64,000 bases of DNA from Sanyastnella coralliicola (GTDB taxonomy: Bacteria > Bacteroidota > Bacteroidia > Flavobacteriales_D > Sanyastnellaceae), in NCBI RefSeq assembly GCF_030845195.1, contig NZ_CP132543.1, forward strand, positions 699,501-763,500, written 5' to 3'. This document shows, in pieces, positions 1 to 64,000 of this stretch. How positions within the stretch are numbered: the first letter of the stretch is position 1; each line of letters begins with the position of its first letter. The position numbers and the translations under genes are program-made. The notes beneath the pieces were generated by a model. The model was not told the DNA's origin. It saw only the letters and a list, made by a program, of their open reading frames with translations, and ran no database searches.

Positions 1-537
1 CAGGACAATATGTTCTTACCAGATTATGTCTTCAGTGAAATTGCTTCCGCTACCATTGGTGGCCAGCCGCTTGTGAAGGAGACGAAAGTGGTGATTAAGA
101 AAGCCGTGCGCGAAGCTGGGAGTCCACTTGACCCGGCGTTGATGTTGACCATGGCTTTGACGCTCTTAGCGCTATTTTGGTTCTGGAGAAGAAGGAAAGG
201 AAGTCAATCTCTAGTGATTCCGCGTTTCCTTTTCATATTCCTCGGACTAGCAGGCCTTATGGTCTTTTTGCTATGGTTCGCCACTGATCACACCACGACA
301 AAGCAAAACTGGAATTTGATTTGGGCCTTTCCACTGCACCTGATTGTGGCTTTCATCTTGAAGAAAAAACGACTGGTTGTGCCTTACATGAAGGCCTTTA
401 CCATCGTCTATATCATTGTACTGATCTTTGGTTTCCTCTTCCCACAGCGGTATCACCTTGCGTTTTATCCTTTGGCGTTGATGGGAGCGATCTTAAGCTT
501 CGGTCTCGGATTCTTGCCTTCGGGAAAAACACAGTAA
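1..537 (+). CDS. C-terminal part of a membrane protein, DUF4105/Lnb-like (5' end cut by window)
   Basis: The frame is open from base 1, so the gene begins upstream. The visible part starts with a soluble stretch (QDNMFLPDYVFSEI) followed by about four or five hydrophobic helices (near 150-240, 320-360 and 390-510) and Lys/Arg-rich connections such as RRRKG and KKKR. A soluble N-terminal region ending in a multi-helix membrane tail fits Bacteroidota proteins with a DUF4105 (Lnb-like periplasmic peptidase/acyltransferase) domain, but that domain lies outside the window, so the family assignment is inferred from the tail only. It ends 28 bases before the next start and may be co-transcribed with it. 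Confidence 0.5.
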   Translation, partial: QDNMFLPDYVFSEIASATIGGQPLVKETKVVIKKAVREAGSPLDPALMLTMALTLLALFWFWRRRKGSQSLVIPRFLFIFLGLAGLMVFLLWFATDHTTTKQNWNLIWAFPLHLIVAFILKKKRLVVPYMKAFTIVYIIVLIFGFLFPQRYHLAFYPLALMGAILSFGLGFLPSGKTQ

Positions 538-565
538 ACTTGTATCAAGAGAGCAACTGAACGAT

Positions 566-2140
566 TTGAAAAAACCTGCTTACATATTCTTGCTGTTATC
601 GGCATGCCTCGTCTTTTTTGCGTGTAAACGCGATGAAGCCACGGTGTGGGATATCAACGCATTGGCTCCCTTGGCCACAGGACAGATCACCTGGACTGAC
701 CTCGTGGAAGACAGTCTTTTGGAACAAGACGAAAACGGACTTCTTCATATTCAATACGAAACAGATCTTTTCGACCTGCGCTTAGACACTTTGGTACGTC
801 TTGACGACACTACGATTTTCGAATCGTTTACGCCAGGTTTCAATGGAGGTCCGATCAACATCCCTGCAGGGGTAGAGGTATTCAGTTCGGAAGATGATCT
901 TAAACTAGAAGTATCGTCAGCTGAAATCTATGAGGTGTCGATTGTCTCTGGTTTATTGACCTACACTTTAGAAAGCTACGTTGGTGGTCCACTTGATATC
1001 ACTTACGATTTGCCAGGCGTGACCTTAGGGAATGGAACAACGCTCCTTTTAGAAGCTTCCACAGAAACTGCCAGTGGAGATGTTCCTTGGGTGTTCACAG
1101 GAACAGAAGACCTCGCGAATGCTAATCTTGACCTTCAAGGAGCTTCAGGTAGTTCGTCGAATCGCATCGCGGCTTTGCTTGATGTCGTAGTCTCGCCATC
1201 GGCAACAGAGGCTGTACCGGTCTTTGGAACGGATTCCGTTCGTATCACATTGAATTTTCAAGACGTAGTTATTGGTTACGCCAGAGGATATTTCGGGAAT
1301 CGAGAGCTAGACTCGAACAGTGAAATTGATTTTTCGCCTTTCCTTGAGTCGTTTGGAACACTTGATCTTCAGGAGCTTTCCATTGATGTTGATATCAAGA
1401 ATACCATCGGCGCCGATGCTACCTTCAGACTCGATCGTATTGAAGGTGTCAATAACGGCAGCGGCGTTGAATTGACCCATTCCATCATCGGAGACAATAT
1501 CAACTTGACCCGTGCCTTAGATAACGGCAATGGACAAGTGACTTCTAATGATTACGCCTTCCTTATTGATGAGACGAATTCGAATATTACGACGCTCGTC
1601 GGCAGCATTCCGCAGGTACTCGAAGTGGATGCTTTCGTAGAAATGAATCCGCTGGGAGATATTTCTGGAGGAAACGATTTCATTTATACCGATCAACCTT
1701 TTGAGGCGAATCTCCTCATGGATCTTCCGCTGTGTTTGGGGACCAATGGATTGACTTTTAAGGATTCATTGAATGTTGCAGCTTTTGATACTGATTTGGT
1801 CGCTGACGCGGAATTGACCTTCCGCATTACCAATAGTTTCCCACTTGGATTAGTGTCTATGGATGCTCGATTCTTCTCTGATTTAGGTGAAGAGTTTGAC
1901 GTGATCTCTGACCTTTCGATGGAAACAGGAACTTTCCTAGAACTAGGAAATGTGACGGCGAATACTTCAGAAAGTGTTCAAACCATTTCACGCGCTGATT
2001 TGGATATCATGCGCCAAGGAGGGTATATCGAATTGACATTACAAATGATCTCATCAGGAGAGATTGTGAAGATGAGCGGTGATGAATTCATCGATGTCGA
2101 TATTCTAATGAATGGAAATATTGAATTGAGTTACGAATGA
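566..2140 (+). CDS. Predicted lipoprotein of unknown function
   Basis: A 524-residue protein with a lipoprotein signal (MKKPAYIFLLLSACLVFFAC, lipobox FFAC near residue 20), so it is probably anchored to a periplasmic or outer membrane. The start is a TTG codon; no upstream ATG is available in frame. The mature part is acidic and beta-rich, with repeated TLxLxxL/ITLNF patterns and no Lys/Arg-rich segments. I recognise no family. It overlaps the next gene by four bases (ATGA), which suggests translational coupling to the outer-membrane barrel protein and possibly a joint role at the outer membrane. Confidence 0.75.
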   Translation: MKKPAYIFLLLSACLVFFACKRDEATVWDINALAPLATGQITWTDLVEDSLLEQDENGLLHIQYETDLFDLRLDTLVRLDDTTIFESFTPGFNGGPINIPAGVEVFSSEDDLKLEVSSAEIYEVSIVSGLLTYTLESYVGGPLDITYDLPGVTLGNGTTLLLEASTETASGDVPWVFTGTEDLANANLDLQGASGSSSNRIAALLDVVVSPSATEAVPVFGTDSVRITLNFQDVVIGYARGYFGNRELDSNSEIDFSPFLESFGTLDLQELSIDVDIKNTIGADATFRLDRIEGVNNGSGVELTHSIIGDNINLTRALDNGNGQVTSNDYAFLIDETNSNITTLVGSIPQVLEVDAFVEMNPLGDISGGNDFIYTDQPFEANLLMDLPLCLGTNGLTFKDSLNVAAFDTDLVADAELTFRITNSFPLGLVSMDARFFSDLGEEFDVISDLSMETGTFLELGNVTANTSESVQTISRADLDIMRQGGYIELTLQMISSGEIVKMSGDEFIDVDILMNGNIELSYE

Positions 2141-3381
2141 AAAAGCTGCTACTCGTCTTCGGTTTTTTACTGTGCCTGACACAAGTTCAAGCCCAACGGA
2201 GTATTCTCATGCAGAAGGATTCTTTAGTGCGTGCGTCTTCGGTTATGATGAATATTGACGCTAGCGCGGAATACCGTTCGAATGCCTTTGACAATGAACT
2301 CCTTGATAAGCTGGTGTTTGGTGGCTACATCTCAGATGAACTTTCTCAACGACAGTTCGATCGCATCAGCGACCTTGGAACCTTTGGGGCCCAGGCCACA
2401 GGTAGATTCAGTTTTGCCTTGATGCAAGACTCTGTTTTCGGACTCGCCGATTGGGGTTGGCAAGGACAAGTTGAAATGCGCAATCACTTTGAGCTGGCCA
2501 TGGATGGCGATTTATTCCATCTGGTGTTTGACGGCAATGCTGCTTACGCTGGTGAGTCTGCTGAGCTCTCAAATTTCTGGCTTGACTACATGGCTTACCA
2601 AAAGCTCGGATTCGGGTTGGTGCACAAACCAAGCTTGAGCGGGTTCGTGATCAGCGCAGTTAACGGCGAACGCTTCGAGCGCACTACGATGTTAGATGGA
2701 GCCTTGTTCACAGCAGAAGACGGCGATAGTCTCAATCTCGCATACCACGGTGCTTGGATGAGATCTGATACCTCAGTCATTGGATTCGGTTCTGGAAATG
2801 GCCTCGGGGTCTCACTTGATGGACAACTGAATATTCCGCTTCAAGAAGACCGAGGATACGTGAGCTTAGGACTGAGAGACATAGGTTTTGTTTCTTGGAA
2901 TGAGGCCTCTCTTGACTACCGTGCTGATTCTAGCTGGGCTTATACTGGTATTCCGCTCACAGACATCATTGATGACGACGAAGACGGTATTCCGAATTTT
3001 GAAGACAGCCTATACTATGACCAAACGACAGGGTCAATGTTGCGCTGGCTACCTGGATTCGCATATGCGCGTTTGATGCACCGAATTCAAGAACGAGATT
3101 ACTTCGAAATTGAAATGCGTTTCCGTCCGGTTCGCGCCTTTAATCCCCTAATCCGAGGAGGTTACTTTTTCATGTTGAATGATAATACGACCCTTGGCGC
3201 TACAGTGACCTATGGAGGTTACGGAAATGTGCGTGCAGGAATCGCTGTTGAGCAATGGGTGAATGATCGTTTCTTTGTGGCCTTTTCGGCCGAAGACATC
3301 GTTGGTCCATTCAGAAGAGAAGGACTCGGAGCGCATGCCGCTTTACGTTTATCCTATTTATTGAAACCACATGCTGAATAA
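2137..3381 (+). CDS. Outer-membrane beta-barrel protein, DUF5723-like
   Basis: 414 residues with a cleavable signal peptide ending TQVQAQ. The mature protein shows alternating hydrophobic/polar strands and short turns typical of an outer-membrane barrel, and the layout (strand-rich, about 400 residues, next to a lipoprotein) resembles the Bacteroidota DUF5723 family; the family name is tentative. Around residues 270-290 there is an acidic insert, DDDEDGIPNFEDSLYYD, similar to a thrombospondin type 3 calcium-binding repeat. One copy of the dispersed 13-mer lies at 2259-2271, encoding ASAE. It overlaps kdsA by 11 bases. Confidence 0.65.
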   Translation: MKKLLLVFGFLLCLTQVQAQRSILMQKDSLVRASSVMMNIDASAEYRSNAFDNELLDKLVFGGYISDELSQRQFDRISDLGTFGAQATGRFSFALMQDSVFGLADWGWQGQVEMRNHFELAMDGDLFHLVFDGNAAYAGESAELSNFWLDYMAYQKLGFGLVHKPSLSGFVISAVNGERFERTTMLDGALFTAEDGDSLNLAYHGAWMRSDTSVIGFGSGNGLGVSLDGQLNIPLQEDRGYVSLGLRDIGFVSWNEASLDYRADSSWAYTGIPLTDIIDDDEDGIPNFEDSLYYDQTTGSMLRWLPGFAYARLMHRIQERDYFEIEMRFRPVRAFNPLIRGGYFFMLNDNTTLGATVTYGGYGNVRAGIAVEQWVNDRFFVAFSAEDIVGPFRREGLGAHAALRLSYLLKPHAE

Positions 3382-4180
3382 TATACCATCCACTACTAGC
3401 ACTGATGCGAGCAAGTTCTTATTAATCGCTGGACCATGCGCCATCGAAGGAGAACAAATGGCACACGATATTGGTGGTCAGATCACTGAGCTTTGTCGTG
3501 AACTAGACATCCCGTTCGTGTTCAAAGGGTCTTACCGCAAAGCCAATCGTTCACGCCTTGATTCATTCACTGGAATTGGTGATGAGAAAGCCTTGGAGAT
3601 CTTAAAAGCAGTAGGGGCAGCGAATGGTGTGCCTGTAACAACTGATATACACGAGTCGAAAGAAGCAGCGAAAGCAGCTGAGTTCGTGGATGTACTTCAG
3701 ATTCCGGCTTTCCTTTGTCGTCAAACAGATCTTCTGGTTGCCGCAGCAAACACAGGGAAGGTGGTCAATGTGAAGAAGGGCCAGTTCGTTTCACCAGAAG
3801 CTATGCGCTTCGCAGTTCAGAAGGTGAAAGACAGTGGAAACGACAAAGTGTGGCTAACCGAACGAGGAACCACTTTTGGATACGGAGACTTGGTGGTTGA
3901 TTTCCGCGGCATTCCTGCGATGCGAGAGTATGCACCTGTGGTAATGGATATTACCCACAGCCTGCAGCAACCGAACCAAGCGAGCGGTGTCACAGGCGGT
4001 CGACCAGAGTTGATCTCAACTATGGGCAAGGCAGCCATTGCTGTTGGAGCGGATGCCATCTTTATTGAGACACACCCGAATCCGAGTGAAGCGAAGAGTG
4101 ATGGGGCGAATATGTTACCGCTTAGCCAGCTTCGTCAATTGTTAGAAGAGTTATTGACTATCCGAAAAGCAGTAGTATGA
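3371..4180 (+). CDS. kdsA: 3-deoxy-8-phosphooctulonate (KDO-8-P) synthase
   Basis: This cytoplasmic enzyme condenses arabinose 5-phosphate with phosphoenolpyruvate to give KDO-8-phosphate for lipopolysaccharide core synthesis. At 269 residues it is full length. Visible motifs are IAGPCAIE (17-26), KANRS (57-61), TDIHE (91-95), LQIPAFLCRQTDLL (109-122), KKGQF (135-139) and TERGTTFGYGDLVVDFR (163-179). Cys23 in GPCAIE, with His196, Glu233 and Asp244, matches the metal-dependent class; the metal-independent class has Asn at the Cys position. It sits in the overlapping envelope run, starting inside the barrel gene and overlapping the next gene by four bases. Confidence 0.95.
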   Translation: MLNNIPSTTSTDASKFLLIAGPCAIEGEQMAHDIGGQITELCRELDIPFVFKGSYRKANRSRLDSFTGIGDEKALEILKAVGAANGVPVTTDIHESKEAAKAAEFVDVLQIPAFLCRQTDLLVAAANTGKVVNVKKGQFVSPEAMRFAVQKVKDSGNDKVWLTERGTTFGYGDLVVDFRGIPAMREYAPVVMDITHSLQQPNQASGVTGGRPELISTMGKAAIAVGADAIFIETHPNPSEAKSDGANMLPLSQLRQLLEELLTIRKAVV

Positions 4181-5610
4181 TGTTGAGAGGGATCTTTTGT
4201 TTCGTTTTAAGTCTGTTCTTGTTGAATGCCTCAGCGCAAACCGCAGAGGTGCGCACCTATGGTGGCTTTCAGGCAGATGAAGGACGAGAGATTCTGGAGA
4301 CACCTACAGGCTATTTAATCGTTGGAACGACCGCCTCTCCTGAGAACGGAAACAACGATATCTATGTCGTTCACATCCTTGAAGATTTGACAGTTGATTG
4401 GTCTACCACCCTAGGTGGGGCTGGAGCTGATCAAGGACGTTCAGCCGTAATGACCAACGAAGGAGACTTCTTGATCTTGGGCCAGACGTCGTTGGGTGAG
4501 AATGGCGGCTATGACATCGTCGTTTACAAGATTGACGCGAGCGGAAATCAGCTCTGGGAAAAGCAATTTGGTACCGATGATTGGGACTTTGCCACGCGAA
4601 TTGAGAAGGGAGTAAACAACTACTACATCGCTGGAACCACGTATGGTGAAGCACCAGGGAACAGTCGTATGTTGTTATTCCGCATTACAGCGAATGGTGA
4701 TATTATCGACGAAAACACTTACGATATTCTTCCTGAGGCCGAGGCCAATGATTTGGTATGGTATGAAGATCATCTGTACTTGATTGGAACCCGAACTTTT
4801 GAAGGGGGGACGCCTCAAGGGGTGCTGCGCAAGCTCACACCAAGCGGCGCAGTGGTTTGGACAGATGTTCGAGATTCGGTTGCCTTTCAAGGACTCTCGC
4901 TTGACATTTCAGAACAAGGCTTGGCTGCATGTTATGCCATGGCTGATGAAGCAAGTGACGGAAATGAATATTGGAACATCATGATGATCAAACAAGATCT
5001 GGATGGTGTTGAAGAATGGTTTGAATTCTCTGATGTTTCTGAGCCAGGTAATCAACTACCTACGGCGGTGACTTGGTCGGGTGCTGTCATGTTGCAAGCG
5101 GCTTACACAGACATTTTCGGAAACGGAGGGGATGGGTGTTACATCAACCGTATTTGGTTCAATGGTGCCTGGTTATCATCCACTGTGTTCGGACTTGAAG
5201 GAGATGAGCAGCCCTATGATATCATGGAAGACTCTGAAGAGCGTATATTAATTCTTGGAGTTACTGATAGCTACGGAAGCGGGGATGAAGATGTCTACTT
5301 AATCCGACTTCCCGATGAAGAAATCGTCTTCAATTACGACATCGACTACGTCGAGCTCACAGAAGATGAGACCCTAGTCGGAGTTGAAGAGTACGGCAGC
5401 ACGTTCGGAATCCCATATCCAAACCCAACGGTAGGTCAGCTGAAGATCCCGGGAAGCTACGACCAATGGGTGCTTTACAATTTATTAGGACAAGAAGTGA
5501 TGCGTGGAAAACAGAAAGAAACCGATCTTTCTAACTTAGAGCGTGGTGTCTACACCTTGAAACGATCTGCTAATGGTCGTCAAATCGTAGACCATATTAT
5601 CCTTCGATGA
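4177..5610 (+). CDS. T9SS-exported protein with repeat domain and C-terminal sorting domain
   Basis: 477 residues: a signal peptide (cleavage near NASAQ), then a propeller-like repeat region with recurring GGxxxDxGRxILETxxGYLIVGTT-type blades (about residues 25-390), then a type A T9SS sorting domain. The sorting domain begins at about 405 with YPNPTVGQL, includes YNLLGQEV, and ends with ILR. The protein is therefore predicted to cross the outer membrane by T9SS and be attached to or released from the surface. Ligand or activity is unknown. It overlaps genes on both sides by four bases. Confidence 0.85.
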   Translation: MMLRGIFCFVLSLFLLNASAQTAEVRTYGGFQADEGREILETPTGYLIVGTTASPENGNNDIYVVHILEDLTVDWSTTLGGAGADQGRSAVMTNEGDFLILGQTSLGENGGYDIVVYKIDASGNQLWEKQFGTDDWDFATRIEKGVNNYYIAGTTYGEAPGNSRMLLFRITANGDIIDENTYDILPEAEANDLVWYEDHLYLIGTRTFEGGTPQGVLRKLTPSGAVVWTDVRDSVAFQGLSLDISEQGLAACYAMADEASDGNEYWNIMMIKQDLDGVEEWFEFSDVSEPGNQLPTAVTWSGAVMLQAAYTDIFGNGGDGCYINRIWFNGAWLSSTVFGLEGDEQPYDIMEDSEERILILGVTDSYGSGDEDVYLIRLPDEEIVFNYDIDYVELTEDETLVGVEEYGSTFGIPYPNPTVGQLKIPGSYDQWVLYNLLGQEVMRGKQKETDLSNLERGVYTLKRSANGRQIVDHIILR

Positions 5611-6776
5611 CCTGGAAGAACGGACTACATTTCTTAATCCCTGTACTTATTCTAAGCGCGTCTTATCTGGTGAGTCTATTCACTCATCATGACTGGACCG
5701 TTTCCCTCGATTGGTATGACAGCATGCACTATGGTCGTATCGCTGAGCAAGGATATTCGGATCCTTTGGATAATGCGTTCTTCCCGGGGTTCCCTTATGT
5801 CTGGAAAGCACTAGGTGCGAATCACTGGATTGCCTTGGTCAATCTATTCCTGTGGGTCAGTTCACTGGTTATTTTGCAAAGGAGATTGGAGCTGCATCGG
5901 TCTGTATTGATCCTTTCGATACTCGTGCCTTCGGCAGTATTCTTTGGCGTCCCGTACAGCGAATCATTGTTCTTCGCAGCCTGTACGTTTATTGCCATCG
6001 GTGTGAACGAAGACCGGCGTTCCTTGAGTTTATTGGGTGTGTTTGCGGCTTCGATTATTCGTCCAACAGCGGCCATTCTTATTCCCGCGATTTTCATTGC
6101 ACGATGGGCCGGAGGCGATAAGGGAAGTAGGGCCTTCGCACGAACCTTTCAAGAGGGACTCATCTCGCTGGCTGCTTTATTTTTCGTCTTCTATTTCCAA
6201 TACCGAAATGGAGGAGAATGGCTCGGGTTCTTCTCTGCTCAAGCAGCTTGGGGCAATGATTTGAGCTGGCCAAGTTTACCTTTTTCTACATGGGGTGGTG
6301 ATATCATCATGTTGCTTGATGGTGCCGCACTCTTCATTGGTTTGGCGGCGTTAGTCACGCTAGCGCGGAATTGGACCAGTGCACAATTGAATCAAGCACA
6401 TTATTTCGGTCTTGCTGGTCTTGCTGTGACTTCATTCATTATTGTTGCTACGCGAGGTGGTGAACTCTTTAGTTTAAACCGCTTTGTTTTTGCCACAGTA
6501 TTCATCCCTCTTGCTTTGGATGCATGGAAGCGATTGAGCTTCAATCGAAGGGAGATAATGATTTTCGCTGGTACCTGGCTCGTCTTCTCGTTGTGCATTG
6601 GAAGCTACCTTCATTTGCATGCATTTCTCGCAGCCATCATGACAGGACTGCTCGTTTTCATTGCATGGTGGTCAATGCATTATCGAAACATCAGAACTGC
6701 TGCATGGGTCATTTTCGGACTCATCCAGCTATACTTTGTCGTATTCTTCTATTTGGAAGGAGATTGGATCGGTTGA
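5607..6776 (+). CDS. PIG-V-like membrane glycosyltransferase
   Basis: 389 residues with about nine to eleven hydrophobic helices. An early periplasmic loop carries WYDSMHYGRIAEQGYSD followed by AFFPGFPYVWK (about residues 36-70). This resembles the acidic-residue loop and FFPxxP element of PIG-V/GT-C mannosyltransferases that use polyprenyl-phosphate sugars. The donor and acceptor cannot be read from the sequence. It is last in the overlapping run that includes kdsA, which fits envelope glycan assembly, but that link is inference. Confidence 0.7.
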   Translation: MTWKNGLHFLIPVLILSASYLVSLFTHHDWTVSLDWYDSMHYGRIAEQGYSDPLDNAFFPGFPYVWKALGANHWIALVNLFLWVSSLVILQRRLELHRSVLILSILVPSAVFFGVPYSESLFFAACTFIAIGVNEDRRSLSLLGVFAASIIRPTAAILIPAIFIARWAGGDKGSRAFARTFQEGLISLAALFFVFYFQYRNGGEWLGFFSAQAAWGNDLSWPSLPFSTWGGDIIMLLDGAALFIGLAALVTLARNWTSAQLNQAHYFGLAGLAVTSFIIVATRGGELFSLNRFVFATVFIPLALDAWKRLSFNRREIMIFAGTWLVFSLCIGSYLHLHAFLAAIMTGLLVFIAWWSMHYRNIRTAAWVIFGLIQLYFVVFFYLEGDWIG

Positions 6777-7511
6777 TCAGTGCTCTAAATCGTGCGCAAC
6801 GAAGTAGTAGTTGATCGACTCATAGAACTGCTGACGGAAATCTTCACGTGTGAGCGCGCGACCGTCATCTAAGTAGTGATCCATTAATGAGATCTTCATT
6901 CCGCAATCACCAACTAACAGATCGTACACCATATCTGGCGTGGTACCGTAGTGGTCGCTTGCACCCATTCCATGTTCAAAGATGATGGTTGGTTTAGAAT
7001 GAATGATATGATTTTTAGCTCCGTTCAACACCTCGAACTCAGCACCTTCCACATCGATCTTCATGAAGTCAATCGACATTTCCTCTGGTAAGACGCTGTC
7101 TAAACGTTCTTTCTGAACCTGAATCTCCTGGATACTCTCCGCTCCTTTATACGTGCGTTGCTTTAATCCAGAATAAGCCGGGTTGCTTACTACGTGATGG
7201 AAGTTGCTTTGTCCTGGAGAATCTGAAAGGGCAATTTGATGAATGGAGACATCACCGTTGAACTTGGTCTTGAGGTCTTTGTACAATTCAGGAATAGGTT
7301 CGAAAGCGAAGTGTTTCCCTTCCGGCGCTAGCCGAATCATCTCTTCGAGAATCTCTCCTTTGTGACACCCAACGTCAACGCAGTTCGAGTTCTCTTTGAT
7401 TGATCGTTGCATCACTTTGAGCGCCAGCGCATCATAGCGCTGGTTCTTCGTTAGGTGGATACCCAGCGAAGAGAGCACTTTTTTGGCCAGCTGTTTGATA
7501 CGATCATTCAT
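6777..7511 (-). CDS. FkbM-family SAM-dependent methyltransferase
   Basis: 244 residues. Motif I is CVDVGCHKGEILEEM near residue 40, followed by FAFEPIPELY and IDFMKIDVEGAEFEVLNGA near residue 135, the pattern of FkbM methyltransferases that O-methylate sugars or small molecules. I chose the ATG at 7511 (MNDRIKQ) over the in-frame TTG at 7520 because a promoter-like TACTTTTG sits immediately upstream (7518-7525). Substrate unknown; proximity to the GT-C gene, convergent with it, allows a polysaccharide role. The two genes abut at 6776/6777. Confidence 0.85.
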   Translation of the reverse strand: MNDRIKQLAKKVLSSLGIHLTKNQRYDALALKVMQRSIKENSNCVDVGCHKGEILEEMIRLAPEGKHFAFEPIPELYKDLKTKFNGDVSIHQIALSDSPGQSNFHHVVSNPAYSGLKQRTYKGAESIQEIQVQKERLDSVLPEEMSIDFMKIDVEGAEFEVLNGAKNHIIHSKPTIIFEHGMGASDHYGTTPDMVYDLLVGDCGMKISLMDHYLDDGRALTREDFRQQFYESINYYFVAHDLEH

Positions 7512-7517
7512 AATAGA

Positions 7518-7525
7518 CAAAAGTA
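7518..7525 (-). promoter_or_regulatory. Bacteroidota -7 promoter element
   Basis: TACTTTTG on the minus strand ends seven bases before the FkbM ATG, matching the TAnnTTTG consensus and implying a nearly leaderless transcript. Confidence 0.5.
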
Positions 7526-7590
7526 CGTCTTTTTAACTGAGAGGCATGGAAACACGCGCTATAACACGAAAGTTAACTTATCTTGGAAGC

Positions 7591-8103
7591 ATGATGAAAG
7601 CACTTTGGATATGCGGGATCATTCTCGTTTTATCGGCATGTCAAGACAATGGGATGGCTGGAAAAGAAAAAATAACCAACGGAATCACCTACCAAACGGA
7701 AACGTTTACCCGACAAAACGTTGTTCCTGGAGTTCATTCTAATCTTCGGTCAATCTGGAATTATTCGTTGACACTCACCAATGCGGAAGTCATGGGGAAT
7801 GTAGAAATCACGGCCTTGGTTACTGATTCACTCATCCTACCGCTTTCTTCGTTGAAGCATAATGACATGCGACTAAAGAAGCCATACGTGATTGCACCAG
7901 GTACCTATGATCAACTCCAACTCAGCGCAAGTCAGAATGTATACCAAGAGGCCGCTCCGAATCAAGTAGACCCTGTTGTCTATGAGCGAATTGATCATAC
8001 GGTACCAGAAGGCAAGTATCAACTCCAAGCATTATACAATGGTGAGGTGGTTTACATCATGCTCAGTGATGTCCAAACACTAGATCGCATTCTGGGACAG
8101 TAA
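7591..8103 (+). CDS. Small predicted lipoprotein, unknown function
   Basis: About 170 residues beginning MMKALWICGIILVLSAC, a clear lipoprotein signal with lipobox LSAC. The longer in-frame start at 7546 would place 15 charged residues before the signal and overlap the likely promoter region (TATCTTGG near 7579), so the start at 7591 or 7594 is preferred. The mature part is mixed alpha/beta and I recognise no family. No close partner gene: about 70 bases separate it from the next lipoprotein. Confidence 0.65.
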   Translation: MMKALWICGIILVLSACQDNGMAGKEKITNGITYQTETFTRQNVVPGVHSNLRSIWNYSLTLTNAEVMGNVEITALVTDSLILPLSSLKHNDMRLKKPYVIAPGTYDQLQLSASQNVYQEAAPNQVDPVVYERIDHTVPEGKYQLQALYNGEVVYIMLSDVQTLDRILGQ

Positions 8104-8172
8104 TTTTTGCACGTGATGTGCAACCTTTGAAAAAGCATGTGTCTTTAGGGTGAACGACCTTAAAATCGACAC

Positions 8173-8889
8173 ATGAAAAACTTACTTCTTCCCCTACTAC
8201 TTGTTTCACTTGTAATGGTGCAAACTGGATGTCGCAAAGTCTTGAATAACGACGGTCCACGTGTGACTGAGTTGCGCGAGATTGATGAGAACTACGAAGA
8301 AATCCACCTCGAGGGATCAATTGATCTCATCGTCAATCAGACAGAAGATTACGAGCTCAAAATTGAGGCAGGACAACGCTTGATGCCTTACATCAAAACG
8401 CGCGTATTCGAAGATCGTCTCGAGATCTACGAAGAGCCAAACAACTTCCATCACGAAGAGCCGATTCGTGTGTTCGTGAGTAAAGAATACTTAGACGATA
8501 TCTACCTCCTCGGTTCTGGAGACATTGATGCTTCAGGAATCATCGCCGGAAACTCAAACATCGAGGTTGACGGTTCGGGCGATATCGATATCGAATATGC
8601 TGCCGTTGAAACAGTAACCCTGAAAATTGATGGTTCGGGAGATGCTAGATTCACCGGAGCAGCGCAACAAATCACAGTAAATATTGATGGCAGCGGTGAC
8701 GTAGATGCACGCTACTTAGAGACGAACGCGTGCTACGTCAACGTTGATGGCAGTGGAAACACACGCGTCACTGTCTTTGAATACCTCAACGTAGATATCG
8801 ACGGTTCAGGTGATGTACGCTACTGGGGCAACCCAGCAGATGTAGATGCTAGCATCACCGGGAGTGGAGATTTGATAGATATGGAATAA
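8173..8889 (+). CDS. DUF2807 (head GIN domain) lipoprotein
   Basis: 238 residues with a lipoprotein signal (VMVQTGC). The body holds the signature of the DUF2807/head GIN family: IHLEGSIDLIVNQ followed by repeated short strands each ending in GSGD (DGSGDIDI, DGSGDARF, DGSGDVDA, DGSGNTRV, DGSGDVRYW, TGSGDL), forming a regular beta-solenoid. Members are surface or periplasmic proteins of unclear role, sometimes called adhesin-like. The gene is followed by a long inverted repeat at 8895-8950. Confidence 0.85.
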   Translation: MKNLLLPLLLVSLVMVQTGCRKVLNNDGPRVTELREIDENYEEIHLEGSIDLIVNQTEDYELKIEAGQRLMPYIKTRVFEDRLEIYEEPNNFHHEEPIRVFVSKEYLDDIYLLGSGDIDASGIIAGNSNIEVDGSGDIDIEYAAVETVTLKIDGSGDARFTGAAQQITVNIDGSGDVDARYLETNACYVNVDGSGNTRVTVFEYLNVDIDGSGDVRYWGNPADVDASITGSGDLIDME

Positions 8890-8894
8890 CACTA

Positions 8895-8950
8895 TTCCGG
8901 CATCCGGCGTCCGGCGTCCGAAAGGATAGAACGGATGCCGGATGCCGGAA
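8895..8950. repeat. Inverted repeat of TCCGGCATCCGGCGTCCG words
   Basis: Tandem ATCCGGC/GTCCGGC words are followed by their reverse complement (GGATGCCGGATGCCGG), giving a potential stem of about 19 bp with one mismatch, then an A-run. The same words recur at 19829-19857 and 42373-42399. Could act as a terminator or mRNA end barrier behind the DUF2807 gene. Confidence 0.7.
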
Positions 8951-8999
8951 AAAAAAGAAACACCGCGATCTGCGACCCGCGATCCACAACCCACACACC

Positions 9000-9653
9000 A
9001 TGAAAAATTACTTGCTTATTGCTTGCCTGCTTCTGACTACCGCTTTGAATGCACAAGTTGAAACATGCATCGGAAACAACGGTGAAATGCAGACACTGTT
9101 TGGAGGAGATCGAAGCTTTGGAGGCTTCATCGGACTAGGAACCAAGTTTACCACCTTGAATGATCAAGGGGGAATGATGCTCGGAGGAGAAATCAACGGA
9201 GTATTCGGACACAGTTTGAACGTAGGATTTGTTGGCTATGGTTTGGTCACAGACGTCTACGGAGTGAACCGTGACGATGATAACCAGCGCCTTTACTACG
9301 AGATGGGCTATGGAGGATTAAATATCGAGCCCGTTTTCTTTAGCCGACGAGCGATTCACTTTTCGGCACCGGTAGTCATTGGTGCTGGAGGAATTGGAGA
9401 GAGTCGTCAGCGATTCATTGACATCGATGAATTTGACGAAGACCAAGATTACGACTGGCCAGATTTCTACAACAGCGATTTTTTCCTTGTAGTAGAGCCT
9501 GGACTTCAGCTAGAGATTAACCTCTTGCGTGCTGTGCGTTTGTACGGAGGTGCTAGCTACCGTTTTGTGACAGATGTTGATCTTCCGAATACAGATGTTG
9601 ACAGACTCGGAGGAATCTCAGCTAACTTTGGATTGCGATTCGGTTGGTTCTAA
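9000..9653 (+). CDS. Small outer-membrane beta-barrel protein
   Basis: 217 residues with a signal peptide ending ALNAQ. The mature sequence is Gly- and aromatic-rich with alternating strands (FIGLGTKFTTL, GGMMLGGEINGVFG, LNVGFVGYGLV) and ends in ANFGLRFGWF, a terminal aromatic strand typical of barrels. Function unknown. It lies seven bases ahead of the ECF sigma gene, so it may be part of the same transcript or envelope-stress circuit (inference). Confidence 0.75.
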   Translation: MKNYLLIACLLLTTALNAQVETCIGNNGEMQTLFGGDRSFGGFIGLGTKFTTLNDQGGMMLGGEINGVFGHSLNVGFVGYGLVTDVYGVNRDDDNQRLYYEMGYGGLNIEPVFFSRRAIHFSAPVVIGAGGIGESRQRFIDIDEFDEDQDYDWPDFYNSDFFLVVEPGLQLEINLLRAVRLYGGASYRFVTDVDLPNTDVDRLGGISANFGLRFGWF

Positions 9654-9659
9654 AGTTCG

Positions 9660-10214
9660 TTGAGCACAAGAAGAGACATACACGCTAGCATTATTGAACG
9701 ATGTCGTCAAGGAGAACGTTCGGCTCAACGAGAGCTGTATGAACTCTATGCGCCGGCTATGTTCAACGCTTCATTGCGCATCCTTCAAAGCAGGGAAGAG
9801 GCAGAAGATGTGCTGCAAGAATGTTTCGTCAAGATGTTCAAGAACCTACAGAACTTCCGAGGAGACGCCAGTTTTGGAAGTTGGTTCAAACGCATTGTCG
9901 TCAATGCCTCAATCAATCGCTTGAAAAAGCGCAAACTGATGACCACTGAATTAGATGAGGTCACAGAATGGGTAGATGATGAAGACGAACCAGTGAAAGA
10001 ACCAGAATACACGATAGCGGATGTTCAGAATGCGGTAGGTGCCCTTTCTGACGGATACCGCGCGGTATTCACTATGTATATGTTTGAAGACTACAGCCAT
10101 AAAGAAATCGCCGATGAGCTTGGTGTCAGTGAGTCGACTTCAAAGTCGCAGCTGAATAGAGCTCGAAAGCGAGTGAAAGAATGGTTGATCAATAATGGAA
10201 GAAATGGAATCTGA
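9660..10214 (+). CDS. ECF-type RNA polymerase sigma factor
   Basis: 184 residues with sigma region 2 (RELYELYAPAMFNASLRILQSREEAEDVLQECFVKMFKNLQNFRG, about 20-70) and region 4 (ALSDGYRAVFTMYMFEDYSHKEIADELGVSESTSKSQLNRARKRVKEWL, about 130-178), joined by an acidic linker. The start is TTG; no in-frame ATG precedes region 2. It overlaps the next gene, which encodes a single-helix protein likely to be its membrane-bound regulator. It should direct polymerase to GAAAC / CGTA-like promoters; one candidate is noted at 26773. Confidence 0.9.
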   Translation: MSTRRDIHASIIERCRQGERSAQRELYELYAPAMFNASLRILQSREEAEDVLQECFVKMFKNLQNFRGDASFGSWFKRIVVNASINRLKKRKLMTTELDEVTEWVDDEDEPVKEPEYTIADVQNAVGALSDGYRAVFTMYMFEDYSHKEIADELGVSESTSKSQLNRARKRVKEWLINNGRNGI

Positions 10215-10782
10215 TAAAATGAAGAAGTTCATCGATCAGCATCGTGAAGGTTTCGACAACGAAATACCTTCAGGAGATCTATGGTCGAAGATCGACGCGG
10301 AACTCGGTCCGCAAGAATCTAAGGAACGTACGGTACCTATCCGCTGGTTGTGGATGACCGTAGCAAGTGCTGCTTGTGCTGTGCTTTTGATGGGAGTGTT
10401 TGTCTTCCTTCAAGACGGGGGGACAGAGGTTATCGTTGAAACCCCTCCAACACAGGAACAAGAGACCATTCCTTCTTTGTCGCTCTCAGACATTAGTAGT
10501 GAGCTCGCTGAAGTAGAGCAATACTACATTTCTGAAGTATCTCTTCGCACCGAGGAGCTGATGCAATATGCTGAAGCTGAAGAGTACCTAGCAGAAGTCG
10601 AACTGCTGAAAGAGGAGTTCGAAACATTGAAGAAAGAAATGGGACGTGGTGTTGATCAGCATAAGATCGTTGAAGCCATGATCCAGAATTACCGATTGCG
10701 CCTTGAGATTTTAGAAGCACTGCTTGAAGAACTCGAAGACAATCAGTTCGAACCAGTTAATAATTCGCGATATGAAGCATAG
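10195..10782 (+). CDS. Probable anti-sigma factor, single-pass membrane protein
   Basis: 195 residues: a charged cytoplasmic N-terminus (KKFIDQHREGFDNEIPSGDLWSKIDAEL), one transmembrane helix (WLWMTVASAACAVLLMGVFVF, about 48-69), then a Glu-rich region with coiled-coil character (AEVELLKEEFETLKKEM). The topology and overlap with the upstream ECF sigma gene suggest sequestration of the sigma factor. There is no recognisable zinc anti-sigma (HxxxCxxC) motif, so it belongs to another type. In-frame ATGs at 10195, 10204 and 10219 are all possible starts. Confidence 0.65.
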   Translation: MEEMESDKMKKFIDQHREGFDNEIPSGDLWSKIDAELGPQESKERTVPIRWLWMTVASAACAVLLMGVFVFLQDGGTEVIVETPPTQEQETIPSLSLSDISSELAEVEQYYISEVSLRTEELMQYAEAEEYLAEVELLKEEFETLKKEMGRGVDQHKIVEAMIQNYRLRLEILEALLEELEDNQFEPVNNSRYEA

Positions 10783-11863
10783 TTTATTCCTTATTCTATT
10801 TTTCTCTTGCCTTGCTTCTTTCGCTAGCGCGGAAAACACCGATCATCGCTTCGATGACCATCGGATCGTACAACGTACCTACGGCGTATCTTCTGAGACT
10901 TCGCTTGAAGTAACGAACATGTACGGAAATGTCACCTTCAATTCATGGGATGCAGACTCGGTTAAGATCTATGTGAAGATTACGGCCTACTCTGAAAGCT
11001 CTGGAGACCTCAGAGAAATGCTTGAAGACATCCATGTGGAAGTGCAGAAGAGCAGCAACTTTATCATTGTTGAGTCTGATTGGTCTGATAACGTAGGGTT
11101 CCTTAAAAAGGGCGTCTATGATATCCAACAAGGCCTAGGCAGTAATAAGCGTATCGAAGTAGATGTGGAGATTTCCTTGCCGGCTTATGTGGATTTGGAG
11201 GTCACCAATAAATTTGGTGATGTCTTTATGGGTGATCACGACGGTGAAGTTGACATCGATCTGTCGCACGGTGATTTGCGAGCACATGATCTCACAAAGC
11301 CGGGAAAGATCAAAGTCGCCTACGGGAAACTTGATATTCACGAATTAGGCGGCGGTAGACTCGAGTTGAGTTACTGCGAAGACGCGGCCATCGAAAAGGT
11401 CAAGGAGCTTTACTTAAAGTCGAATTCAAGTGAAGTCGAAATTGAAGAAGCCGATGAATTGCGCTTAGACTGCAGACACGATGAAATTCACGTGGAGTCA
11501 GCCCGTAAGATTCTAGGAACAGCCTTTCTCACTGATATTATGGTTGAAGACCTGGAAGAAAGCATCGATATGAATACCCGAATGGGTGAAGTCCGACTGA
11601 GAAACGTATCTTCAGATTTGAAGCTCGTAAAGCTGGGCACGAACATGACTGACGTTATCGTAGAACTGGATCCCTTCTTTATGGGGAGCGTTCGTTTGGA
11701 TCTTGATAACGTGAAGAACTCTTCGATCTCAGTAGACGACAAAGAAATTATCCAAGACGATCAATCTGAAGATGACCGCGTCTTGGTGATGAATGTGGCA
11801 GGAGATGATACCCCAATCATCGATATAACGTCAAAAGGAGGCTACTTCCGATTGACGAAATAA
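10772..11863 (+). CDS. Exported DUF4097-like beta-solenoid protein
   Basis: 363 residues from the ATG at 10772 (MKHSLFLILFFSCLASFASAE, a normal signal peptide); the ORF could be extended upstream to 10724 but that would bury the signal. The body repeats short strands of the type VTNMYGNVTFNSWDADSVKI and VTNKFGDVFMGDHDGEVDI, as in DUF4097/DUF2807-like solenoids. It overlaps the anti-sigma-like gene by 11 bases and closes the sigma operon, which ends at a strong terminator. The dispersed 13-mer at 10822-10834 encodes ASAE at the signal cleavage region. Confidence 0.75.
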   Translation: MKHSLFLILFFSCLASFASAENTDHRFDDHRIVQRTYGVSSETSLEVTNMYGNVTFNSWDADSVKIYVKITAYSESSGDLREMLEDIHVEVQKSSNFIIVESDWSDNVGFLKKGVYDIQQGLGSNKRIEVDVEISLPAYVDLEVTNKFGDVFMGDHDGEVDIDLSHGDLRAHDLTKPGKIKVAYGKLDIHELGGGRLELSYCEDAAIEKVKELYLKSNSSEVEIEEADELRLDCRHDEIHVESARKILGTAFLTDIMVEDLEESIDMNTRMGEVRLRNVSSDLKLVKLGTNMTDVIVELDPFFMGSVRLDLDNVKNSSISVDDKEIIQDDQSEDDRVLVMNVAGDDTPIIDITSKGGYFRLTK

Positions 11864-11886
11864 GTTGTTACTATCTAATCAGAAGA

Positions 11887-11920
11887 ACCGACTTTCTCTC
11901 CGCAGAGGGTCGGTTTTTTT
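11887..11920 (+). terminator. Rho-independent terminator of the sigma operon
   Basis: ACCGAC ... GTCGGT stem with a 16-base loop that can itself partly pair, followed by seven T residues. Confidence 0.85.
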
Positions 11921-12230
11921 CATTTCTAACCACGGGTCAAATCAAGAAATTTTCCTTTTTCGGGAAGAATTCCATCTGTAGTTCACTTGAAAAATGTGCT
12001 CATTCTGGCCCTTTGTAGGAACAATATGGTTTAAGTGTCCTACAAGTAGGGGTTCACATTATCAATGAGTTAGCCTTTGGTTTTCCCATTTTGAACCGCC
12101 CGGTCCTACATTCTCACAGCCGAATACGGCAGCCTGTCAGGGCAAGTCCTACATCGCCAATAAGGAAGCAACTGACAAACGTTCCTACAAGGCCGTCGTT
12201 CATTTGTACTGACTAATTCAGATAACTCAG
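11921..12230. promoter_or_regulatory. Gene-free region with four spaced TCCTACA motifs
   Basis: 310 bases with no credible ORF upstream of the Cys-rich secreted protein. TCCTACA occurs at 12038, 12104, 12147 and 12183, and its complement TGTAGGA at 12014. Spacings are about 66, 43 and 36 bases. Possibly operator sites for an unknown regulator; no known consensus fits. Confidence 0.35.
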
Positions 12231-13922
12231 ATGAGAGAGATGGGTTTCAATGTACCTCGAACAGTCATGTTACTGTTGGTGGTACTGCAGGGACTGAACC
12301 TCACGGCGCAATGCCCTGCATCCATTTTCTCTATCACCGAGTCCTGTGAAGAACAGGAACCGGGAATTTTTAACACCGCAGTTGATATCGTAGCCGATCT
12401 CGACGAAGGTTGCACTTTGAACGAAGTGTGCTATTCCCGACAGGGTGATGGAGAACAATTATGTATCGATGTATCCGGACTCAACATTGGGTCAGGTGAT
12501 ATCTACCATTTAGAACTTCCAGGTGGAGGCGCTTACCTCTTTTGGGTAAGCACAAGCACTCAATCTAGTGAGCTTGTGGAGCAATGGGTCAACTGTTATG
12601 ATGACACATTCTCTTGCCAAAATCCGTTTGCGGTAAACTACAATCTGTCATTAGCGGCAGAAAATGAGTTGGCTTGTATTTACGACACCTACGTCTGTGA
12701 CTGTTCAGGGAACAGCCATTCTCAAGGAGTGATGATCTACTTGGGAGACGGTGAATACGAGAATCCGGGAGTAGGAAAAGAATGGAACGGCGTGCCGGTT
12801 GACTTCACTTGTAATGTGTGGGGCTTCGACTGTGGTGATGGAAACATCAACTTCGACCCGTATGGAGTTTGTGACGGAAACTTGCCGCCCAATAACGGAT
12901 GTAGTTCTCCTGGCTGTACTCCATTGACATTGGCTATTCAACAGAACCCATGTGAAGCAACGCCAACAGGTTTGGCTACCAGCCTCCTGTTAGAATTTGG
13001 AATTTCTTCGGGATGTGAAGCAGACTTGCTGTGTTATGCCATCAACGGGGGAGAGGAGATGTGTATTTCTGTCCCGAACCTAGGGAATCAACAAAGTTTC
13101 CTCCTTCCTCTTGAAGAATTTGGAAACTATCAATTCCACTTCGAAACAACGGCTGGAGCGGTTTCACCATTCTTCTACTACACCGCAGAAGACCTGTGTG
13201 CCGCAGAAGAAACCATTTGTGACTGTGCTGGACAAGTATGGCCTGCTTCATTCACGAGCTACATCGGAGATGGGACCTTCAATGATGGAACACCAACCCT
13301 CGAAGGTTACCAGCTTGATTTCAACTGTATTGAATGGGGCTTTGATTGTAGCGATGGAGGTGGAGGCTCAGATCCATTTGGGGTTTGTAGCGGAAACTTG
13401 CCACCAGAAAATGGTTGTGGAGACGCACCAATTATTCCAGGTTGTATGGATGCAGGTGCATGTAACTATGTGCCACAAGCCGTGATAGATAACGGTTCTT
13501 GTACCTACGACTGTTTTGGTTGTATTGACCCACTCGCATGTAATTACGATTTGCAGGCCTTGATCGCTATCGATGAATGCACTTATCCAGACCCAGGATA
13601 TGATTGTTTAGGCAATTGTGTCAACGATGTAGATGGTGACGGAATTTGTGATGAATTCGAAGTGCAAGGCTGTACTTACAGTTTCGCCTGTAATTATAAT
13701 CCGGCCGCTACCGAGGAAGATGGGTCTTGTGAACGATCGTCATGCACTGGATGCACCAATTTCGCTGCGGCGAATTACGATCCAACAGCCACGGAAGATG
13801 ATGGGACATGCTTCTTTGATTTCTCTGAAACTTGTCCTGCCGACCTAGACAACAATAATGTCGTAGCCATTTCTGACCTGCTCATTTTGATTGGGTTCAT
13901 TGGCACCACGTGCGACGAATAG
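12231..13922 (+). CDS. Secreted Cys-rich protein with GC-ACNY repeats and dockerin-like tail
   Basis: 563 residues with a signal peptide (cleavage near NLTAQ). Two homologous halves each carry a beta domain ending in CDCxG ... YLGDG/YIGDG ... CNVWGFDC/CIEWGFDC ... DPFGVC. They are followed by four short modules of the type GCMDAGACNYVPQAVIDNGSC (about residues 405-530), which are common in secreted marine Bacteroidota proteins. The last 30 residues (CPADLDNNNVVAISDLLILIGFIG) form an EF-hand/dockerin-like segment that also closes the protein at 61650-63698. No T9SS type A domain is visible. ATGs at 12231 or 12240 could start it. Confidence 0.75.
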   Translation: MREMGFNVPRTVMLLLVVLQGLNLTAQCPASIFSITESCEEQEPGIFNTAVDIVADLDEGCTLNEVCYSRQGDGEQLCIDVSGLNIGSGDIYHLELPGGGAYLFWVSTSTQSSELVEQWVNCYDDTFSCQNPFAVNYNLSLAAENELACIYDTYVCDCSGNSHSQGVMIYLGDGEYENPGVGKEWNGVPVDFTCNVWGFDCGDGNINFDPYGVCDGNLPPNNGCSSPGCTPLTLAIQQNPCEATPTGLATSLLLEFGISSGCEADLLCYAINGGEEMCISVPNLGNQQSFLLPLEEFGNYQFHFETTAGAVSPFFYYTAEDLCAAEETICDCAGQVWPASFTSYIGDGTFNDGTPTLEGYQLDFNCIEWGFDCSDGGGGSDPFGVCSGNLPPENGCGDAPIIPGCMDAGACNYVPQAVIDNGSCTYDCFGCIDPLACNYDLQALIAIDECTYPDPGYDCLGNCVNDVDGDGICDEFEVQGCTYSFACNYNPAATEEDGSCERSSCTGCTNFAAANYDPTATEDDGTCFFDFSETCPADLDNNNVVAISDLLILIGFIGTTCDE

Positions 13923-13935
13923 AATATTTGGGAGG

Positions 13936-14006
13936 AGACCGGTACTGGAGGGCACCGGTCTACGTTAGCTGGAGAAGGTCGCCTATGGGCGGCCTTTTCT
14001 CTTTTT
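13936..14006 (+). terminator. Two hairpins behind the Cys-rich gene
   Basis: First AGACCGGT ... ACCGGTCT (13936-13961), then AAGGTCGCC-TATG-GGCGGCCTT (13975-13996) followed by a pyrimidine/T tract. The second has terminator form. Confidence 0.75.
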
Positions 14007-14029
14007 ATGCTGGGAGGGAATATCCACCA

Positions 14030-14899
14030 CTATCGATCTTTTTCATGTGAATCGTCTTCGCCGGGTAAGACAATCTCTATCGTCGCGTGTTCGATGTTAA
14101 ACGCTCTCACGGCGTGGCGTACCTCTTTCTTGATTTTCGCTAGCGCGGAACGGCTGACGCCTTCTTCTACAACGAGCACCACACTCATAATCATCTTTTC
14201 ACCATCAAGTGTCCAAAGGTGAAGGTCTCTGACTTCGAGAATGTGGCCAACATCTTTGATGGTACTTGATAATTCAGGCACTGAAATGGACTCAGGCACC
14301 TTTTGAAGTATGATGTTCAAACTCTCACGTACGTTTCGAATCACATTGAATAAAATGAATCCGGCAATCAGAACCGAGAGAATCGGATCGATGACATGCC
14401 ACCCAGTAAAGTAGATAATGACGGCTCCAATTAAGATAGCTACCCAACCAAGAACATCTTCAAGGAGGTGCAAGCTCACTACACGTTCGTTCAAGGTATT
14501 TCCTTGACGCAGTTGTTTCATCGCGAGGTAGTTGATGATGATACCTACTACCGCAATCGCAAACATTCCAGTACTCAAGGTTTCTTGCGGTTCTCGAATT
14601 CGCGGAATCGCTTCCACAACAATGAAAATGGAACCGGCCGTAAGAATCAAGCTGTTGATCAGTGCCCCCAACAATGAATAGCGACGGTAACCATAGGTGA
14701 ACTTTTCGTCTCTACCTTTCCGCGCTAGCGATTGAAAATACCAAGCTAATCCAAGACTCAGGGAATCACCAAAGTCATGCAAGGCATCTGATAGAATAGC
14801 CAGACTATTGGTGTACCAACCACCGAATAATTCAACCCCGAAAAAGACGAGGTTGAGCCAAAAGGCAATGCGAATATTTCGTGTGTGGATTTGATGCAC
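14030..14899 (-). CDS. CDF-family cation (zinc-type) efflux transporter
   Basis: About 290 residues with six membrane helices. Metal-site signatures are SDALHDFGDS in helix 2 and HLLEDVLGW in helix 5, each giving the HxxxD pair of zinc-exporting CDF proteins. The C-terminal cytoplasmic domain is seen in SVPELSSTIKDVGHILEVRDLHLWTLDGEKMIMS. The frame can extend to an ATG at 14950, but that segment overlaps the smpB promoter region and is not family-like; the GTG at 14899 (VHQIHTRNIRIAF) fits better. It is divergent from smpB. Two 13-mers lie in it (14138-14150 and 14718-14730). Confidence 0.85.
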   Translation of the reverse strand: MHQIHTRNIRIAFWLNLVFFGVELFGGWYTNSLAILSDALHDFGDSLSLGLAWYFQSLARKGRDEKFTYGYRRYSLLGALINSLILTAGSIFIVVEAIPRIREPQETLSTGMFAIAVVGIIINYLAMKQLRQGNTLNERVVSLHLLEDVLGWVAILIGAVIIYFTGWHVIDPILSVLIAGFILFNVIRNVRESLNIILQKVPESISVPELSSTIKDVGHILEVRDLHLWTLDGEKMIMSVVLVVEEGVSRSALAKIKKEVRHAVRAFNIEHATIEIVLPGEDDSHEKDR

Positions 14900-14954
14900 C
14901 AAAAAAAGGTACGGAGAATTGAAGCGGCAATTGCTGAGCAATGTCAGCATTCGC

Positions 14955-14962
14955 TACCTTTG
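14955..14962 (+). promoter_or_regulatory. -7 promoter element of smpB
   Basis: TACCTTTG ends four bases before the smpB ATG; the transcript would be essentially leaderless. Confidence 0.6.
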
Positions 14963-14966
14963 CAGC

Positions 14967-15404
14967 ATGCCAGCTATTCTGAATAAAAAAGCCCGCTTCC
15001 GTTATTTCCTGGAGGATGAATTTGTGGCCGGGATTCAATTGACCGGTACAGAGATTAAATCCATCCGCACGGGGAAGGCGAGTATTGTAGAAGCTTTCTG
15101 TAAGATGAAGAATGGCGAGCTATTCGTGATTAACATGTACATCGCTGAATATGAGAATGGTGGGTACGCGAATCACAAGCCGAAACGCGAACGGAAACTG
15201 CTTCTGAATCGCAGTGAATTGAACAAAATTGATCGCAAGGTGAAGAACCAAGCGATGACCATTGTTCCGATTGAAGTATTCATCAACGAAAGCGGTCTGG
15301 CGAAGATGAAAATCGCCATGGCTAAGGGTAAAAAACTGCACGATAAGCGCGACACGCTGAAGCAGAAAGACCTCAAGCGTGAGATGGATCGAAGAATGAA
15401 GTAA
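14967..15404 (+). CDS. smpB: SsrA-binding protein SmpB
   Basis: 145 residues; binds tmRNA and brings it to stalled ribosomes in trans-translation. Signature stretches are NKKARFRYFLEDEFVAGIQLTGTEIKSIR (5-33), YIAEYENGGYANHKPKRERKLLL and the basic tail KGKKLHDKRDTLKQKDLKREMDRRMK. The upstream in-frame ATG at 14919 is rejected because the family starts at MPAILNKKA and the promoter element lies between them. The stop overlaps the bioA start (TAATG). No tmRNA gene is seen in this window. Confidence 0.95.
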   Translation: MPAILNKKARFRYFLEDEFVAGIQLTGTEIKSIRTGKASIVEAFCKMKNGELFVINMYIAEYENGGYANHKPKRERKLLLNRSELNKIDRKVKNQAMTIVPIEVFINESGLAKMKIAMAKGKKLHDKRDTLKQKDLKREMDRRMK

Positions 15405-16666
15405 TGCGCAGCATCGATCAAGATTACCTCATTTGGCACCCTTTCAGCCAAATGAAGAATACCAACGAACTTCCACTGGTCACTGAAGCAAAAGGGGCCT
15501 ACTTACATACCTCAGACGGACGTAAAATCTTTGATGCGATCTCATCTTGGTGGGTGAATTTGCACGGTCACTCCAACCCATATCTCGCGGAAGCCATTGC
15601 AAAACAAGCGTGCCAACTTGAACACGTCATCTTCGCTGGATTCACCCATCAGCCCTCCATCACACTCTGTGAAAGACTTGATAAACATCTTCCAGAAGGC
15701 GAGTGGAAATACTTCTTCTCCGATAATGGAAGTACGGCTGTAGAAGTCGCTTTGAAGATGGCTTACCAGTTTTTCCGCGTTAGCGACAAGCAACGAAAAG
15801 TGAACTTAATTGCTTTCGAAGGCAGTTACCATGGCGACACCTTCGGCGCAATGTCGGCGGCGGAACGAAGCGTTTTCACAGAACCTTGGGATGATTTGTT
15901 TTTTGAAGCAAGCCATCTCCCAGTCCCAACAGATGAAAACATTGATGAGCTGGAACGACGAGTAGAGTCACTCGCCAATGATCCATGCATCTTTATCTAT
16001 GAACCGCTGGTGCTCGGAGCCGCAGGGATGCAGTTCTACAAGGCAGATCATCTTGAACGCCTGCAAACAATCATCAGAAAGAGGCAAGGTATTCTGATTG
16101 CTGATGAGGTAATGACCGGTTTCGGAAGAACAGGGAAGTGGTTTGCTTCAGAACACACGAATGTCAAGCCTGACATGCTCTGTCTTTCTAAAGGACTTAC
16201 CGGGGGTGCCTTGCCGATGTCGCTGACAGTGTGCGATCAACGCTTCTACAATACTTTCCTCGACGATAAGTTTGAAAAAGGCTTCTTACACGGACATTCA
16301 TTCACTGGAAATCCGTTGGGTTGTGCGGCTGCTTTGGCGAGCCTAGATCTCATGGAGCAGCAAGAAACATGGGATGGCATTGACCGCATTCATGCTTGTT
16401 ATGAAGAACGTGAAGAGGAGCTCAAAGTCACTGGGAAATTGCAGAACATCCGCATGATAGGACCGATCTTGGCGATGGATGTGATGGAAGAGAACAAAGG
16501 CTACATTCATCCCCTGCGAGATCGACTTTACAACGCCTTCATGAAACGAGGTCAGTTGATTCGTCCACTCGGCAATGTCATTTATCTCTTGCCTCCTTAC
16601 ATCGCTACCGCGGAAGAAATCCACCATTCCATCGATGTCATCATCGAAGTGGTGCAGGAACTTTGA
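15404..16666 (+). CDS. bioA: Adenosylmethionine-8-amino-7-oxononanoate aminotransferase
   Basis: PLP-dependent class III aminotransferase that converts KAPA to DAPA in biotin synthesis using SAM as amino donor. 420 residues. HPFSQMK (12-18) and SSWWVNLHGHS (47-57) are BioA substrate-site signatures; LIADEVMTGFGRTGK (231-245) holds the PLP-contacting Asp234, and LSKGLTGG (261-268) holds the Schiff-base Lys263. It is coupled to smpB by a one-base overlap and followed within 15 bases by a ketoacyl synthase. A 13-mer lies at 15773-15785 (FRVS) and a variant at 16603-16615 (ATAE). Confidence 0.95.
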   Translation: MRSIDQDYLIWHPFSQMKNTNELPLVTEAKGAYLHTSDGRKIFDAISSWWVNLHGHSNPYLAEAIAKQACQLEHVIFAGFTHQPSITLCERLDKHLPEGEWKYFFSDNGSTAVEVALKMAYQFFRVSDKQRKVNLIAFEGSYHGDTFGAMSAAERSVFTEPWDDLFFEASHLPVPTDENIDELERRVESLANDPCIFIYEPLVLGAAGMQFYKADHLERLQTIIRKRQGILIADEVMTGFGRTGKWFASEHTNVKPDMLCLSKGLTGGALPMSLTVCDQRFYNTFLDDKFEKGFLHGHSFTGNPLGCAAALASLDLMEQQETWDGIDRIHACYEEREEELKVTGKLQNIRMIGPILAMDVMEENKGYIHPLRDRLYNAFMKRGQLIRPLGNVIYLLPPYIATAEEIHHSIDVIIEVVQEL

Positions 16667-16674
16667 TACTTTTG
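16667..16674 (+). promoter_or_regulatory. -7 promoter element at the bioA / ketoacyl synthase junction
   Basis: TACTTTTG overlaps the bioA stop region and ends six bases before the ATG of the ketoacyl synthase gene. Confidence 0.45.
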
Positions 16675-16680
16675 TCGGCC

Positions 16681-17772
16681 ATGTTCATCGACGACATTTC
16701 CTTTTCATTTCCTGGCGCTGATTCGTTTGAATCGTTGACCCAGTTATTGCGTGCTGAAGCTGCTCCATTCACTTCATGGAAGGAGAAAGTCGCAGGACGT
16801 ATTGACGATTCGTCGTGGAAAGAAATTGCTGAACAACTCAATGATCCACGGGCTTTTCAAAAGCTTGATCGGACGGCGAAGATGGCTGCTGTGTTGTTGA
16901 ATCCCCTGAGTGATTCCAGCATTGATTCAATCTTCATTGGTTCCGCTCGAGGAGCGACGGAAACGTGGGAGAAGGCCCATGCATCGATGCTTGAAAAGGG
17001 GAGCGTTCCGGTCAAGACATCACCCTTGACAACTCTTGGAAACTTGGCCTCGAATGCCGCCGCCCAAAACCGCCTCAGTGTCTCCAGTTTGACCTCTTCC
17101 ATGACGTGCGGCAGCGGTCTTCAATCGCTCATCAACGGCTTGAAATTGTTGGAGGGAGGAGTGCTCAATTGTTTCGTTGCAGGTGGGGTAGAAGCGCCAC
17201 TTACTGACTTTACTTATGCTCAGTTTGAGGCCTTGGGTCTGCTCGCTAGCGCGGAATCAGAATTCCCTTCGAAACCATTGACTAAGAAGCGAAGCAATCA
17301 ATTGGTGCTTTCGGAAGGTGGAGTGTTAGCTCGTATCTCAAAGAAGGCTTCGCCGTTCCGCGTTAGCGCCTATGGAGAAGCAACAGAGACCACGGTAAGT
17401 CCGACAGCTTTCGCGTCAAAAGCCATGTCTGATTCAATGAAAATGGCGATTTCAAAAGCAGGAATTCAACCCGACCTGGTCATTGCCCATGCGCCAGGCA
17501 CAGTGAAGGGAGATCAAGGGGAATTGAAGGTGATTCAGGAGCTTTTTGGCGAAAAAATGCCCGTTTTTAGCACAAAAGGCTACACCGGACACACCCTTGG
17601 AGCCAGTGGAATGGTGAGTGTAGTTTTCGCCATGCATTTCTTGAATCTCGGTAAGTTGCCTGAAATGAGTTTGTTCCCGGAATTAGCGGGTGAGCGTGTG
17701 AATTCAGTGTTGATCAACGCCACAGGATTCGGCGGCAATAGTATGTCGTTGATGCTCAGTAAAGCAGGGTAG
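16681..17772 (+). CDS. Beta-ketoacyl synthase-like protein, possible biotin-pathway partner
   Basis: 363 residues from the ATG at 16681; the TTG at 16663 is less likely given the promoter element between them. The thiolase-fold triad is visible: Cys143 in SMTCGSGLQSL, His in AHAPGTVKGDQGEL and His in STKGYTGHTLGASGM. It is shorter and more divergent than FabF. Placement directly behind bioA suggests it supplies or extends the pimeloyl chain, but this is inference; it could also serve another acyl pathway. It contains two 13-mers (17244-17256 and 17356-17368). Confidence 0.8.
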   Translation: MFIDDISFSFPGADSFESLTQLLRAEAAPFTSWKEKVAGRIDDSSWKEIAEQLNDPRAFQKLDRTAKMAAVLLNPLSDSSIDSIFIGSARGATETWEKAHASMLEKGSVPVKTSPLTTLGNLASNAAAQNRLSVSSLTSSMTCGSGLQSLINGLKLLEGGVLNCFVAGGVEAPLTDFTYAQFEALGLLASAESEFPSKPLTKKRSNQLVLSEGGVLARISKKASPFRVSAYGEATETTVSPTAFASKAMSDSMKMAISKAGIQPDLVIAHAPGTVKGDQGELKVIQELFGEKMPVFSTKGYTGHTLGASGMVSVVFAMHFLNLGKLPEMSLFPELAGERVNSVLINATGFGGNSMSLMLSKAG

Positions 17773-17855
17773 ATTGCTGAGCTCATAAGGCCTCCCGTGA
17801 ATAACTTTGTTAATAGTTGAATTCCTAGAACTGCTTCAACCCCTATGCAGGCGGC

Positions 17856-17863
17856 TAACTTTG
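17856..17863 (+). promoter_or_regulatory. -7 promoter element upstream of a conserved hypothetical gene
   Basis: TAACTTTG about 30 bases before the ATG at 17894. Confidence 0.4.
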
Positions 17864-17893
17864 GCTTGCAAGAACCGCAACCTCCTCTAGTTG

Positions 17894-18433
17894 ATGCTTG
17901 CAATTTTCGGTAAGAAGAAAGTTACAGACGATAAAGTTTCCCTCCACTTCGTTCACACGACGTTAGAAGTAGTGGAATCGGGTTGGCCAGAGGTGGCCGG
18001 GTTCATCAACGACTCCCCTGAATTTATCAAACGACCGGACCTCGATCCTGATGATTTTGGTCGCTTCCTAATGATTGTCATTGCAGGGAACTTCAACTAC
18101 ATCCCAAAGTATTTCGAAGACGGACACGACAAGGAGATCATCAAAGGTTGTGTAGAACAATACGCCAAGATCTTCGACATTCGTCCGGAAGAGTTCGCCC
18201 TCAAAGTGAAGAAGTACCGCGAGTTCTTAGCGCGTGTCAACATGCCATCAAAGAACACACTCTACTCCATGTCACGCGGGATCTTCCACAAATACGATCT
18301 CAACTGTTACCAAGAAGAGTACTTCGCGAGCCTCAACACTCCGAACCCGATCTTCCTCAAAAACATGAATGAGATCATGGTAAATTTCTTGTGGGATTGG
18401 TCGGCCTTTAAGGAGAAGTATAAGGTCGTTTGA
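17894..18433 (+). CDS. Conserved hypothetical cytoplasmic protein
   Basis: 179 residues, soluble, alpha-rich, no signal peptide or membrane helix. It carries stretches such as DDFGRFLMIVIAGNFNYIPKYFEDGHDKEIIKGCVEQYAKIF and ends NFLWDWSAFKEKYKVV. I do not recognise a named family. The TTG directly before the ATG is an alternative start. It has its own promoter-like element and is followed by a 230-base repeat mosaic. Confidence 0.7.
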   Translation: MLAIFGKKKVTDDKVSLHFVHTTLEVVESGWPEVAGFINDSPEFIKRPDLDPDDFGRFLMIVIAGNFNYIPKYFEDGHDKEIIKGCVEQYAKIFDIRPEEFALKVKKYREFLARVNMPSKNTLYSMSRGIFHKYDLNCYQEEYFASLNTPNPIFLKNMNEIMVNFLWDWSAFKEKYKVV

Positions 18434-18672
18434 ATCGAGAAACGATAATCTGTAACCGATAATCGATAATCGAAAAACGATAATCTATAACCGATAACTT
18501 TTCTTGGTACAGCATGGTTAGTCCGCCTAAGGCGGATAGCATGGTTAGCGTGATTAGTTAGGTTCGCACCACGCACCACGCACCACGCACCACGCACTAC
18601 GGATGCATAGGGGCACGCATGCGTGCCCTTAACTTATCGTTTTTCGTTTATCGATTATCGTTTATCCTTCAG
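18434..18672. repeat. Intergenic mosaic of short repeated words and palindromes
   Basis: Left part: variants of GATAATCTATAACC / GATAATCGATAATCG (18440-18500). Middle: GTCCGCCTAAGGCGGA palindrome (18522-18537), four GCACCAC words (18566-18598), and the palindrome GGGCACGCATGCGTGCCC at 18611-18628. Right: the inverse of the left words (TTATCG, TTTATCGATTATCGTTTATC, 18634-18668), so the block can fold back on itself. No gene inside. Confidence 0.8.
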
Positions 18673-18680
18673 TACCTTCG
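18673..18680 (+). promoter_or_regulatory. -7 promoter element of pyrD
   Basis: TACCTTCG, four bases before the GTG start at 18685. Confidence 0.5.
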
Positions 18681-18684
18681 CGCC

Positions 18685-19719
18685 GTGTACAAATCGATCA
18701 TCAAGCCCCTCTTTTTCACGCTTAACCCTGAGCGTGCGCATTACCTGAGTTTTGACCTGTTGAAGTTTGCTTTGAAGCTGCCTGGAATGAAGGGTTGGTT
18801 CAAGCGAAGATTCGTGGTGGAAGACGATAAGTTGAAGCGGACGGTGTTTGGAATTGAGTTCCCGAATCCGGTGGGATTGGCTGCTGGATTTGATAAGGAT
18901 GCGAAGTTGTATAACGAGCTGGAGTATGTAGGTTTTGGTTTTGTAGAGATCGGTACCGTGACACCGAAGCCGCAAGGGGGGAATCCGAAGCCGCGATTGT
19001 TCCGTTTGCCAAAGGATGAGGCCTTAATTAACCGCATGGGATTCAACAATGAAGGTGTTGAAGCTGCGGTGGCTCGATTGAAGAAGCGCAAGACGAAAAT
19101 CATCATTGGAGGGAACATTGGGAAGAACAAGGTGACCCCGAATGAAGAAGCGACAAGCGATTACGAGAAGTGTTTTGACGCCTTGTATCCTTGGGTAGAT
19201 TACTTCGTGGTGAATGTCTCTTCGCCAAACACACCGAACCTGAGGGATCTTCAGGAGAAGGAACCGCTGAAGGCCTTGCTAAACCATTTGATGGAACGCA
19301 ACCGCACCATGGAAGTGCCGAAGCCCCTTCTTCTGAAAATCGCCCCAGACTTGACAGATGGTCAACTTGACGACATCGTGGATATCGTCAAGGAAACAGG
19401 AATTGACGGCTTGATTGCGACGAACACAACCATCGCACGCGCTCCGCTAACAACTCCTGCAGTAGACGTCGAAGCCATCGGCGCCGGCGGCCTCAGCGGA
19501 CAACCCGTTACGGATCGTTCCACCACGGTCATCAAGTACCTCCACGACAAATCCAACGGGTCTTTCCCAATCATCGGAGTAGGAGGGATTGCCAGCGGAG
19601 AACAAGCCCTAGCCAAGATGAAAGCCGGAGCAAGCCTCGTCCAAGTCTACACAGGGTACATCTACGAGGGGCCGGAGTTACCGGCTAGGATTAACCGTTA
19701 CCTTAGGGAGCATCTTTAA
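18685..19719 (+). CDS. pyrD: Class 2 (quinone-dependent) dihydroorotate dehydrogenase
   Basis: Membrane-associated flavoenzyme that oxidises dihydroorotate to orotate in pyrimidine synthesis and passes electrons to quinone. 344 residues from [26 protein letters not shown] is the class 2 N-terminal membrane-associating helix. FMN/substrate motifs follow: [43 protein letters not shown] (catalytic Ser region), [28 protein letters not shown] and [12 protein letters not shown]. The in-frame ATG at 18619 lies in the repeat palindrome and would translate repeat DNA, so it is rejected. Confidence 0.93.
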
Positions 19720-19721
19720 CT

Positions 19722-19959
19722 GTAGGCAGTAAGCTGTATGCGGTATGCTGTATGAGGTGGACCGTGGACCGTGGACTGTGGACTGTGAACTAACCATGCT
19801 ATCCGCCTGAGGCGGACTAACCATGCTGATTCCGGCGTCCGGCATCCGGCGTCCGTTTCAATACGGGCGAAAAGGCGAACTGGCAAAAAGGCGAAATGTT
19901 TGGGATGAATTATTCTTGTGTCACCAACCTTAGCCATTTAGCCATTTCGCCCGTTAACT
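19722..19959. repeat. Intergenic repeat mosaic between pyrD and modA
   Basis: In order: GTAGGCAGTAAGCTGTATGCGG-type words (19722-19755), GTGGACCGTGGACTGTGGAC words (19756-19792), the palindrome ATCCGCCTGAGGCGGA (19800-19815), GTCCGGCATCCGGCGTCCG (19833-19853), and an inverted pair of GGGCGAAA / TTTCGCCC words (19864-19953). No ORF; same vocabulary as other intergenic blocks here. Confidence 0.8.
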
Positions 19960-19967
19960 TACCTTCG
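19960..19967 (+). promoter_or_regulatory. -7 promoter element of modABC
   Basis: TACCTTCG five bases before the modA ATG. Confidence 0.5.
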
Positions 19968-19972
19968 CCGCA

Positions 19973-20755
19973 ATGAACCAACCCACCCATACATTGAAAT
20001 GGGCCATTGCGCTCCTCCTCTTCACTTTTCTAAGCGCCTGCGAGTCTGAAGAGGCACCCCTTCGCATTTCTGCAGCCTCGAGTATGCAGTTTGTTATGGA
20101 AGAGCTGATTGCTGATTACGAGCAAAAGTTTGAGGTGGAATGCGAACTCATCACCACTTCATCTGGGAAGTTGAAAGCGCAGATTGAAATGGGGGCGCCG
20201 TATGATGTGTTTGTCTCGGCCGATGGGCAGTACACCCAGGCTTTGGCTGAGAAGGGAAAGGTAGTGGGAGAGCCGATCCCTTTTGTGAAGGGTAGACTTG
20301 CGATTTTCATGACGAAGGGGCTGGGAATTACCGATTTGTTGAAAGGAAATTTTGAGCACTTGACCATGCCCAACCCAGAGACAGCACCCTATGGTAGAGC
20401 AGCTAAAGAATACTTGGAAGGGGTCAAGATCTATGATCAATTTCAGGATCGAATCGTTACCGGTGAGAGTGCTGCACAGAGCAATCAACATTTCGTTTCT
20501 GGTGCGGCTGAAATTGCCCTGCTGCCCTTGTCGATGATAGATGCAGTAGCTGAAGCTAGGATGGAGACAGGCACGGGGTCTGATCGCGATTGGGCCAATA
20601 TGATTGATGCTACGTTTCATGCTCCTATTGAGCATTCCATTATTGTTATTGATCATCCAGAAGCGCATACAAATGCACCGGAATTTGTGACCTACTTGCA
20701 GTCTGAAGACGCCTGGGTCATTCTGAAGAATTTCGGATATTCTCGTCCAAATTAA
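19973..20755 (+). CDS. modA: Molybdate-binding lipoprotein ModA
   Basis: Periplasmic substrate-binding component of the molybdate ABC importer. 260 residues with a lipoprotein signal (LFTFLSAC), so it is membrane-anchored. Features of the ModA family are RISAASSMQFVMEELIADYE, TTSSGKLKAQIEMGAPYDVFVSADGQY, TMPNPETAPYGRAAKEYL and GAAEIALLPLS. It starts a three-gene operon; modB begins 19 bases downstream. Confidence 0.93.
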   Translation: MNQPTHTLKWAIALLLFTFLSACESEEAPLRISAASSMQFVMEELIADYEQKFEVECELITTSSGKLKAQIEMGAPYDVFVSADGQYTQALAEKGKVVGEPIPFVKGRLAIFMTKGLGITDLLKGNFEHLTMPNPETAPYGRAAKEYLEGVKIYDQFQDRIVTGESAAQSNQHFVSGAAEIALLPLSMIDAVAEARMETGTGSDRDWANMIDATFHAPIEHSIIVIDHPEAHTNAPEFVTYLQSEDAWVILKNFGYSRPN

Positions 20756-20774
20756 CCGCCGTCTTTGGCAGTCA

Positions 20775-21446
20775 ATGAATTGGGAACCGATCATATTAAC
20801 CTTTCGATTAGCGGCCATTACCACCCTCTTGCTACTGGTCGTTTCCATTCCCTTGGCTTACTGGCTCAGCTATTCGAAGTTCAAGGGAAAAGCCTTCATA
20901 GAAGCCTTGGTCAGCATGCCCTTGGTGCTGCCGCCTACCGTACTCGGGTTCTACTTTCTCCTCGCGTTTTCACCGAATAATGCATTTGCTGCGTGGTTAG
21001 CTGATACCCTCAGTATTCAATTGGTCTTTTCGTTCACCGGCTTGGTCGTGGTCTCCATGATCTACAGTTTGCCTTTCATGGTGCAGCCAATCAAATCGGG
21101 TTTTAGCTCCTTGCCGCCCTCACTAAAAGAAGCGGCGTATGTCATGGGCACTACGCCGATGGCAACGCTGCGTCGTGTGTTGTTGCCGGCGATTCGTCCG
21201 TCGTTGATCACGGGAGCTGTGCTTTCGTTTGCACACACCATCGGCGAGTTTGGCGTGGTGCTGATGATCGGCGGGAATATTCCTGGGGAGACTCGAGTGG
21301 CTTCCATTGCCATTTATGATGAGGTTGAGAAGATGAATTACGCTAGCGCGGAATCGTATAGCCTTCTATTGTTCGCTGTCACCTTTATTATTCTCGTTTC
21401 GGTTTACCTGATCAACGGAAGAAAACTCAACCAACTCTGGGGATGA
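20775..21446 (+). CDS. modB: Molybdate ABC transporter permease ModB
   Basis: 223 residues, five to six membrane helices, with the coupling loop EAAYVMGTTPMATLRRVLLPAIRPSLITG (about 117-145) contacting the ATPase and the ModB-like SFAHTIGEFGVVLMIGGNIPGETR. It overlaps modC by four bases (ATGA). The dispersed 13-mer at 21341-21353 encodes ASAE before the last helix. Confidence 0.95.
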   Translation: MNWEPIILTFRLAAITTLLLLVVSIPLAYWLSYSKFKGKAFIEALVSMPLVLPPTVLGFYFLLAFSPNNAFAAWLADTLSIQLVFSFTGLVVVSMIYSLPFMVQPIKSGFSSLPPSLKEAAYVMGTTPMATLRRVLLPAIRPSLITGAVLSFAHTIGEFGVVLMIGGNIPGETRVASIAIYDEVEKMNYASAESYSLLLFAVTFIILVSVYLINGRKLNQLWG

Positions 21447-22246
21447 TTGAATTGAAACTCCATAAGAAGTTGGCTTCCGCCGAAGGCGAAATGAAAATGG
21501 ATATCGATCTCACGATTCAACAAGGAGAGTTCGTTGCGATTTATGGTCCTTCAGGTGCAGGCAAGACCTCTATCCTGAGAATGATTGCAGGGTTGACATC
21601 ACCAGATGAAGGAAGCATCAAAGTGAATGGAGCAATCTGGTCTGACAAAAACACCCAACGCAAACCTCAATCACGGGGAATTGGATTTGTGGCACAAGAT
21701 TATCCGTTGTTCCCGCACTTAAACGTTGAAGGCAACATTCATTTCGCAGCGAATGATTCGGTCGATATTGGTGCCATCATCGATCAATTTGACCTTGGTG
21801 CCATGCAAAAACGCTCGGCAACAAAACTCTCCGGCGGACAAAAACAACGTGTTGCCGTGGCGAGAAGCTTGGCAACAAAGCCCTCCATTCTTCTTTTAGA
21901 CGAAGCATTCTCTGCCCAAGACGCCACACTCCGCAGGCAAATGCAACAAACCATCAAGGCATTTCACCAACAACACGAACTCACCACCATCATGGTCAGC
22001 CATGATATCCCAGAGATCTGCAGACTCGCTGACCGCGTCATTCAAATTGAAAACGGAAGAATCACCAAAGAGGGAAGCCCAGAAGAAGTTTTCGGAATGA
22101 GCAGCGAAGTCAAAGGAGAAGTGGTGAGGGTTGCGGAACGCGGAACGCGGATTGCGGTTACGTTGTTAGTGGGTGATCAGCTAGTAGAGAAGGAGTATCC
22201 CGTAGATTCAGGGGTGAAGGTTGGAGACATCATCTCGTTATCATAG
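21443..22246 (+). CDS. modC: Molybdate ABC transporter ATP-binding protein ModC
   Basis: 267 residues. Walker A GPSGAGKTS near residue 36, Q-loop VAQDYPLFPH, signature LSGGQKQRVAVARSL, Walker B ILLLDEAFSAQDA and switch His in VSHDIPEI. The D-loop reads SAQD rather than the usual SALD. After the ATPase there is only a short tail (VKGEVVRVAERGTRIAVTLLV) instead of a full TOBE domain, so molybdate feedback binding may be reduced. It also holds TTCCGCCGAAGGCGAA at 21475-21490, a sequence repeated inverted at 34322-34337. Confidence 0.93.
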   Translation: MIELKLHKKLASAEGEMKMDIDLTIQQGEFVAIYGPSGAGKTSILRMIAGLTSPDEGSIKVNGAIWSDKNTQRKPQSRGIGFVAQDYPLFPHLNVEGNIHFAANDSVDIGAIIDQFDLGAMQKRSATKLSGGQKQRVAVARSLATKPSILLLDEAFSAQDATLRRQMQQTIKAFHQQHELTTIMVSHDIPEICRLADRVIQIENGRITKEGSPEEVFGMSSEVKGEVVRVAERGTRIAVTLLVGDQLVEKEYPVDSGVKVGDIISLS

Positions 22247-22358
22247 GGGCACGCATGCGTGCCCTTAACGGTGCGCGGTGAAGGACATGATAGGGGCACG
22301 CATGCGTGCCCTTAACGGTAGACCGCGAAGGATATGATGGAGGCACGCATGCGTGCCC
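22247..22358. repeat. Three copies of an 18-bp perfect palindrome
   Basis: GGGCACGCATGCGTGCCC at 22247-22264 and 22294-22311, and a one-base variant (first base A) at 22341-22358. Spacing is 47 bases each. Other copies are at 18611-18628 and 23343-23360. They are followed by CCCTCGACCCTCG words to about 22440. Positioned between convergent modC and the hydrolase gene. Confidence 0.9.
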
Positions 22359-22442
22359 GTACCAGGTCCTTTAGCGGTGCATTTATGCACCTACAAGGCC
22401 TCTCGTCCCTCGACCCTCGACCCTCGTCTTCGAGCCCTCGAT

Positions 22443-23297
22443 TCAAAAGAAATCCCCTAATCCACCAACATTCTTCAACCGAACTCCTTTCTCTGTCATC
22501 TGAACTGTACAGCATTCATTGACTGCATCGTGCTCTAAGAAAAGCACCCACTCTTCTTCAGCTGCTTGCTGAAGGAATTTTCCTTTTTCGTCAAGGGTAA
22601 GTAGCGGACGAGTATCATAGCCCATCACATACGGCAGAGGAATGTGCCCTGTACTTGGGAGAAGGTCAGCCATGAATACGAGTTTCTTCCCCTTGTAATG
22701 AATCATCGGAATCATTTGAGATTCTGTATGTCCGTCAGCGAAGAAGACATCCATGTTCTCGAACACACTCTTGGTGATTTGTCCTTGGCGTTGGATGTGG
22801 TTTAGTTGACCACTTTCTTGAATAGGCAAGATATTCTCACTTAGGAACGAGGCCTTTTCGCGTGCATTGGGTTCGGTGGCCCATTTCCAGTGCAGTTCAT
22901 TGCTCCAGAACTTAGCGTTTTTGAAGGCCGGACGTAAGAACGATCGATCCTCATTGTATTCAATGGCTCCGCCGCAATGGTCAAAGTGCAGGTGGGTTAA
23001 GAAAACATCGGTGATCTGATCACGATGGAATCCATGTGATTCTAGGGAGCTATCAAGTGAATGATCTCCATGCAAGAAGTAATAACTAAAGAACTTCTCA
23101 CTCTGCTTATCGCCAATTCCACAGTCGATCAACATCAAACGATCTCCGTCTTCGATCAATAATGAACGCATGGCCCAGGTACACATATTCATGTCATCTG
23201 CAGGGTTCGTTCGAGACCACAAAGACTTAGGCACAACACCAAACATGGCACCACCATCAAGCTTGAAATTTCCGTTGTGGATTGGGTAGAGTTTCAT
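22443..23297 (-). CDS. Metallo-beta-lactamase-fold hydrolase
   Basis: 284 residues. Metal ligands are in THLHFDHCGG (HxHxDH, about residues 100-109), DGHTESQMIP and the later EHDAV. The sequence MLIDCGIG before the motif is the usual first Asp-containing strand. Such enzymes include lactonases and other hydrolases of small esters; the substrate is not evident. Cytoplasmic, no signal peptide. It has a TACCTTTC element on the minus strand at 23315-23322. Confidence 0.85.
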   Translation of the reverse strand: MKLYPIHNGNFKLDGGAMFGVVPKSLWSRTNPADDMNMCTWAMRSLLIEDGDRLMLIDCGIGDKQSEKFFSYYFLHGDHSLDSSLESHGFHRDQITDVFLTHLHFDHCGGAIEYNEDRSFLRPAFKNAKFWSNELHWKWATEPNAREKASFLSENILPIQESGQLNHIQRQGQITKSVFENMDVFFADGHTESQMIPMIHYKGKKLVFMADLLPSTGHIPLPYVMGYDTRPLLTLDEKGKFLQQAAEEEWVLFLEHDAVNECCTVQMTEKGVRLKNVGGLGDFF

Positions 23298-23337
23298 GGA
23301 AAGTAATTTAACTCGAAAGGTAGGGAATGGTTAAGAA

Positions 23338-23365
23338 GTTAAGGGCACGCATGCGTGCCCTTAAC
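23338..23365. repeat. 28-bp perfect palindrome
   Basis: GTTAAGGGCACGCA and its exact complement: the longest version of the GCATGC-centred palindrome, placed between two divergent genes (hydrolase and purB). Confidence 0.9.
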
Positions 23366-23399
23366 TGAATTAAACAACATTCCACGAAAAAAAACTCCC

Positions 23400-23407
23400 T
23401 ACCTTTG
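23400..23407 (+). promoter_or_regulatory. -7 promoter element of purB
   Basis: TACCTTTG, 17 bases before the purB ATG. Confidence 0.6.
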
Positions 23408-23424
23408 CCCTTTGAATTCGACCC

Positions 23425-24768
23425 ATGAAACTTACTGAACTCACGGCCATTTCGCCGATCGACGGACGTTACCGAAATAAAGTAAGCGAGCTCGCTGCTT
23501 ACTTCTCTGAATTTGGACTCATCCGCTACCGTGTACTGGTAGAAGTAGAATACTTTATCGCGCTTGCTGAACTTCCTTTGAAGCAATTGGAAGGAATCTC
23601 TGATGACCAGAAACAAGCACTGCGTGATCTGTACAAGAATTTCTCTGAGGCAGATGCCCAAAAGATCAAGGATACCGAGAAAGTGACCAACCACGACGTA
23701 AAAGCCGTGGAGTACTTCATCAAGGATGCCTTGGATAGCCTTGGACTGGCTGAAATGAAAGAGTTCGTTCACTTCGGATTGACTTCACAAGACATCAATA
23801 ACACCGCTGTTCCACTTTCTTTGAAGGAAGGATTGGAGCAACAGTACCTTCCATTGCTCGAAGAAATCGTTGATGAGCTTCGTCGCTACAGCGAAGATTG
23901 GAAAGACGTTCCAATGCTCGCTCGTACACACGGACAACCAGCTTCTCCAACGCGACTAGGGAAGGAGATTGCAGTTTTTGTTGAGCGTCTAGACAAGCAG
24001 ATTGCGCAACTGAAGCAAGTGCCGATGAGTGCTAAGTTTGGTGGAGCTACAGGGAACTTTAACGCGCACCAAGTGGCGTTCCCAGAGCACAACTGGGTTG
24101 ACTTCGCGAATAACTTCGTCAATAACATCCTCGGTCTTTCTCGTTCGCAGACAACGACGCAGATTGAGCACTACGATAACATTGCTGCTGTTTGTGATGC
24201 CATGAAGCGTATCCACTCTATTTTGATTGACCTTGACCGCGACATCTGGACTTACATTTCGATGGAGTACTTCAAGCAGAAGATTAAAGCAGGGGAGGTA
24301 GGTTCATCGGCGATGCCACATAAGGTGAATCCAATCGACTTTGAGAACAGTGAAGGAAACCTAGGGGTAGCGAATGCATTGCTGGAACACCTGGCGGCAA
24401 AGCTTCCTATTTCACGTCTTCAGCGCGACTTGACAGACTCAACAGTGCTTCGAAACATTGGGGCTCCAATGGCACATGCTGTTATCGCATTGCAGGCCAC
24501 AAGAAAAGGATTGAGCAAGCTGTTGCTAAACGAATCTGCGCTGCACCAAGACCTCGAAGACAACTGGGCAGTCGTTGCCGAAGCGATTCAAACGATCCTA
24601 CGTCGTGAAGCATACCCTTCACCGTATGAAGCCTTGAAAGCACTGACGCGAACAAATACCGTGATCAATAAAGAAGCCATCCAGACGTTTATCGAAGGAC
24701 TCGATGTTTCTGACGATATTAAGACGGAACTTCGAGCGATCACTCCGCAGAACTACACCGGACTTTAA
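23425..24768 (+). CDS. purB: Adenylosuccinate lyase
   Basis: Catalyses two fumarate-releasing steps of purine synthesis (SAICAR to AICAR, adenylosuccinate to AMP). 447 residues. Visible motifs are SPIDGRYRN (10-18), FVHFGLTSQDINNTA, MLARTHGQPASPTRLGKE (catalytic His region), GGATGNFNAH and the superfamily signature GSSAMPHKVNPIDFENSEGN (catalytic Ser). Stop and next start overlap (TAATG). Confidence 0.97.
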   Translation: MKLTELTAISPIDGRYRNKVSELAAYFSEFGLIRYRVLVEVEYFIALAELPLKQLEGISDDQKQALRDLYKNFSEADAQKIKDTEKVTNHDVKAVEYFIKDALDSLGLAEMKEFVHFGLTSQDINNTAVPLSLKEGLEQQYLPLLEEIVDELRRYSEDWKDVPMLARTHGQPASPTRLGKEIAVFVERLDKQIAQLKQVPMSAKFGGATGNFNAHQVAFPEHNWVDFANNFVNNILGLSRSQTTTQIEHYDNIAAVCDAMKRIHSILIDLDRDIWTYISMEYFKQKIKAGEVGSSAMPHKVNPIDFENSEGNLGVANALLEHLAAKLPISRLQRDLTDSTVLRNIGAPMAHAVIALQATRKGLSKLLLNESALHQDLEDNWAVVAEAIQTILRREAYPSPYEALKALTRTNTVINKEAIQTFIEGLDVSDDIKTELRAITPQNYTGL

Positions 24769-26588
24769 TGAAGAGATTTTGGGAAGTGTTTAAAATGGTG
24801 TCGAACTACAAGATAAATGTAGTCGGCAACATTTTCTTCAACGTGCTCAACGCCGTCCTGTCGTTATTCACCTTCCTGAGTGTGATTCCTTTCTTGCAAA
24901 TCCTCTTCAAACTCGAAGAGACGAAAGACCCTGCAGGACTGGAAGAGGGCACCTTTGATTATTACTACGCCTCACTATCGCAGCAGCTCGACCTATACAT
25001 TCAAGAGAATGGTCAAGCTTCTGCTTTGATGTGGATGTGTATCGCGATTGTCTCTATTTCTTTCCTGAAGAACTTCGTGGGTTATTTGGCTTCATATAGC
25101 TTGGCCACGATTCGAACAGGTATTGCCAGAGACTATCGTCGAACCATTTATCGAAAGGTGATTTCATTGCCATTGAGCTATTACTCAAATGAGCGAAAGG
25201 GAGATGTCATTTCCCGTATGACGAATGATCTATTCGAGGTAGAATTCTCAGTGATTGGTGCGCTGGAGCATTTGCTGAAGTCGCCTATCATGATCATACT
25301 TTCATTGGTGACGCTCTTCTCAATTAGTTGGAAGCTGACGCTGTTTGCGTTGATTTTCCTCCCAATCTCCGGCTTTCTGATTTCGCGAATTGCGAAAAGT
25401 CTGAAGAATGCCGCTAAACGCGGGAAGGATAAACTGGGTGATCTCCTCGCTGTGATTGAAGAGACCTTAAGTGGTCTGCGTATCGTCAAAGCATTCAACG
25501 GAGAACGTCAGTTCAACGATCGCTTTGATGAGGTCAATGAGAGCTACTTCCACTTAATGCGAAAGCTCTACAAGCGCGAGTACTTGTCGTCACCAATGAG
25601 TGAGTTCATTTCCTTCGTCGTGATCGCGATTCTACTCTACGTTGGGGGAAGCCTCGTAGTAGACGGAGATGAAGTGTTGGATGGTCAACTCTTCATTGGA
25701 TACCTCCTTGTCTTCTCGCAAATCATTGCACCGGCGCGTTCTATAAGTGACGCCTTCTTCCGAATCAACAAAGGAATCGCTTCCATCGAACGCATCGATG
25801 AGATCATGGATGCTGAAGTAACCATCCAAGACAAGCCGAATGCAAAGGCGCTATCGAGTTTCGAAGATCGAATTGATTTCAAAGACATCCGCTTCGCCTA
25901 CGGAGAAGAAGAAGTCATCAAAGGCATCAATTTCTCCATCGCAAAAGGACAAACCGTAGCCCTCGTCGGACCATCAGGAGGAGGGAAGTCAACCATGGCG
26001 AATCTCTTAGGGCGTTTCTATGATGTAACTGGAGGGGAAGTCCTCATCGATGGCACAGCCATTACAGACTACAAGTTGGAGGACGTCCGCGCGCAAATGG
26101 GAATTGTTACACAAGATTCGATTCTCTTCAATGACTCCGTAGCAGCAAACATCGCCCTCGGTTCTGAAGACATCGACATGGATCGTGTAGTTGAGGCAGC
26201 CCGCATTGCCAACGCAGAAGAATACATCAAAGACCTCCCAGGCACGTACGATTTCACTGTCGGGGACATGGGTAACAAACTTTCCGGAGGACAAAAGCAA
26301 CGCCTATCCATCGCGCGTGCTGTCTACAAAAACCCTCCGATCCTGGTTCTCGATGAAGCCACCAGCGCCCTCGACACCGAATCAGAAAAGCTCGTTCAAG
26401 AAGCCATCAATAAGCTCATGCAGAGCCGCACCTCACTGGTCATCGCTCACCGCCTCAGTACCATCCAAAATGCAGACAAAATCATCGTCATCAAAGACGG
26501 AAAGATCGCGGAAGAGGGTACCCATCAGGAGTTGATTTCGAATAAGGGGGTGTATTTTAATTTGGTGGAGATGCAAACGTTTGAGTAG
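24768..26588 (+). CDS. ABC transporter, fused permease/ATPase of the lipid-exporter type
   Basis: 606 residues: six membrane helices in the first 330 residues, with SLPLSYYSNERKGDVISRMTNDLFEVEFSV and a long RIVKAFNGERQF helix, followed by a nucleotide-binding domain with Walker A VGPSGGGKST, Q-loop VTQDSILFN, signature LSGGQKQRLSIARAV, Walker B ILVLDEATSALD and switch His in IAHRLST. It resembles MsbA-like lipid A or lipid exporters of Bacteroidota, but substrate cannot be told. Coupled to purB by overlap. Confidence 0.88.
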   Translation: MKRFWEVFKMVSNYKINVVGNIFFNVLNAVLSLFTFLSVIPFLQILFKLEETKDPAGLEEGTFDYYYASLSQQLDLYIQENGQASALMWMCIAIVSISFLKNFVGYLASYSLATIRTGIARDYRRTIYRKVISLPLSYYSNERKGDVISRMTNDLFEVEFSVIGALEHLLKSPIMIILSLVTLFSISWKLTLFALIFLPISGFLISRIAKSLKNAAKRGKDKLGDLLAVIEETLSGLRIVKAFNGERQFNDRFDEVNESYFHLMRKLYKREYLSSPMSEFISFVVIAILLYVGGSLVVDGDEVLDGQLFIGYLLVFSQIIAPARSISDAFFRINKGIASIERIDEIMDAEVTIQDKPNAKALSSFEDRIDFKDIRFAYGEEEVIKGINFSIAKGQTVALVGPSGGGKSTMANLLGRFYDVTGGEVLIDGTAITDYKLEDVRAQMGIVTQDSILFNDSVAANIALGSEDIDMDRVVEAARIANAEEYIKDLPGTYDFTVGDMGNKLSGGQKQRLSIARAVYKNPPILVLDEATSALDTESEKLVQEAINKLMQSRTSLVIAHRLSTIQNADKIIVIKDGKIAEEGTHQELISNKGVYFNLVEMQTFE

Positions 26589-26745
26589 GCGTTAGGCTTT
26601 AGGCGATAGGCGTTAGTTCCCACTAAATAATGATTAGTAAATAATGATTACTGAATAATGAATTGATTCATAGTACCAGTTCATTATTCATTATTTACTT
26701 TTCCATCCCGTCTACAGTCCACGGTCCACCGTCTACTTTTCAGCC
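26589..26745. repeat. Intergenic repeat mosaic after the ABC transporter
   Basis: AGGCGTTAGGCTTTAGGCGATAGG words (26588-26615), then AATAATGATTAGTAAATAATGATTACTG and their inverse TTCATTATTCATTATTTACT (26627-26700), able to form a long AT hairpin ending in TTTT, then CTACAGTCCACGGTCCACCG words (26710-26742), the inverse of the GTGGAC words elsewhere. Gene-free. Confidence 0.75.
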
Positions 26746-26772
26746 CAGCTGAAAAAAAAATCAAACTTTTTT

Positions 26773-26800
26773 GAAACCTTCCGAAACTACCCCCGTAATA
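26773..26800 (+). promoter_or_regulatory. ECF-sigma-like promoter
   Basis: GAAAC at 26773-26777 and CGTAATA at 26794-26800, spaced 16 bases, matches the general -35 GAAAC / -10 CGT arrangement of ECF promoters. No annotated gene follows on this strand before the terminator at 26865. Confidence 0.35.
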
Positions 26801-26804
26801 GATA

Positions 26805-26888
26805 CTGTAAGATGTTTCATGGTAAAAACACTCTTGCAATCAGTTAAGCAAGCAAAAGAAATTCAAGGTCCCGACGGGGACCTTTTTT
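26805..26888 (+). ncRNA. Candidate short transcript or small RNA
   Basis: Between an ECF-like promoter and a strong terminator lies about 80 bases with no room for an ordinary gene. An 11-codon ORF (ATG 26811) and a 35-codon ORF (26819-26926, MVKTLLQSVKQAKEIQGPDG...) exist, the second reading through the terminator stem. Its nature, leader peptide or RNA, is open. Confidence 0.3.
26865..26888 (+). terminator. Strong hairpin terminator
   Basis: AAGGTCCC-GACG-GGGACCTT followed by T-run; eight-bp perfect stem. Confidence 0.9.
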
Positions 26889-26898
26889 CTTGTCCAGT

Positions 26899-26932
26899 AA
26901 AAAGCGCCCATCCCTTGACGAGATAGGCGCTT
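26899..26932 (-). terminator. Terminator of the DUF4252-T9SS gene
   Basis: On the minus strand AAGCGCC ... GGCGCTT followed by TTTTT, 22 bases beyond the stop codon. Confidence 0.75.
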
Positions 26933-26953
26933 GTTGTTTCTGAAATCTGAATC

Positions 26954-27715
26954 TTACTTGCTGATAATCAGCTGCTCAGTAAATACAGTGTTGTTTCCTT
27001 TTGTGACAGATACGATGTAGGTGCCGTTTGATAGGTTCGCTGTGTCGAACTGTACGCGTGTTGATGTCACGTTGCGTTCTGTGATTAGCGTTCCGTTCAT
27101 GTTGTGAACACGTACGATCGCTCCTTCAAGGTCTTGTGGAAGATCAACGCTTACCTGTCCGCCTGGGGCAGGGTTAGGGAACATTGAGACGTCACGTCCT
27201 GCTGTTGCCGCTTTTGCGTCGTAGTTCTCCATCATGCTTACTTGGAACTCGCGTGTTAGTTCTGCCAAAGTGTTGAGGTCAATTTCTCCCCAGATTCCAA
27301 CTACGGCAAATCCTTCCTCGCCACCTGCGATCACCAATACTTCAGTAACCACTCCATTTTGTTCCTTGATCAAGACTTCAGCGTTTCCGTCTTTGTCATT
27401 GATTGTTACCAAGCTTTCGAACTCTTTTCCTGGACGCTTACGAGCTTCCGTGTAGTTCGCACGAGAACTTCCTTTGTCTTCAGAAGCCACCACTGCAACT
27501 CCTTCGATCATTCGGAACGCTTCCAATAGCTCTTCTTCCTCTTCATTTGTTGCTTCGATATGGTTCGCCATTTCGAACATCTTTCCCGAGAAAGTAATCT
27601 GCGTGAATTCTTCGTTAGAAGAGAAGTCGCTGAAGTAAGTTTCTATCGGGTTTTGTTGAGCGCTCATTGCGAAGCTTCCTGCCACCGCTACAAGCATTAA
27701 TAGGTATTTTTTCAT
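26954..27715 (-). CDS. DUF4252-like domain fused to a T9SS sorting domain
   Basis: 253 residues: signal peptide (FAMSAQ), a DUF4252-like region (IETYFSDFSSNEEFTQITFSGKMFEMANHI ... VTINDKDGNAEVLIKEQNGVVTEVLVIAGGEEGFAVVGIWGEID), then a type A T9SS domain from MFPNPAPGGQVSVDL to EQLIISK. DUF4252 proteins are usually small exported proteins linked to ECF sigma operons; coupling to a T9SS tail suggests surface export. The family call for the first domain is from remembered pattern and is moderately sure. Confidence 0.75.
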   Translation of the reverse strand: MKKYLLMLVAVAGSFAMSAQQNPIETYFSDFSSNEEFTQITFSGKMFEMANHIEATNEEEEELLEAFRMIEGVAVVASEDKGSSRANYTEARKRPGKEFESLVTINDKDGNAEVLIKEQNGVVTEVLVIAGGEEGFAVVGIWGEIDLNTLAELTREFQVSMMENYDAKAATAGRDVSMFPNPAPGGQVSVDLPQDLEGAIVRVHNMNGTLITERNVTSTRVQFDTANLSNGTYIVSVTKGNNTVFTEQLIISK

Positions 27716-27852
27716 CGTTAAAGGATAGATCTTAATAATTCATTTCAAGGCAGACGACCTGGCCTCAAAGATGTTACGAGCTACTCTAAATTTAACAGTT
27801 CTTTACGAATGAAATGTGACCCAAGTCATGTACAAGCTGGGTCATCCTGCCC

Positions 27853-27860
27853 TACCTTTG
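27853..27860 (+). promoter_or_regulatory. -7 promoter element of the DUF983 gene
   Basis: TACCTTTG four bases before the ATG: leaderless type. Confidence 0.6.
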
Positions 27861-27864
27861 TACC

Positions 27865-28290
27865 ATGGCTATGAAAGGAAATAAGTTGTATTCGATCCTT
27901 CGAATGAAATGTCCGAAGTGTCATGAAGGGGATCTTTTCGAAGACAAGAACCCTTACCATCTCAAAAAGATTGCCGCAATGCCGGAGAAATGTCCGCATT
28001 GTGGAGAGAGTTTTTCTCGTGAACCTGGATTCTATTTTGGTGCAGCCTACGTGAGTTACGGATTGACAGTGGCCCTCTGGATTGCGATTCTAGTGGCTTT
28101 GCTCACATTTAACGCTCTGGGTTGGATCGAATATGGATTCTTCTCGCACCCGGTCGTTTTCATTGTGACGGGTATTGCGTCATTAATTCTGCTTCTGCCG
28201 TTGATTTATCGCTTGTCGCGAAGCATTTGGATTAGCATGTTCGTCAAGTACGACGAAGAAGCTGGACAAGCCCAAAAACAACAGGCATAA
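27865..28290 (+). CDS. DUF983 membrane protein with zinc-ribbon-like N-terminus
   Basis: 141 residues. Two Cys pairs, CPKCHEGDLF (about 15-18) and CPHCGESFSREPGFYFGAAYVSYG (about 42-45), form a probable zinc ribbon, followed by two membrane helices (about 66-90 and 100-122). This matches DUF983; the role in the cytoplasmic membrane is unknown. The second Met (residue 3) is an equally possible start. A hairpin and T-run follow at 28295-28333. Confidence 0.88.
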   Translation: MAMKGNKLYSILRMKCPKCHEGDLFEDKNPYHLKKIAAMPEKCPHCGESFSREPGFYFGAAYVSYGLTVALWIAILVALLTFNALGWIEYGFFSHPVVFIVTGIASLILLLPLIYRLSRSIWISMFVKYDEEAGQAQKQQA

Positions 28291-28294
28291 AAAA

Positions 28295-28333
28295 AACAAG
28301 AGCCGTCGTTTGACTGCTCCTGTTTGCTTTTTT
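28295..28333 (+). terminator. Terminator behind the DUF983 gene
   Basis: ACAAGAGC ... GCTCCTGT imperfect stem flanked by an A-run on the left and a T-run on the right, so it could work in both directions. Confidence 0.65.
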
Positions 28334-28419
28334 ACCTAAAATCTTAACCTATTGCTTTGGTTATGAGTCGCAGGCCGCTGCCTGTCAGTTTTCTCTTACG
28401 CTCACCAAAGCAAAAGGTT

Positions 28420-29520
28420 TCAAGACCACATCACTTGATCTTCTTGTCCTTCGTTCATAATGCGACTTTGCTCTTTGATAGATGCCTTGTGCACCGTTTC
28501 TAAGTAGCGTCGAACGAAGTCTTCTTGTAGGCCTAATTTTTTCGCTAGCGCGGAACGGGTTTCTAGTATCTCTTTCCAGCGCTCTAACTGAAGGATGGTT
28601 AATCCGTGATCTTTCTTGTACTCTCCAATCTCAGTGATCAGTTCCATGCGATCCTTTAAGAGTTGGATAATGTGGGTATCAATGTCATCAATACGCGCGC
28701 GCAAACCTGAAAGATCAGCCGATGAGGTTTGGTCGACGTTTTCTGTTCTCAGTTGAAGGTGATCAACCAATTCAACAAAACGTTCGGGTGTGACTTGCTG
28801 ACGCGCATCACTCCATGCCTTTTCAGGGGTAGGGTGCGTTTCGATCATTAGTCCATGCATACCGAGATCCATGGCTTTTTGAGCCACATCAAGAAGCAAC
28901 TCTCGTTTCCCTGTAATATGGCTAGGGTCACAGATGATCGGGAGGTCTGGGTGGAGCGCTTTGAGTTCGATAGGAATCTCCCACATCGGCGCATTACGGT
29001 AGATACCTGGGTTCGGACTAGAAAACCCGCGGTGCATCACCATGAGTTTATTCAAGCCATTATTAAGGAATCGCTCCACCGCACCAATCCAAAGTTGAAG
29101 ATCTGGGTTGATTGGGTTTTTGATGATGACAGGAATGTCTACACCTTTCAAGGCATCAGCAATCTCTTGAACTGAAAACGGATTCACCGTTGTTCGCGCT
29201 CCAATCCACAACACATCCACGCCAGCCTTTAAGCAGGCCTCCACGTGTTGTGCATTGGCAACTTCTGTAGTGGTTGGGATACCAGAAGCTTTTCCAGCTT
29301 CTACGAGCCATTCAAGGGCCGGCTCTCCAATTCCTTGAAAAGAACCAGGACGAGTACGCGGCTTCCAGATTCCTGAACGGAAGAGGTTCACCTTTCCGCT
29401 TTTGCCGAGTTCAATAGCGGTTTGCATGACTTGCTCAGGCGTTTCCGCTGAACAGGGTCCGGCAATGATAATAGGGTGATCGGTTTGTATAGGCCACGAA
29501 GCCAAAGGAGCAATGTCCAT
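28420..29520 (-). CDS. Bifunctional DAHP synthase / chorismate mutase
   Basis: 366 residues. Residues 1-255 form a class I-beta DAHP synthase (HPIIIAGPCSAET, FRSGIWKPRTRPGSFQG, DVLWIGARTTVNPFSVQEIADAL, MVMHRGF, ICDPSHITG, MIETHPTPEKAWSDA); residues 270-360 form an AroQ-type chorismate mutase (LRARIDDIDTHIIQLLKDRMELITEIGEYK). It makes the first aromatic-pathway intermediate and the prephenate branch point in one chain. The ATG at 29520 is chosen because TATCTTTG at 29544-29551 lies between it and the longer start at 29556. 13-mer at 28543-28555 (SALA). Confidence 0.93.
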   Translation of the reverse strand: MDIAPLASWPIQTDHPIIIAGPCSAETPEQVMQTAIELGKSGKVNLFRSGIWKPRTRPGSFQGIGEPALEWLVEAGKASGIPTTTEVANAQHVEACLKAGVDVLWIGARTTVNPFSVQEIADALKGVDIPVIIKNPINPDLQLWIGAVERFLNNGLNKLMVMHRGFSSPNPGIYRNAPMWEIPIELKALHPDLPIICDPSHITGKRELLLDVAQKAMDLGMHGLMIETHPTPEKAWSDARQQVTPERFVELVDHLQLRTENVDQTSSADLSGLRARIDDIDTHIIQLLKDRMELITEIGEYKKDHGLTILQLERWKEILETRSALAKKLGLQEDFVRRYLETVHKASIKEQSRIMNEGQEDQVMWS

Positions 29521-29543
29521 TCGTTGTTCTTTGTAAGTAATAA

Positions 29544-29551
29544 CAAAGATA
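29544..29551 (-). promoter_or_regulatory. -7 promoter element of the DAHP synthase gene
   Basis: TATCTTTG on the minus strand, about 23 bases before the ATG at 29520. Confidence 0.5.
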
Positions 29552-29617
29552 GGCATGCTTTGATCTATGCCACACTGTGAAAGAGTCGTAAAATGGAATT
29601 ATGAAATTTCTTGAAAG

Positions 29618-29701
29618 TGCCCAGGGCGGGACTCGAACCCGCACGCCCTAACGGACACATGGCCCTCAACCATGCCTGTCTACCAATTTCAGCACCTGGG
29701 C
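29618..29701 (-). tRNA. tRNA-Leu (anticodon GAG)
   Basis: 84 bases with acceptor GCCCAGG/CCTGGGC, anticodon stem CATGG/CCATG enclosing TTGAGGG (anticodon GAG), a long variable arm, and T-arm GCGGG-TTCGAGT-CCCGC. CCA is not encoded. It reads CTC and CTT codons. Confidence 0.95.
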
Positions 29702-29850
29702 AAGTGCCCCTGGAAGTCAACTTGACGCTGATTCATCGATCGTCTAGCCAAACCTTCGGGGCTCATTTCTTCTCCTCAGGCTTTAGATCTGCATGGATTA
29801 TTTCCAGGCCTAATGTTTTCAAGAACGTTTCTGCTTTTGAAGCAGTGAAG
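29702..29850 (-). other. Spacer between two tRNAs with a possible gene remnant
   Basis: On the minus strand, directly after the tRNA-Lys 3' end, a stop-terminated frame of about 28 codons reads FTASKAETFLKTLGLEI followed by IHADLKPEEKK and stop, with no start codon. It looks like a natural C-terminus and could be a remnant left by insertion at the tRNA; chance cannot be excluded. Confidence 0.25.
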
Positions 29851-29923
29851 TGATCCCTCTGGGGCTCGAACCCAGGACCCATACATTAAAAGTGTATTGC
29901 TCTACCAGCTGAGCTAAGAGATC
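29851..29923 (-). tRNA. tRNA-Lys (anticodon TTT)
   Basis: 73 bases: acceptor GATCTCT/AGGGATC (one G-U pair), D-arm AGCTCAGCTGGTAGAGC, anticodon loop CTTTTAA (anticodon TTT), T-arm CTGGG-TTCGAGC-CCCAG. Same strand and probably same transcript as tRNA-Leu. Confidence 0.95.
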
Positions 29924-29988
29924 ATTCCCGAATTGGGGGTGCAAATATATAACTGATCTCGTTAACACCAAAGAAAAAATGAAATCTA

Positions 29989-30001
29989 TTCCGCGTTAGC
30001 G
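29989..30001 (+). repeat. Dispersed 13-mer TTCCGCGNTAGCG (the only intergenic copy)
   Basis: Member of a family found throughout the window. Copies on the plus strand as TTCCGCGNTAGCG: 14718, 15773, 17356, 29989, 36181, 37655, 41027, 56694, 57289, 58134, 59640 (first base). Copies as the complement CGCTANCGCGGAA: 2259, 10822, 14138, 16603, 17244, 21341, 28543, 37018, 40333, 44393 (last base T), 46139, 58239, 58520. The variable base is C in most, T in several and G in three. Confidence 0.9.
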
Positions 30002-30036
30002 AAAAACAAATATTCAACCCTTTCTGAAAGCCCCGT

Positions 30037-31197
30037 CTAACCGACGATTGGTGCACGTTTATATTCTTTGTTAGGATCGAAAAGAATGCGGTAAGTGATC
30101 AGCATTCTTGAGACTTCGGCCCCTAGATTTTCAGCTACGTGAACCATCTTAGGGTTGAAATCGCCAATCCATGTCAGGGTAGTGGTATCGTATCGGTTCA
30201 GGGAAACGATATTCTCCTCGGCCCATTTAATCATCGCTCCTTCAATTCCTTGACCGTGGTAAGCTCGATCTACCCCAAAGACAATACCCACCATAATACG
30301 TGGAGTCTTTCGCCATTTGTGGTAAAGGAATTTCAACTTCCCAATCCAATTCAAGTCACCATTGACGAAACGGAAGATTTCATTTAGCTCCGGAATATTC
30401 ACATAGAAAGCAATCGGCTTATCGTTGTGGTACACGAACTCAATGATGTCACGATCTACAACTGGCTTGAGCGACTTCATAATGCGCTGCGCCTGAGCTA
30501 GTGGCATCTTCTTGAATCCGTGATGTCCGCCCCAAGCATTGTTGTAAACCGTGCAGAAGTCTTGTGCTACTTCATCCCAAGATCGACCGCGAATGTTTGC
30601 AAAGCGGTAAGCCGGATCGTTTTTGATACGTTCATACTTGCGAACGAAAACCTCTTGAGCCGGCACATATAAATCGCGCTTGTAGACGAACTGTTTGAAG
30701 TAAAGGTTCCAGCCGTAATTATTGAAGAGCTCTTCGTAATAGGGCAGGTTGTAGTTCATGGCGTAACTCGGAATGTCTTCGAAGTTCTTCACCACCAATC
30801 CCCAGAAGCGATCTTTTTCTCCGAAGTTGATCGGGCCATCAACCGCTTCCATGCCTTGTTCTTTCAACCATTCAATGGCTGTGTCGAACATCAAATTGGC
30901 TGCCTCTTGATCATGTGGGCATTCGAAGAAACCGATTCCGCCGGTAGGCTGTTCCATTCCTTTTGAATACTTCACATTGACAAAAGCGGCAATACGACCG
31001 ATGTCAGTTCCGTCTTTCACCATTACCCAGCGCTCGCAACTTCCATCACGAAGAAGCTTATTCTTGCTAGCATCGAAAAGCTTTTCAATGTCTTGCTTAA
31101 GATGTGGGATATAATTGGCGTGATCGCTGTAGATGTATTTGGGTACATCCATCCAGCGCTTTTCAAGTTGAGCCGAGTCTACCTTTACAAGCTGCAT
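30037..31197 (-). CDS. GNAT-like acyltransferase-family protein, conserved in Bacteroidota
   Basis: 386 residues from ATG 31197 (MQLVKVDSAQLEKRW); the ORF extends to 31293 but a TAATTTCG promoter element (31218-31225) lies inside that extension. Two halves are visible: an N-terminal part with IGRIAAFVN ... GGIGFFECPHDQEAANLMFDTAIEWLKEQGM, and a C-terminal part with GIVFGVDRAYHGQGIEGAMIKWAEENI, both reminiscent of GNAT acetyl-CoA segments. The substrate is unknown. Cytoplasmic. Confidence 0.75.
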   Translation of the reverse strand: MQLVKVDSAQLEKRWMDVPKYIYSDHANYIPHLKQDIEKLFDASKNKLLRDGSCERWVMVKDGTDIGRIAAFVNVKYSKGMEQPTGGIGFFECPHDQEAANLMFDTAIEWLKEQGMEAVDGPINFGEKDRFWGLVVKNFEDIPSYAMNYNLPYYEELFNNYGWNLYFKQFVYKRDLYVPAQEVFVRKYERIKNDPAYRFANIRGRSWDEVAQDFCTVYNNAWGGHHGFKKMPLAQAQRIMKSLKPVVDRDIIEFVYHNDKPIAFYVNIPELNEIFRFVNGDLNWIGKLKFLYHKWRKTPRIMVGIVFGVDRAYHGQGIEGAMIKWAEENIVSLNRYDTTTLTWIGDFNPKMVHVAENLGAEVSRMLITYRILFDPNKEYKRAPIVG

Positions 31198-31217
31198 AGG
31201 GGAGTCAAGATTGCGGG

Positions 31218-31225
31218 CGAAATTA
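31218..31225 (-). promoter_or_regulatory. -7 promoter element of the GNAT-like gene
   Basis: TAATTTCG on the minus strand about 20 bases before the ATG. Confidence 0.4.
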
Positions 31226-31314
31226 CATCTTTTTGAATGGTTTGTATTCGGAATGCCGACTAACTCAACTTGTCCTAGAAGGCTTGATTTCATCAGTCTT
31301 TGCTAAAATCTGGC

Positions 31315-31322
31315 TACCTTCG
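31315..31322 (+). promoter_or_regulatory. -7 promoter element of the gliding-type adhesin operon
   Basis: TACCTTCG, 68 bases before the first gene. The leader contains a 14-codon ORF (ATG 31327) and a GCAGG ... CCTGC inverted repeat, so translation of the leader may matter. Confidence 0.4.
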
Positions 31323-31390
31323 CATCATGCAGGCAACTATTCTGGAACTTCCTGCATCATCAGTAATGTAAACTTGAAACCAACTTATCC

Positions 31391-31780
31391 ATGAAGAGAA
31401 GCTGGATGTTAATAGCAGCGTTATTTGTGAGCGTGGTGGCCTTCGGTCAGCAGTCGAACGAATACCTCAACGATCAGTCAGAAGAGAAGGTCGCGTTCTG
31501 GAGCGCACAGGGCTGGATCTTCAACGAAGAAACTAAAACTGTGGAAGACGCGGTTGAGCTATCGAGCTTGACACCATTGAATGGAGCTCCTGAATTGACA
31601 GCAGCTACGTTTGATGCAAAGACTTTTGATCCACAGCAGTACATCATTCCTTTGAACAGCTCACAACCAACCTTTGTGAATGTTCCTGGAAAAGGAACGA
31701 TCTACTTTCACAGCGTTCAGCGCTTTGAAACTCTCTGGAGCCGTCATCAGATCAACGAACAAGCGAAAGCCAAAAAGTAA
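31391..31780 (+). CDS. Small exported protein preceding the gliding-type adhesin
   Basis: 129 residues with a signal peptide (VVAFGQQ). The mature part is acidic to mid-length (AFWSAQGWIFNEETKTVEDAVELSSL) and ends in a basic tail. I recognise no domain. It lies six bases upstream of a 763-residue gliding-type protein and is surely co-transcribed, so it may be an accessory factor or partner of it. Confidence 0.7.
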   Translation: MKRSWMLIAALFVSVVAFGQQSNEYLNDQSEEKVAFWSAQGWIFNEETKTVEDAVELSSLTPLNGAPELTAATFDAKTFDPQQYIIPLNSSQPTFVNVPGKGTIYFHSVQRFETLWSRHQINEQAKAKK

Positions 31781-31786
31781 GAGAAG

Positions 31787-34078
31787 ATGAAAAAGATTAT
31801 TGCAGCACTTTTATTGGCGATCCCTGTTCTTGCTTTCGGACAAGAAGTAAACATTAGTACTGGATCATACACCGGTTGTGGAGGATTCCTCGTGGATTCT
31901 GGAAACACTGCAGGTGATTACACTCCAAACGAAAACTACACCTTCCTTATCTGTGCAGAAGAACCAGAAGAAGTAATCAACCTCTACTGGAACCTATGCG
32001 ACCTCGGAGAAGGTGACCAGATTTCAATTTACGATGGGGTAGATGATACTGCTCCGCTTATCGGAACTTACACTGGCTTCGATCTTCAAGCACAAGACAT
32101 TTACAATTCGGTAGACAACACTACAGGGTGTCTTTTCCTCGTCTTCACATCTGACGCTGAAGACAACGGAAACTTCACGGCTGAAATCAGCTGTGGTTAC
32201 CCTTGTGAACGTCCATTCGCGATTCTAGAAGGTCAAGACGAAATCCCATTATTGATCTGTCCTGGAGACGAAGTGAACTTCGATGCCTCTCCATCTACAG
32301 TAGCTGAAGGATTCGAGCTTACTGAATGGGAATGGGATTATGGTGATGGTGAAGTAGAGACATTTACTGATGGTCCTACAGCATCACACACTTACGATGT
32401 ACCTGGTGCTTACAAAGTACAGCTCGGTTTGACAGACAACAACGAATGTGAGAACAACAACCTTACTGATTACTTGATCCTTGTTTCAACGGATCCTGAT
32501 TTCACAGGAACATCTGTAGACGTGGAGATCTGTGTTGGTCAGGAAGTAGACCTTACAGGAGTTGTGAATGGAATTACTTGGGATGGAACTCCAGATGCGA
32601 ACCTTGGTGGTGAGCTCTTCATTCCAGATGACCAGGAACAGTGTTTCGAATCAACAATTACTTACCAGGCTTTTGCTCCGAATCAGGTGGTAGAACAGCC
32701 GGAAGACATCGACGATATCTTCGTGAACTTCGAGCACTCTTTCATGGGTGACTTGACGATCTCAATCATTTGCCCAAGCGGACAGTCAATGGCACTACAC
32801 CAGCAAGGTGGTGGTGGTACTTGGCTTGGTGAGCCAGTTGATGATGATGGGCAGCCAAACGCCCAAGGTGTTGGTTACGACTACTGGTGGGCACCAGACG
32901 CAACACTCGGAACATGGGCTGATGAGTCAGGAGGTTTCACAACACTTCCTTCAGATACCTACTCAAGTGCACAGCCATGGACGCTTCTAGAAGGATGTCC
33001 ATTGAACGGAGACTGGACCATCGAAATCTGTGATTCATGGGGATCAGATAACGGATTCATCTTCGACTGGGCCATCAACTTCGATCCTGAGCTCTTCCCA
33101 GAGCCTATCGTGTTCACGCCGCAGTTCGGACCTGAATGTGATTCAACTTCATGGGCAGGACCTTCAATCATTGAAACAAGTGCTGACTGTAACGACATTA
33201 CAATCCAGCCAACTTCTTCAGGACAAGAGCAATACGTTTACACAGCGACAAACAACCACGGTTGTACTTACGAGCAAACGGTGAACGTCATCATCACTCA
33301 AGGGCCAATCGCCGCAACTTCAGACGTACTTTATTGGTGTGGTAATGCGATCAGCCTTGATGGTCAGATTACGAACCCTGAAGCAGGAACAGTTTACGAG
33401 TACTCTTGGGATAACGGAGGACTCTTGAGCGATCCTAACGTGGCGAATCCACAGTTGGGTAACCTTGATGATGAAACAGTATTCACATTGACAGTGAATC
33501 CATTGGGAGCACCTGAATGTGCCTCAACCTCTTCTGTGCTTGTAGCGATTCCAGATGAGCCAATCATCTTCCCACAGGATACCATCATCGGATGTTTCGG
33601 TGAAGAGTTCTTGTTGGTAGCGCCAGACCAGTCTCCTGATTGGGACTACAACTTCGTTTGGGTGAATCTTGATGATGAAGACCAACCGCTTCCACAACAG
33701 CAAGGAATTGCCGTGGGAGATCCAGGAACATACCAATTGACTATTTCAATGGTTGATCCATGTAACTACGTGATCCAAGAGGAGATCGAAGTGATTATGG
33801 AAGTATGTGAATTGGGAGACATTCCAAACGTGATCACGCCAAACGGTGATGCCGACAACGACTTCTTCCGCATTGAAGGACTAGAGTACTTCTCTGGAAG
33901 CTCACTCCTTGTATACAACCGTTGGGGTGCGTTGATCTACGAAAGCGATAATTACAAGAGCAACTGGTCTCCAACAGAAGATGAAGCTTCTGAAGGAACC
34001 TACTACTTCATTCTTACAGTGAACTTCCCTGAAGGACCAGAAGAATTCACTGGAGAACTCACGATACTTAGAAAATGA
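31787..34078 (+). CDS. Large surface protein with CUB-, PKD- and P-domains and gliding-type C-terminus
   Basis: 763 residues: signal peptide (VLAFGQ), CUB-like domain (about 20-140, YTGCGGFLVDSGNTAGDYTPNENYTFLIC), PKD domain (about 160-235, WEWDYGDGEVETFTDGPTASHTYDVPGAYKVQLGLTDNN), proprotein-convertase P-domain (about 285-425, SFMGDLTISIICPSGQSMAL ... WTIEICDSWGSDNGFIFDWAINF), further Ig-like regions, and a gliding-motility-associated C-terminal domain (PNVITPNGDADNDFFRIEGL ... LLVYNRWGALIYESDNY ... ELTILRK), the type B signal for T9SS. Likely a secreted adhesin or matrix protein. Confidence 0.88.
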   Translation: MKKIIAALLLAIPVLAFGQEVNISTGSYTGCGGFLVDSGNTAGDYTPNENYTFLICAEEPEEVINLYWNLCDLGEGDQISIYDGVDDTAPLIGTYTGFDLQAQDIYNSVDNTTGCLFLVFTSDAEDNGNFTAEISCGYPCERPFAILEGQDEIPLLICPGDEVNFDASPSTVAEGFELTEWEWDYGDGEVETFTDGPTASHTYDVPGAYKVQLGLTDNNECENNNLTDYLILVSTDPDFTGTSVDVEICVGQEVDLTGVVNGITWDGTPDANLGGELFIPDDQEQCFESTITYQAFAPNQVVEQPEDIDDIFVNFEHSFMGDLTISIICPSGQSMALHQQGGGGTWLGEPVDDDGQPNAQGVGYDYWWAPDATLGTWADESGGFTTLPSDTYSSAQPWTLLEGCPLNGDWTIEICDSWGSDNGFIFDWAINFDPELFPEPIVFTPQFGPECDSTSWAGPSIIETSADCNDITIQPTSSGQEQYVYTATNNHGCTYEQTVNVIITQGPIAATSDVLYWCGNAISLDGQITNPEAGTVYEYSWDNGGLLSDPNVANPQLGNLDDETVFTLTVNPLGAPECASTSSVLVAIPDEPIIFPQDTIIGCFGEEFLLVAPDQSPDWDYNFVWVNLDDEDQPLPQQQGIAVGDPGTYQLTISMVDPCNYVIQEEIEVIMEVCELGDIPNVITPNGDADNDFFRIEGLEYFSGSSLLVYNRWGALIYESDNYKSNWSPTEDEASEGTYYFILTVNFPEGPEEFTGELTILRK

Positions 34079-34112
34079 TCTGTTACTCGTAGCAGTTCTG
34101 TCTGTTTGTGGA

Positions 34113-34136
34113 AAGGCGTCTTCGGACGCCTTTTTG
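34113..34136 (+). terminator. Terminator of the adhesin operon
   Basis: AGGCGTC-TTCG-GACGCCT with T-run after it; UUCG-like tetraloop. It lies just before the helicase promoter. Confidence 0.85.
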
Positions 34137-34150
34137 CTTTTATATCCCCC

Positions 34151-34158
34151 TATATTCG
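34151..34158 (+). promoter_or_regulatory. -7 promoter element of the helicase gene
   Basis: TATATTCG four bases before the ATG at 34163. Confidence 0.5.
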
Positions 34159-34162
34159 TTGC

Positions 34163-36028
34163 ATGGATGCTATTGATGAGTTAGCGAAGCTTTCACAGCT
34201 CTTGCTGTTGGAACGAGAAGAAGAAGAGTCGCGATTGCAGGCGATAATCGAGCAGAAGTCAATCAAAGAACGAAGAGATGAAGGACTTTGCTGGGCGCCT
34301 GTTTCAGTAGAGAAGACTGATTTCGCCTTCGGCGGAACGCCAAGGCTTCTTTTAGAACGCAACGCTGGTGAACACCCGGTGCATGAGCTTCAGAAAGGCA
34401 GTCCCATCTTCCTTATCAACATAGACGATGCTTCACAACGCTACAAAGGGAGCATCACCAAGCTCGACGAGCTGACGGCCGAAGTCTTGCTTCACGAAGA
34501 AGACATCCCAGAAGGCATTCGAGAACCGAATTGGATTCTGGAATTGCGCTACGATGATCGCAGTTTCTTTGAAATGGAGAGGGCATTGAACGTTGCCATC
34601 AACATGGAAGCGGGCCAACAACGTGACTTGCGCGATCGTTTACTCGGCTATAAAGATTTGCTTCCCCTGGAAGAGAATAGTTTTCCTGTTAGCGATCAAC
34701 TGAACCCTTCTCAACAAGAAGCCGTTTTTCGTGCCTTAAACGCTCAAGACCTAGCGATCGTCCACGGCCCTCCGGGAACGGGTAAGACCACCACTTTAGC
34801 AGAGGTCATCAAACACCTGACGAAACAAGAAAAGAGCATCTTGATCACCGCTCCAAGTAATACAGCGGTAGACAATTTGATGCTTAAGGTAGCCAAGGCT
34901 GGACTCAATCCTGTGCGTATTGGAAATAGCAGTCGAATGACTGATGAGGCCGTTCCCTTTTCGCTAGAGCATCGCTTAATTGAAGACAAAGAATACAAAC
35001 TGGTTAAAGACCTTCGCAAGCGCGCCGCTGACCATCTAGATAAGGCTGGGAAGTTCAAACGAAACTTCGGAAAGGAAGAACGAGAAGCACGCCGTTCAGC
35101 TCGCAAAGAAGCGCGTGACCTAGAGAAGGAAGCCCGAAATCTTGAACGTGCCCTTGAACAGAAGATCATTGATCAATCGGATTTAGTCGCGTGCACCCTC
35201 ATCGGTGCCGCTGATGTACGCATTCGTTCGCGTGTCTACGATGTGATCATTATCGATGAAGCGGGTCAAAGCCTAGAACCTGCGAGCTGGGTGCCGATTC
35301 TCAAAGGGAACAAAGTGGTGCTCGCAGGAGATCCACATCAATTACCCCCAACGGTGAAAAGTCAGGACGCAGCCAAACAAGGACTCGAGGTAAGCCTTCT
35401 CGAAAAGGCGGTAGAACGCACCAGTGCGAGCGTGCTCTTAGAAGAACAATACCGAATGAATGAGAAGATCATGGGCTTCTCCAACCAGTGGTTCTATGAA
35501 GGGCGACTGCAAGCCCACGAATCCGTTTCTCATCGAGCTTTACCGGATGAGTTGGCTATTGAATTCATTGATACAGCAGGTTGTGGTTATGAAGAGAAGG
35601 CTGCGAATGCTGGAGTTTCTAAATCCAACCCGGAAGAGATCACCATCATCCAAAAGCACCTAGACGAATTGATCAACGCCCATGGCGATCAAATAGAAGC
35701 CATTGGAGTTATCTCGCCCTATCGTGCTCAAGTAGAAGAAATGAAAACCCGTCTCCCCCAAGACGAACGCCTCATCATCCAAACCGTAGACGGCTTCCAA
35801 GGTCAAGAACGCGATGTGATTTACATCTCGTTGGTCCGCTCCAACGAAAACGGCGAACTCGGTTTCCTCACAGACTACCGACGAATGAACGTGGCCATGA
35901 CACGCGCCAAACGAAAACTCATTGTGATCGGAGACAGCGCTACCATTGGTCAAGACGAGTTCTACGCGGCATTTTTGGAGTACTGTGAAGGAGTGGAGGG
36001 GTATCGGTCAGCTTGGGAATACATTTAA
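34163..36028 (+). CDS. SF1 DNA/RNA helicase of the UPF1/SMUBP2 type
   Basis: 621 residues from ATG 34163; the upstream ATG at 34106 lies across the terminator and is rejected. Helicase motifs in order: Q-motif NPSQQEAV, I GPPGTGKTTT (about 202), Ia APSNTAVDNL, II IIDEAGQS, III AGDPHQLPPTV, IV EEQYRMNEKIM, V TVDGFQGQERDVI and VI YRRMNVAMTRAKRKLIVIGD. A basic coiled-coil insert (KFKRNFGKEEREARRSARKEARDLEKEARNLERAL) lies between Ia and II. The domain set fits 5'-3' UPF1-like helicases; cellular role unknown. It contains TTCGCCTTCGGCGGAA at 34322. Confidence 0.93.
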   Translation: MDAIDELAKLSQLLLLEREEEESRLQAIIEQKSIKERRDEGLCWAPVSVEKTDFAFGGTPRLLLERNAGEHPVHELQKGSPIFLINIDDASQRYKGSITKLDELTAEVLLHEEDIPEGIREPNWILELRYDDRSFFEMERALNVAINMEAGQQRDLRDRLLGYKDLLPLEENSFPVSDQLNPSQQEAVFRALNAQDLAIVHGPPGTGKTTTLAEVIKHLTKQEKSILITAPSNTAVDNLMLKVAKAGLNPVRIGNSSRMTDEAVPFSLEHRLIEDKEYKLVKDLRKRAADHLDKAGKFKRNFGKEEREARRSARKEARDLEKEARNLERALEQKIIDQSDLVACTLIGAADVRIRSRVYDVIIIDEAGQSLEPASWVPILKGNKVVLAGDPHQLPPTVKSQDAAKQGLEVSLLEKAVERTSASVLLEEQYRMNEKIMGFSNQWFYEGRLQAHESVSHRALPDELAIEFIDTAGCGYEEKAANAGVSKSNPEEITIIQKHLDELINAHGDQIEAIGVISPYRAQVEEMKTRLPQDERLIIQTVDGFQGQERDVIYISLVRSNENGELGFLTDYRRMNVAMTRAKRKLIVIGDSATIGQDEFYAAFLEYCEGVEGYRSAWEYI

Positions 36029-36032
36029 ATGA

Positions 36033-36146
36033 GGCTTATGGCCTATGGCTTAAGGCTTAAGTTCTAGCCGATATTCTGCGTTCTGCGATCCGCAACCCGC
36101 GTTCCTCGTTCCTCGTTCTGCGTTCCTCGTTCTGCGTTCCTTTTCC
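36033..36146. repeat. Intergenic tandem-word block
   Basis: GGCTTATGGCCTATGGCTTAAGGC words (36033-36062) then about eight TGCGTTCC / CTCGTTCC words (36077-36140). Not coding. Confidence 0.75.
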
Positions 36147-36154
36147 TAACTTCG
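36147..36154 (+). promoter_or_regulatory. -7 promoter element of a lipoprotein gene
   Basis: TAACTTCG six bases before the ATG at 36161. Confidence 0.45.
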
Positions 36155-36160
36155 AGTATC

Positions 36161-37033
36161 ATGAAAAAGCTCCTTTTCTTTTCCGCGTTAGCGCTTGTGT
36201 TCTTCGGATGTAAGAAAGATGAAGAATCACTACCTGCTGACAATTCTTCGGGTGGTCCGAATGTGATCTTCCGTTTTGCTTTTGATGAGAACCAAGAGCG
36301 ATTGGATAATATGGGGAACCCGGCGGGATTGCCTGATGGACATGCGGGACAGTCTCCAAATTTCAATTTCATCTCGGCGCATTATGTGGAGATGATCCCC
36401 AATGAATTGACCTGGTTAGGTGATGGAGAGATCCTTTATGAAGGGCCTGAAACAACGGCAGGAGGCGAGGAAGCGATCGACTTTGATCAAGCCAACGTGG
36501 TACAAGAAGGGGAAGACTTCTTGGTAGTGCCTCTCAGTAGTGTATCACCTGGAACCTATGAGTTCATTCGAACTTCGTTGTCGTACCAAAATTTCTCGGT
36601 GGATTTCATTGCCGCTGGGTTTGAGTTGACGGGTACCTTGGCCAGCTTTATCGGATACAACAACTACATCACCTCTTTTACGATTGAAGAGCAGTCAGTA
36701 GACGTGAATGAGAACAAACTTCAAGGATATTGGGGTTTCGAGTCCATCGGTCAAGTGACAACAGGACAGGCACCTGAAGGTGCGACTACCGTGCCCAATC
36801 CTCTAGCGGATACATCACCGATTCCTCCAGGTTCGTGTTTGGTGACTGGAGAGTTGACTTCTCCTTTGACCATCACAGGTAATGAAACAGAAGACATCAT
36901 TGTTACCCTCTCTCTTTCTACGAATCAAAGCTTCGAGTGGGTAGAGGTCAATGAAGACGGCATCTGGGAGCCAGAGGCTGGTGAGAATGTTGTGGATATG
37001 GGTATTCGCGGTTTGATCGCTACCGCGGAATAA
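36161..37033 (+). CDS. Predicted lipoprotein of unknown function
   Basis: 290 residues with a lipoprotein signal (MKKLLFFSALALVFFGC). The mature part is acidic, with Phe/Tyr-rich strands and an interior VIFRFAFDENQERLDNMGNPAG segment; no family recognised. Striking: the 13-mer is used at both ends, inside the signal peptide at 36181-36193 (SALA) and across the last codons at 37018-37030 (ATAE-stop, CGCTACCGCGGAA variant). It abuts the convergent DUF4494 gene with no spacer. Confidence 0.7.
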   Translation: MKKLLFFSALALVFFGCKKDEESLPADNSSGGPNVIFRFAFDENQERLDNMGNPAGLPDGHAGQSPNFNFISAHYVEMIPNELTWLGDGEILYEGPETTAGGEEAIDFDQANVVQEGEDFLVVPLSSVSPGTYEFIRTSLSYQNFSVDFIAAGFELTGTLASFIGYNNYITSFTIEEQSVDVNENKLQGYWGFESIGQVTTGQAPEGATTVPNPLADTSPIPPGSCLVTGELTSPLTITGNETEDIIVTLSLSTNQSFEWVEVNEDGIWEPEAGENVVDMGIRGLIATAE

Positions 37034-37600
37034 TTACTCCAATACTTCGCCCGTTTCCTCATCGTATTGAGGAAGCGAATCTGAATAGTCTACCGCAGTT
37101 CCAGGGGTGCGAACTGATTCGTCAATGGGTTGTAATCCGCGTTCACGCACTGTGCGCATTCCAGGATCTTCTTCAGCCAATGGGAAAACATCTACAATCT
37201 TCGTGTAGGTAATTGAAGGGATGACGTAGCCAGAGATACTTGTCTTGAGGAAGTCAGACGTTTTATCGTACGCGTCACGCACGTCACCTGCAGAGATCAA
37301 GAAGTACTGGTTGCTTGATTTCTCTTCGCCTTTGCTTTCATCGAAAGAGACAAATGACACCTTCACACGGAACCACATGTCAGAATCATCAAAGCGAATA
37401 ACTTCAGCGAAGTTTGACTTTGTGATTTGCTGAACTTCATAGGGCTTTCTGCCCATCTGCTCTAGCAAAAAAGTCATGCGCGTTTCCGCCTCAGTGTAGT
37501 TGTACGCATCAAGAAGGAACTGCTCGGTTACCTTCCCTTCATTTCCGTGTTGATCCTCTTTTACGTATCGAACCTTACAAGTAAACCAGTGCTTTGTCAT
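37034..37600 (-). CDS. DUF4494 family protein
   Basis: 188 residues, soluble. WFTCKVRYVKEDQHGNEGKVTEQFLLDAYNYTEAETRMTFLLEQM followed by DSDMWFRVKVSFVSFDESKGEEKSSNQYFLISAGDVRDAYDK: two similar alpha/beta halves, as in DUF4494, a Bacteroidota family of unknown function. No partner gene is evident; its 3' end abuts the opposing lipoprotein gene. Confidence 0.85.
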   Translation of the reverse strand: MTKHWFTCKVRYVKEDQHGNEGKVTEQFLLDAYNYTEAETRMTFLLEQMGRKPYEVQQITKSNFAEVIRFDDSDMWFRVKVSFVSFDESKGEEKSSNQYFLISAGDVRDAYDKTSDFLKTSISGYVIPSITYTKIVDVFPLAEEDPGMRTVRERGLQPIDESVRTPGTAVDYSDSLPQYDEETGEVLE

Positions 37601-37640
37601 TGCTGCGAATTAGGTAGAAGGCAAAGCTAGGCAAAGGAAT

Positions 37641-38249
37641 ATGGGGAATCCAAATTCCGCGCTAGCGAGTTATCGACGTCTTACTCACGTGCAAGGTTTA
37701 TCTGACAACACATCAGTGGGAACTGACATTCGCTTCAACCTCAATCGTACAACAAAGCTGAAACTATGGAGAGACATTGCGGCAGTAAAGCAATTGACCA
37801 TGAAAGCATTGAATCTATCCACAAACGCAGGAGACCTATCTGAGAACTTACCTCACAGCATGATCGTGAAGAATGAAGATCTCACGGTCTGGCAACTCGT
37901 AAAACTAGGACGTCTTTATTCTAAGTCGGCTCGTTATGATGAAGCATTGGGCTTCTTTGATCGTGCCATCGAGATGGAACCAAAAGAGTCAACGATCCAT
38001 TATTACCGAGGTGTGGTGAACTTCCGCTTGAACAAGTTAGAGGCTGCGCTACGTGACTTCGAGCGTTCAATGAAGCGCAATCCATGGAATACCATTGATA
38101 TTTTGAATTACACAGGGTGTATCCGTTTCCGATTGGGAGACATCAAAGGTGCACGCAAAGATATTTCTCGCGTACTGAATGCGAATCACGGATTACTGAA
38201 CGATCTAGTGATGTCAGCAGATGAGTACCTAGAGTTGATGGCGATTTAA
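37641..38249 (+). CDS. TPR-repeat protein
   Basis: 202 residues, soluble. At least two to three tetratricopeptide helices: VWQLVKLGRLYSKSARYDEALGFFDRAIEMEPKEST, IHYYRGVVNFRLNKLEAALRDFERSMKRNP and ILNYTGCIRFRLGDIKGARKDISRVLN. Probable protein-protein interaction role. The 13-mer at 37655-37667 encodes SALA at residues 6-9. Confidence 0.85.
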   Translation: MGNPNSALASYRRLTHVQGLSDNTSVGTDIRFNLNRTTKLKLWRDIAAVKQLTMKALNLSTNAGDLSENLPHSMIVKNEDLTVWQLVKLGRLYSKSARYDEALGFFDRAIEMEPKESTIHYYRGVVNFRLNKLEAALRDFERSMKRNPWNTIDILNYTGCIRFRLGDIKGARKDISRVLNANHGLLNDLVMSADEYLELMAI

Positions 38250-39233
38250 TCAGAGTGCAATGCCCTCGAGCTTCTCGAGGATCTGATGCGCCACATCAAG
38301 AGCCCGGTATCCGTCGCTAACGGTAACTTCCGGTGTAGTGTCATTCTTGATTGATCTTGCAAGTGAAGCGAGCTCATCACGAATGGCATTGCTGTTTTCA
38401 GGAATTTGCGGCTTCTCAAAGAAGATCTCTTTGCTGCCTTTTCCTTCTCCTAGGTCAATAGTCACCGCGAATGGATCTGCTTCTCCTTCCACTGCCTTCA
38501 TGCGAACGATCTCAGATTCACGCTTCAAGAAATCAACCGCGATGTAAGCGTCACGCTGGAAGAAACGACACTTACGCATGTTCTTCAGCGAAATACGACT
38601 AGCGGTTAGGTTTGCTACACACCCATTGTCAAATTCAAGACGGGCATTCGCAATGTCTGGAGTCTCAGAAACCACAGCAACGCCGCTTGCACTGATCTTC
38701 TTCACGTTCGCACCAGTAGCTGCAAGCACAACGTCGATATCGTGAATCATCAGGTCAAGAACCACTGAAACGTCTGTACCACGTGGGTTGAACTGAGCTA
38801 GGCGGTGCGACTCAATAAATTGAGGCTGTTGAATCTTATCCTTGATAGTTGTGTAGGCTGGGTTGAATCGTTCCACGTGTCCAACTTGCACTTTCACATT
38901 GGCCTCTTCACTCAAACGAATCAAGCTCTTGGCTTCATCCAGGGTATTGGTGATCGGCTTTTCAATGAAGACGTGTTTGCTTGCGCGAAGTGCGGTCTGA
39001 GCGCATTCGTAATGCGAAAGGGTAGGAGTAACGATATCTACAACGTCAACATCTGCAATGATGCCTTCAATGGTGTCGTAGGCTTTGAGTCCGAATTCCT
39101 CTGAAACACTCTGTTGCTTTTCAGGGTCTGGATCATAAAACCCAACGACCTCATAAATATCTTTCAACTCGCGCAGACACTTGATGTGGATCTTACCAAG
39201 ATGCCCTGCACCCAAAACTCCGATCTTCAACAT
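38250..39233 (-). CDS. Gfo/Idh/MocA-family NAD(P)-dependent oxidoreductase
   Basis: 327 residues from ATG 39233 (MLKIGVLGAGHLGKIHIKCL, Rossmann GxGxxG). The start at 39257 would add eight residues not fitting the fold. Further motifs are DVVDIVTPTLSHYECAQTALRASKHVFIEKPITN (EKP loop) and VSVVLDLMIHDIDVVLA, where the second His/Asp pair lies in the usual catalytic loop. Substrate (a sugar or cyclitol) unknown. CATCTTTG near 39262 may be its promoter. Confidence 0.88.
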   Translation of the reverse strand: MLKIGVLGAGHLGKIHIKCLRELKDIYEVVGFYDPDPEKQQSVSEEFGLKAYDTIEGIIADVDVVDIVTPTLSHYECAQTALRASKHVFIEKPITNTLDEAKSLIRLSEEANVKVQVGHVERFNPAYTTIKDKIQQPQFIESHRLAQFNPRGTDVSVVLDLMIHDIDVVLAATGANVKKISASGVAVVSETPDIANARLEFDNGCVANLTASRISLKNMRKCRFFQRDAYIAVDFLKRESEIVRMKAVEGEADPFAVTIDLGEGKGSKEIFFEKPQIPENSNAIRDELASLARSIKNDTTPEVTVSDGYRALDVAHQILEKLEGIAL

Positions 39234-39368
39234 GGAATCGATTTTTTTTAGCGCCACAAAGATGCGGCTTTCTTCCGTCCAAATGTACTTTCTGTATTAT
39301 CGACATCAGTTCGTGTAAATCATACTTATCAACATCGGCATTGGAATGGACAAAGCCATTAGATTTGA

Positions 39369-40025
39369 ATGGTCATGGAACGTGTAGATACATATCGCCA
39401 TAAAGGCTTGAGAAAGCGACTCATGGATGAGTTGCGTGAGTTGGGAATTCGTGATGAACGCGTGCTGGATGCATGTTTTAACGTTCCACGTCATTTCTTT
39501 TTGAGCTCTGCATTTTTGGAGTTCGCCTACGATAATAAGGCCTTCCAAATTGGAGCCGGTCAAACCATTTCGCAACCATTCACGGTAGCCAAGCAAACGG
39601 AGCTTCTGGAGATTAAGAAAGGAGACAAAATCTTGGAAATCGGAACAGGTTCGGGCTACCAAACATGTGTCCTTTGTGAAATGGGCGCGAAGGTTTGGTC
39701 TATTGAACGACAGAAACTGCTGGCTGATAATTCGAAGGTGTTGATTCGTTCTTTGGGCTACCGCCCGAATCTCTATTACGGAGATGGTTATAAAGGAAAA
39801 CCTGCTTTCGCACCCTTCGATGGAATTATCGTGACATGCGGTGCACCGAGTATCCCAGAAGCCTTGCTCTCACAACTGAAGATTGGCGGAAAGCTGATTA
39901 TTCCGGTAGGAGAAGGTAAAACCCAAGTCATGTTAGAAGTAACACGAAATTCTGCCACTGACTTTTCGAAGAGAGAACACGGCAACTTCGCCTTCGTTCC
40001 AATGCTTAACGACAGAGCCCGATGA
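39369..40025 (+). CDS. pcm: Protein-L-isoaspartate O-methyltransferase
   Basis: 218 residues. Repairs isoaspartyl residues by SAM-dependent methylation. Motifs are VPRHFFL, IGAGQTISQPFTVAKQTELL (substrate-binding TISxP), LEIGTGSGYQTCVL (SAM motif I), VWSIERQKLLA, YYGDGYKGKPAFAPFDGIIVTCGAP and LIIPVG. It overlaps the nnr gene by four bases. Confidence 0.93.
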   Translation: MVMERVDTYRHKGLRKRLMDELRELGIRDERVLDACFNVPRHFFLSSAFLEFAYDNKAFQIGAGQTISQPFTVAKQTELLEIKKGDKILEIGTGSGYQTCVLCEMGAKVWSIERQKLLADNSKVLIRSLGYRPNLYYGDGYKGKPAFAPFDGIIVTCGAPSIPEALLSQLKIGGKLIIPVGEGKTQVMLEVTRNSATDFSKREHGNFAFVPMLNDRAR

Positions 40026-41524
40026 AAAAACTCTTTTCCACTGACCAGATCCGAGATTGGGATCGCTACACCATTGAAAACGAACCGATCTCTTCCCTGC
40101 GTCTGATGGAAAGAGCATCCACAAAGGCCTTCGCCATCTTGATGGGCTTACTTGACGATGAAGATATTACGATCTTCTGCGGTACAGGAAATAACGGCGG
40201 CGATGGGCTCGTACTGGCACGCCTCTTGCGTATGGCCGAGTTTGAAGTTGACGTATTTGTTCTAGGCGATCCGGAGAAAGGTTCAGAAGATTTCAAGACC
40301 AATTTAGAGAAGGTTGGAGAGGTTCAAGTTCTCGCTAACGCGGAAACGGATTTGATGGAATACCTCGACGGGAAAGTAGTCATCGACGCGATTTTTGGAA
40401 GTGGATTGACACGTCCGTTGGAAGAATGGCGAAGTGACATTGTACGGTCGATTAACCTCTACGCAGGTCGAATCATTTCACTCGATTTGCCAAGCGGACT
40501 TCCTGGCGACGCGAGCTCTTGGGACCACGATAGCATTTGGGCTGATCTGACCATCAGCTTTCAGCAACCGAAGAAGAGCTTTTTCTACGAAGAAGGAGAT
40601 CAAAGAAGTGGAGAGATCATCGTAGCCGACATCGGTCTCCATCCAGATTACGAAGAGGATGAGCCGTGCGCAGACTTCTTTGTAGATCCTGAATACTTGG
40701 GTGATTTGGTGGTTCAGCCTTTCCGCTTTATCCACAAGGGAAGCAAAGGTATGGCCCAAGTCGTTGGCGGACATCATCGCATGTTCGGAGCCATTGGATT
40801 GACGACCAACGCCGCTTTACGAAGTGGAGCAGGCTTGGTAGTTGCTCAAGTTCCAGCTCAAGCTGAGATGCTCATTCATCAATGGCACCCAGAAGCAATG
40901 GTGATTGCAGATCAAGGAACAGAATTCTTGACCCGTTTGGAGATTCATCCGAAGACAACCGCTCTCGGTATTGGTCCGGGGATGGGGCAAGACGCAGCCT
41001 CTTTACCAGTACTCCATTCCGCGCTAGCGTCAGAAATACCCTTAGTCATAGACGCAGACGCATTGAATTTAATCGCAGCTCACGGATTGCAGAAAGAATT
41101 GAAGCGCGTGTACCCAACAGTGATCACACCACATCCAACTGAATTCGATCGTTTATTCGGTGCGCATGAAGGTAAAAATGCCATTGTAGACCGCGAAGCG
41201 ACGGCGCGTGCAAAAGCGCAAGAGTATCAATGCTTCATTGTCTTGAAAGGAGCCTTCAGCAGAATCTACACGCCAGAAGGAGAGTGCATCTATAATACTA
41301 GCGGATCACCAGCACTTGCAGTAGGCGGAAGTGGAGACGTCTTGACAGGGTTGCTCACGGGCATGCTCGCACAAGGATTCGCACCAGTGGATGCGACGAT
41401 GTTGGCGGTCTACCTACATGGAAGTGCTGGAGAGCGATTCGAAGAGATGTACGGAACAAGAGGAATGACAGCGACTGACATCGTAGATCTATTGCCAGAA
41501 GTCTTCGCTCAATTCATCGATTAG
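40022..41524 (+). CDS. nnr: Bifunctional NAD(P)H-hydrate epimerase / dehydratase
   Basis: 500 residues. The N-terminal YjeF epimerase domain (1-210) carries CGTGNNGGDGLVLARLL and AIFGSGL; the C-terminal ribokinase-like dehydratase (225-500) carries IHKGSKGMAQVVGG, GIGPGMGQD, VIDADALNLIA, ITPHPTEFDRLFG and ALAVGGSGDVLTGLLTGMLAQG. It repairs damaged NAD(P)HX. Two 13-mers lie in it: 40333-40345 (ANAE) and 41027-41039 (SALA). Confidence 0.95.
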   Translation: MKKLFSTDQIRDWDRYTIENEPISSLRLMERASTKAFAILMGLLDDEDITIFCGTGNNGGDGLVLARLLRMAEFEVDVFVLGDPEKGSEDFKTNLEKVGEVQVLANAETDLMEYLDGKVVIDAIFGSGLTRPLEEWRSDIVRSINLYAGRIISLDLPSGLPGDASSWDHDSIWADLTISFQQPKKSFFYEEGDQRSGEIIVADIGLHPDYEEDEPCADFFVDPEYLGDLVVQPFRFIHKGSKGMAQVVGGHHRMFGAIGLTTNAALRSGAGLVVAQVPAQAEMLIHQWHPEAMVIADQGTEFLTRLEIHPKTTALGIGPGMGQDAASLPVLHSALASEIPLVIDADALNLIAAHGLQKELKRVYPTVITPHPTEFDRLFGAHEGKNAIVDREATARAKAQEYQCFIVLKGAFSRIYTPEGECIYNTSGSPALAVGGSGDVLTGLLTGMLAQGFAPVDATMLAVYLHGSAGERFEEMYGTRGMTATDIVDLLPEVFAQFID

Positions 41525-42141
41525 AGCAGGCCTTCGATGGCTCCTATCCCAAGACGAACAAGTTCAGGTTGTCCTGAAGTACAATTGAATACTGTAGAAG
41601 CTTCAATGTTACCCATGCCTCCTGCTACGACCATATCTACGGTCTTTTCGTAGCGCTCGTGAATCAATTCTGGATCAGTGGTGTATTCGATGATTTCGTC
41701 GTCGTCATGCACCGAAGTAGCCACCAGCGGGTTGCCTAAAGCAGAAACCAACGCCAACGCAATTTCATTGTCAGGAACACGAATACCAATCTCTTTACGC
41801 TTCGTCTTGAAGATCTTTGGAACGTTCGTATTCGCATTCAAGATGAAGGTGTACGGACCAGGCAGTGCACGCTTCATCAACTTGTAGATATTGTTTTCAA
41901 CCGGTTTGGTGTACTCTGAAAGGTGGCTCAAATCGCGACAAACCAATGAGAAATTCGACTCTTTCATTGACACCCCTTTAATCTTCGCCACACGCTCAAC
42001 CGAACGTACCCGACTCAAATCACAACCGATAGCATACACTGAATCAGTAGGATAGATAATCACACCACCATCTAGGAGGCATTCCACAACTTGTCTAACC
42101 TTTCGCGGATCTGGGTTTTCTGGGTGAATTTGTACGAGCAT
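41521..42141 (-). CDS. tsaC: Threonylcarbamoyl-AMP synthase, YrdC/Sua5 type
   Basis: 206 residues, single-domain form. First enzyme of the t6A37 tRNA modification: ATP + bicarbonate + threonine to threonylcarbamoyl-AMP. Motifs are GGVIIYPTDSVYAIGCDL, KESNFSLVCRDL, RALPGPYTFIL, KRKEIGIRVPD and GNPLVATSVH. Its C-terminal end overlaps nnr from the other strand by four bases. Gene name could equally be tsaC2 or sua5. Confidence 0.92.
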   Translation of the reverse strand: MLVQIHPENPDPRKVRQVVECLLDGGVIIYPTDSVYAIGCDLSRVRSVERVAKIKGVSMKESNFSLVCRDLSHLSEYTKPVENNIYKLMKRALPGPYTFILNANTNVPKIFKTKRKEIGIRVPDNEIALALVSALGNPLVATSVHDDDEIIEYTTDPELIHERYEKTVDMVVAGGMGNIEASTVFNCTSGQPELVRLGIGAIEGLL

Positions 42142-42188
42142 GTGTTACGTAAAGTTTAATCTAATATAGAAGGGGGAAGTGGAGAATA

Positions 42189-42440
42189 CAAGAGGCGGGG
42201 GTGGTTCGTGGTTCGTGGTTCGTGGTTCGTGGTTTTAGGGATGTTTTGATTTGAAAATGGAATGTGGAGTGAAGGGGATAGGATGCTTTTATAGAAGTAC
42301 AGAGGTTATTGTAGTGCTTATAGAGCACGAAATAGTGGAGACAAAAAATGCCCCTGGTAGTGGGGCATTTTTTCCGGCGTCCGGCATCCGGCGTCCGTTA
42401 ATATTATGGTAGCGGCATACAGCATACTGCCTACCGCCTA
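42189..42440. repeat. Repeat block between tsaC and the transaldolase gene
   Basis: Four to five tandem GTGGTTC words (about 42200-42233), a bidirectional terminator (42345-42373), GTCCGGCATCCGGCGTCCG (42379-42399) and GCATACAGCATACTGCCTACCGCC words (42408-42440). No ORF. Confidence 0.75.
42345..42373. terminator. Bidirectional terminator
   Basis: AAAATGCCCC ... GGGGCATTTT with A-run left and T-run right; can end the transaldolase transcript on the minus strand. Confidence 0.85.
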
Positions 42441-42443
42441 CAA

Positions 42444-43100
42444 TTACGCGTTTACCTTCGCGTGATCAGCCAAGAACTTCTCCAAACCACTATCAGTTAG
42501 TGGGTGCTTGAGAAGACCTAGGATCGCGCTCAATGGACCAGTCATAACGTCTGCTCCGATTTCAGCACACTCGATGACGTGCATTGTATGGCGTACAGAA
42601 GCTGCTAGGATTTCAGTGCGGAAATCGTAGTTATCATAGATCAAGCGAATCTGCTCGATCAACTGTAGACCATTTGTGCTGATATCATCCAAACGTCCGA
42701 TGAATGGAGATACGTAAGTCGCACCTGCTTTCGCAGCTAGAAGTGCTTGTCCGGCAGAGAATACAAGGGTACAGTTGGTCTTGATTCCTTTATCTGAGAA
42801 GTAGCGAATCGCTTTCACTCCGTCTTTGATCATCGGAACTTTCACAACGATGTTTTCGTGAAGGTCAGCCAGTGCTTCCCCTTCCTTGATCATGCTTTCG
42901 TAATCTGTTGAGATTACCTCTGCACTTACATCACCGTCAACGATATCGCAGATCGCTTTGTAGTGGTTGATTACATTCTCGTCACCGCTGATTCCTTCTT
43001 TCGCCATCAATGATGGGTTGGTTGTTACACCGTCAAGAATTCCAAGGTCTTGCGCCTCACGGATCTGGTCAAGATTTGCTGTATCAATGAAGAATTTCAT
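42444..43100 (-). CDS. Small transaldolase (TalC/FSA-like)
   Basis: 218 residues, the short transaldolase subfamily. Schiff-base Lys87 in [21 protein letters not shown] (23-36); [26 protein letters not shown] (111-136). Phe133 stands where fructose-6-phosphate aldolase has a Tyr, which by family knowledge favours transaldolase activity over aldolase activity. Pentose phosphate pathway, cytoplasmic. Promoter-like TACTTTTG at 43117-43124. Confidence 0.9.
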
Positions 43101-43116
43101 GGTCTAGGTATTTGGG

Positions 43117-43124
43117 CAAAAGTA
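43117..43124 (-). promoter_or_regulatory. -7 promoter element of the transaldolase gene
   Basis: TACTTTTG on the minus strand, about 16 bases before the ATG. Confidence 0.5.
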
Positions 43125-43130
43125 AGGTTA

Positions 43131-44879
<1,749 letters not shown>

Positions 44880-44987
44880 CTAATCGAAAAAGGCTGTCAA
44901 GCCGTTCCGCCATTGGCGAAAAACAAGCCCAATAATTCATTAAGTTAGGAGCTGAAAGCCACGACAGATAGGCAATCAAACCCTAAT

Positions 44988-46373
44988 TTGATGAAGAAGA
45001 TCTTTCTATGGACGCTCTGCGTTCTCCCACTTATATCTTGGTCTCAATTGACCATTGTTGTTGATGCCATTCCATCGAATACGCCGGAAGGCAGTGACAT
45101 TTACATTGCCGGTGATTTCCAGGGTTGGGACCCAAGTTCGCCTGATTATATGCTGAATGACAATGGGGATGGAACCTATTCGATTGAACTTTATATTGCC
45201 GCAGGAACTATCACCTTCAAATTCACCCGCGGTGGTTGGGACACCGTGGAAGGAAACGAAAACGGAGGTTTTCTCCCAGACAGAACTTTCTTGTACAGCG
45301 GTCTTGAAGAGACGCTAAATCTTCAAATTCTCAGTTGGGAAGACGTAGGCGGCACCAACTCCACAGCAGCAGAGAATGTACAGATCATGGATACGGATTT
45401 CTACATACCACAGCTTGATCGTTACCGTCGCATCTGGGTTTACACGCCTCCGAACTACGACGATACAGACGAGCATTACAAAGTGCTCTACATGCACGAC
45501 GGACAAAACCTCTTCGACATAGCCAGCAGTTTTTCAGGAGAATGGGAAGTAGATGAAACCCTCAATGCATTGTTTGACCAAGGCGACGAAGGATGCATCG
45601 TGGTAGGGATCGATAACGGAGGTGTCCATCGCATCGATGAATATTCACCTTGGGTAAACGTTCAATACGGCGGTGGCGAAGGTGCTCTTTACATGGATTT
45701 TATCGTCAATACGCTCAAGCCATACATTGATGAAAACTACCGCACCCGTCCAGAACGTGAATGGACAGGCATCATGGGCAGTTCAATGGGCGGTTTGATC
45801 TCAGCCTACGGAGGGGTAGAACACAGTGACGTGTTCAGTCGAATTGGTGCTTTTTCACCGAGCTATTGGTTCAGTGATGAGACCTACGATCACATGCAAG
45901 AAAACGCGGTCACAGACGAGATGCGCATTTATACCATTGCCGGTGAACAAGAAGGGCCTGTCATGACTAATGGGGTCGCCAACATGAATAATATCATGAG
46001 CAACACCGGTTGGTACGACGAGAATGAGTTCATCACCCTCACCCACGAATACGGCACGCACAGCGAATCCTACTGGCGCAATGAATTCGAAGACGCTTAT
46101 TTGTGGTTATGGGATAATGATACTTCAGTTAATAATTTCGCTAGCGCGGAATGGGTCATCTACCCAAACCCTAGCGAAGCCGTCATTCAACTGGAAATCG
46201 AAAACAGCTCCCAGGTAACCAAAATCGAACTCATCGATTCCACCGGGAAATTGGTCTACACTACTTCGCAATTCGAACGAACGATCGATGTGTCTCAATG
46301 GAACGGAGTACACGTGATCGCGATCTATTTCCAGGAAGGGCAGAAGCTCACAAAGCGCATCGTCCTTAGGTGA
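44988..46373 (+). CDS. T9SS-exported alpha/beta-hydrolase esterase with carbohydrate-binding-like N-domain
   Basis: 461 residues: signal peptide (ISWSQ), a CBM20-like beta domain (about 20-110, IYIAGDFQGWDPSSPDY ... FKFTRGGWDTVEGN), an esterase D-type hydrolase (about 120-375; RRIWVYTPPNYD, LYMHDGQNLFD, GIMGSSMGGLISAYGG with nucleophile Ser, EYGTHSESYW with His), and a type A T9SS domain (VIYPNPSEAVIQLEI ... KRIVLR). Probably a secreted esterase acting on polysaccharide esters. The 13-mer at 46139-46151 (ASAE) lies in the linker to the sorting domain. Confidence 0.9.
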   Translation: MMKKIFLWTLCVLPLISWSQLTIVVDAIPSNTPEGSDIYIAGDFQGWDPSSPDYMLNDNGDGTYSIELYIAAGTITFKFTRGGWDTVEGNENGGFLPDRTFLYSGLEETLNLQILSWEDVGGTNSTAAENVQIMDTDFYIPQLDRYRRIWVYTPPNYDDTDEHYKVLYMHDGQNLFDIASSFSGEWEVDETLNALFDQGDEGCIVVGIDNGGVHRIDEYSPWVNVQYGGGEGALYMDFIVNTLKPYIDENYRTRPEREWTGIMGSSMGGLISAYGGVEHSDVFSRIGAFSPSYWFSDETYDHMQENAVTDEMRIYTIAGEQEGPVMTNGVANMNNIMSNTGWYDENEFITLTHEYGTHSESYWRNEFEDAYLWLWDNDTSVNNFASAEWVIYPNPSEAVIQLEIENSSQVTKIELIDSTGKLVYTTSQFERTIDVSQWNGVHVIAIYFQEGQKLTKRIVLR

Positions 46374-46569
46374 GTCGAGAGACGAGAGTCTAGAGTCTAG
46401 GGGGACTCAATCTATAACTTATAATCGATAAACTATAACGGTTGAAGCTAAGTCGCCGATTGAAATGACAACGAAAGACCAAGAACCAAAGACTAAAAAC
46501 CAAAAGCAATAGTCTATAACGGTTACGGGTGTACCAATCAGTCCACCGTCCAGAAGAAAAGGCTATAGC
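46374..46569. repeat. Intergenic repeat mosaic after the esterase gene
   Basis: GAGTCTAGAGTCTAG (46388-46402), ATCTATAACTTATAATCGATAAACTATAACGG (46410-46441), AGACCAAGAACCAAAGACTAAAAACC (46475-46502) and AGGCTATAGCCTATCGCC (46559-46576) words. Gene-free. Confidence 0.7.
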
Positions 46570-46929
46570 CTATCGCCTAACGTAAGTGTCAAGAATCTCC
46601 TCCAAATTCGGTTTCGGAACCACACCAGCATAGCGCTCTACAAGTTGCCCTTTATCGAAAATGAGGAGGGAAGGGATGCTACGGATTTGGAATACTTGAG
46701 AGAGTCTTGGAGATACTTCGGTATTGACTTTTCCGATAATCACTTTCCCTTCATACTCGGCAGAAAGTTCGTCGATGATTGGTCCCATCACACGACATGG
46801 TGCACACCAAGATGCCCAAAAGTCAATGAGTACCGCATGATCATTCTGCGCTACGATTTCTTTGAAATTGGCTTCTGTGATCTCCATTGCCTTTGGCTTC
46901 GGAGCTCTATTCTTCTTTTTCCAAAACAT
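46570..46929 (-). CDS. trxA: Thioredoxin
   Basis: 119 residues from ATG 46929 (MFWKKKNRAPKPKAMEIT). Active site FWASWCAPCRVMGP (WCAPC instead of the common WCGPC), cis-Pro in SIPSLLIFDKGQ. A basic N-terminal extension of about 15 residues precedes the domain. The longer ORF start at 46959 is separated by a TACCTTTG element (46937-46944) and rejected. Disulfide reductase of the cytoplasm. Confidence 0.93.
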   Translation of the reverse strand: MFWKKKNRAPKPKAMEITEANFKEIVAQNDHAVLIDFWASWCAPCRVMGPIIDELSAEYEGKVIIGKVNTEVSPRLSQVFQIRSIPSLLIFDKGQLVERYAGVVPKPNLEEILDTYVRR

Positions 46930-46936
46930 AACCTTA

Positions 46937-46944
46937 CAAAGGTA
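46937..46944 (-). promoter_or_regulatory. -7 promoter element of the thioredoxin gene
   Basis: TACCTTTG on the minus strand, seven bases before the ATG. Confidence 0.55.
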
Positions 46945-46994
46945 GGGTAGGGGTGTCACAGATTTGTGTCACTTCAGTCACATTACGGCTTTTA

Positions 46995-47100
46995 CGGTGG
47001 ACTGTGGACTGTGGACTGTGGACTGTGGACTGTGGACGGTAGACGGCAGACAGTAGACAGTTAGTTATCAGTTATAGATTATCGTTTATCGATTCTCGTT
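46995..47100. repeat. Six-fold GTGGACT tandem and fold-back words
   Basis: GTGGACT/GTGGACG repeats about six times (46996-47038), followed by GTAGACGGCAGACAGTAGACAG (47039-47060) and TTATAGATTATCGTTTATCGATTC (47072-47096), the inverse of words at 46410-46440. Between the thioredoxin and MORN genes. Confidence 0.85.
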
Positions 47101-47120
47101 CAAATCGTTGATTTCGACGG

Positions 47121-47528
47121 CTAACCAATCACTTTCTCGCCTCTGACGATTTCGCCATCACGATAGATTTTCTCGGTGATTCTCCCTTCACGTGTATACC
47201 AGAGGTAGCGGCCATTCCACTTTCCGTTGACATAGGTGCCCTTCTTTTCTGGAGTTCCTGTATTGTAGTATGACTCCCAAGTTCCATGAGGTAGACCGTT
47301 TACATAGAACCCTTTTGACTCAATTTTTCCGTCTGAGTAATAGTAAATGTTTTGTCCTTCCCATTGGCCGTTAAGAATTGCTCCTTCAACTTTTACTTGA
47401 CCATTTTCATAGTATTCTAGGTAAGGACCATCTTCAAGATTAGATGTGTCAATCTGCTGTTGTTTAATCTGAGCAGTAAGGCTTGCAGAAAGCACAAGCG
47501 ATAGAATCAGTGATGCGATAAATTTCAT
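47121..47528 (-). CDS. Exported MORN-repeat (YwqK-like) protein
   Basis: 135 residues from ATG 47528 (MKFIASLILSLVLSASLTAQ, signal peptide); the longer ORF start at 47624 is unsupported. The mature part has four to five MORN-like units: GPYLEYYENGQVKVEGAI, GQWEGQNIYYYSDGKIESKG, GLPHGTWESYYNTGTPEKKG, GKWNGRYLWYTREGRI. Such units are widespread in Bacteroidota envelope proteins and in YwqK-type antitoxins; no toxin gene is adjacent here. It is the last ordinary gene before the AT-rich operon. Confidence 0.8.
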   Translation of the reverse strand: MKFIASLILSLVLSASLTAQIKQQQIDTSNLEDGPYLEYYENGQVKVEGAILNGQWEGQNIYYYSDGKIESKGFYVNGLPHGTWESYYNTGTPEKKGTYVNGKWNGRYLWYTREGRITEKIYRDGEIVRGEKVIG

Positions 47529-47878
47529 AATGATGGTGATTTTGAAATATATACGTTCGTGACACTGGATTTGGATCACGGGGGGGGGACGGTTGATGGT
47601 TGATGGTCGATGGAATGTTATCACTTATAGGTTCTAGTCTTCAATCGTACCCCATTCTACGTTGGGCTATATTTTTGAGAATGATCAGCTCTATAGATTT
47701 TTCGATGGCAAGCCAAAATCCCGGCTCCGACTTCTATTATCTCCTCTCTTTCTGCCACGATCTCGGGACTATGGAATATGCAAGTTGTCCATTGTAGAGT
47801 TTATGAGCATTTGGTAGAATGACTTGTCTTTACGCGAGATTGAGTAATTGATTATTTTTTTTTTACTCCAAAGTTGTG
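47529..47878. other. Gene-free left border of the AT-rich island
   Basis: Contains nine consecutive G (47580-47588), three GGTTGATG/GGTCGATG words (47591-47612), a base-composition shift toward AT, and ten or so T near 47853-47863, 15 bases beyond the methyltransferase stop. A 65-codon plus-strand frame (47600-47797) has no family features and is not called. Confidence 0.4.
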
Positions 47879-49060
47879 TTACTCGAATAGTACGTAATTC
47901 AATAGGTCTGTTTTACTTATTACCTTTGCGCACACCCCTCTTTTATGAGCTTCAATCCAGGCACGACCCTCTCTACCCGACAAACTGGAATAGAGATCTT
48001 GGCTAATTTGAGTGGGAGCTCTTAGAACATATACACAATCTGAAATTAATCTTCGTCCCGATTTGACATAAAGCACCTTTCCTAGGTTTGTTCTTCCAAC
48101 CCTGGTCATAACGATATCACCTTTCTCAGCATACATTCCCTCATGAAAGACTTTTTTGTCCAAACGAACACTATTGCCCTTATTCCCAGAGATATCTGAG
48201 GTATGAAGGAAAGGAGTATTCAAATTTACCAACATTCGTTTTGAATAGCTTCCTCTTCTGATTAATACGTTCAATTCTTTGAGGGACTTACCATTTGCTT
48301 TTGATTGCTCACTTATCCTCCAATCATGATAAGTGTAGTCCATCCGCTCGATTAACAATTCACATTGGACCTCATGTCGTTTTTCTATTGTTCCGTTGGA
48401 GTCAGCAATCTTCACTTGAACAGAAGTTCGATCTTTGTTTTTTCGTCCTTTGCGAACTATTAGAATGTACGTTTTAGCGTCGGTGTTTTTGAAAACTCTA
48501 TCTGGGAGTTCAATTACAGAAGTAACATCATGGTTCTTCAACAAGTTTTTTCTAAATCCCTTGAATTCATGAGATGTAATTAACCCATTAGGAAGAATTA
48601 TTGCTAGTTCTCCGCCATTTTTTAGGTAGGTCAAATTTCGAGCAAGAAAGATTAAGTCTGAGCTTAATTTTTTGTAATCGTTCAAAGAGCCTAGCTGTGC
48701 ATTTTCTAGCACTCTGCCGTAATGTTCAGCCTTATCTATTTGTCGATAGGGAGGGTTGCAAATTGCTACATCTATTGTATTATGACCGAAAGATAATTCT
48801 GAATCAATTTTGAAGGATAATCCATTGAGTTCAAGGAATTCGACATTAGGGAACTCATACTGAAGTTGTTTGACATTATTTCTGTCGACATCAGCACCAA
48901 AAAATTCCGCCCTTTCCCAGCGACCCATAGCCTCCCTCATTAATGCTCCTTTCCCTACGCCAAGCTCAATAATCTTTTCTGGTTTTTTTTGTCGAACAGA
49001 TGAGATCAACAACTTCGCTATATTCCCTTCAGTATAGTATTGCCCGTATTCTTTAATCAT
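47879..49060 (-). CDS. N6-adenine DNA methyltransferase with C-terminal specificity-like domain
   Basis: 393 residues. SAM motif I IIELGVGKGALMREA (30-44), acidic D59, catalytic motif IV ICNPPY (100-105), then SSDLIFLARNLTYLKNGGELAIILPNGLI. The last 130 residues (NVLIRRGSYSKRML ... AEKGDIVMTRVGRTNLGKVLYVKSGRRLISDCVYVLRA ... EAHKRGVCAKVISKTDLLNYVL) resemble a type I HsdS target-recognition half. So it is probably a self-targeting methyltransferase. It is the last gene of the four-gene operon, overlapping its neighbour by eight bases. No nuclease domain is seen in it. Confidence 0.85.
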   Translation of the reverse strand: MIKEYGQYYTEGNIAKLLISSVRQKKPEKIIELGVGKGALMREAMGRWERAEFFGADVDRNNVKQLQYEFPNVEFLELNGLSFKIDSELSFGHNTIDVAICNPPYRQIDKAEHYGRVLENAQLGSLNDYKKLSSDLIFLARNLTYLKNGGELAIILPNGLITSHEFKGFRKNLLKNHDVTSVIELPDRVFKNTDAKTYILIVRKGRKNKDRTSVQVKIADSNGTIEKRHEVQCELLIERMDYTYHDWRISEQSKANGKSLKELNVLIRRGSYSKRMLVNLNTPFLHTSDISGNKGNSVRLDKKVFHEGMYAEKGDIVMTRVGRTNLGKVLYVKSGRRLISDCVYVLRAPTQISQDLYSSLSGREGRAWIEAHKRGVCAKVISKTDLLNYVLFE

Positions 49061-50015
49061 TTATATATCCTGTCAGATTATACAAATAACTTTTTCCAAC
49101 GCCTTCAGTTCGAATTTTCTTTCCTAAGAAAGGGTAGTCATAGTGCAATTGAACGTCTGGATTGTCTATAGCGAACATACATGATCCGATGGAATGTGGT
49201 TTAGTTCCCAGTGGTGCAACGATTAGCTCATTGGAGCCAATATTGTCCATTATGCGTTGCAAGGAATTATAGATGCCAAACGGGTCATAAGCAGTAACTC
49301 TGTCGAGCTTCAAATAGGCCTTGGATTGCTCTAGGACCTCCTTGTTTTGTGAATATACATAATACTGCCAATTGGGTTGATATGAAGGCAGTCCAACGAT
49401 TGCATATGTCGAATATGCCGAAGGGTTAACCTCTTCGTATGTTTTGCTGAATCTATTTCCTTCAAATCCCATTATTGCAACCAGTGTTTTATCATTGTCT
49501 TGTCTTGAAATCCTCAAGAATCCAGGAAGAGAGCTACGGTTACAGAATTTTTCAGTCAAATCAAATCTCCTAACGGTTACCGCCTCATCATTTTGTTTGT
49601 ACTTATGCGGTTCAGTATATGTCACGAATAGTTGATCCAGGTTGAATTCTTCTTTAAAAACTTTGAGGGCGTAAAACAACATTGGATGTACCATTGAAGT
49701 AGACTCTATTAGCACTGAACAATTATCGATTTCTAATTTTTTCAATTCATCGATAAAGTTAGGGATCAAATCCGTTCCAATCTCGGATATTCCTTCCGTC
49801 CGATCGATAATCATGTCATCAGACCTAGTGAGGATGTACTTTTCAGTTTCGATGTCGTATTCGATAGTGATAATGCGTCCTGCTAATTTGTCTTTTAGAC
49901 TGGTCGGTATTTTGCGGGTGCGTTCTTCTTTACATACTCCTACAAGAAGAAAGTCAATCTTTGAAAGTACTTCTTCTGGAATATCCTCAAAATCGTAATA
50001 GCGGCTACTGAGCAT
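49053..50015 (-). CDS. Unknown protein of the conflict operon, Rossmann-like
   Basis: 320 residues, soluble. I recognise no named family. Alternating strands and helices (IDFLLVGVC, NCSVLIESTSMVHPMLFYALKVFKEEF, LDQLFVTYTEPHKY, KTLVAIMGFEGNRFS, YAIVGLP) suggest a Rossmann-type core. Near residues 267-276 it has APLGTKPHSIG, loosely like the GTKPM-type loop of CARF-like ligand-sensing domains; this resemblance is weak. It shares one base with the ATPase gene (TAATG) and eight with the methyltransferase gene, so it is part of a fixed unit. Confidence 0.6.
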   Translation of the reverse strand: MLSSRYYDFEDIPEEVLSKIDFLLVGVCKEERTRKIPTSLKDKLAGRIITIEYDIETEKYILTRSDDMIIDRTEGISEIGTDLIPNFIDELKKLEIDNCSVLIESTSMVHPMLFYALKVFKEEFNLDQLFVTYTEPHKYKQNDEAVTVRRFDLTEKFCNRSSLPGFLRISRQDNDKTLVAIMGFEGNRFSKTYEEVNPSAYSTYAIVGLPSYQPNWQYYVYSQNKEVLEQSKAYLKLDRVTAYDPFGIYNSLQRIMDNIGSNELIVAPLGTKPHSIGSCMFAIDNPDVQLHYDYPFLGKKIRTEGVGKSYLYNLTGYIND

Positions 50016-51913
50016 TAAAACAAGTCTTTTATATGTAGTTGTCCATTATCAAGAGTTTTGTCTTTATCTCCGATGATCTTGTTAGCCGCAACTTCAGCTT
50101 TTTCCAGATCTCCCGAAATTAGGGCTTCAAATAAATGATGTTTGATATGAAGTTTACGTTTCTTACGCGGAGAAATCTCAAAATATGGGGCATATATATG
50201 ATTCAAATGATACTCAGAGGTATTAGAATCTATAGCGTCTGATTTGTCCTTAGTCTCATCTCTTTTCTGTAGAATTGAATACAAAACCGCATTTGATAAG
50301 AATGACCTAGCTGAGGATGATAGTCTTTCATAGTCTGTACTGAAATGGTTTTGCTCTGGCTCACTTAGCTTTTGATTCCTATGCAACTTTTCGAATATAC
50401 CACCTAGAAGTTTGGTGAACTGCATTAATTCTCTACTGAAAGGTGCATAGGTTTCTACGTCATTGAGTTTATATCTACTTACATACTTTGCCGCATCAGA
50501 TTGTTCTTTAGGAGAAATTGGTCTTGGATGATCGAACTCGAATCCGTTTCTACTTGCATTTCGAAAGGCTACTTCACATAACTCTATGAAATAACGAATT
50601 ATTCCCGATGAAAGTGAAATGTAAGTGTTGTAACCGTAGTAGAACTTCTTTTTTCCTGTTTCTTTAAATAGTAAATAAAGAATTCCATGTTTGTTGTTGT
50701 GGATCCAGTCATCGAATTTAGACTTTTCTTTATTCTGGAATTTGTTGAATTCTGCAATCAGGTCTTTTAGGCTATTCCCCCTATCAATGAGAATTATTAT
50801 TAGGCGCATTATTATTGGATCGCTTACTTTCGACAGTTCGCCTAATTCAGATTTCGTGTATTTAGAGGTTTTAGATTCGAAGTTGTGTCTTAGGTTAATA
50901 TATTCCTTGGCTTTGTCGTTCTCAAATATTCTTTGTAATTCTTGACTCAGTGATTCTTCTCTCAAATAAAACTTGATGTTAAGTTCGGGAGAATCGTCTT
51001 TATAGTCTTTAAGTGCATCTATCCTTTGTAGACGCTTTCTACAGATCTCTGAGATTAGTTCCTCGAATTCTTCTTTCTTAAAATCTTCGATATTAAAATG
51101 ACTGTAGTCGTGGGGTTGAGCGATAGATTCTCCTGCAGCTAGCGTACTAAAGGTTTTAACCCCTTCATTTCGTGTGCCAATATTGAATATTGTAGGACTT
51201 GGATGTTTTATTAACGTGTTAATGAGTACCTGTTGATACTCCAGTAAGTTTTCATACTCATCAACGAAAATGTGAATTGTCTTACCCTGGTATCCCTCCT
51301 GATTTATTATGCAATTTGCAATAATATTAAGTAGAAGACCATTCGATGTTAATACTGGTTGTTCAACTCTTCCAACGTTATTAACGTACCTAATTATTTT
51401 AATCTCTTCACTTTTAATAACCGAATGTAGCATCTCGAAACTGTTGAGGTCGTTTCGGTCAAAAAGTCCATTGGATTCGTTCGATATAGTAAAATCTATC
51501 GATGGATTGTTTTTAACCTGAGAATTTATGTCAAGGATAATTTCTAAGAGTTGTTTGGATAAAGAAAGATTCAGGAAATGCGCAAATATTCCCTGCCATT
51601 CTTTATCATCTAGACCTTTGTGCTGAAAGCCAGGAACGAAATTCGAATCACACCGAAAGTGAATTCCAATCAAATCATGACTAGAGATGAATTCATCAAA
51701 TGTTTTGCCACAATTGAGCGCTTCGCTTTTCTGTGTTTTGTACGTATGATATAGGAAGAACATGGTCTTACCTGAGCCTCGACCGCCCTGGACCATCAAT
51801 GATTTCCTCTTTAAGAGCCCGTCCAAATTTTTATGGTGAGCAAAGAATTTGAATAGCTCATCACCAAGTTGTTCCGCCCTGTCAATTGAAAACGGGTTAT
51901 TAAATTTCGACAT
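50015..51913 (-). CDS. P-loop ATPase, ORC/CDC6-like, of the conflict operon
   Basis: 632 residues. Walker A GGRGSGKT (43-50), Walker B IHIFVDEYENLLEY (213-226) and a sensor-like NIGTRNEG (244-251) give the AAA+ order of ORC/CDC6-type ATPases. The remaining 380 residues are helical and charged, with a C-terminal KKRKLHIKHHLFEALISGDLEKAEVAANK. This protein likely senses or remodels a complex in an NTP-dependent manner. It overlaps the upstream phosphoribosyltransferase-like gene by 14 bases. Family name is from memory of domain patterns. Confidence 0.7.
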   Translation of the reverse strand: MSKFNNPFSIDRAEQLGDELFKFFAHHKNLDGLLKRKSLMVQGGRGSGKTMFFLYHTYKTQKSEALNCGKTFDEFISSHDLIGIHFRCDSNFVPGFQHKGLDDKEWQGIFAHFLNLSLSKQLLEIILDINSQVKNNPSIDFTISNESNGLFDRNDLNSFEMLHSVIKSEEIKIIRYVNNVGRVEQPVLTSNGLLLNIIANCIINQEGYQGKTIHIFVDEYENLLEYQQVLINTLIKHPSPTIFNIGTRNEGVKTFSTLAAGESIAQPHDYSHFNIEDFKKEEFEELISEICRKRLQRIDALKDYKDDSPELNIKFYLREESLSQELQRIFENDKAKEYINLRHNFESKTSKYTKSELGELSKVSDPIIMRLIIILIDRGNSLKDLIAEFNKFQNKEKSKFDDWIHNNKHGILYLLFKETGKKKFYYGYNTYISLSSGIIRYFIELCEVAFRNASRNGFEFDHPRPISPKEQSDAAKYVSRYKLNDVETYAPFSRELMQFTKLLGGIFEKLHRNQKLSEPEQNHFSTDYERLSSSARSFLSNAVLYSILQKRDETKDKSDAIDSNTSEYHLNHIYAPYFEISPRKKRKLHIKHHLFEALISGDLEKAEVAANKIIGDKDKTLDNGQLHIKDLF

Positions 51914-52871
51914 GCTCTTGAGTTCTCTTATTTCTTAAAAGGTAATTCCAATTTTCTTTCTTTTCATAAAATAACGGAAGAGATGCGTCAGGGATGCAGT
52001 GGTGAAAAGCAACTGCGTATTCTAATTGTCTATAACCCGTTAAGCCAAAGCCTTTATCCGATATTAGATTTTGAATAATTGCCTTGCATTCCTCTCTTTC
52101 TTCTTGATCAAAGTAAACAGAGTCATCCCCAAATATTTTGAATTTGGTTGGAAGCATTTCACAATAGCGGATTGTGAGGTTTTTCATGTGTTCTAATTCT
52201 TCATTATAGAATCTGTCATATCCTTCTTTAGTAACAACTAAGCAAAAGTATTGGATATCAATATTTGGGAACTTGTGAGGGAATTCGTACATCTTAATAC
52301 TCTCTTCGTCGACTTTTGTATCGAAGAGGTTCCAGAATTCGATAATCTGATCGCCAGAGCCTACAAAATCGTCTATGATCAGAATTCTGTCAAAATTATT
52401 GAAGTAATCAGATTCTAAATTGCTCGGACTTAGCACATTTTGTTCTGGAAAGCCAATTTCATTACTTAATATTCTTGCAACTGCGTGTGAGCTTTCGGTA
52501 GGGTTGCCTTCACTTAAGGGTAGCAGGGCTGTTTTACGAATGAATTGGTTCTTAAGAGACTGAAGTTCATCATTCGTCAGAGAATAGCCGCTTTCATCTT
52601 CTGCTCTTAAATAGTCTCTTCTGAGGAAGAGTTCATTAAGTCCATGCTTTAATAGTTGTATAACGTCATCTTCCGAATAATAGACAAATCTATCGAGTAA
52701 TTTAGCTGCACAGTAACGTTCATCAAGTGATCTGAAATTTTGCATCCAACTTTGAACCTTCGAAACATCAAATTTTGACCAAAATTGTGAATCAATAAAG
52801 AAATAGACCTTCTCAATGGCGTATTCAATGAACTCTTCTTTTTCAGAATCTGACATCATGTTTAATCCCAT
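51900..52871 (-). CDS. Phosphoribosyltransferase-like protein of the conflict operon
   Basis: 323 residues. The core RILIIDDFVGSGDQIIEFW (163-181) matches the PRPP-binding loop of type I phosphoribosyltransferases (hydrophobic-DD-x2-GSGxT/D). The C-terminal ...YAVAFHHCIPDASLPLFYEKKENWNYLL resembles the conserved end of PRTase domains I recall from biological-conflict operons. First gene of the operon; ATGs at 52871 and 52856 both possible. Enzyme substrate unknown: it may be an effector that modifies nucleotides or nucleic acid, or a binding domain without activity. Confidence 0.7.
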   Translation of the reverse strand: MGLNMMSDSEKEEFIEYAIEKVYFFIDSQFWSKFDVSKVQSWMQNFRSLDERYCAAKLLDRFVYYSEDDVIQLLKHGLNELFLRRDYLRAEDESGYSLTNDELQSLKNQFIRKTALLPLSEGNPTESSHAVARILSNEIGFPEQNVLSPSNLESDYFNNFDRILIIDDFVGSGDQIIEFWNLFDTKVDEESIKMYEFPHKFPNIDIQYFCLVVTKEGYDRFYNEELEHMKNLTIRYCEMLPTKFKIFGDDSVYFDQEEREECKAIIQNLISDKGFGLTGYRQLEYAVAFHHCIPDASLPLFYEKKENWNYLLRNKRTQEHVEI

Positions 52872-53462
52872 GTGATGTTGGATTTGTTCTTTAATATAAA
52901 AGATGTTGTAAATTTCGTTATTCTCAATCGTTCCGTAAATATATCTCTATTGGTCGGATGTAGGATGGTGAAAATACTTGGTAAATTACCATCAGTACTT
53001 TGAGTTATGCTTTGATTCTTATTACTAGGGGGGGCGTGATTGCTATTTGTTCAATACAAACTCATTCAGATATAAAACAATTGATGTTCTGGAGCCTCTG
53101 GCCAAATAGAGCATTATCTGAAACGCTGAAGTAGCCAAAGTCTATGACTAAGTAGAAAATGTACTTACTCGTCAAAACAAACTATTATTCAGTGAAGTAG
53201 TGTTTTGACACGAATTCGCTAAGGAATCTTGTGAAATTAGGAGGTAAATGTACGCTCAATGGCCATGTTTATAATAAATTTGAAGACCCTCACTCAATAT
53301 TACGAAAGGTGTATTATTAAGCATATGTTGGTAGGCATTACATTTCCGAAGAAGAACAACCCTTTATCATTGGGTGACGAAGTATACCTGGGTTACAGCA
53401 GGGTTCATAAATCGGCTGAGTTCCAGAATTAGTAATTAGTAAAAGGTCCCATATTTGATTAA
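52872..53462. other. Gene-poor right border of the AT-rich island
   Basis: 591 bases. Holds seven G (53028-53034), mirroring the G-run on the left border, a nine-bp inverted repeat GTCAAAACA ... TGTTTTGAC (53171-53209), and a 55-codon plus-strand frame at 53265-53432 (MFIINLKTLTQYYERC ... HKSAEFQN) with no known domain. Nothing else is recognisable. It also must contain the promoter for the minus-strand operon. Confidence 0.4.
53171..53209. repeat. Inverted repeat with 9-bp arms
   Basis: GTCAAAACA and TGTTTTGAC separated by 21 bases, in the space upstream of the conflict operon. Could be an operator or a mobile-element scar. Confidence 0.45.
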
Positions 53463-56400
53463 TTAGCGAAGGACTAACCGCTGAACATAAGGTTGATCCG
53501 CCATCACCTCCACCATATATACTCCCTTTGGCAACTGGCTTAAATCGAGTACCGTGGTGCTTGAGTTTGACCCTATGTTGAGTTGCTTTGTGTATACTGC
53601 TTGTCCAATAGAATTAATGACACGCACTGATTGTGCGCGGGTGCCGTTGTCTAACAACTCGAGGTTGACGTAACCGCTGGATGGGTTTGGGAACAACTTG
53701 AATTCAAGGTTCTTAGTTGATTCGGATATGGAGTTGTCGATCTCTTCTATGAAGTTGGCGACGAAGATATCGTCTTCGCTCAACGACAACAATAACTGTT
53801 GATCTAGAGACTCACCCCCGAGTAAGTTGTTCTCGCTCCAGTGAGAAAAGGTGTAGCCCTCGTTCGCAATGGCTTCAACATTGACCGGACAACCATCAAA
53901 GTAAACCCCTTGCCATGGATAAGCGTCAGGGGTAATGGTACTGATCTTCACCTGGCCTGCGCCGGCAGGGAGGACATCTAGGACTATTTCAACTTGCTGG
54001 CCCAAGCCCAAATTACTTTGCAGGTGTTCACGTGCTGTTGGAATACGGTCTTCCATGTAGTTGACCATGAAGTCAATGCTAAACTCCCAACTTGTAACAC
54101 TCTCAGGTGCCCCCCAACGATCAACGTGATCTGGCATTCCAGGCTGCATTTCTGCTTGCATTTCGTTCGCAATCTCGATGAACGATTCAGGTTGGAAGAT
54201 TGTATTGATGAGGTCAGCATATCGATTGCTAAATCTGCACCTGAATTCATCGTTGGTGCACATTTTATCGAAGATTTGAGAATTCGGACTGGCAAATAAT
54301 GGTGTTCGAGCGAATGCCAGGTAGTTGTCATTGATATTCTGACCGAAGTATCCCACGGCACCATCCACATCGTACATCATGTATCTCCACTTTCCGTCTT
54401 CAGTGTGAGGACGCCAAGCCTTGACATTGTTCAGACCCCAAGCGATGCCCATCCAATCTACGTTTTGAATGAGCGTTTGAACAGCAAAGTAGTCCATGTA
54501 ATTGTCCATGTCGAAGTATGAATCGACTAGGGTATAGAATGACTCGCTGTCTGCATCTTCGGCCATAATGGCTAGATATGCCTCCGTGAATTGATCCGTA
54601 GTGCCAGCAAGCGCTTCTTCAGAATTGATGGAAGCCAGTCCAGCCGGATTCAACAGATCCAAGGCATCACTGCTTACTGAATGATTGCTCTCAAGATAAT
54701 GCTCGTCCATTTTCTCTCTTACCTCGTACATCCCCCAATACTCGCCGTTCAGATAAACAATACAAGGTTCCCACGCCATGTTGTCGATGGCTGTATTGTC
54801 ATTCACGATTCGACTCACCCATCCATCCTGCATCTTGTCAGACCAGACGTGCTGTCCTCCGTTTCTCAAATTCAGATTATTGAAGTCTTGAACGGAGGGT
54901 TTTTGACTGAATAGTGGGTATTCTAGCCGACCAGTGTATGCACTCTTGAAGTCAATACGAAAAGACTTTTGTGGTTCAGCTCTAGACCAACCGCCGTGAA
55001 TCTCGAGATCGAAATGCTCTTGAGAAACAAGTTCTTTATCCTGGTTGAAGACCTCCATTCTACTGTACTTCGACCAGGGTTGCCAAAAATTGCTTCCGAA
55101 GAACGGATAGTCTTGGCTTGCATTCGGACCAGAAACGTAGATTCCTTCATTCCAGTCCCAAAGATTGTCGTGGTCAGTATGGATAGAAAAGACCAATAGG
55201 TTATGGTTGTCTTCATTGAAGATGTAGGTTCGATCTACAACTTGACTCGGTAATAAGTTACCATCTCCGAAAGCTCTGACCGTCAGTGTCGCATTCTCGT
55301 CAAATTCAAGGATACCATTATAAACCGGATCGTTTTCATTGGGTATATCACCATTGAGCGTGAATCGAACTGTGGCATTTGGTGCCGAAACTCCAGTAGA
55401 CTGTGTTCCAGAATACCAACCAGATGGCAGGTCAACACTTGGCGGTGGTGTGATGGCGTCATAGCACCAGCTTGGTTCATTCCCTTCGTCGGGTGTCGGT
55501 TGATCAAAAAAGCACCAATCCCCCAGACCGTCAGGGTACCTGCCTTGACTAAGTCCAAAAGACAGTAAATCGCTCACTGGGTGTGCGTCCTCTTGCGTGT
55601 TGTTTGCGTGTGTAATGATCACGTCTTCACCAGGACTAAGCTTGAAATTAGTGTGATAGTACGCGTTGGTATTAGTAGATGTGCTAAACCACGAAGGTGC
55701 GTTTTCATAACCTCCTGCGGATCCTAAAAGTCCTACAGACAAATAAAAGTTAGCCGTCAAGTCAGAAGACCATGGAGTTGAATTGTGCACTTGAATGGCG
55801 ATGGTATTTACGCCCTCGTTTAGAATGCTTTGAATGTAGTTCGCATCAAGTAAGAATTCTTCATGTTGCCCTCCTTGGTAAACTAGGGCTTCATGCTCTC
55901 CATCTGCGTAGGTGTCGAAAGCCGGAGGAGTACCTGATACATTTGAACGAGCAATTTCGACCCCATTCAAATAGGCGACGAACCCGTCGTCGTAGTCGGC
56001 ATGAAAGGTGAACGCCAACATGTTCTCGAGTTCCACAGCATTAAAATCTCGACGCATGTATAGGGCAGTAGTCTCAGGAATCTCTGTATTGTCGTCTCCG
56101 TCGTTGTATCCCAATCCACCAACATTCGAATTCCAATCAGAGGTGTCGAAGCTTACATCAATCCAATTATCTGGAATATCTGCTGTGGCGATCTGCCAGT
56201 CCCAAATATTTTCAGCAACCACAAAAGACTCCCAAGTACCCACACTTTCATTCACATCCCATCCAGATGCGCAGATTGTAATGAGTTCACCAGCTCCCAA
56301 TTCATATTCGGGCATTTGCCATTTGAGTGGGTTCTCCGTTTTATCAGACAAGAAGTAATCAGAGAGTTGGACCGGCTGTGCTCCAGTATTCATGATCTCA

Positions 56401-56522
56401 ATCCAATCATGTTCTTCACCACCGTCTTCAAGTCCCTTATGGGCAGAGAATTCATTGATTCTCAGTTGAGCGTTCGCCGAATGGACGCAGCATAATATTG
56501 CGAGCAGAAAAATAAATCTCAT
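53463..56522 (-). CDS. CotH-type kinase-like, T9SS-exported multidomain protein
   Basis: 1019 residues: signal peptide (HSANAQ), lamin-tail domain (about 20-90, LRINEFSAHKGLEDGGEEHDWIEIMNTG), jelly-roll-like insert (about 110-270), a chitobiase/FN3-like domain (about 370-435, STGVSAPNATVRFTLNGDIPN), a CotH domain (about 450-830; DLEIHGGWSRAEPQKSFRIDFK, IVYLNGEYWGMYEVREKMDEHYL, WRYMMYDVDGAVGYFG) and a type A T9SS domain (FKLFPNPSSGYVNLELL ... QRLVLR). CotH is an atypical protein kinase family; the EKMDE-like segment and DVDGA are the key parts. Surface role unknown. Confidence 0.9.
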   Translation of the reverse strand: MRFIFLLAILCCVHSANAQLRINEFSAHKGLEDGGEEHDWIEIMNTGAQPVQLSDYFLSDKTENPLKWQMPEYELGAGELITICASGWDVNESVGTWESFVVAENIWDWQIATADIPDNWIDVSFDTSDWNSNVGGLGYNDGDDNTEIPETTALYMRRDFNAVELENMLAFTFHADYDDGFVAYLNGVEIARSNVSGTPPAFDTYADGEHEALVYQGGQHEEFLLDANYIQSILNEGVNTIAIQVHNSTPWSSDLTANFYLSVGLLGSAGGYENAPSWFSTSTNTNAYYHTNFKLSPGEDVIITHANNTQEDAHPVSDLLSFGLSQGRYPDGLGDWCFFDQPTPDEGNEPSWCYDAITPPPSVDLPSGWYSGTQSTGVSAPNATVRFTLNGDIPNENDPVYNGILEFDENATLTVRAFGDGNLLPSQVVDRTYIFNEDNHNLLVFSIHTDHDNLWDWNEGIYVSGPNASQDYPFFGSNFWQPWSKYSRMEVFNQDKELVSQEHFDLEIHGGWSRAEPQKSFRIDFKSAYTGRLEYPLFSQKPSVQDFNNLNLRNGGQHVWSDKMQDGWVSRIVNDNTAIDNMAWEPCIVYLNGEYWGMYEVREKMDEHYLESNHSVSSDALDLLNPAGLASINSEEALAGTTDQFTEAYLAIMAEDADSESFYTLVDSYFDMDNYMDYFAVQTLIQNVDWMGIAWGLNNVKAWRPHTEDGKWRYMMYDVDGAVGYFGQNINDNYLAFARTPLFASPNSQIFDKMCTNDEFRCRFSNRYADLINTIFQPESFIEIANEMQAEMQPGMPDHVDRWGAPESVTSWEFSIDFMVNYMEDRIPTAREHLQSNLGLGQQVEIVLDVLPAGAGQVKISTITPDAYPWQGVYFDGCPVNVEAIANEGYTFSHWSENNLLGGESLDQQLLLSLSEDDIFVANFIEEIDNSISESTKNLEFKLFPNPSSGYVNLELLDNGTRAQSVRVINSIGQAVYTKQLNIGSNSSTTVLDLSQLPKGVYMVEVMADQPYVQRLVLR

Positions 56523-56612
56523 AGAAGAGTCCCAAGGTTGCTATAAAGATACGGGTTCCGTTGCTACGCTGTGTAGTAGTAATGCCACAACTCTTGAAGG
56601 CTCCTTAGTTCC

Positions 56613-57854
56613 TCACTCAAACACCACCAACTTCCGCTCGAGCAAACTATACTCAAGAAACTGCCTTCCTGAAATCTTCAAACTGTCACCAATTTCCGCG
56701 CTAGCGTCTGGGCCGCAATTTCTAAAGAGGCTCCGTTTGAGCTGAATATCCGTTGTTGTAGAAGACGCTCGAGTGCTCAAACTTGAAGAAACCACATCAC
56801 ATGACGTGCTGATTCCATTGACTTGATATTGACGCTCTAAGTAGGGAAAGACCGTCATTTGTGGCATCCACCAATGGTTGTTGCTTTCTTTTGTCACCTT
56901 TAGATCACTGAACATATTAAAGGCACCTGCCGTTTTGAACCCGATGTAAGGACTGAGAGAATTGAGAATCAATAGTCCGATGATTATTCGCTGTGGCCAC
57001 CGAACGAGTAGTTTTTTCGGATCAAGTTTGACCTTACGCCAGTCCCATATAATCGCCACCACCGAGAGGTAAAGAGATAGTTCCAACAGCGGCATGCGGA
57101 GCGTATAGTCAGATTGGGCGATTACGAATACCGTATTCGATAGTAGCCAGAACATCATGATTTTTATCCGGCTATCACTCAAATAATAGGACAGGAAAAC
57201 CACACCTAATGCGCTGAAGCTAATCACACCCGGATCTCCAGTTAAAGCGAATAGAATGTGCATTATGAGCGCTGTTGCAATTCCCAAGTTCCGCGTTAGC
57301 GGGATGAGTAAAAAAATACCAGCACTCAATTCTAACAACACGGTTCCTGATGCCAAGAGAAGGTTAGGCAACTGTATATCCAAACCAAATCGTTGCACGA
57401 TGGCACTCTCAAGTACATGCGCACTGTAGGCACTTTCGAAAAAGTCGGTATTGCACTTTTGCAGTGCGGCTAAAATGTAAAGAATGGGAAGTGCTATTCG
57501 GAAGTGACTCAAACGCAATCTTGGATTGAAATCATTCGTCAACAGCCTAAAGAAAGAAGTAATCAATATGACGACAACAATCAATCCTTCAAACAACAGG
57601 TGATTCGGGAGGTACGGACTTTGCCGCCATAACAGAGACAACCAAAGAATCAGTACTAGTCCTTGAAGAGGTCGTTTCACGATATCTGGAAAGCGATCTA
57701 CAGGGATCACGAACAGCATCAATTGGAGAATCAAAATGGCGAAAACAGTCCACGGAGCTATCTGCCACCATTGAAGGGTCGCAATGTGAAAGACAATTAA
57801 ACCAAAGTACAGCAAGTACTCTTGATCTTCAATGGGTTTCTTAAACAGAATCAC
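56613..57854 (-). CDS. HTTM-like multi-pass membrane protein
   Basis: 413 residues with about nine or ten membrane helices, no signal peptide. Segments such as LYILAALQKCNTDFFES, LLELSAGIFLLIPLTRNLGIATALIMHILFAL and SLSPYIGFKTAGAFNMFSDLKV match the general pattern of HTTM/vitamin K-dependent-carboxylase-like membrane proteins; identity is approximate. It contains two 13-mers, 56694-56706 (ASAE) and 57289-57301 (LTRN). Confidence 0.65.
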   Translation of the reverse strand: MILFKKPIEDQEYLLYFGLIVFHIATLQWWQIAPWTVFAILILQLMLFVIPVDRFPDIVKRPLQGLVLILWLSLLWRQSPYLPNHLLFEGLIVVVILITSFFRLLTNDFNPRLRLSHFRIALPILYILAALQKCNTDFFESAYSAHVLESAIVQRFGLDIQLPNLLLASGTVLLELSAGIFLLIPLTRNLGIATALIMHILFALTGDPGVISFSALGVVFLSYYLSDSRIKIMMFWLLSNTVFVIAQSDYTLRMPLLELSLYLSVVAIIWDWRKVKLDPKKLLVRWPQRIIIGLLILNSLSPYIGFKTAGAFNMFSDLKVTKESNNHWWMPQMTVFPYLERQYQVNGISTSCDVVSSSLSTRASSTTTDIQLKRSLFRNCGPDASAEIGDSLKISGRQFLEYSLLERKLVVFE

Positions 57855-57912
57855 GACTGGAAACTAGTAACTTTTCACGCAATTAGATCGTCTTGACATC
57901 AAGCTACGCCAC

Positions 57913-60900
57913 ATGAAACAACTTTTATCATCCCTCTTCGCCCTGATCTGTCTGACTACTTGGGCGCAACAAGACTACTTCCAACAAGAAGTTAATTACA
58001 CCATCGAAGTGACGCTTGACGATGAGAACCACCAGTTGAACGGCTTCATTGAAATGGAGTACATCAACAATTCTCCTGACGCGCTTCCTTTCATTTGGAT
58101 GCACCTCTGGCCGAACGCCTATGGTGATCGCAATTCCGCGTTAGCGAAACAGCAATACCGCAATGGAGATTTGTACATGTTCTACACCATACAAAAGAAC
58201 TTGGGAGGGATTGATTCACTTGATTTTAAAGTTAATAACGCTAGCGCGGAATGGAGTTTCCATCCTGAGCACAGAGACATTGCGAAGTTGATGTTACCCA
58301 CGCCACTGAAAAGCGGTGAGCGTGTGACAATCAGCACTCCCTTTAGAGTGAAAATTCCTAGCGGTGTGATTTCGCGATTAGGACACGTAGGGGAGAGCTA
58401 CCAAATCACACAGTGGTACCCAAAACCTGCGGTGTACGATAAAGACGGTTGGCACGAAATGCCTTACCTCAATCAAGGAGAATTTTATTCTGAGTATGGT
58501 TCATTTGATGTTTCGATCACGCTACCGCGGAATTACGTCTTAGGCGCTACTGGAGATCGCTATGATTCAAAAGCTGAAGAAACGTTCATGGATTCATTAG
58601 CTACAGCAACGGCTAAAAGATCAGAATTCCCAAGTGACATGGAATTCCCTCCATCATCCTCAACAATGAAAACGGTCAAGTTCAAGCAAGATCGTGTCCA
58701 TGATTTTGCTTGGTTTGCAGATAAGCGTTGGCATGTGTTGAAAGGTGAAATTGAGCTTCCGCACTCTGGAAGAAAAGTGACGACTTGGGCCATGTTCACT
58801 TCAAGAGAAGCTGATCTATGGCAACGTAGTATCGAGTACTTAAATGACGGTACATATTACTACTCGCTTTGGAATGGCGATTACCCATACAATCATGTAA
58901 CAGCCGTTGACGGAACAATCTCCGCTGGAGGGGGAATGGAGTACCCAAATATCACAGTCATTGGTGGAAGTGGTTCTGATTTGAGCCTTGAAACGGTGAT
59001 TGTTCACGAGGTAGGGCACAACTGGTTCTATGGAATCTTAGGAAGCAATGAACGCACCAACGCATGGATGGATGAGGGAATCAACTCGTTCAATGAAACG
59101 CGCTACTTCTACACGAAATACGACACTATGAAGTTGGGAAGTACTTGGTTGCCACAGGGAATACGAGAACGCGCAGGCTTTGCGGATGAACCCTATCGCA
59201 GACAAGATGAACTCACCTACTTGATCAGTGCGCGATTGCAGCAAGATCAGCCGATGCAGTGTCACAGTGATGAGCTTTCTCAGTTGAATTATGGAGCCAT
59301 CGTTTACAAGAAGACGGCGGCCACTTTTGAATACCTCAAAAGCTACCTCGGAGAAGATCGCTTTGATCAAGCCATGCAAGCGTACTTCGATACATGGAAA
59401 TTCAAGCACCCACAACCGGAAGACCTTCAGGCCATTTTGGAGAAAGAGACAGGGGAAGACCTCACTTGGTTCTTCGATGAACTTGTAAAAACCGACGGAC
59501 TCATAGACTTCAAAGCTGGAAAAGTAAAAGAAGTAGGAGGTAAGCTCGAAGTCACTGTCAAGAACACAGGAGATATTTCCGGACCAGTAGAGGTCACTTC
59601 GTTCAAAGACGGAAGACGTGTAGAAACAACCTGGACCAGTTCCGCGCTAGCGAAAGGAGAGAAAGCTACGCTCTCATTAGCCAACACCAACGTAGACAAA
59701 GTCATCGTTGATGGAGGAAAAACAGCCCTCGATTACAACCGTAAGAACAACAACTCACGAACCAGCGGAATCTTGAGGAAAGTAGATCCGCCGAGCTTGA
59801 AGTTCTTTACGCGCTATGAAGATCCAGAGCGTACCCAGATCTTCTGGACACCAGCAGTTGCATGGAATAACATGAACAAATGGATGCTCGGACTGCATTT
59901 TCACAACACAAGTATTCTCCCGAAAGACTTTGAATTCGCACTCACACCCATGTACAGTATCAGCACAGGAACCCTCACTGGTTTCGGACGATTGAGCTAC
60001 TACAAAGGTCCGTGGGAAATTGAGCTCAACACCAAGACCTTTCGTGAAAATGATGGGTTCTGGGGGTACAACTCTGATTACGTCCGTTCAAACTTCAACA
60101 TCAACTACACATTCGACAAAGAAGTCAATTCAGGCTTGAGTTCGAAGCTAACGCTCGGCGTAGGCCATTACCGTGTATTCAGAGAGTATGACAACACGAT
60201 TTTATTTGGCGACGATATCACTACTCCTGAATTGCTGTGGCCAGAATTCGAACGTTTTCTTCCTGAGTTGAACTACCACATTGATCTTGATCAGAAGCGT
60301 GTATCACATGACCTTGACGTCAACGTAAAAGCATTGTTCGAAGAGGAATTATCTAGCCCAATGGCCTCGTTGCGCTATGAGGGAGCCTTCAAATACAACC
60401 GCAAAGGCAAGAAGATTAAATGGATGGTATTCGCCGCCGCAAGAGATGCAGGTGTCAATGGTCTTTACCCACTCACCCTAGCTGGTGTTGGACCAGGACA
60501 AGACATCTTCGCTGATCACCTATTCCTTGACCGTGACCGTTTCAAATGGCCAGACAACGATAATTATTTCAAGACGCTCTTGTCTCGCCAAATCACAGAT
60601 ACCCAAGGAGGAATGTTCCTTCTACAAGAGTATGCCTTGAACGATTGGGCAGCCTCAGCAAGAGTAGAATACCAACTCCCAATCGGCTTCCCAGTTTCCA
60701 TCTGGGCCGCGGGAGGAGCATACGATAACCTCTTCCTAGGAACGGAATACGCCTACAGCGCAGGAGTCTCACTCGAACTCATCCAAGATGTCTTCGAGAT
60801 CCACGTACCCCTCGCAGGAAACCGCATGTACACGCTTCAAAACACAGGTCCTCTCGATTACCTAACCTTCGAGTTGAATCTTGCGGCGCTTTCACCACAA

Positions 60901-60927
60901 AAGCTACTAAGAAACCTGAATTTCTAG
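57913..60927 (+). CDS. Exported M1-family zinc metallopeptidase
   Basis: 1004 residues with a signal peptide (TTWAQ). N-terminal aminopeptidase-like beta domain; exopeptidase-type loop as GGGMEYPN (GAMEN variant); zinc site HEVGHNWFYG with the third ligand in NAWMDEGINSFNE. After the peptidase unit (to about 560) there is an Ig-like domain and a 380-residue beta-rich tail, absent from ordinary aminopeptidase N, possibly a surface or barrel region. It holds four 13-mer copies, two of them only 105 bases apart (58134, 58239, variant 58520, 59640). Confidence 0.88.
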   Translation: MKQLLSSLFALICLTTWAQQDYFQQEVNYTIEVTLDDENHQLNGFIEMEYINNSPDALPFIWMHLWPNAYGDRNSALAKQQYRNGDLYMFYTIQKNLGGIDSLDFKVNNASAEWSFHPEHRDIAKLMLPTPLKSGERVTISTPFRVKIPSGVISRLGHVGESYQITQWYPKPAVYDKDGWHEMPYLNQGEFYSEYGSFDVSITLPRNYVLGATGDRYDSKAEETFMDSLATATAKRSEFPSDMEFPPSSSTMKTVKFKQDRVHDFAWFADKRWHVLKGEIELPHSGRKVTTWAMFTSREADLWQRSIEYLNDGTYYYSLWNGDYPYNHVTAVDGTISAGGGMEYPNITVIGGSGSDLSLETVIVHEVGHNWFYGILGSNERTNAWMDEGINSFNETRYFYTKYDTMKLGSTWLPQGIRERAGFADEPYRRQDELTYLISARLQQDQPMQCHSDELSQLNYGAIVYKKTAATFEYLKSYLGEDRFDQAMQAYFDTWKFKHPQPEDLQAILEKETGEDLTWFFDELVKTDGLIDFKAGKVKEVGGKLEVTVKNTGDISGPVEVTSFKDGRRVETTWTSSALAKGEKATLSLANTNVDKVIVDGGKTALDYNRKNNNSRTSGILRKVDPPSLKFFTRYEDPERTQIFWTPAVAWNNMNKWMLGLHFHNTSILPKDFEFALTPMYSISTGTLTGFGRLSYYKGPWEIELNTKTFRENDGFWGYNSDYVRSNFNINYTFDKEVNSGLSSKLTLGVGHYRVFREYDNTILFGDDITTPELLWPEFERFLPELNYHIDLDQKRVSHDLDVNVKALFEEELSSPMASLRYEGAFKYNRKGKKIKWMVFAAARDAGVNGLYPLTLAGVGPGQDIFADHLFLDRDRFKWPDNDNYFKTLLSRQITDTQGGMFLLQEYALNDWAASARVEYQLPIGFPVSIWAAGGAYDNLFLGTEYAYSAGVSLELIQDVFEIHVPLAGNRMYTLQNTGPLDYLTFELNLAALSPQKLLRNLNF

Positions 60928-61225
60928 GAAAGAGTCTAGAGACTCTCAATCTATAAACGATAATCTATAATCAATAACGAATGTTCTCTGTATTTACCTG
61001 ATAATCAGGGTCAAGAGCCAATGGCTCTCGATGCGGCATTAGCTATTGGACTACCTGAAACACCCCAAACAGTTATAGTTTATAGATTATCGTTTATCGA
61101 TTCATCTACCATGAACTAAAGACTCGGGTATCATTAGTAGACCGTGGACTGTGGACCGTGGACAGAATGACTCAACTTAAACGTTATAGTTTATAGATTA
61201 TCGTTTATCGATTCGTCCCTACTCT
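60928..61225. repeat. Intergenic repeat mosaic before the Cys-rich small gene
   Basis: GAGTCTAGAGACTCTC (60931-60946), AATCTATAAACGATAATCTATAATCAATAACG (60947-60980), its inverses GTTATAGTTTATAGATTATCGTTTATCGATTC at 61073-61104 and 61183-61213 (near-identical copies), and GTAGACCGTGGACTGTGGACCGTGGAC (61138-61164). Forward and inverse words can pair over distance. Confidence 0.85.
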
Positions 61226-61289
61226 GTCAGGATGAGAATACCCTAAATGCGGTATGTCGTGAACCGCTATCGCTTCCGAACTTTGCCGC

Positions 61290-61439
61290 ATGGCAAATCC
61301 GTCGTGTAAGACAGTTAGTGGCTCGTGTGCTTGCTTTGACTTTGATGAGGTACGCTCTTTCGACAAGAAGAAGAAGTGCTGTAAGAAGTATAAAAAGGCA
61401 AAGGGGAACCGCTGTAAGAAATGTCCAGGACGTATCTAG
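61290..61439 (+). CDS. Small Cys/Lys-rich protein (49 residues)
   Basis: Reads MANPSCKTVSGSCACFDFDE..., then KKKKCCKKYKKAKGNRCKKC and PGRI-stop. Eight Cys residues, with CAC, CC and CKKC pairs and a strongly basic second half, suggest a small metal-binding (zinc-ribbon-like) protein. An ACTTTG element (61281-61286) just before the ATG fits a leaderless promoter. No other function can be inferred. The opposite-strand frame here (61227-61562) runs into the tRNA and is judged spurious. Confidence 0.7.
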   Translation: MANPSCKTVSGSCACFDFDEVRSFDKKKKCCKKYKKAKGNRCKKCPGRI

Positions 61440-61518
61440 TCTGGACCGCCCAATGAAATGAACTTTATGAATGTCATCACCTAGGTCGATGGCATTTTCT
61501 ATTTTCGCCTTCTGAACT

Positions 61519-61590
61519 GGCCTCGTAGTACAATGGATAGTACGTGGGTCTCCGGAACCCAAGATCCAGGTTCGATTCCCGGCGGGGCTA
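61519..61590 (+). tRNA. tRNA-Arg (anticodon CCG)
   Basis: 72 bases: acceptor GGCCTCG/CGGGGCT (G1-U72 wobble), D-arm GTAC...GTAC, anticodon stem TGGGT/ACCCA around CTCCGGA (anticodon CCG), T-arm CCAGG-TTCGATT-CCCGG (one A-C-like mismatch position). CCA not encoded. Reads CGG. Confidence 0.93.
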
Positions 61591-61599
61591 CAGAAAAAA

Positions 61600-61627
61600 A
61601 CAGGCGATGATTCATTTCATCGCCTGT
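61600..61627 (-). terminator. Terminator between tRNA-Arg and the HYR-domain gene
   Basis: ACAGGCGATGA-TTCATT-TCATCGCCTGT, 11-bp perfect stem with a run of A on the left (T-run on the minus strand); ends the large minus-strand gene and may also stop the tRNA transcript. Confidence 0.9.
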
Positions 61628-61649
61628 GTTATTTTAATTGTGGTACGTC

Positions 61650-63698
61650 TTATTCACAAGTAGTACCTAACCTCGAAATGAAATCGAGAACGTCGATTGT
61701 ATCTACGGAACCGTCAGAATTGAGGTCTGAGATATATTCTCCAGTTCTACCGTATTCTGATAAAAGGATAAGGAAGTCGCCATTATCTACGACGCCGTTT
61801 CCTCCCATATCTCCTAGACAAGGAGAAACTCCTGCAACAAGACCATCAGGATTATTTCCTGAGTAGATAATAGTCGTCGATTCACTTACGCTATTTCCTG
61901 CGCAATCCGTGGCAGTCCAAGTCCATGTTGCACTAGGTGAATCACAGCATAGATGCTCGAAAGCGAAGTCGCCACTTCCGTCTAGGTCTCCATTAAAGCC
62001 AGTAGATGAATCAATGAAAATTCCTTCATAGTCAAACCACCCGCCTGACCCGTAGTTCTCGTTTACGTTGTTGGCCGCAATACCTACTTGATACCCATAG
62101 TATCCGCCAGAAGGTGCATGGGATAGATTAAAGTACGATCCTTCAAAGTCTCCCCATCCTTCCATATATGAGGCGTCAGAGATGAGGTAGTAAATCCAAT
62201 TCAAGTACTCATCACCGGCGAGGTTGAAGTCGTCTTTGTAATTGGTTGGGAAATCTTGGTTAGACCAGGCATCCCAGTCTAAACCGTTGTATAAATCTAC
62301 GGTGGCGTTCCACCCACCATTCGGGTTGTCAACTGATACGAATGAAGCTTCAATGGATGCGGTGCCATCTCCATTGTCAATCCATGAGCCTGAAACCAAA
62401 TGATAAAACTCATAACCTGGTGCAAAATCAGGAAGAATTAACGCCCAATCTTCATCGTAGTATTCGTTCAGAGGAAGAACGAGCGTGCATGCGTCGCCGT
62501 CTACTTCGTTAATTTCTTCAGAGAAGACCACTTCTACATTAGGGTCACATGAATCTATGACGTCGACCATTGGCGGCTCAGGAAGCGGGTCACCACAATT
62601 CAAGGTGATATTGTCAGGTACTCCAATGAGCTCAGGGGAAGTGTAGTCTTCTATCGTAATAGTGAAAGATGCGTTGGCTTCATTCCCACAATCATCTGTG
62701 GCTACAACGGTGTATTCGATGGTACCTGTTGAAGGACAATCACCAGGAATAAATACATCTTCAACGGTTAGGGATACACCAGAACAATTATCACTAGCTG
62801 AGATATTGAATTCAGGTAGAAGATCATCACATTCAATGGTCAAATCTTCAGGAAGCCCTTCAATGGTAGGTGCTTCATCGTCTGTGACTTGAATGGTGGT
62901 CTCACATGTGGACTCGTTTCCGCAAACGTCTGTTGCGGTCCAGGTGTAGATAAACGTAGTTGTACATCCTTCAGAAATTTCTTCTACGATTTCAATGACA
63001 TCAAAAGAAGAATCGTCGGAGAAAACTGGAGCGCTAACACTCCATTCATCTGCACAGCTGTATTGAGCGTCTTCAGGACATTCTTCTACTACAGGCGGGA
63101 TTTCATCGATACATCCTTCATCACAAAGTAAAAAGCCGTTGTTACCGTCTCCATCAACATTGCTTTCGTTGATGTCGGCAAGTGTAGATGAAATCTGAGA
63201 TGCAGAGTAATTATCATTGCAACCTCCGAAAACGTCATTTGCGAGTGAAAGGAATTCACCGACAGTCCATCCTTCAAAATTACCCGAACCAATGATAGCG
63301 TCGGCTAAGAATGTATTACTTTCTCCAAAGTCAGGATCGTTATTGTCGAAACCGACACTTAGAGTCAATGCCACAATATGACCAGAAAAAACATTCCCAA
63401 TACACCCGGGATCTTCATACGATTCGTCGAGTGGGGTGGGTTGACCTCCGCATGGTAGGTAGTCTTCGACCGCTTGCGCAGAAGTTAAGACGAGCTGATT
63501 TTCTTCGCATCCGACAGTTAGGCCCTCTGGAAATGCACTCTCAAAGTTTGCATCACGATAGACACCGGGGTTGTTTCCATTAGCTGGAGCGCCCCATCCA
63601 CCGGGAGTTTGAGTACGCAGCTGACAGTCATCAGAAGCGAATGTGATTAGGGGTAATAATAGGATTCCTAATCCTACTAATTTGATAGGGTTGAGCAT
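61650..63698 (-). CDS. Large secreted protein with HYR-like repeats and dockerin-like tail
   Basis: 682 residues, signal peptide (LLPLITFAS). After a Cys-containing N-terminal domain of about 190 residues come three HYR/Ig-like modules of about 80 residues (CSADEWSVSAP, VTDDEAPTIEGLPEDLTIEC, TSPELIGVPDNITLNCGDP) with conserved CGNE elements, then a unique Trp/Tyr-rich domain (about 430-600). The end (CLGDMGGNGVVDNGDFLILLSEYG ... DLNSDGSVDTIDVLDFISRLG) has two Ca-binding dockerin-like repeats, like the tail of the protein at 12231. No T9SS domain. TATCTTTG at 63725-63732 is its likely promoter. Confidence 0.85.
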   Translation of the reverse strand: MLNPIKLVGLGILLLPLITFASDDCQLRTQTPGGWGAPANGNNPGVYRDANFESAFPEGLTVGCEENQLVLTSAQAVEDYLPCGGQPTPLDESYEDPGCIGNVFSGHIVALTLSVGFDNNDPDFGESNTFLADAIIGSGNFEGWTVGEFLSLANDVFGGCNDNYSASQISSTLADINESNVDGDGNNGFLLCDEGCIDEIPPVVEECPEDAQYSCADEWSVSAPVFSDDSSFDVIEIVEEISEGCTTTFIYTWTATDVCGNESTCETTIQVTDDEAPTIEGLPEDLTIECDDLLPEFNISASDNCSGVSLTVEDVFIPGDCPSTGTIEYTVVATDDCGNEANASFTITIEDYTSPELIGVPDNITLNCGDPLPEPPMVDVIDSCDPNVEVVFSEEINEVDGDACTLVLPLNEYYDEDWALILPDFAPGYEFYHLVSGSWIDNGDGTASIEASFVSVDNPNGGWNATVDLYNGLDWDAWSNQDFPTNYKDDFNLAGDEYLNWIYYLISDASYMEGWGDFEGSYFNLSHAPSGGYYGYQVGIAANNVNENYGSGGWFDYEGIFIDSSTGFNGDLDGSGDFAFEHLCCDSPSATWTWTATDCAGNSVSESTTIIYSGNNPDGLVAGVSPCLGDMGGNGVVDNGDFLILLSEYGRTGEYISDLNSDGSVDTIDVLDFISRLGTTCE

Positions 63699-63724
63699 AG
63701 ATGTTTAGCTAAAGGGTTCAGATT

Positions 63725-63732
63725 CAAAGATA
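63725..63732 (-). promoter_or_regulatory. -7 promoter element of the HYR-domain gene
   Basis: TATCTTTG on the minus strand, about 26 bases before the ATG. Confidence 0.5.
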
Positions 63733-63751
63733 AATATCGTGATTTTTTCGA

Positions 63752-63759
63752 TATATTTG
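63752..63759 (+). promoter_or_regulatory. -7 promoter element of the last gene
   Basis: TATATTTG about 47 bases before the ATG at 63807. Confidence 0.4.
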
Positions 63760-63806
63760 CATGAGCCCTTGGCATAGCTTGTTATCTAAACTTAACCGAA
63801 ATTACT

Positions 63807-64000
63807 ATGAGGTCACTACTCATGACGCTCGTGTGCGCATTCTTTTTTGCGGCATTTTCGAGCGAACTCTCTGCCCAATGTGAAGGACCATGCACGTCTA
63901 TTCGTTGGGAACAAGGTGCATCATGGAATCCAGATGGAACCATTGATGACGCGCCTAACTCAGGTCCAATAAACGGTATTATTCGATGTGGTTCATCTGC
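63807..64000 (+). CDS. N-terminus of a secreted protein (3' end outside window)
   Basis: 64 complete codons visible. MRSLLMTLVCAFFFAAFSSE plus LSAQ is a signal peptide; the mature start CEGPCTSIRWEQGASWNPDG has paired Cys residues. Divergent from the HYR-domain gene. The domain type cannot be judged from this much sequence. Confidence 0.75.
   Translation, partial: MRSLLMTLVCAFFFAAFSSELSAQCEGPCTSIRWEQGASWNPDGTIDDAPNSGPINGIIRCGSS

Follow-up and report, generated by a model that had tools for sequence, protein, structure and literature searches.

The segment at 26773-26888 of the window (the whole stretch of DNA analysed, 64,000 nucleotides) very likely encodes an ECF-sigma-controlled, trans-acting antisense small RNA (sRNA), which probably blocks translation of a giant T9SS-secreted protein encoded far away on the same contig. 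The computed support consists of the conservation of the segment, its complementarity to the start of the target mRNA, and covariation between sRNA and target across related genomes.

A promoter-terminator cassette with the layout of a small RNA

The preliminary description of this DNA had reported a promoter-like pair and a perfect hairpin terminator with no normal gene between them, and all of this was recovered. GAAAC (26773-26777) is separated by a 16-base spacer from CGTAATA (26794-26800), the hairpin AAGGTCCC-GACG-GGGACCTT (26865-26884) is followed by a T tract, and no ORF of 60 or more amino acids lies between promoter and terminator (Table 1). The stretch 26804-26888 folds with -24.0 kcal/mol (z = -3.2), and its predicted layout is a 5' hairpin with the loop CAUGGUAA, a 26-nt open linker and the terminator. 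No Rfam family matched locus L001 up to E 1, the whole window yielded only three tRNAs at gathering score, and membership of the sRNA in an Rfam family was rejected because no match reached that score.

Table 1. Features of the sRNA cassette and its convergent neighbour (window positions)
Feature	Position	Strand	Remarks
ECF-sigma-type promoter TGAAACCT...CGTAATA	26773..26800	+	-35 GAAAC, 16 bases, -10 CGTAATA
Predicted small RNA, ~85 nt	26804..26888	+	5' end from promoter spacing (+/- 3), 3' end from terminator
5' hairpin, 12 pairs and one unpaired base	26806..26838	+	from the fold
8-nt loop CAUGGUAA, complement of UUACCAUG	26818-26825	+	from the fold
Pairing segment I, ATGTTTCATGGTAAAAAC	26812..26829	+	18 unbroken pairs across the target start codon
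Pairing segment II, CAATCAGTT...AAGCAAA	26837..26856	+	complementary to target 5' UTR, gapped
Unpaired linker	26839..26864	+	from the fold
Intrinsic terminator, 8-bp stem and T tract	26865..26888	+	compensatory C-G to T-A change in G001
DUF4252 protein gene with T9SS sorting tail	26954..27715	-	conserved convergent neighbour, not target

Complementarity to the start of a giant secreted-protein gene

Besides itself, the best match to the segment in its own genome (G000; E 0.018) is antisense to the start codon at G000:C1:2046125. The sRNA at 726 kb and this gene at 2046 kb lie on one contig, making the sRNA trans-encoded. The product of the gene, 2867 aa long, contains nine HYR_4C stretches along with a T9SS sorting tail (PF18962, E 3.9e-11; TIGR04183, E 7.7e-12), and by eye it appears to have a signal peptide. 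Complementarity extends from -44 to +17 of the target mRNA: 18 unbroken pairs cover GUUUUUACCAUGAAACAU and span the start codon, with further pairing out to -44, and the duplex reaches -63 kcal/mol. The local-alignment score was 57, compared with maxima of 42, 42, 42 and 44 in four random 8.2-Mb sequences (each as long as the two strands of such a genome together), and the next-best score among the other own-genome loci compared was 38. With a 64-nt sRNA body, the target gave -51.0 kcal/mol versus -31.7 kcal/mol for the most favourable of 60 window start regions. In seven of seven target leaders a TAnnTTTG promoter element begins 115 to 128 bases before the ATG, so that the pairing region lies within the expected mRNA; TAnnTTTG is the -7 consensus given for F. 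psychrophilum in the available part of PMC9723704.

When the giant gene was compared between G000 and its congener G001 (L085, L177), leader and start were found to be kept (97% identical DNA) and the sequence after the signal peptide to be quite different, as if a passenger had been swapped behind a fixed regulated start.

Further targets are possible; the start regions scored were the 60 in the window. A different reading, which we judge unlikely, makes the sRNA a general regulator of the seed type with numerous targets, the giant gene among them, and a member of a sibling family carrying a GGUUAAGG element. Siblings with the same promoter type and a GGTTAAGG linker do occur, both in the same genome (781 kb) and in others. 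The window sRNA, however, lacks GGTTAAGG; besides its own locus, it has only two matches in its genome at E <= 1, one to the giant gene and one to the promoter of the 781-kb sibling; and none of the 60 window start regions comes near the pairing energy of the target.

The siblings were characterized as cassettes with the same promoter type, a 5' hairpin and a terminator, found at 781 kb in this genome and in other genera. A covariance model of ten related cassettes (R1) found matches at E <= 0.01 in 158 of the 399 genomes searched from the order, many of them only over the 3' GGTTAAGG-terminator part, and the latter were not counted as orthologues. Full-length R1 matches with the promoter motif, assigned by eye, include members outside the family (L161, L224, L225). 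Separate hits in g20 genomes (L075, L076) are ordinary gene starts and were set aside. Promoter and layout are common to the siblings and the window sRNA, but the TTTTGGTTAAGG element that precedes the terminator in the sibling family is absent from the window sRNA (26839-26864). As a general target site, CCTTAACCAAAA gave 33 matches with one mismatch versus 41 in the control. Its nine exact matches comprise three complements of sibling sRNAs, three complements of pre-terminator elements, one site at a start codon and two in or beside coding ends; given these counts and mixed places, a general target role of CCTTAACCAAAA is unproven.

Recurrence of target leader and sRNA

A 155-base leader query, searched in 114 genomes of the family at E <= 0.01, gave 10 matches in eight genomes. 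Seven are gene starts of the MKHST-/MTHFT-type (G000, G001, G002, G003, G007, G058 and G069); the other three are the G001 sRNA and two unrelated places (G051:C80 and G058:C177). The G001 target gene encodes at least 1775 aa, and the genes of this type outside G000 and G001 stay open through the whole stretch examined, at least 504 codons in each case.

We then used a sequence-only model of the seven target leaders (R3), which contains neither the sRNA nor its promoter. At E <= 0.0035 in the 114 genomes it returned 26 matches: the seven leaders, ten sRNA loci on the opposite strand, five more large-gene starts (G051, G008, G017, G066 and G067) and four others (G119 twice, G018 and G117). The sRNA loci were found at G057:C308 (3.2e-8), G001:C33 (9.4e-8), G003:C20 (2.7e-7), G057:C201 (3.9e-7), G000:726 kb (1.1e-6), G007:C60 (1.4e-6), G009:C142 (2.6e-5), G009:C30 (0.0030, cut by a contig end), G010:C93 (0.0034) and G002:2301 kb (0.0034), and all ten are preceded by TG(A/T)AAC...CGT. 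This motif is kept in all 11 tabulated sRNA copies, five of which had served to build an sRNA model (R2), R3 itself being promoter-free. Weaker R3 matches to target-type starts occurred in G060 (0.004), G057:C165 (0.011) and G016 (0.013); the start in G057:C165 runs into the contig end after 77 codons and resembles the G007 protein. Among 20 places checked on R3 matches, target-type starts were found at L286, L292-L294, L296, L297 and L301, L287 is an sRNA cut by a contig end, and L302 (G016) is a possible further target; L285, L288-L291, L298-L300, L303 and L304 are other genes or unclear, and L295 is unclear.

The model R2, built from five sequences, was likewise searched in the 114 genomes and at E <= 1e-12 matched seven (G000, G001, G003, G007, G009, G010 and G057), of which G007 and G009 were not among the building sequences. 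The G002 sRNA is weak by R2 (E 0.106), yet directly adjoins the DUF4252 gene. Orthologous sRNAs thus number eight genomes in five genera (g1, g2, g6, g8 and g9); 20 further genomes with R2 matches from 4.5e-6 to 0.48, partly sibling sRNAs, were not counted as orthologues. These E-values are rough because the R2 consensus contains an implausible helix between promoter and RNA. For the targets in G058, G051, G008 and G016 no sRNA was present among the R2 matches, and for the sRNAs in G009 and G010 no target was found by the R3 and leader searches.

Covariation between sRNA and target

For six pairs hand-picked from a table of 11 sRNAs by 14 targets (G000, G002, G003, G007, G057 and G066), the true pairing ranked first among 720 permutations, whether judged by duplex energy or by alignment score. 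A ten-pair test took each genome's best R2 match and removed row and column means; only 4 (energy) and 2 (score) of 200,000 permutations equalled or bettered the true arrangement, and with G069 omitted 2 (energy) and 0 (score) of 100,000 did so. This test left out G001, which nearly duplicates G000; the second sRNA copy in G057; G009 and G010 (no target found); and G058, G051, G008 and G016 (no sRNA found). The true target ranked first in the row of its sRNA in four of ten cases, G007 being tied with the target of its sister G069, and the true sRNA ranked first in the column of its target in seven of ten. No cognate preference was seen for G017 and G069 (5th in row, 9th in column); the R2 match of G069 is a sibling sRNA, and its assembly is 85% complete. 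The sRNAs of G057, G066, G067 and G060 paired more favourably with another genome's target than with their own, by 1.2 to 7.1 kcal/mol. At the level of single bases, the four positions before the start codon read UACC in G000, UCAA in G007 and ACCA in G002, and each is mirrored in the cognate sRNA. The complementarity is therefore conserved and covarying, with the exceptions found among the ten pairs, and on these alignments sRNA and target seem to have changed together in related bacteria.

The same data bear on the idea that the complementarity is a relic, the sRNA having arisen from an inverted copy of the target leader without regulating the target. The pairing is long and in two parts, as expected of a copied stretch. 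We nevertheless consider a relic improbable, since its halves would drift apart, and lineage-specific changes at the two unlinked loci match in G000, G002, G003 and G007.

Conservation of the cassette

Motif counts alone say little about the cassette. With up to two mismatches the promoter consensus occurs 21 times in the window (18.8 +/- 4.2 expected), and genome-wide, with up to one mismatch, 17 times versus 11 for a reversed-pattern control, three of the 17 being exact; with counts so near chance, the promoter motif by itself is weak evidence. A terminator scan of the window gave 10 sites versus 6.3 +/- 2.4 in shuffled sequence, and the hairpin at 26865-26884 has the longest stem among them (8 pairs).

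Comparison of the segment across relatives, which the preliminary description had proposed as a check, showed it to be conserved, with 97% identity over 117 bases in the congener G001 and cassettes in further genera. On the sequences compared, it is this conservation, rather than the motif counts, that lifts the cassette above chance. G000 and G001 differ at three of the 117 positions (26831 C/T, 26870 C/T and 26879 G/A). The first falls on an unpaired position in the hairpin; the other two form a compensatory change from C-G to T-A in the terminator stem between these congeners. The other congener, G002, has only a diverged copy of the segment.

The preliminary description had left open a small regulatory RNA or a leader peptide; the former is supported, and the latter fails on an ORF that is not conserved. 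A coding role of the segment, as leader peptide or small protein (MVKTLLQSVKQAKEIQ...), is very improbable, even though an ATG 15 bases past the presumed transcription start opens 35 codons. All three differences between G000 and G001 change an amino acid in this frame, two of them being the compensatory pair of the terminator RNA; the C-terminal parts of the ORF differ between the two genomes; the ATG is missing in the G003 orthologue (CTTGG); and the frame reads through the terminator. We rejected the leader peptide on this lack of a conserved ORF. A chance pairing of promoter and terminator motifs would agree with motif counts that are near chance by themselves, but is hardly credible when promoter, RNA and terminator are kept together across genera.

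Genomic neighbourhood

The next gene had been described as of a DUF4252 type often linked with ECF sigma operons. Its type was confirmed (PF14060, E 2.9e-21), but here the gene stands outside any ECF operon. In four genomes the sRNA and this gene are neighbours, convergent in G000, G001 and G003 and with the sRNA in tandem after the gene in G002. In G007 the sRNA is located between relatives of other window neighbours, and in G057, G009 and G010, which have two sRNA copies each, none of four tested window neighbours was near it. The DUF4252 gene was also considered as an sRNA target and rejected (-19.9 kcal/mol, score 21).

Candidate sigma factors

The promoter directly upstream of the sRNA, GAAAC-N16-CGTAATA, is of the ECF type, and this type points to control by an ECF sigma factor. 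The earlier proposal that this is the factor encoded at 9660 was not borne out: ahead of the 9660 operon a relaxed form of the promoter pattern occurs once, inside coding sequence. Sigma70_r2 was matched by 26 genes of this genome, some of which are not ECF, and among them the ECF gene at 9660 is one candidate with no special claim. To look for autoregulation, all 26 genes were scanned with the strict pattern to a distance of 1.5 kb, and 25 of them with the relaxed pattern immediately upstream. The matches were scattered, and ahead of the 26th (L109) the relaxed pattern did not occur. Among these 26 genes, no ECF gene with the same promoter as the sRNA was established. The nearest form is GAAACCAGTGATATCTTGAGCGTT (GAAACC...CGTT), with a spacer of 15 rather than 16, ahead of the ECF-type sigma gene L102 (G000:C1, about 3127.7 kb), a site that may offer a weak lead to the sigma factor of the sRNA. 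Genome-wide, GWAACCT-N13-15-CGTA gave 20 matches versus 19 in the control, so no regulon can be drawn from it.

Similar promoters were noted elsewhere in this genome. At L024 (G000:C1:3914527, - strand) an orphan ECF-type promoter, GAAAC-16-CGTAATC, is followed by a structured segment of ~130 nt and a strong terminator, and GAAAC...CGTATTA lies ahead of two small, similar-looking lipoprotein-type genes (L017 and L019; G000:C1 1790984 and 2728592, - strand).

Proposed circuit and known systems

We propose that an ECF sigma factor would transcribe the sRNA from GAAAC-N16-CGTAATA to the terminator at 26865-26888, and that the hairpin loop and linker would then pair with the giant mRNA from -44 to +17. 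Because the pairing covers the start codon, ribosome entry is probably blocked, and the position of the pairing suggests a block of initiation. Pairing over a start codon usually means repression, and a block of initiation is the classical mode of repressing sRNAs; the target may instead be activated. An envelope or secretion signal would in this way reduce the burden of a very large T9SS cargo. What we infer here is transcription, dependence on a sigma factor, the sign of the regulation and the signal.

A wider picture, to which we give equal weight for and against, has the T9SS served by its own equivalent of the sigmaE-sRNA circuit: an ECF sigma factor reporting secretion or envelope trouble would fire a dedicated, co-evolving sRNA against the start of a giant cargo, as one branch of a Flavobacteriales network of GGUUAAGG siblings under ECF, sigma54 and housekeeping promoters. 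Because the prediction names both partners down to the individual bases, and compensatory changes have arisen naturally across genera, the circuit is directly testable. If true, it would reveal how bacteria with a T9SS hold back synthesis of proteins approaching 3000 residues under strain on the envelope or secretion route.

RybB, MicA and MicL of enterobacteria are sigmaE-dependent, terminator-ended sRNAs that pair near the starts of surface-protein mRNAs. The window sRNA resembles them in its presumed control by an alternative, envelope-stress type of sigma factor, its short terminator-ended form and its predicted pairing near the mRNA start of a surface protein, but belongs to another phylum, and its pairing is long and apparently aimed at one giant T9SS cargo gene. 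We know of no sequence relation between it and these RNAs.

Other parallels are drawn from the available parts of the reports cited. In F. psychrophilum, SM6 promoters, which have a CGT box and are ascribed to an ECF sigma factor, drive T9SS genes and the sRNA Rfp11, and the sRNA Rfp36 lies downstream of a sigma54 promoter (PMC9723704). By its description Rfp11 is like the window sRNA in lying downstream of a CGT-box ECF-type promoter within a regulon with T9SS genes; the available part of that report gives no target for it, whereas here a target is predicted. By analogy this favours a connection in this phylum between T9SS status, ECF sigma factors and sRNAs, though it singles out no sigma factor for the window sRNA. 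Rfp18 is likewise a Bacteroidota sRNA acting on secreted proteins, with a putative secreted adhesin among its predicted targets, but no ECF promoter is described for it in that part of the report, and its deletion lowers the mRNA of two metalloproteases (PMC9723704). In Listeria, LhrC is an envelope-stress-induced multicopy sRNA that regulates the surface adhesin LapB, comparable with the multiple copies in G057, G009 and G010; unlike here, the host is Gram-positive and the system named for LhrC is the two-component system LisRK, not an ECF sigma factor (PMC4132741). FoxJ of Fusobacterium nucleatum is a SigmaE-dependent sRNA outside Proteobacteria, but in another phylum, and mRNA activation is stressed for it (PMC11005410). 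In titles and abstract openings among the literature matches listed, no ECF-controlled sRNA with a target was found in Bacteroidota; Rfp11 is described behind an ECF-type promoter and, in the available text, without a target (PMC9723704).

Further observations on sibling RNAs

Words like CCTTAACCAAAA, complementary to the GGUUAAGG element, were seen just before the start codons of three secreted- or lipoprotein-looking genes (L121, L126 and L140), in counts not above control. Tandem arrays of three or four short terminator-ended RNAs with a TTTGGTTAAG-like element are located at G000:C1:781262-782077 (L060) and at L026, L063, L062 and L061. In these arrays the first RNA has an ECF-type promoter and the later ones have TTCCTAC boxes and TAnnTTTG-like promoters; beside the G000 array lies a gene that we take to be BatE-like. 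Another sibling RNA with a GGTTAAGG end (L073, G000:C1 about 2059.5 kb; L068, L078) lies behind a sigma54-like promoter, TTGGCACGGCACTTGCA in L073, and recurs in other genomes. The element TTTTGGTTAAGG (in L130, TTTGGTTAAGG) also precedes terminator-like hairpins after seemingly ordinary genes (L117, L118, L122 and L130), as if RNAs derived from 3' UTRs carried the same element. Finally, at 12010-12200 of the window, GTCCTACA/TTCCTACA words are repeated upstream of the gene at 12231, as they are before class B sibling RNAs.
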